From an uncultured Candidatus Nemicrothrix sp. (GTDB taxonomy: Bacteria; Actinomycetota; Acidimicrobiia; Acidimicrobiales; Acidimicrobilacustridaceae): 10,845 bases of DNA. Of the stretch, positions 1-10,845 are shown piece by piece (positions within the stretch are counted from its first letter, which is position 1; the number at the start of each line of letters is the position of its first letter). Under the pieces are notes generated by a model. That model ran no database searches. It was given only the letters and a program-made list of their open reading frames with translations, and was not told the DNA's origin. The stretch spans positions 1-10,845 of the forward strand of contig CAIKHC010000294.1 of NCBI GenBank assembly GCA_903827085.1, given 5' to 3'. A program made the translations under genes and the position numbers.

Positions 1-1157
1 TCGTGGAAGCACACGCGCTTACAGTTCTTGCCGTAGTACGCCTTGAGCTTGGCGGCGGTTTCAGGATCTTCAACAATGGTGTCGACGCGACGACGAAGCT
101 TTTCCATCGTCTTGAAATCGCTTAGTTCCATCTCGGCGAGATGTTCTGGTGACTCCACCGTGGCCTGCGTGTTGCGCCACATGACGTCGGTCCAGCCGTC
201 GTTCACGAGGTCCTTCTCGGGCATCTCGCCCGTGACTGCTTTCGTGAAGTTGACGATGCGTTCCTGCTGCCAACCTGGCTGCAAGCTTTTGAACCATGCT
301 TCATCGGTCTTGCCGTTGTTGCGAACGCCAACAGCACTCGGTGTGCGCTGGAACACGAACAACTCTCCGGCTGCTTCAGCCAACTTCGGAACGGCCTGAA
401 TTGCGGTTGCGCCTGTACCGATAATGCCAACGCGCTTGTCGCCAAGCTTGTCCATGAATTCGCGCGGGCCACCGCCGGTGTAGTCGTAATCCCACCGGCT
501 GGTGTGGAACATGCGTCCCTTGAAGTTCTCAATGCCAGGGATGCCAGGAACCTTTGGCTTATGCAGAATGCCGCCAGCGATGACGATGTACTTGGATGAG
601 ATCTTGTCGCCGCGCGATGTTGTGATGTTCCAGCGATTCGCGCTGTCATCCCACACTGCTCCGTTGATGATCGTTTGAAAGAGCGCGTGGTCGTAGAGGT
701 TGAACGTGCGACCAAGAAGTTGGCAGTATTCGAAAATTTCCGGCGCACTCGCGTAACGCTCGGTGGGCATGTAGCCGGTCTCTTCAAGAAGGGGAAGGTA
801 GGTGTAGGACTCAACATCGCACATGCAACCGGGGTAGCGGTTCCAGTACCAGGTGCCGCCGAAGTCGCCGCCCTTTTCCACGATGCGGAAATTGGTGATT
901 CCTTGGTTCTGCAAGTCGACGCCCGTGAGCATGCCGGCAAACCCGCCACCAACAATGACAACTTCGGTTTCTTCAACGATCGCATCACGGGTGAAGTTGG
1001 GATCGGCGTAGGGATCTTGGTCGAGTTCTTCGAACTGTTCCTTCAGGCCGGAAAACTGCTTCAGACCATCGGTGCGCAGACGCTTGAGCTGTTCTTGCGC
1101 GTACTTGGCGCGAAGTTCCTCTACAGAAACCTCGATGCCTTCGTTCTGCTCTGCCAT
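1..1157 (-). CDS. Flavin-dependent Baeyer-Villiger-type monooxygenase (partial, C-terminus beyond left edge)
   Basis: The frame is open from an ATG at 1157 to the left edge, giving 385 codons of a protein that in this family usually runs to about 600 residues. Visible: an N-terminal extension of about 60 residues; a first dinucleotide-binding glycine motif GGGFAG (about 70-75) for FAD; GGTWYWNRYPG (about 100-110); the Baeyer-Villiger fingerprint FxGxxxHxxxW as FKGRMFHTSRW (about 212-222); and a second Rossmann motif GIIGTGATA (about 244-252) for NADPH. The last visible residues, CKRVCFHD, match the conserved segment before the C-terminal FAD-binding part. Such enzymes insert one oxygen atom into ketones to give esters or lactones, or oxidise heteroatoms, using NADPH and O2 in the cytoplasm. 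The start is supported by AGGGGG at 1166-1171, eight bases upstream. Family membership is firm; the substrate cannot be told. The 100 bases between this gene and the AlkB gene upstream leave room for its own promoter, though none is clear. Confidence 0.93.
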   Translation of the reverse strand, partial: MAEQNEGIEVSVEELRAKYAQEQLKRLRTDGLKQFSGLKEQFEELDQDPYADPNFTRDAIVEETEVVIVGGGFAGMLTGVDLQNQGITNFRIVEKGGDFGGTWYWNRYPGCMCDVESYTYLPLLEETGYMPTERYASAPEIFEYCQLLGRTFNLYDHALFQTIINGAVWDDSANRWNITTSRGDKISSKYIVIAGGILHKPKVPGIPGIENFKGRMFHTSRWDYDYTGGGPREFMDKLGDKRVGIIGTGATAIQAVPKLAEAAGELFVFQRTPSAVGVRNNGKTDEAWFKSLQPGWQQERIVNFTKAVTGEMPEKDLVNDGWTDVMWRNTQATVESPEHLAEMELSDFKTMEKLRRRVDTIVEDPETAAKLKAYYGKNCKRVCFH

Positions 1158-1165
1158 TACCTATT

Positions 1166-1171
1166 CCCCCT
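1166..1171 (-). promoter_or_regulatory. Ribosome binding site of the monooxygenase gene
   Basis: On the minus strand AGGGGG lies eight bases before the ATG at 1157. It is purine-rich and well placed, and it fixes the start of a gene whose other end is outside the window. Confidence 0.6.
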
Positions 1172-1215
1172 AGAGAACTGATTTACAACGCCTACGACGT
1201 GAGCCGCCATTGTGT

Positions 1216-1232
1216 CAGATCTTCAGGATCTG
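1216..1232. other. Short perfect hairpin downstream of the alkB-like gene
   Basis: CAGATC (1216-1221) and GATCTG (1227-1232) are perfect reverse complements around a 5-base loop. The element starts 25 bases past the AlkB stop codon, in the 100-base spacer before the monooxygenase. It has no T-run on either strand, so a classical intrinsic terminator is not supported. It could be a weak terminator, an mRNA-stabilising hairpin or chance. Confidence 0.25.
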
Positions 1233-1257
1233 TTCCTGTTTGGATGAGTGGGCGGAT

Positions 1258-1866
1258 TTACGGCTTCATCACCAGCCGGAAAGTCAGATTGATTCGCTCT
1301 CCCACCGGTTTCTTCGTCTTCGGAACTCGATGGCGCCAAAGCTCTTGCGTTGTTCCATTCATGATGACGAGATCGCCGTGATGAAGCTCAAGTTCCACCT
1401 TGATCGAATGATCGTCGACCCGCCGTAGATCGAAACGGCGAGTGGCGCCGAGGCTCCAGGAAGCAATTACCGGCATCGGCCCGAACTCTGGCTCATCGTC
1501 GGCATGCCAGTCCACGCCATCACTTCCATCTCGATACAGGTTGCACAACACCGAATTAAAGCTCGTCCCGGTATGGCGACTTGAGAGGTCACGCAATTCG
1601 ACGAGTTCATCAATCCACGGATCGGGTTCGTGGTGAATCCCCGAATAGGTGTAGTCGAGACCCTCGTCGGCAACCCATGATTCAAGGCGAGGAACAGGAA
1701 TGAGATTGCCGAACATTTTGAGGTGATCTTGACGCCACGCAACTTTGGTTCGTAACGCGGCAAAGACTGCATCAGCAGCAGCGACATCCACCGCACTGCG
1801 AATGATGGTCAACCCAAGGCCAGGACCAGTCGGCTGCTCTTCAAACAACGCATGCTGCCCGGACAT
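1258..1866 (-). CDS. AlkB-family Fe(II)/2-oxoglutarate dioxygenase (ALKBH2/3-like), DNA/RNA dealkylation
   Basis: This 202-residue protein is an oxidative demethylase. Family members remove N-alkyl lesions such as 1-methyladenine and 3-methylcytosine from nucleic acids, consuming O2 and 2-oxoglutarate and releasing formaldehyde. Visible: PRLESW (about 59-64) and YTYSG (72-76), typical of the nucleotide-recognition lid; CNLYRDGSDGVDWHADDE (108-125) with iron ligands H121 and D123; the distal iron ligand H179 in WRHRVPK; and the 2-oxoglutarate signature RxNxTxR as RINLTFR (191-197). The stretch around the HxD motif and IASWSLGATRRF closely follows vertebrate ALKBH3 and its bacterial relatives rather than E. 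coli AlkB. The length is that of a bare catalytic domain. The ATG at 1866 lies 6 bases after the ligase stop codon, and its Shine-Dalgarno overlaps that stop, so the two are almost certainly co-transcribed. I cannot tell whether DNA or RNA is the main substrate. Confidence 0.93.
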   Translation of the reverse strand: MSGQHALFEEQPTGPGLGLTIIRSAVDVAAADAVFAALRTKVAWRQDHLKMFGNLIPVPRLESWVADEGLDYTYSGIHHEPDPWIDELVELRDLSSRHTGTSFNSVLCNLYRDGSDGVDWHADDEPEFGPMPVIASWSLGATRRFDLRRVDDHSIKVELELHHGDLVIMNGTTQELWRHRVPKTKKPVGERINLTFRLVMKP

Positions 1867-1868
1867 CT

Positions 1869-1874
1869 CTCCTC
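1869..1874 (-). promoter_or_regulatory. Ribosome binding site of the alkB-like gene, overlapping the ligase stop codon
   Basis: The minus strand reads TGAGGAGAGATG: the ligase's TGA stop is embedded in the GAGGAG that serves the AlkB ATG. This arrangement suggests translational coupling and supports the ATG at 1866 as the start. Confidence 0.6.
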
Positions 1875-3384
1875 AACCCTCTTGCGTTTGGGTTGCGCGC
1901 AGAACGGCCTCGCGAACTTTGTCTTTTTGAATCTTCCCCATTGGGTTTCGCTCAATCGCCTCGATGACCACGACTTGTTCCGGGCATTTGTACTTCGCCA
2001 ATCCCAATTCAATGCAGTGAGCCGCCAACGTTGGAACATCAATTGTTGATCCTGGAGTCAACACGATTGCGGCACACACTCGCTCGCCGGTACGCGAATC
2101 CGGAAGGCCAATGACGGCAACATCAGCCACCGAACCGTGGAACAGCACTGCTTCTTCAACCTCGGTTGCAGAAATGTTTTCTGCATTTCGGATTACGACG
2201 TCCTTGAGTCGGCCAACGATTCGAATTCGATCGTCAGGACCAATTTCAGCGAGATCACCAGTTCGGAACCATCCATCGTCGGTAAACGCTGCAGCATTCA
2301 GAGATTCATCGACATAACCGAGAAAGCATTGGGTGCCCCTCAACTGAAGCTCACCGTCAATGACTCGGGCTTCGACACCGGGACCAGCGGGACCAACGTC
2401 GCGACCTACGTCAGGGCCGTCGAACCATTCACAGGTGCAATTTGGGAACTCGGTCAGCCCATAAGCGCCGACAACGCCCGCAACTCCAAACGTGTCAATG
2501 AGTTCTTGGTTCACTTCGCCCGGAATGGGTGCACCGCCGCCAACACAACCGCGTACATTCGAAAGCAACAGACCATCAGTTCGGTGTTCCGCATCGAGGA
2601 ACGCTCGAAAGAACGGAACAGCAGAGCCCAACATTGTTGGCCCATGCGTCGCCATGCGGTCGGCCGTCGTAGCGGGATCAAACACATCGAACAACACGAG
2701 ACGAACACCGGTGTTCAGCGAGGTCACCAACATCGCGATTCCGCCGATATGGGTAAACGGCCATGCGATCGGGTACACGTCTTCGGGACCAAACCCGAGA
2801 CGTTCGGAAAGCGATGCCCCCGAAGCGATCGCCCCAATGTCGTTATGGCGAACTCCCTTGGGCGCAGCCGTCGTTCCGGAAGAGAAATAGATCCAGCGAC
2901 AGTCGTCATTCGTTACTGGCGGCGCCGGAAGCTGTGAAACATCACCCGAAGGCAACCGCAATGCAGTTGAAGCAGTAACCGGCGCTTCGTACTCCGCCGA
3001 CCACGACCGGATTCCGAGGTCTTTGGCCATTACCGCATGGTCGAATCCACGCCAGTGCTTCGGAATGATGAGCAGGTTGGTTCGAATCTGTCCTGCAATA
3101 TGACCAACTTCAGCGTGGCGAAGCATCGGGATGATCGGATTCTGAATAGCGCCAAGTCGAGCGCAAGCCGCCAGCATCACGATCGATTCCAGCGTGGTGG
3201 GCAGTTGCCACGACACGATCGAACCTGGCCCGATGCCGAGTTCAAACAAACCGGCTGCCACTGACTCGGCCTCAACTCGCAGCTGCAATGAGGTCAGGGA
3301 ACGCCCGTAATCGTCAACAGCGACAACACGGTTCGGATGCTCATCCGCTACCGATGTCACTAGGCCCCAAAATGTCTCTTGCAT
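1873..3384 (-). CDS. AMP-forming acyl-CoA ligase (ANL superfamily, cyclohexanecarboxylate-CoA ligase-like)
   Basis: A 503-residue adenylating enzyme that activates a carboxylic acid as acyl-AMP and transfers it to CoA. Counting from the ATG at 3384: the P-loop-like A3 motif FSSGTTAAPKG (167-177), where the usual second glycine is alanine; A5 GAYGLTE (306-312); A7 TGDL (375-378); the hinge and A8 region GRLKDVVIRNAENIS (391-405); and A10 NPMGKIQK with catalytic lysine K484. The N-terminal half (VSWQLPTTLES, LGAIQNPIIPMLR) resembles ligases annotated for cyclohexanecarboxylate or related cyclic and medium-chain acids; the true acid is unknown. No convincing Shine-Dalgarno precedes any start. 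A TTG at 3414 would add ten residues with family-like sequence and is a real alternative. The open frame extends to an ATG at 3615, but that would overlap the divergent gene and looks unlike the family. It is co-transcribed with the downstream alkB-like gene. Confidence 0.92.
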   Translation of the reverse strand: MQETFWGLVTSVADEHPNRVVAVDDYGRSLTSLQLRVEAESVAAGLFELGIGPGSIVSWQLPTTLESIVMLAACARLGAIQNPIIPMLRHAEVGHIAGQIRTNLLIIPKHWRGFDHAVMAKDLGIRSWSAEYEAPVTASTALRLPSGDVSQLPAPPVTNDDCRWIYFSSGTTAAPKGVRHNDIGAIASGASLSERLGFGPEDVYPIAWPFTHIGGIAMLVTSLNTGVRLVLFDVFDPATTADRMATHGPTMLGSAVPFFRAFLDAEHRTDGLLLSNVRGCVGGGAPIPGEVNQELIDTFGVAGVVGAYGLTEFPNCTCEWFDGPDVGRDVGPAGPGVEARVIDGELQLRGTQCFLGYVDESLNAAAFTDDGWFRTGDLAEIGPDDRIRIVGRLKDVVIRNAENISATEVEEAVLFHGSVADVAVIGLPDSRTGERVCAAIVLTPGSTIDVPTLAAHCIELGLAKYKCPEQVVVIEAIERNPMGKIQKDKVREAVLRATQTQEG

Positions 3385-3425
3385 TCGTTCAGATTGCCAT
3401 GCCCAGTCGCTCAACTCACAAGAAT

Positions 3426-3479
3426 CCGGCAGATGGCACGTTGAAGAAACTTTCACCTTTAGTACCAAGCCTCTGCCGG
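3426..3479. promoter_or_regulatory. Inverted repeat in the divergent promoter region
   Basis: CCGGCAGA (3426-3433) and TCTGCCGG (3472-3479) are exact 8-bp reverse complements separated by 38 bases. They sit inside the 129-base spacer between the divergently transcribed ligase and tri-domain genes. Such spaced half-sites can bind a regulator or flank divergent promoters. I could not identify convincing -35/-10 pairs, and an 8-bp match in a spacer this size is not very improbable, so the regulatory role is inference. Confidence 0.3.
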
Positions 3480-3503
3480 GATAAGTTCCCCGCACCCCTT
3501 TCC

Positions 3504-3507
3504 GGAG
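3504..3507 (+). promoter_or_regulatory. Ribosome binding site of the tri-domain gene
   Basis: GGAG six bases before the ATG at 3514. Spacing is ideal, and it settles the start at the first ATG of the hydroxylase domain. Confidence 0.65.
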
Positions 3508-3513
3508 AATCAC

Positions 3514-6500
3514 ATGCGCCTTGACCACCCGATCGTCCGATTGCCCATAAGCACAGACATCAACGCCCTCATCGCCGAGGTCAGCGCAATTGCCGAAGAT
3601 GTTTGGCGCCCGCATCCAGAAGGTATGCCCGGAAACAGCGCTCTTCCATTGGTGTCAGTTATGGGCGATCCCAACAATGATTCCGTTGTGGGACCGATGC
3701 GACCCACGCCTCACCTCGAGGCATTGCCATCGATCGTGAACGTCATGGCAGGACTTACCGGACTTGGTTGCCCGATCGGTCGCGCCCGTTTGATGCGTAT
3801 CGACATCGAGTCCGAAGTGAAGTCGCATGTGGACACCAACCGATATTGGTGGGACCACCTCCGCGTTCACGTTCCGATCATCACCAACCCTGCAGTGCTC
3901 TTTCATGTCGACGACGAATCCATTCATATGGAACCAGGCTCGTGCTGGGTGTTTGATACATGGGAACCACACCGAGTCGAAAACCCCGTCAACGCGCCGC
4001 GCATTCATCTCGTCATCGACACCGTTGGCGGTGCAGGGTTCTGGTCACTCATCGACCGCCAAACGGGTGCGGCTGACGCCAACACACCGCTGCCCCAGGT
4101 GCAGCAAGTCACATCTATCGCGTTCGAAACGATGAACCAACCGACCGTCATGCCTTCGGCCGAAATCGACCAAACGCTGGCAAATATCCTTCATCAGTTC
4201 GCAGAGGTCGATCTTGATCGCGCTGTTGAACTCGACCGTGCGCTCATTGCATTCCGACGCTCGTGGAAAGCGTGCTGGGCCCACTTTGGCGACAACCCTC
4301 AGGGATTCGACTCCTACGCAAAACTTCGCGATGAAGCCGATGCCATCGTTGATCCCTATCCCGAAGCACTTCCCAACACCGTTCAGGTCAACGAAGCAAT
4401 CCGCCAACTTGTGCTGCGCCCTTCAATCGCACAACCCGGTGCCGTTGCTGCACCGAGCGGTATGGGTACTGCCCCTGCCGCCGCACCCGGGGGTGCACCC
4501 GCGCCCGCTGCTGCACCGGCTCCCCCAGCTCCTGCAATGCCAGCGCCGAAACAAATCGGCGAACCGATCACCCTCGATCGCCCTGTATTCATCATTTCGT
4601 CCCCGCGGTCGGGCAGCACGATGTTGTTCGAAGCGATGATGCGCGCCAAAGAGTCCTACACAATCGGCGGCGAAAGCCATCAACTCATCGAGGCATTCCC
4701 CGCGCTCGCACCCGCGTCTCATGGTTGGGACTCAAACCGTCTCACCGAAGAAGACATCACTCCTGAGGTAGTTGAAAAGCTCAGCGGCTCATTTGTTCGA
4801 CGACTGAAGAATCGCGACGGCGAACCGGTGCAGCCGGGATCAGTCGTACGCATGATCGAAAAGACGCCGAAGAACTCTCTGCGGATTCCTTTTCTTGCGG
4901 CCGCATACCCCGATGCAAAGTTCATCTACTTGTGGCGTGATCCTCGCGAAACGATTAGCAGCATGCTCGACGCATGGCGATCGGGTCGTTTCGTGACCTA
5001 CCCAGAACTTCCTGAGTGGACTGGCGATCGCTGGTCGCTGCTCCTTACTCCAGGTTGGCGTGACCTCATTGGCAAGTCGTTACCCGAAGTTGTTGCGAAC
5101 CAGTGGGTGACCGCTACGACAACGTTGCTTGACGATCTTGAAGCGCTAGAACCCGATCGTTGGTGTGTCACGAGTTACTCCGCGCTGCTGGCTGATCCCG
5201 ATGCAGAACTCGCACGTCTCTGCGCCAATCTTGATCTCACATGGGACACCGAGACTGGTGGCGAACTTCCACTCTCGGCAACAACACTCGAAGCTCCGCA
5301 GGCCTCAAAGTGGGAACGCAACGCTGAAGAGATGAAGAAGGTCTGGGACATCGTCGATCCCGTTGCGGTTCGTGCTCACGATGTTTTCGCCGACCCGCCC
5401 CCCATCCAGCCTTCAAAAACCCGTTCGGCCGAAGCCGTCAAGGTTGGGCTCACTGAAGAACCCGATGGCGCCATCCCCACCGATTTCTCGAGTGTGTTCA
5501 CTGGTTCATTCGCCAGCATTCTCGAAGCCGCGAATTGTTCTCTCGCAGTTACCACCTACCAGAGCGGCCGTCTTGTTCTCGTTCGGCGCGACGGCGACAA
5601 GGTCAACACGCACCTTCGCTACTTCCCAAGCCCGATGGGTGTTGCCGTGCAAGGAGCGAAGTTGGCGCTGGGCACCAAGACAACCGTGTGGGAATTCTGG
5701 AATCAACAAGCTGCCGCTTCCACGATTGACCCCGAAGGCCGCATCGACGCTTGCTACATGCCTCGCCGCGGTCACACCACCGGCGACATTCGTATCCACG
5801 ATCTTGGCTACGACGCCGACGGAGAACTTTGGGCCGTCGCCACACGCTTTTCTTGCTTGGTGAAGTTCGATCGCGAAAACTCGTTCGCTCCGCAGTGGCG
5901 CCCGCAATTCATTTCCGGCCTCTCTGCCGACGATCGCTGCCACCTCAATGGCTTGGCAATGGTCGAAGGACGCCCGAAGTACGTCACCGTTCTCGGCATG
6001 ACCGACACGCCCAACGGTTGGCGCGAGGACAAGGCCGCAGGTGGCGCAATTCTCGACATCGAAGGTGGCGCTCCAATCACCGTCGGTCTTTCAATGCCTC
6101 ACTCGCCCCGCTGGCATAACAACAAGTTGTGGGTCCTTGAGTCGGGTCGTGGTGCGTTGTGCACTGTCGACATCGAAACCGGTGAACGCGAAACCATTGC
6201 CATTCTCCCCGGCTTCACCCGCGGCCTTTCGTTCGTCGGAAACATCGCGTTCATCGGTCTCTCGAAAGTTCGCGAGACGGTGTTCGACGGGCTCCCGATC
6301 ACTCAGGCAGACACACCACGCGAGTGCGGCGTCTGGGCCGTCGACATCAACACCGGCGAGGTCGTCGGTTTCATGCGCTTCGAAGGATCAGTTACCGAAC
6401 TCTTCGAAGTTGCAGTCCTACCCGGCACGCAATGGCCGGAACTTGTGGAGCCAGGCGCGGAAGCCACGAACGACGCGTTCGTTCTTTCCGATGAAGCACT

Positions 6501-6537
6501 GAAAGATGTCATTCATCCCGCCAAGAAAGCGGACTAG
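3514..6537 (+). CDS. Tri-domain fusion: Fe/2OG hydroxylase (Asp/Asn or cis-Pro hydroxylase type) + PAPS sulfotransferase + TIGR03032/DUF4915 domain
   Basis: One uninterrupted 1007-residue frame holds three recognisable parts. Residues 1-300: a double-stranded beta-helix hydroxylase with HVD (H105, D107), distal H153 and R163 ten residues later, then RIHLVID, followed by a helical tail (about 215-300) as in bacterial cis-proline hydroxylases. Residues 306-346: an Ala/Pro-rich linker. Residues 356-630: a Sulfotransfer_3-type domain with the phosphosulfate loop SSPRSGST (362-369), EKTPKNS (449-455) and the 3'-phosphate segment LWRDPRETISS (473-483). Residues 657-998: the uncharacterised TIGR03032 (DUF4915) family, with TTYQSGRLVLV, PMGVA, DDRCHLNGLAM, MPHSPRWH and PGFTRGLSF. 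There is no signal peptide or membrane segment, so it should act in the cytoplasm, where 2-oxoglutarate and PAPS are found. Hydroxylation followed by O-sulfonation of the same substrate is a reasonable inference, not shown. No precursor peptide or biosynthetic partner is visible nearby. Transcribed alone, divergent from the ligase. Confidence 0.9.
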   Translation: MRLDHPIVRLPISTDINALIAEVSAIAEDVWRPHPEGMPGNSALPLVSVMGDPNNDSVVGPMRPTPHLEALPSIVNVMAGLTGLGCPIGRARLMRIDIESEVKSHVDTNRYWWDHLRVHVPIITNPAVLFHVDDESIHMEPGSCWVFDTWEPHRVENPVNAPRIHLVIDTVGGAGFWSLIDRQTGAADANTPLPQVQQVTSIAFETMNQPTVMPSAEIDQTLANILHQFAEVDLDRAVELDRALIAFRRSWKACWAHFGDNPQGFDSYAKLRDEADAIVDPYPEALPNTVQVNEAIRQLVLRPSIAQPGAVAAPSGMGTAPAAAPGGAPAPAAAPAPPAPAMPAPKQIGEPITLDRPVFIISSPRSGSTMLFEAMMRAKESYTIGGESHQLIEAFPALAPASHGWDSNRLTEEDITPEVVEKLSGSFVRRLKNRDGEPVQPGSVVRMIEKTPKNSLRIPFLAAAYPDAKFIYLWRDPRETISSMLDAWRSGRFVTYPELPEWTGDRWSLLLTPGWRDLIGKSLPEVVANQWVTATTTLLDDLEALEPDRWCVTSYSALLADPDAELARLCANLDLTWDTETGGELPLSATTLEAPQASKWERNAEEMKKVWDIVDPVAVRAHDVFADPPPIQPSKTRSAEAVKVGLTEEPDGAIPTDFSSVFTGSFASILEAANCSLAVTTYQSGRLVLVRRDGDKVNTHLRYFPSPMGVAVQGAKLALGTKTTVWEFWNQQAAASTIDPEGRIDACYMPRRGHTTGDIRIHDLGYDADGELWAVATRFSCLVKFDRENSFAPQWRPQFISGLSADDRCHLNGLAMVEGRPKYVTVLGMTDTPNGWREDKAAGGAILDIEGGAPITVGLSMPHSPRWHNNKLWVLESGRGALCTVDIETGERETIAILPGFTRGLSFVGNIAFIGLSKVRETVFDGLPITQADTPRECGVWAVDINTGEVVGFMRFEGSVTELFEVAVLPGTQWPELVEPGAEATNDAFVLSDEALKDVIHPAKKAD

Positions 6538-6547
6538 GGCTTAGTCC
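6531..6547. terminator. Palindrome spanning both stop codons of convergent genes (possible bidirectional terminator)
   Basis: GGACTA (6531-6536) and TAGTCC (6542-6547) are perfect inverted repeats with a 5-base loop. The TAG of the tri-domain gene (6535-6537) and the TAA of carD (6541-6543, minus) both lie within it. A shared hairpin at a convergent junction could stop transcription from both sides, but the stem is only 6 bp and no T-run follows on either strand, so this is weak. Confidence 0.3.
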
Positions 6548-7047
6548 TCGGCGAGAACGAGATCGACGCGAGCGCCGGCGTCTTCCATCGTGGTGTTCCA
6601 CGACACTGCAAGTTCCGAAACAAGAATTCGGCGCGCACGGATCTGCATTGCTTTCTCGGCGCTTGAGAGCGATGACTGGCGATCGCGAAGCGCAAGGTTA
6701 CGAACAACCTCGGCACATTCGTAGATATCGCCCGACTTCATCTTCTCTTGATGATTCTTGAAACGACGTGACCAGTTTGTAGGAACGCGAACGTTACGAA
6801 CCGCGAGCACTGCGAGTACGTCTTCGACCTCTTCTTCAGAAATGGCCTGACGAACACCGAGGTCTTCAGCACGATCCTCGGGCACCGACACCTTGAGATT
6901 CCCGCCGCGCCATGAGTCGTCACCAGCCGCAACCGACAGCTCGAGGTACTTGACCTTCTTGCCATCGACCACTCGGGTCGAACGACCAGTGACCTCGGCA
7001 GTGCCGTGCGCGGGATAGATGACCTTGGAACCGACAGTGAACTTCAT
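6541..7047 (-). CDS. carD: CarD-family RNA polymerase-binding transcription regulator
   Basis: A 168-residue protein, close to the length of mycobacterial CarD (about 162). CarD binds the RNA polymerase beta subunit through its N-terminal domain and stabilises the open promoter complex with its C-terminal helical domain, strongly affecting rRNA and housekeeping transcription. Visible: the N-terminal VGSKVIYPAHGTAEV (about 5-19), the Tudor-like RNAP-interaction region; then the hallmark PTNWSRR with W92, the tryptophan that contacts the upstream edge of the transcription bubble; and a helical tail with GDIYECAEVVRNL and AEKAMQIRARRILVSELA, as in mycobacteria. Relative to the mycobacterial protein, as I recall it, there are about seven extra residues (DSWRGGN) near 44-50. 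The ATG at 7047 is chosen over an in-frame TTG at 7074 because AGGAAGG sits five bases before it and the family begins there. It lies 71 bases after the htpX stop and may have its own promoter. The ispD/ispF genes that often follow carD are absent. Confidence 0.95.
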   Translation of the reverse strand: MKFTVGSKVIYPAHGTAEVTGRSTRVVDGKKVKYLELSVAAGDDSWRGGNLKVSVPEDRAEDLGVRQAISEEEVEDVLAVLAVRNVRVPTNWSRRFKNHQEKMKSGDIYECAEVVRNLALRDRQSSLSSAEKAMQIRARRILVSELAVSWNTTMEDAGARVDLVLAED

Positions 7048-7052
7048 GAATG

Positions 7053-7059
7053 CCTTCCT
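7053..7059 (-). promoter_or_regulatory. Ribosome binding site of carD
   Basis: AGGAAGG on the minus strand, five bases upstream of the ATG at 7047. This strong site decides against the upstream TTG at 7074. Confidence 0.7.
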
Positions 7060-7094
7060 GAAACCGGTCCACAAGTATGGCCAATGCTGAGGGG

Positions 7095-7118
7095 GTTCAC
7101 ACCATTACCGCAGTGAAC
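7095..7118. promoter_or_regulatory. Inverted repeat between htpX and carD
   Basis: GTTCAC (7095-7100) and GTGAAC (7113-7118) are 6-bp reverse complements separated by 12 bases, directly after the htpX stop codon and 48 bases before the carD start. On the minus strand a loose -35-like TGTGAA and -10-like CATACT with a 16-base spacer lie just downstream and could serve carD. It could be an operator, a weak hairpin ending htpX transcription, or chance. Confidence 0.22.
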
Positions 7119-8165
7119 TCAAGAAAAGGCTGAGGATGAAGGGGGATCGTTCGGCCCTCGACCCTCGGGATCAAGGCCTTCGATGGCACGAAGAATTGCG
7201 ATTCGCTCTGCCAAAGGCGGATGGGTGTCCATAAGCCGACCGAAGGCGCCCTGAATGCCTTCACTCCCGCTCCGCTCAAGGGGTGACTCGATCCACAGGT
7301 GCGCACTCGCCGCTGAAGGACTCGAAATCACGGTTGTATCGGCTTCGAGTTTCTCGAGCGCAGAGCGAATACCCCCAGGCTCTCGAGTGAGTTCGACCGC
7401 CGTCGCGTCAGCCATTCCTTCTCGCTTTCGCGAAAGCGCTGCCCGCAGAAGCATTCCGGCAGGCACTGCGATGAGGTAGAGGACGATGCCCACAAGCATC
7501 ATCGCCCCTGCCGCTTCATTGCGTCGGCCGCCACTGAAGAAACCGATACGAATTCCGATCTGTGCGATGACCGCAATCGCACCGACAGCCAGCACAGCAA
7601 GCGTTGTGACTGCAATGTCACGGTTCACAATGTGTCCCGTCTCGTGCGCAATGACTCCGCGCAATTCACGAGGGGACATAACCGCTAACAAACCAGTCGT
7701 CACAGTGATCGCTGCATGCTTCGGATTACGCCCCGTAGCAAATGCATTCGGAGCAGGATCATCAACAACGAAAACTGCAGGAACAGGAATGCCAGCGGCA
7801 ATGGCCATCTGTTCAACGATGTTCCGGAGTTCTGAAAACTCTGGCCCATCGGCCGGTCGTGCCTTCGCCATGCTGAGCGCTGCGGACGCCGAGAACAACC
7901 ACGCAAGAAGTAAATAGCCGAGCACAAACAGAACTGTCAGAAACAGAACAGCGCCGTTGAAATTGAAACTGCTCTGACAATCTTGCGAAATGCGACCGTA
8001 GATATCGCGAGTTGCTACGCCACATTCCTGTTTCGAATAGCCCCCGAATATGCCAACGATGACATTGGCGACGACAAACAGAAGTGCGAAAACACCGGCG
8101 AGTATGACGAAACTCGCTCGCTTGTTGTTGCGTTTGTGGTCAATGAAACTTGCGGCGTCAGCCAT
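7119..8165 (-). CDS. htpX: HtpX-like M48 family membrane zinc metalloprotease
   Basis: A 348-residue integral membrane protease. HtpX-type enzymes degrade misfolded or damaged membrane proteins and are linked to envelope stress. Visible: two N-terminal membrane segments (about 18-41 and 72-97); a cytoplasmic part with FVVDDPAPNAFATG (133-146), which is strongly conserved in the family; the zinc-binding HEXXH as HETGH (174-178); two more hydrophobic segments (about 188-209 and 218-241); and SRKREGMAD (245-253), whose glutamate is the expected third zinc ligand. The C-terminal THPPLAERIAIL (314-325) is also typical. The loop between the first two membrane segments is about 30 residues and carries two cysteines (48 and 63), which could form a disulfide outside the membrane. 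The ATG at 8165 directly follows an in-frame TTG, and the Shine-Dalgarno is weak. It follows lemA by 36 bases on the same strand, a common pairing. Confidence 0.94.
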   Translation of the reverse strand: MADAASFIDHKRNNKRASFVILAGVFALLFVVANVIVGIFGGYSKQECGVATRDIYGRISQDCQSSFNFNGAVLFLTVLFVLGYLLLAWLFSASAALSMAKARPADGPEFSELRNIVEQMAIAAGIPVPAVFVVDDPAPNAFATGRNPKHAAITVTTGLLAVMSPRELRGVIAHETGHIVNRDIAVTTLAVLAVGAIAVIAQIGIRIGFFSGGRRNEAAGAMMLVGIVLYLIAVPAGMLLRAALSRKREGMADATAVELTREPGGIRSALEKLEADTTVISSPSAASAHLWIESPLERSGSEGIQGAFGRLMDTHPPLAERIAILRAIEGLDPEGRGPNDPPSSSAFS

Positions 8166-8201
8166 CAAAACCCGCGATCAAGAGAACGACTGAAATGAGT
8201 C

Positions 8202-8753
8202 TCAGAACTCAACCTTCGGAACTGCGCGATCTGCTTCATCGGCTTCGAACAATTCACGATGAGGGAAACTCCCGATCTTGGAAACAGCCACGCCCGGAAA
8301 TGTGTCGATCTTGTTGTGGTACCGAGTGACAGAGTCGTTATAAAACTGTCGCGCGTAGGCGATTCGATCTTCCGTTGCCGTGATTTCAGATTGCAGTTGT
8401 CGGAAATTCGCATCGGCTTTGAGATCCGGATACGCCTCAGCAAGCGCAAAGATCTTGCCGAGGGCCGCAACCATGGGGGCCTCGGCGGCAGCTGCTTCGG
8501 ACGGAGTATTTGCCGAAACTGACGCGTTGCGGGCGGCAACGACGGCTTCAAAAGTTCCCGACTCGTGCGCCGCGTACCCCTTGACCGTCTCGACAAGATT
8601 TGGAATGAGATCGGCGCGACGTTTGATCTGCACATCGATTTGCGACCAGCCGTTATCGACCTGGTTTCGCATTCGAACGATGCCGTTATAGGAGCCGACA
8701 AGAAGCAGTGCGAGAAGTACGACGACCACGACAATGATGATGACTGCGACCAT
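8202..8753 (-). CDS. lemA: LemA family membrane-anchored protein
   Basis: A 183-residue protein with one strongly hydrophobic N-terminal segment (about 3-19, rich in I, V and L), followed by the conserved LemA core: SYNGIVRMRNQVDNGW (21-36), SQIDVQIKRRADLIPNLVE (37-55) and VKGYAAHE (57-64). The rest is a helical bundle ending in FPGVAVSKIGSFPHRELFEA. LemA proteins are anchored by one helix with the helical domain outside the cytoplasm; their biochemical role is not settled. Neighbouring LemA and M48 protease genes recur in many bacteria, and the 36-base spacing to htpX suggests one transcript. The ATG at 8753 is preferred over an ATG at 8813 because AAAGGA lies six bases before it and the membrane anchor starts immediately; the extra 20 residues would be polar and unlike the family. 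Confidence 0.94.
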   Translation of the reverse strand: MVAVIIIVVVVVLLALLLVGSYNGIVRMRNQVDNGWSQIDVQIKRRADLIPNLVETVKGYAAHESGTFEAVVAARNASVSANTPSEAAAAEAPMVAALGKIFALAEAYPDLKADANFRQLQSEITATEDRIAYARQFYNDSVTRYHNKIDTFPGVAVSKIGSFPHRELFEADEADRAVPKVEF

Positions 8754-8759
8754 CTCTGG

Positions 8760-8765
8760 TCCTTT
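8760..8765 (-). promoter_or_regulatory. Ribosome binding site of lemA
   Basis: AAAGGA on the minus strand, six bases before the ATG at 8753. It supports the shorter form of LemA. A short CTCAG/CTGAG hairpin (8773-8787) lies just upstream in the leader and may be chance. Confidence 0.55.
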
Positions 8766-8851
8766 CTGACCGCTCAGGGTGTCTGAGTGAGTGCTCTGCC
8801 TCAAGTGAACCATGCCAACTACTGAGTTGCACCGTCACCCCAGCGAATGAC

Positions 8852-10171
8852 TCATTTCTGTGTGGGCAAATTGATGGGAATCTCCGAATCGAGGTCCCCC
8901 ACCAGTATCTCGGCATCAATAATCGCCGAGCGATGAATCGCCTCTTCTTCCTCTTCGGGCAGGGATTGCTCTGTTGAACGTCGAAGTGACGGCCAAGCAA
9001 ACGCAGCGGTCAAAAGACAAGCGAGTCCACCAGTGATGTACGTCGCTCTCGGATCGATGTGCTGGCCGATCCAGCCGATGATCGGACCGCCAATAGGCGT
9101 CGTGCCAATGATTGCGGTGATGTAGAGCGCCATCACACGACCGCGAACTTCGACCGGTGAGGTGAGCTGCAGGGTCGCGGAGTTCATGGTGATGAACGCC
9201 ACGCTTCCAGCGCCGACGAGCAGCAAGGCCGCTGACATCGTCCAGAAGGTTGGCATCACCGCGGCAAGAAGCATCGAGCCACCGAGAAACGCTGCCGCGA
9301 ACCCCAAACGTTTATGTGTTGCTCTCCCAAAGCGTGCGATCAGCAGTCCGCCTGCAACCGAGCCGACTCCCATCACCGAAGAGAGAATGCCGTAACCAGT
9401 GGCTTCCCGATCGAAGGTGTACTTCGCAAACAGCGGAAGCGAAATCTGGTTTTCATATGCGAGCATCCCGATGACAACAGTCATCAGCATTGGTGTTCGA
9501 AGTCGTGAATCGGCCCATACGACCTTTATGCCTTCGCGAATCTGACCTTTCTCTCGCTTCACTGGCACCTTCGGCACGAATTCCGATTGACGCATCAGCA
9601 ACAAAGCAATCGTGATGGCGAGGAAGCTGACGCCATTCACGAGAAAAGGAACAGCAAGCCCAAATGCAGCGATCAGTACTCCGGCAATTCCGGGGCCAAC
9701 GATTCGAGCGACGTTGTTGGTCGTGCTTCCGATTCCCACTGCACTTGTGATGTCGTCTGGTCCAACTAGCTCGTACACAAACGATGAACGAATCGGCATA
9801 TCGAACGCGTTCACCGTTCCGAATGCGGCGGCGAGAACAAACAAACTCCAAACGGAGATGGTGTCGGTCACCACCATCAGGCCAAGTGCGATAGCGATCA
9901 CTGCGGCCAGCACTTGCGTGATCTGCAACATGTGCCACCGACTGTGACGATCAGCAAGTGTTCCGGCGAACGCACCGAACAAAAGAGTTGGAGCGAATTG
10001 TGCAGCGCTCACGAGGCCCAACATTCCACCGCTGCCGGTGACTTTCAGAACTAACCAACCCATCGCAACGGTTTGCATCCACGTACCGGCTTGCGAAAGC
10101 CCCTGGCCCATCAGATACAGACGAAAGTTGCGATGACGAAGCGCTGCAAAACCGCTTCCGTTCTTTTTCAC
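8852..10171 (-). CDS. Major facilitator superfamily exporter (MFS_3 / DHA3-type)
   Basis: A 439-residue multi-spanning transporter, probably a proton-driven exporter of small molecules such as drugs or siderophores. It has an MFS layout of about twelve hydrophobic segments with a charged central loop near 196-222. The N-terminal FAALRHRNFRLYLMGQGLS and the TWMQTVAMGWLVL that follows are typical of the EntS-like/MFS_3 group. The loop motif GTLADRHSRW (70-79) corresponds to MFS motif A, and DMPIRSSFVYELV (124-136) with NNVARIVGPGIAG (152-164) is again group-typical. The C-terminal tail (about 396-439) is polar, with five glutamates in a row. The start is GTG at 10171, sharing GTGA with the stop of the transporter gene upstream, so the two are translationally coupled; only a distant AAGGA precedes it. 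The substrate cannot be predicted. A 98-base gap separates it from lemA, where no strong terminator is visible. Confidence 0.9.
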   Translation of the reverse strand: MKKNGSGFAALRHRNFRLYLMGQGLSQAGTWMQTVAMGWLVLKVTGSGGMLGLVSAAQFAPTLLFGAFAGTLADRHSRWHMLQITQVLAAVIAIALGLMVVTDTISVWSLFVLAAAFGTVNAFDMPIRSSFVYELVGPDDITSAVGIGSTTNNVARIVGPGIAGVLIAAFGLAVPFLVNGVSFLAITIALLLMRQSEFVPKVPVKREKGQIREGIKVVWADSRLRTPMLMTVVIGMLAYENQISLPLFAKYTFDREATGYGILSSVMGVGSVAGGLLIARFGRATHKRLGFAAAFLGGSMLLAAVMPTFWTMSAALLLVGAGSVAFITMNSATLQLTSPVEVRGRVMALYITAIIGTTPIGGPIIGWIGQHIDPRATYITGGLACLLTAAFAWPSLRRSTEQSLPEEEEEAIHRSAIIDAEILVGDLDSEIPINLPTQK

Positions 10172-10845
10172 AACGAAGCCGCATCCTTATGTCGGCCATT
10201 TCGAATTCGGTTGTAAACCAAAGGAGCCTGCGCAATAACCAAGGCAATCGCCGTCGTATAGGCCAAATTCGATGTCCAGATACCTACCGCTGCTGCGGCA
10301 ATAGCAAGTGCAATCTGGATGGGCTCAAGGTCAAGAACAAGCATCGCGTGGCGAATTCCCGCATACGCAAGAAACCCTCCGAGCACCCATACCGGCAGCA
10401 GTCCAAACATCTCCAACACTTGGTCGGAAAAGAACACTCCAAGAGTGATCAGAGTGCCACCCAGCATTGCATTCATCTTCCATGTTTGTGCACCCATACG
10501 GACATGAGCCGACAGCCCACTTGATCCGTGACACATCGGCATTCCGCCGAATGTCGCGGATGCAACATTCCCCAACCCACAGACCAACGCAACTCTCGCC
10601 GGAGATACTCGACTTGCTCGTTCACCAAATTGCTCGCGAGCGAGATCACTCACACCGACAACGGCATTTCCGTACGTCAATGGAATCTGCGGAATCACTA
10701 GCAAAACAAATGCGGTGCCAAAAACAGACCACGGAGGAATCGAGAATGTCGGAAGGTCGATCGATGGCCCGGCAAACGTGGGCTGTTCTACGAGCAACGT
10801 CACAATCACACCAGCCACCACAAGTGCGATGCTCAGCAGGTACCA
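10168..10845 (-). CDS. MOT1-type molybdate/sulfate transporter (partial, N-terminus beyond right edge)
   Basis: The frame is open from the right edge to TGA at 10168-10170, showing the last 225 residues of a membrane protein; a GTG at 10821 is internal, not the start. The MOT1 family (related to SulP transporters) carries molybdate, and possibly sulfate, across the cytoplasmic membrane. Diagnostic motifs are visible: IPQIPLTYGNAVVG (about 51-64 of the visible part) and FGGMPMCHGSSGLSAHVRMG (99-118), which match the two signatures of MOT1 proteins. In the second, the usual glycine pair after CHG is Ser-Ser, a mild deviation. Several hydrophobic segments follow (about 127-144, 149-171, 175-208), ending in a short basic and polar tail. 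The MFS gene begins inside its stop codon, so it is the upstream partner in that operon. Whether the ion is molybdate or sulfate cannot be settled from sequence. Confidence 0.88.
   Translation of the reverse strand, partial: WYLLSIALVVAGVIVTLLVEQPTFAGPSIDLPTFSIPPWSVFGTAFVLLVIPQIPLTYGNAVVGVSDLAREQFGERASRVSPARVALVCGLGNVASATFGGMPMCHGSSGLSAHVRMGAQTWKMNAMLGGTLITLGVFFSDQVLEMFGLLPVWVLGGFLAYAGIRHAMLVLDLEPIQIALAIAAAAVGIWTSNLAYTTAIALVIAQAPLVYNRIRNGRHKDAASL

Follow-up and report, generated by a model that had tools for sequence, protein, structure and literature searches.

A conserved three-domain hydroxylase–sulfotransferase–TIGR03032 protein as a candidate modifier of exported giant proteins

The window, meaning the whole stretch of 10,845 nucleotides that was analyzed, contains a gene of one uninterrupted open frame (1007 codons and a stop) that joins three domains (Table 1). 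The N-terminal part matches the Pfam profile PF05118 with 55.4 bits (cut-off 22.6), the middle part PF13469 with 89.5 bits (cut-off 27), and the C-terminal part both PF16261 (residues 665–977, 410 bits against a cut-off of 35) and the NCBIfam model TIGR03032 with 401 bits (cut-off 251.5). This last domain, TIGR03032/DUF4915, is abbreviated T32. The initial annotation described an unbroken frame with iron ligands, a PAPS loop, and a complete TIGR03032 domain connected by flexible linkers; the frame, Pfam, and NCBIfam bear this out, as does the low pLDDT of both linkers. Residues 588–593 also have a pLDDT below 50, and in the full-length model (pTM 0.48) the placement of the domains relative to each other is unsure. 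A chance open frame is ruled out by the profile matches together with the conservation of residues.

Table 1. Features of the three-domain gene and its product
Feature	Residues	Position in window	Strand	Basis
Three-domain gene (hydroxylase–sulfotransferase–TIGR03032)	1007 aa	3514..6537	+	Open frame, profiles, full-length homologues
PF05118 hydroxylase domain	67–170	3712..4023	+	Pfam; fold match to proline cis-4-hydroxylase 4p7w
Iron ligands H105-x-D107	105–107	3826..3834	+	119/119 long homologues; 42/43 locus sequences, the remaining one truncated there
Third iron ligand H153	153	3970..3972	+	119/119 long homologues; 43/43 locus sequences
R163, expected 2-oxoglutarate carboxylate anchor	163	4000..4002	+	119/119 long homologues; 43/43 locus sequences
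Ala/Pro-rich flexible linker	312–343	4447..4542	+	pLDDT <50
PF13469 sulfotransferase domain	357–578	4582..5247	+	Pfam; part-length match to tyrosylprotein sulfotransferases
PAPS-binding loop SSPRSGST	362–369	4597..4620	+	Sequence and alignment
Second linker	650–656	5461..5481	+	pLDDT <50
TIGR03032/DUF4915 domain, predicted six-bladed β-propeller	663–988	5500..6477	+	NCBIfam, predicted structure
Conserved H762, H810, H863, R903, E962		5797..6399	+	Alignment; proposed lining of propeller center

The neighbors in the window are CarD, HtpX, LemA, MFS, AlkB-like, monooxygenase, and CoA-ligase-type genes; the CoA-ligase-type gene lies upstream, as does one with a relationship to Baeyer–Villiger-type monooxygenases. 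In gene clustering these neighbors recur in close relatives only (L002–L007, L054). Hence, they were rejected as pathway partners, and no functional link is claimed.

A database search for the same architecture elsewhere, as the initial annotation had proposed, finds all three domains in 118 of the 120 homologues among the matches listed (784 found), down to 47% identity and spread over many contigs. Because the architecture recurs in this way, an assembly join is ruled out. The conserved residues likewise speak against one catalytic domain being inactive in all relatives. Judged by sequence, the hydroxylase–sulfotransferase–T32 arrangement is a real, conserved unit with conserved active-site residues.

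The N-terminal domain is a predicted 2-oxoglutarate hydroxylase with the HxD...H ligands and the arginine in place, the latter presumably anchoring the 2-oxoglutarate carboxylate. Conservation was assessed on 119 homologues of more than 900 aa, the window protein included. The secondary structure of the model extends this part to about residue 304. It has the PF05118 profile, the fold, the HxD...H ligands, and the arginine in common with L-proline cis-4-hydroxylase and AspH, which act on free proline and EGF domains, respectively, and it may differ from them by substrate. Its nearest relatives in the PDB are free-proline hydroxylases, which counts against a protein client.

In the sulfotransferase domain, P364 and R365 of the PAPS loop are found in 41 of 46 locus sequences. 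Four sequences have gaps there, mostly being cut or split copies; the loop deviates in L069, and L047 cannot be aligned at this position. That fused sulfotransferases are sometimes degenerate, as in L069, counts against a protein-modifying function. The nearest solved relatives by sequence are tyrosylprotein sulfotransferases, with a match of only about 130 residues (E about 1e-6). RaxST and the tyrosylprotein sulfotransferases carry out PAPS-dependent protein sulfation; they are not known to have a hydroxylase partner, and they differ from the window protein in that their clients are small peptides or eukaryotic proteins. RaxX is described as a sulfated tyrosine peptide from the raxX-raxSTAB cluster (PMC6637879). 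As to the supply of PAPS, APS kinase occurs in 20 of 22 TIGR03032 genomes, one assembly probably being counted twice. In three of 19 genomes, against an expectation of 0.06, no more than 5 kb separates it from T32 (P 3.5e-5). It was not found in the window genome (91% complete), which counts against sulfonation. Within the window's genus it was likewise not found in G187 (99% complete) and is present in G065.

T32 is predicted to be a propeller, and at least 6336 database proteins match this part at E 1e-3. Neither TIGR03032 nor DUF4915 is named in any paper of the literature searched, in agreement with the earlier statement that the domain has no assigned function. Among the locus sequences, H762, H810, and H863 are present in 53/53, and R903 and E962 in 52/53, the remaining one having a gap. 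These residues sit at strand starts in the secondary structure and are proposed to line the propeller center. The fold resembles protein-binding YWTD/NHL propellers. Virginiamycin B lyase and strictosidine synthase are among the fold matches listed. Peptidyl-α-hydroxyglycine lyase (PAL, of PAM) is a six-bladed propeller with three central histidines that bind zinc, and it has a hydroxylase partner. T32 is likewise joined to a hydroxylase and may be similar in its predicted six blades and three conserved histidines but differs from PAL and other catalytic propellers in showing no sequence relation to them among solved chains. No solved relative of the T32 profile is convincing (best E 0.023). 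PAL, SMP-30, and similar propellers are not prominent in the best 50 of two fold listings, an absence that is no evidence against such a relation.

The co-occurrence of the domains was counted from tblastn, profiles, and annotated records in 79 loci picked by sulfotransferase or T32 peptides, 50 of them being T32 loci. A hydroxylase above 80 bits is present in 40 of the 79, a sulfotransferase accompanying it in 40/40. Because of how the loci were chosen, only the T32 loci provide a fair test: a hydroxylase occurs in 11 of the 50, and 11/11 of those also have a sulfotransferase. Among these T32 loci the hydroxylase is never without sulfotransferase, which, as far as gene content can tell, fits joint action. 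In the earlier proposal that hydroxylation is followed by sulfonation, the sequence of steps is conjectural.

T32 is strongly linked to putative clients among exported proteins. Choice-of-anchor-Q proteins, which are exported β-helix proteins, were detected by NF041518. Of 61 T32 genes, 19 have such a domain at a distance of up to 5 kb, this β-helix linkage being one of genes only (0.88 expected under random placement, P about 5e-22; the genes come from 40 of 42 genomes, G011 and G023 being omitted). The 42/61 genes without such a neighbor count against the client reading. Among 198 genomes of the window's class, Acidimicrobiia, choice-of-anchor-Q occurs in 11/11 with T32 above cut-off versus 34/187 others (Fisher 2.9e-8). 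On PLSDB plasmids, a giant repeat, surface, or autotransporter protein directly adjoins 10 of 15 T32 genes and is at most two genes away for 13. In Diaphorobacter sp. HDW4B (L105), a hydroxylase–sulfotransferase gene overlaps the T32 gene beside an IPTL-CTERM choice-of-anchor-Q protein and stands between the T32 gene and this surface protein. In Synechocystis sp. PCC 6714 (L107), T32 adjoins a choice-of-anchor-Q gene. Where hydroxylase–sulfotransferases are two-domain proteins lacking T32, TonB receptors are encoded nearby instead (one annotated locus, the others by sequence reading).

The window gene itself has no choice-of-anchor-Q neighbor. Its genome encodes two such proteins, both unlinked to the three-domain gene; one of them is homologous to the neighbor of the three-domain gene in G161 (61% across 75 C-terminal aa). 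The location of putative clients on other contigs in the window's genus counts against the client reading. Choice-of-anchor-Q is absent from G013, G029, G032, and G037 and below cut-off in G024 (5/42 T32 genomes), and Synechococcus elongatus, used as a control, has T32 and lacks choice-of-anchor-Q. Hence, T32 is independent of choice-of-anchor-Q in some genomes. By blastp, the clients fall into internally matching groups: choice-of-anchor-Q, cyanobacterial FG-GAP/VCBS/cadherin/Ig, ELWxxDGT, and autotransporters. No motif joining all of them was seen in the best 40 blastp pairs, and this diversity argues against recognition of a single motif. Putative clients beside three-domain genes have 13.8% Thr and 2.4% Tyr, and those beside other T32 genes 9.3% and 1.7%, in a regex-found sample of 9 versus 10 proteins that includes at least one wrongly called frame (L044).

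Since relatives often lie beside genes of giant surface proteins, the enzyme probably hydroxylates and sulfates proteins bound for the cell surface. The initial annotation had left the substrate as an amino acid, peptide, or metabolite; the genomic linkage points away from free amino acids and metabolites and toward exported proteins. On balance, we favor the explanation that the enzyme works in the cytosol, where it hydroxylates and sulfonates proteins destined for export, T32 serving as a client-handling or catalytic module; herein, we infer the site, the substrate, the chemistry, and the order of steps. With Fe(II) and 2-oxoglutarate, the hydroxylase would place a hydroxyl on side chains of choice-of-anchor-Q/CSLREA-type β-helix proteins, and of giant repeat proteins related to them, before these are secreted. 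The sulfotransferase would then transfer sulfonate from PAPS to the new hydroxyl or another nearby. The T32 propeller would confer client specificity, either by binding the clients or by catalyzing a first reaction at its conserved His/Arg center. If so, the products would be sulfated hydroxy-residues on bacterial exported proteins. No report of this predicted modification on bacterial exported proteins turned up in the literature searched. A testable role is thereby offered for TIGR03032, a domain family without named function, and enzyme–client pairs are available as adjacent genes in cultured isolates.

A rather unlikely alternative is that the hydroxylase and the sulfotransferase work separately, each on residues or proteins of its own, and are fused merely for co-targeting. 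The conjectural order of action and the unsure domain placement leave room for it, as do sulfotransferase–TIGR03032 proteins without hydroxylase (L069) and stand-alone hydroxylase relatives, which adjoin the fused gene at L052 and L070, more distant ones being located on Streptomyces plasmids. It is opposed by the constant company of the sulfotransferase, most fairly in the T32 loci, and by an Asticcacaulis gene run in which an Asp/Asn hydroxylase stands as its own gene along with further sulfotransferases. It is improbable that the product of the two enzymes is free, be it a sulfated hydroxy-amino acid or a small metabolite, and that TIGR03032 acts as a third enzyme in its tailoring, such as a lyase or hydrolase. 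The free-proline relatives of the hydroxylase, the T32 His/Arg/Glu residues reminiscent of a catalytic propeller, and the CoA-ligase-type and monooxygenase-related genes upstream would suit such a pathway. So would a Qingshengfaniella T32 locus resembling a biosynthetic cluster, with glycosyltransferase, acyltransferase, acyl carrier protein, adenylate-forming enzyme, and SDR. However, T32 is linked to exported repeat proteins again and again in different phyla, its partners GT41 and TPR are of protein-modifying types, and the sulfotransferase is closest to tyrosylprotein sulfotransferases over its short match. Quite improbable, finally, is a T32 that serves as dedicated chaperone or export factor of giant surface proteins while the fused enzymes act elsewhere. 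The commonest form of T32 is without the other two domains (35/50 T32 loci, a count that also speaks against protein modification) and often adjoins clients, and its fold is like that of protein-binding propellers. Against this stand the repeated fusions of T32 to varied protein-modifying enzymes and its conserved His/Arg cluster.

The favored reading, modification of exported proteins in the cytosol, has parallels in protein glycosylation. As far as the accessible parts of the sources go, the BAHT enzymes TibC and Aah modify β-helix surface proteins in the cytoplasm, heptosylating β-helix autotransporters, and their genes are co-transcribed with the client or located elsewhere in the genome (PMC8151025, PMC4358343). 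BAHT differ by being iron-finger enzymes that transfer heptose, and hydroxylase, sulfotransferase, and TIGR03032 are unmentioned in those parts. Pfam and NCBIfam detect no glycosyltransferase family in the window protein, which by analogy may work like a BAHT without being one. HMW1C-type N-glycosyltransferases and GT41 O-GlcNAc transferases also glycosylate proteins in the cytosol but differ in chemistry from the window protein, which has no glycosyltransferase domain.

The earlier notion that TIGR03032 binds or further processes the substrate is changed in that T32 is common to other protein-modifying enzymes: it is fused to TPR–GT41 and GNAT and weakly to heptosyltransferase-like partners. 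With somewhat less than an even chance, bacteria have a large, unrecognized class of cytosolic systems in which T32 forms the common core and giant exported proteins are decorated by interchangeable chemistries. In the window these would be hydroxylation and sulfonation, in other members glycosylation by GT41, acetylation, and perhaps the transfer of heptosyl groups. The window's branch would make sulfated hydroxy-residues on bacterial β-helix proteins, a one-polypeptide counterpart to the hydroxylation and sulfation of the animal extracellular matrix, and the propeller may be the catalytic first enzyme, possibly metal-dependent. The GT41–TIGR03032 fusions occur mostly in cyanobacteria.

The architecture found in the window, for which the initial annotation proposed a search of the databases, recurs widely. 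A phmmer search with the window protein returned 784 homologues at E 1e-3 among 7991 scored, and 118 of the best 120 contain all three Pfam domains, namely hydroxylase, sulfotransferase, and TIGR03032/DUF4915 (T32), with the remaining two being short. All 119 proteins of >900 aa, the window protein included, have identical iron ligands and R163. Among sequences from genome loci, H153 and R163 are present in 43/43 and H105 and D107 in 42/43, the remaining one being truncated. P364 and R365 of the PAPS loop occur in 41 of 46; the four gaps belong to cut or split copies and to locus L047, where the loop is not alignable, and the one differing residue to the degenerate L069. In T32, H762, R808, H810, R837, and H863 are present in 53/53 sequences and H700 in 46/53. 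In the predicted secondary structure, M708, H762, H810, H863, R903, and E962 lie at the starts of six strands. These are taken as the innermost strands of six blades, which would place the residues around a central channel and hence suggests a ligand or metal site. Three loci, L006 and L007 (96–98% identical to the window protein; titled Bifidobacterium breve) and L041 (titled Klebsiella pneumoniae), apparently hold environmental sequence, and their record titles look wrong.

The domains also occur in other combinations. Among 79 genome loci picked by sulfotransferase and T32 peptides from the best 80 matches (domain presence, >80 bits), 11 carry all three, 29 hydroxylase and sulfotransferase, 4 sulfotransferase and T32 (contig-cut in two cases), and 35 T32 but neither of the other domains. 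The hydroxylase is found in 11 of 50 T32 loci, all 11 of which have the sulfotransferase. In L052 and L070, stand-alone hydroxylase genes adjoin the fused one; others, with 26–33% identity, lie on Streptomyces and Azospirillum plasmids. The T32 tree, with split or contig-cut copies scored as fused, implies that the fusion label switched at least four times along well-supported branches; therefore, fusion or fission probably occurred repeatedly. Separate neighboring genes, which the initial annotation likewise proposed to look for, exist in Diaphorobacter, where a hydroxylase–sulfotransferase gene overlaps the T32 gene by four bases. Further fusion partners of T32 are TPR with a short GT9-like match barely above the cut-off (L037, L057, L107), TPR only (L036), TPR plus GT41 (L112, L115), and GNAT acetyltransferases (L111, L119). 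By eye, from Pfam domains, GT41 was tallied in 115 of the 120 long T32 proteins listed (223 matched), in a search limited to ~1040–3311 aa whose query itself bears GT41 but was scored only over its T32 part. The exceptions carry GNAT (P0269), GT2 (P0302), TPR and sulfotransferase (P0320), TPR only (P0324), or hydroxylase and sulfotransferase (P0359). Two-domain hydroxylase–sulfotransferases lacking T32 (L120, L031, L034, L035, L043, L049) are grouped with TPR-sulfotransferases and TonB receptors, the latter annotated in L120 and recognized by reading of sequences in the other loci, as if there were a second hydroxylation–sulfation system.

In the loci read, large exported-looking proteins (putative clients) adjoin T32, comprising choice-of-anchor-Q/CSLREA beta-helix, FG-GAP, and ELWxxDGT proteins. 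A choice-of-anchor-Q match lies within 5 kb of 19 of 61 T32 places over cut-off compared with 0.88 expected under random placement (P about 5e-22), and of T32 in 18 of 40 genomes compared with 0.87; some genomes are closely related, making the exact P too small, and several phyla are nevertheless represented. Used herein were 40 of 42 T32 genomes, with G011 (116 matches flooded the list) and G023 (T32 at a contig end) left out; the other 42 places have no such match within 5 kb. Anywhere in the genome, a choice-of-anchor-Q match exceeds the cut-off in 37 of the 42 genomes, being absent from G013, G029, G032, and G037 and below cut-off (one match) in G024. The 14 named control genomes all lack choice-of-anchor-Q, and T32 occurs in one of them, Synechococcus elongatus. 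Within 198 genomes of Acidimicrobiia, the class of the window, T32 exceeds the cut-off in 11 and choice-of-anchor-Q in 45: 11/11 with T32 compared with 34/187 without (P 2.9e-8, kinship ignored; 26 genomes with weaker T32 matches scored as without). The two are adjacent in G044, G069, G070, and G161, all of which carry three-domain genes. On plasmids, T32 directly adjoins a giant repeat, surface, or autotransporter protein in 10 of 15 PLSDB records, whose gene tables are incomplete and which include the near-duplicates Novosphingobium resinovorum SA1 and HR1a; such a protein lies within two genes in 13 of 15, adding Diaphorobacter, Nostoc C052, and Loktanella. It is lacking in Qingshengfaniella and in one Nostoc record, where the stretch stops at the record end. 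Cyanobacterial FG-GAP, cadherin-like, and Ig-like neighbors show no obvious Sec signal at their starts and are assumed from domain names to be exported.

The enzyme is proposed to work in the cytosol, ahead of client export, because a signal peptide is not evident and 2-oxoglutarate and PAPS would be used. PMC8151025 and PMC4358343 describe heptosyltransferases that modify beta-helix passengers in the cytoplasm, at Ser/Thr mostly in beta-helix loops. In the proposed division of labor, T32 would handle the client and the linked enzyme would modify it, in the window's branch by hydroxylation and sulfonation; from the pairing of these two domains, we infer that they target the same residue. T32 may also be catalytic in its own right, given its frequent occurrence alone, the diversity of its clients, and the resemblance of its conserved residues to a binding or catalytic center. 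In the open-licence literature, no paper found names TIGR03032 or DUF4915, and searches for CSLREA, for bacterial sulfotransferase–asparaginyl beta-hydroxylase fusions, and for sulfation plus hydroxylation of surface proteins gave only unrelated papers, judged by titles and abstract starts.

Regarding the sulfate donor, APS kinase is present in 20 of 22 T32-bearing genomes (19/21 without G240, apparently the same assembly as G065). It was not found in the window's own genome G000 or in G187, and is present in G065, all of one genus. The absence may be an assembly gap in G000 (91% complete); in G187 (99% complete) it genuinely counts against the proposal for that species. With G240, G000, and G187 left out, 3 of 19 genomes (G002, G005, G203) have the kinase no more than 5 kb from T32, compared with 0.06 expected (P 3.5e-5). 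Two T32 genes of G203 that lack the hydroxylase and sulfotransferase domains adjoin a Calx-beta protein, a PF01507 gene interpreted as CysD, and a CysN/C-type gene.

G000 (2.06 Mb, 448 contigs) has one T32 and, on other contigs, two choice-of-anchor-Q proteins with PMP repeats (L081, L082); T32 and choice-of-anchor-Q are on separate contigs in all three genomes of the genus. Autotransporter heptosyltransferase genes, too, may be remote from their clients, according to PMC8151025. L081 matches the client adjoining the G161 three-domain gene at 61% across the 75 C-terminal residues, and the client in Diaphorobacter at 36% across 470 residues. The choice-of-anchor-Q proteins L081 and L099, from two Acidimicrobiia genomes, both end in FTG preceded by similar sequence, which may act as a sorting signal. 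The CoA-ligase-type ORF beside the three-domain gene has 580 aa compared with a cluster median of about 503 aa; the true start therefore probably lies further downstream, with the two genes divergent.

Coordinates of features in the window and in related loci
Locus	Position	Strand	Feature
Window	1873-3615	minus	CoA-ligase-type ORF as called, overlapping the start of the three-domain gene
L002	11429-11431		In-frame stop within the sulfotransferase domain of the closest relative (96% identical); either assembly error or pseudogene
L037	6634-16921		TIGR03032-TPR protein surrounded by several tandem beta-helix genes sharing similar leader-like N-terminal regions
L069	10001-11713		Nocardioides lijunqiniae sulfotransferase-TIGR03032 protein; PAPS loop degenerate, T32 altered at 1/11 checked sites
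L113	2974-8053		Qingshengfaniella alkalisoli plasmid; T32 gene is last in a series of glycosyltransferase, acyltransferase, acyl carrier protein, adenylate-forming enzyme, and SDR genes; no surface protein gene near T32
L120	923-8791		Asticcacaulis sp. DW145 plasmid; two-domain hydroxylase–sulfotransferase lacking T32, grouped with TPR-sulfotransferases and TonB receptors; a separate Asp/Asn hydroxylase as well
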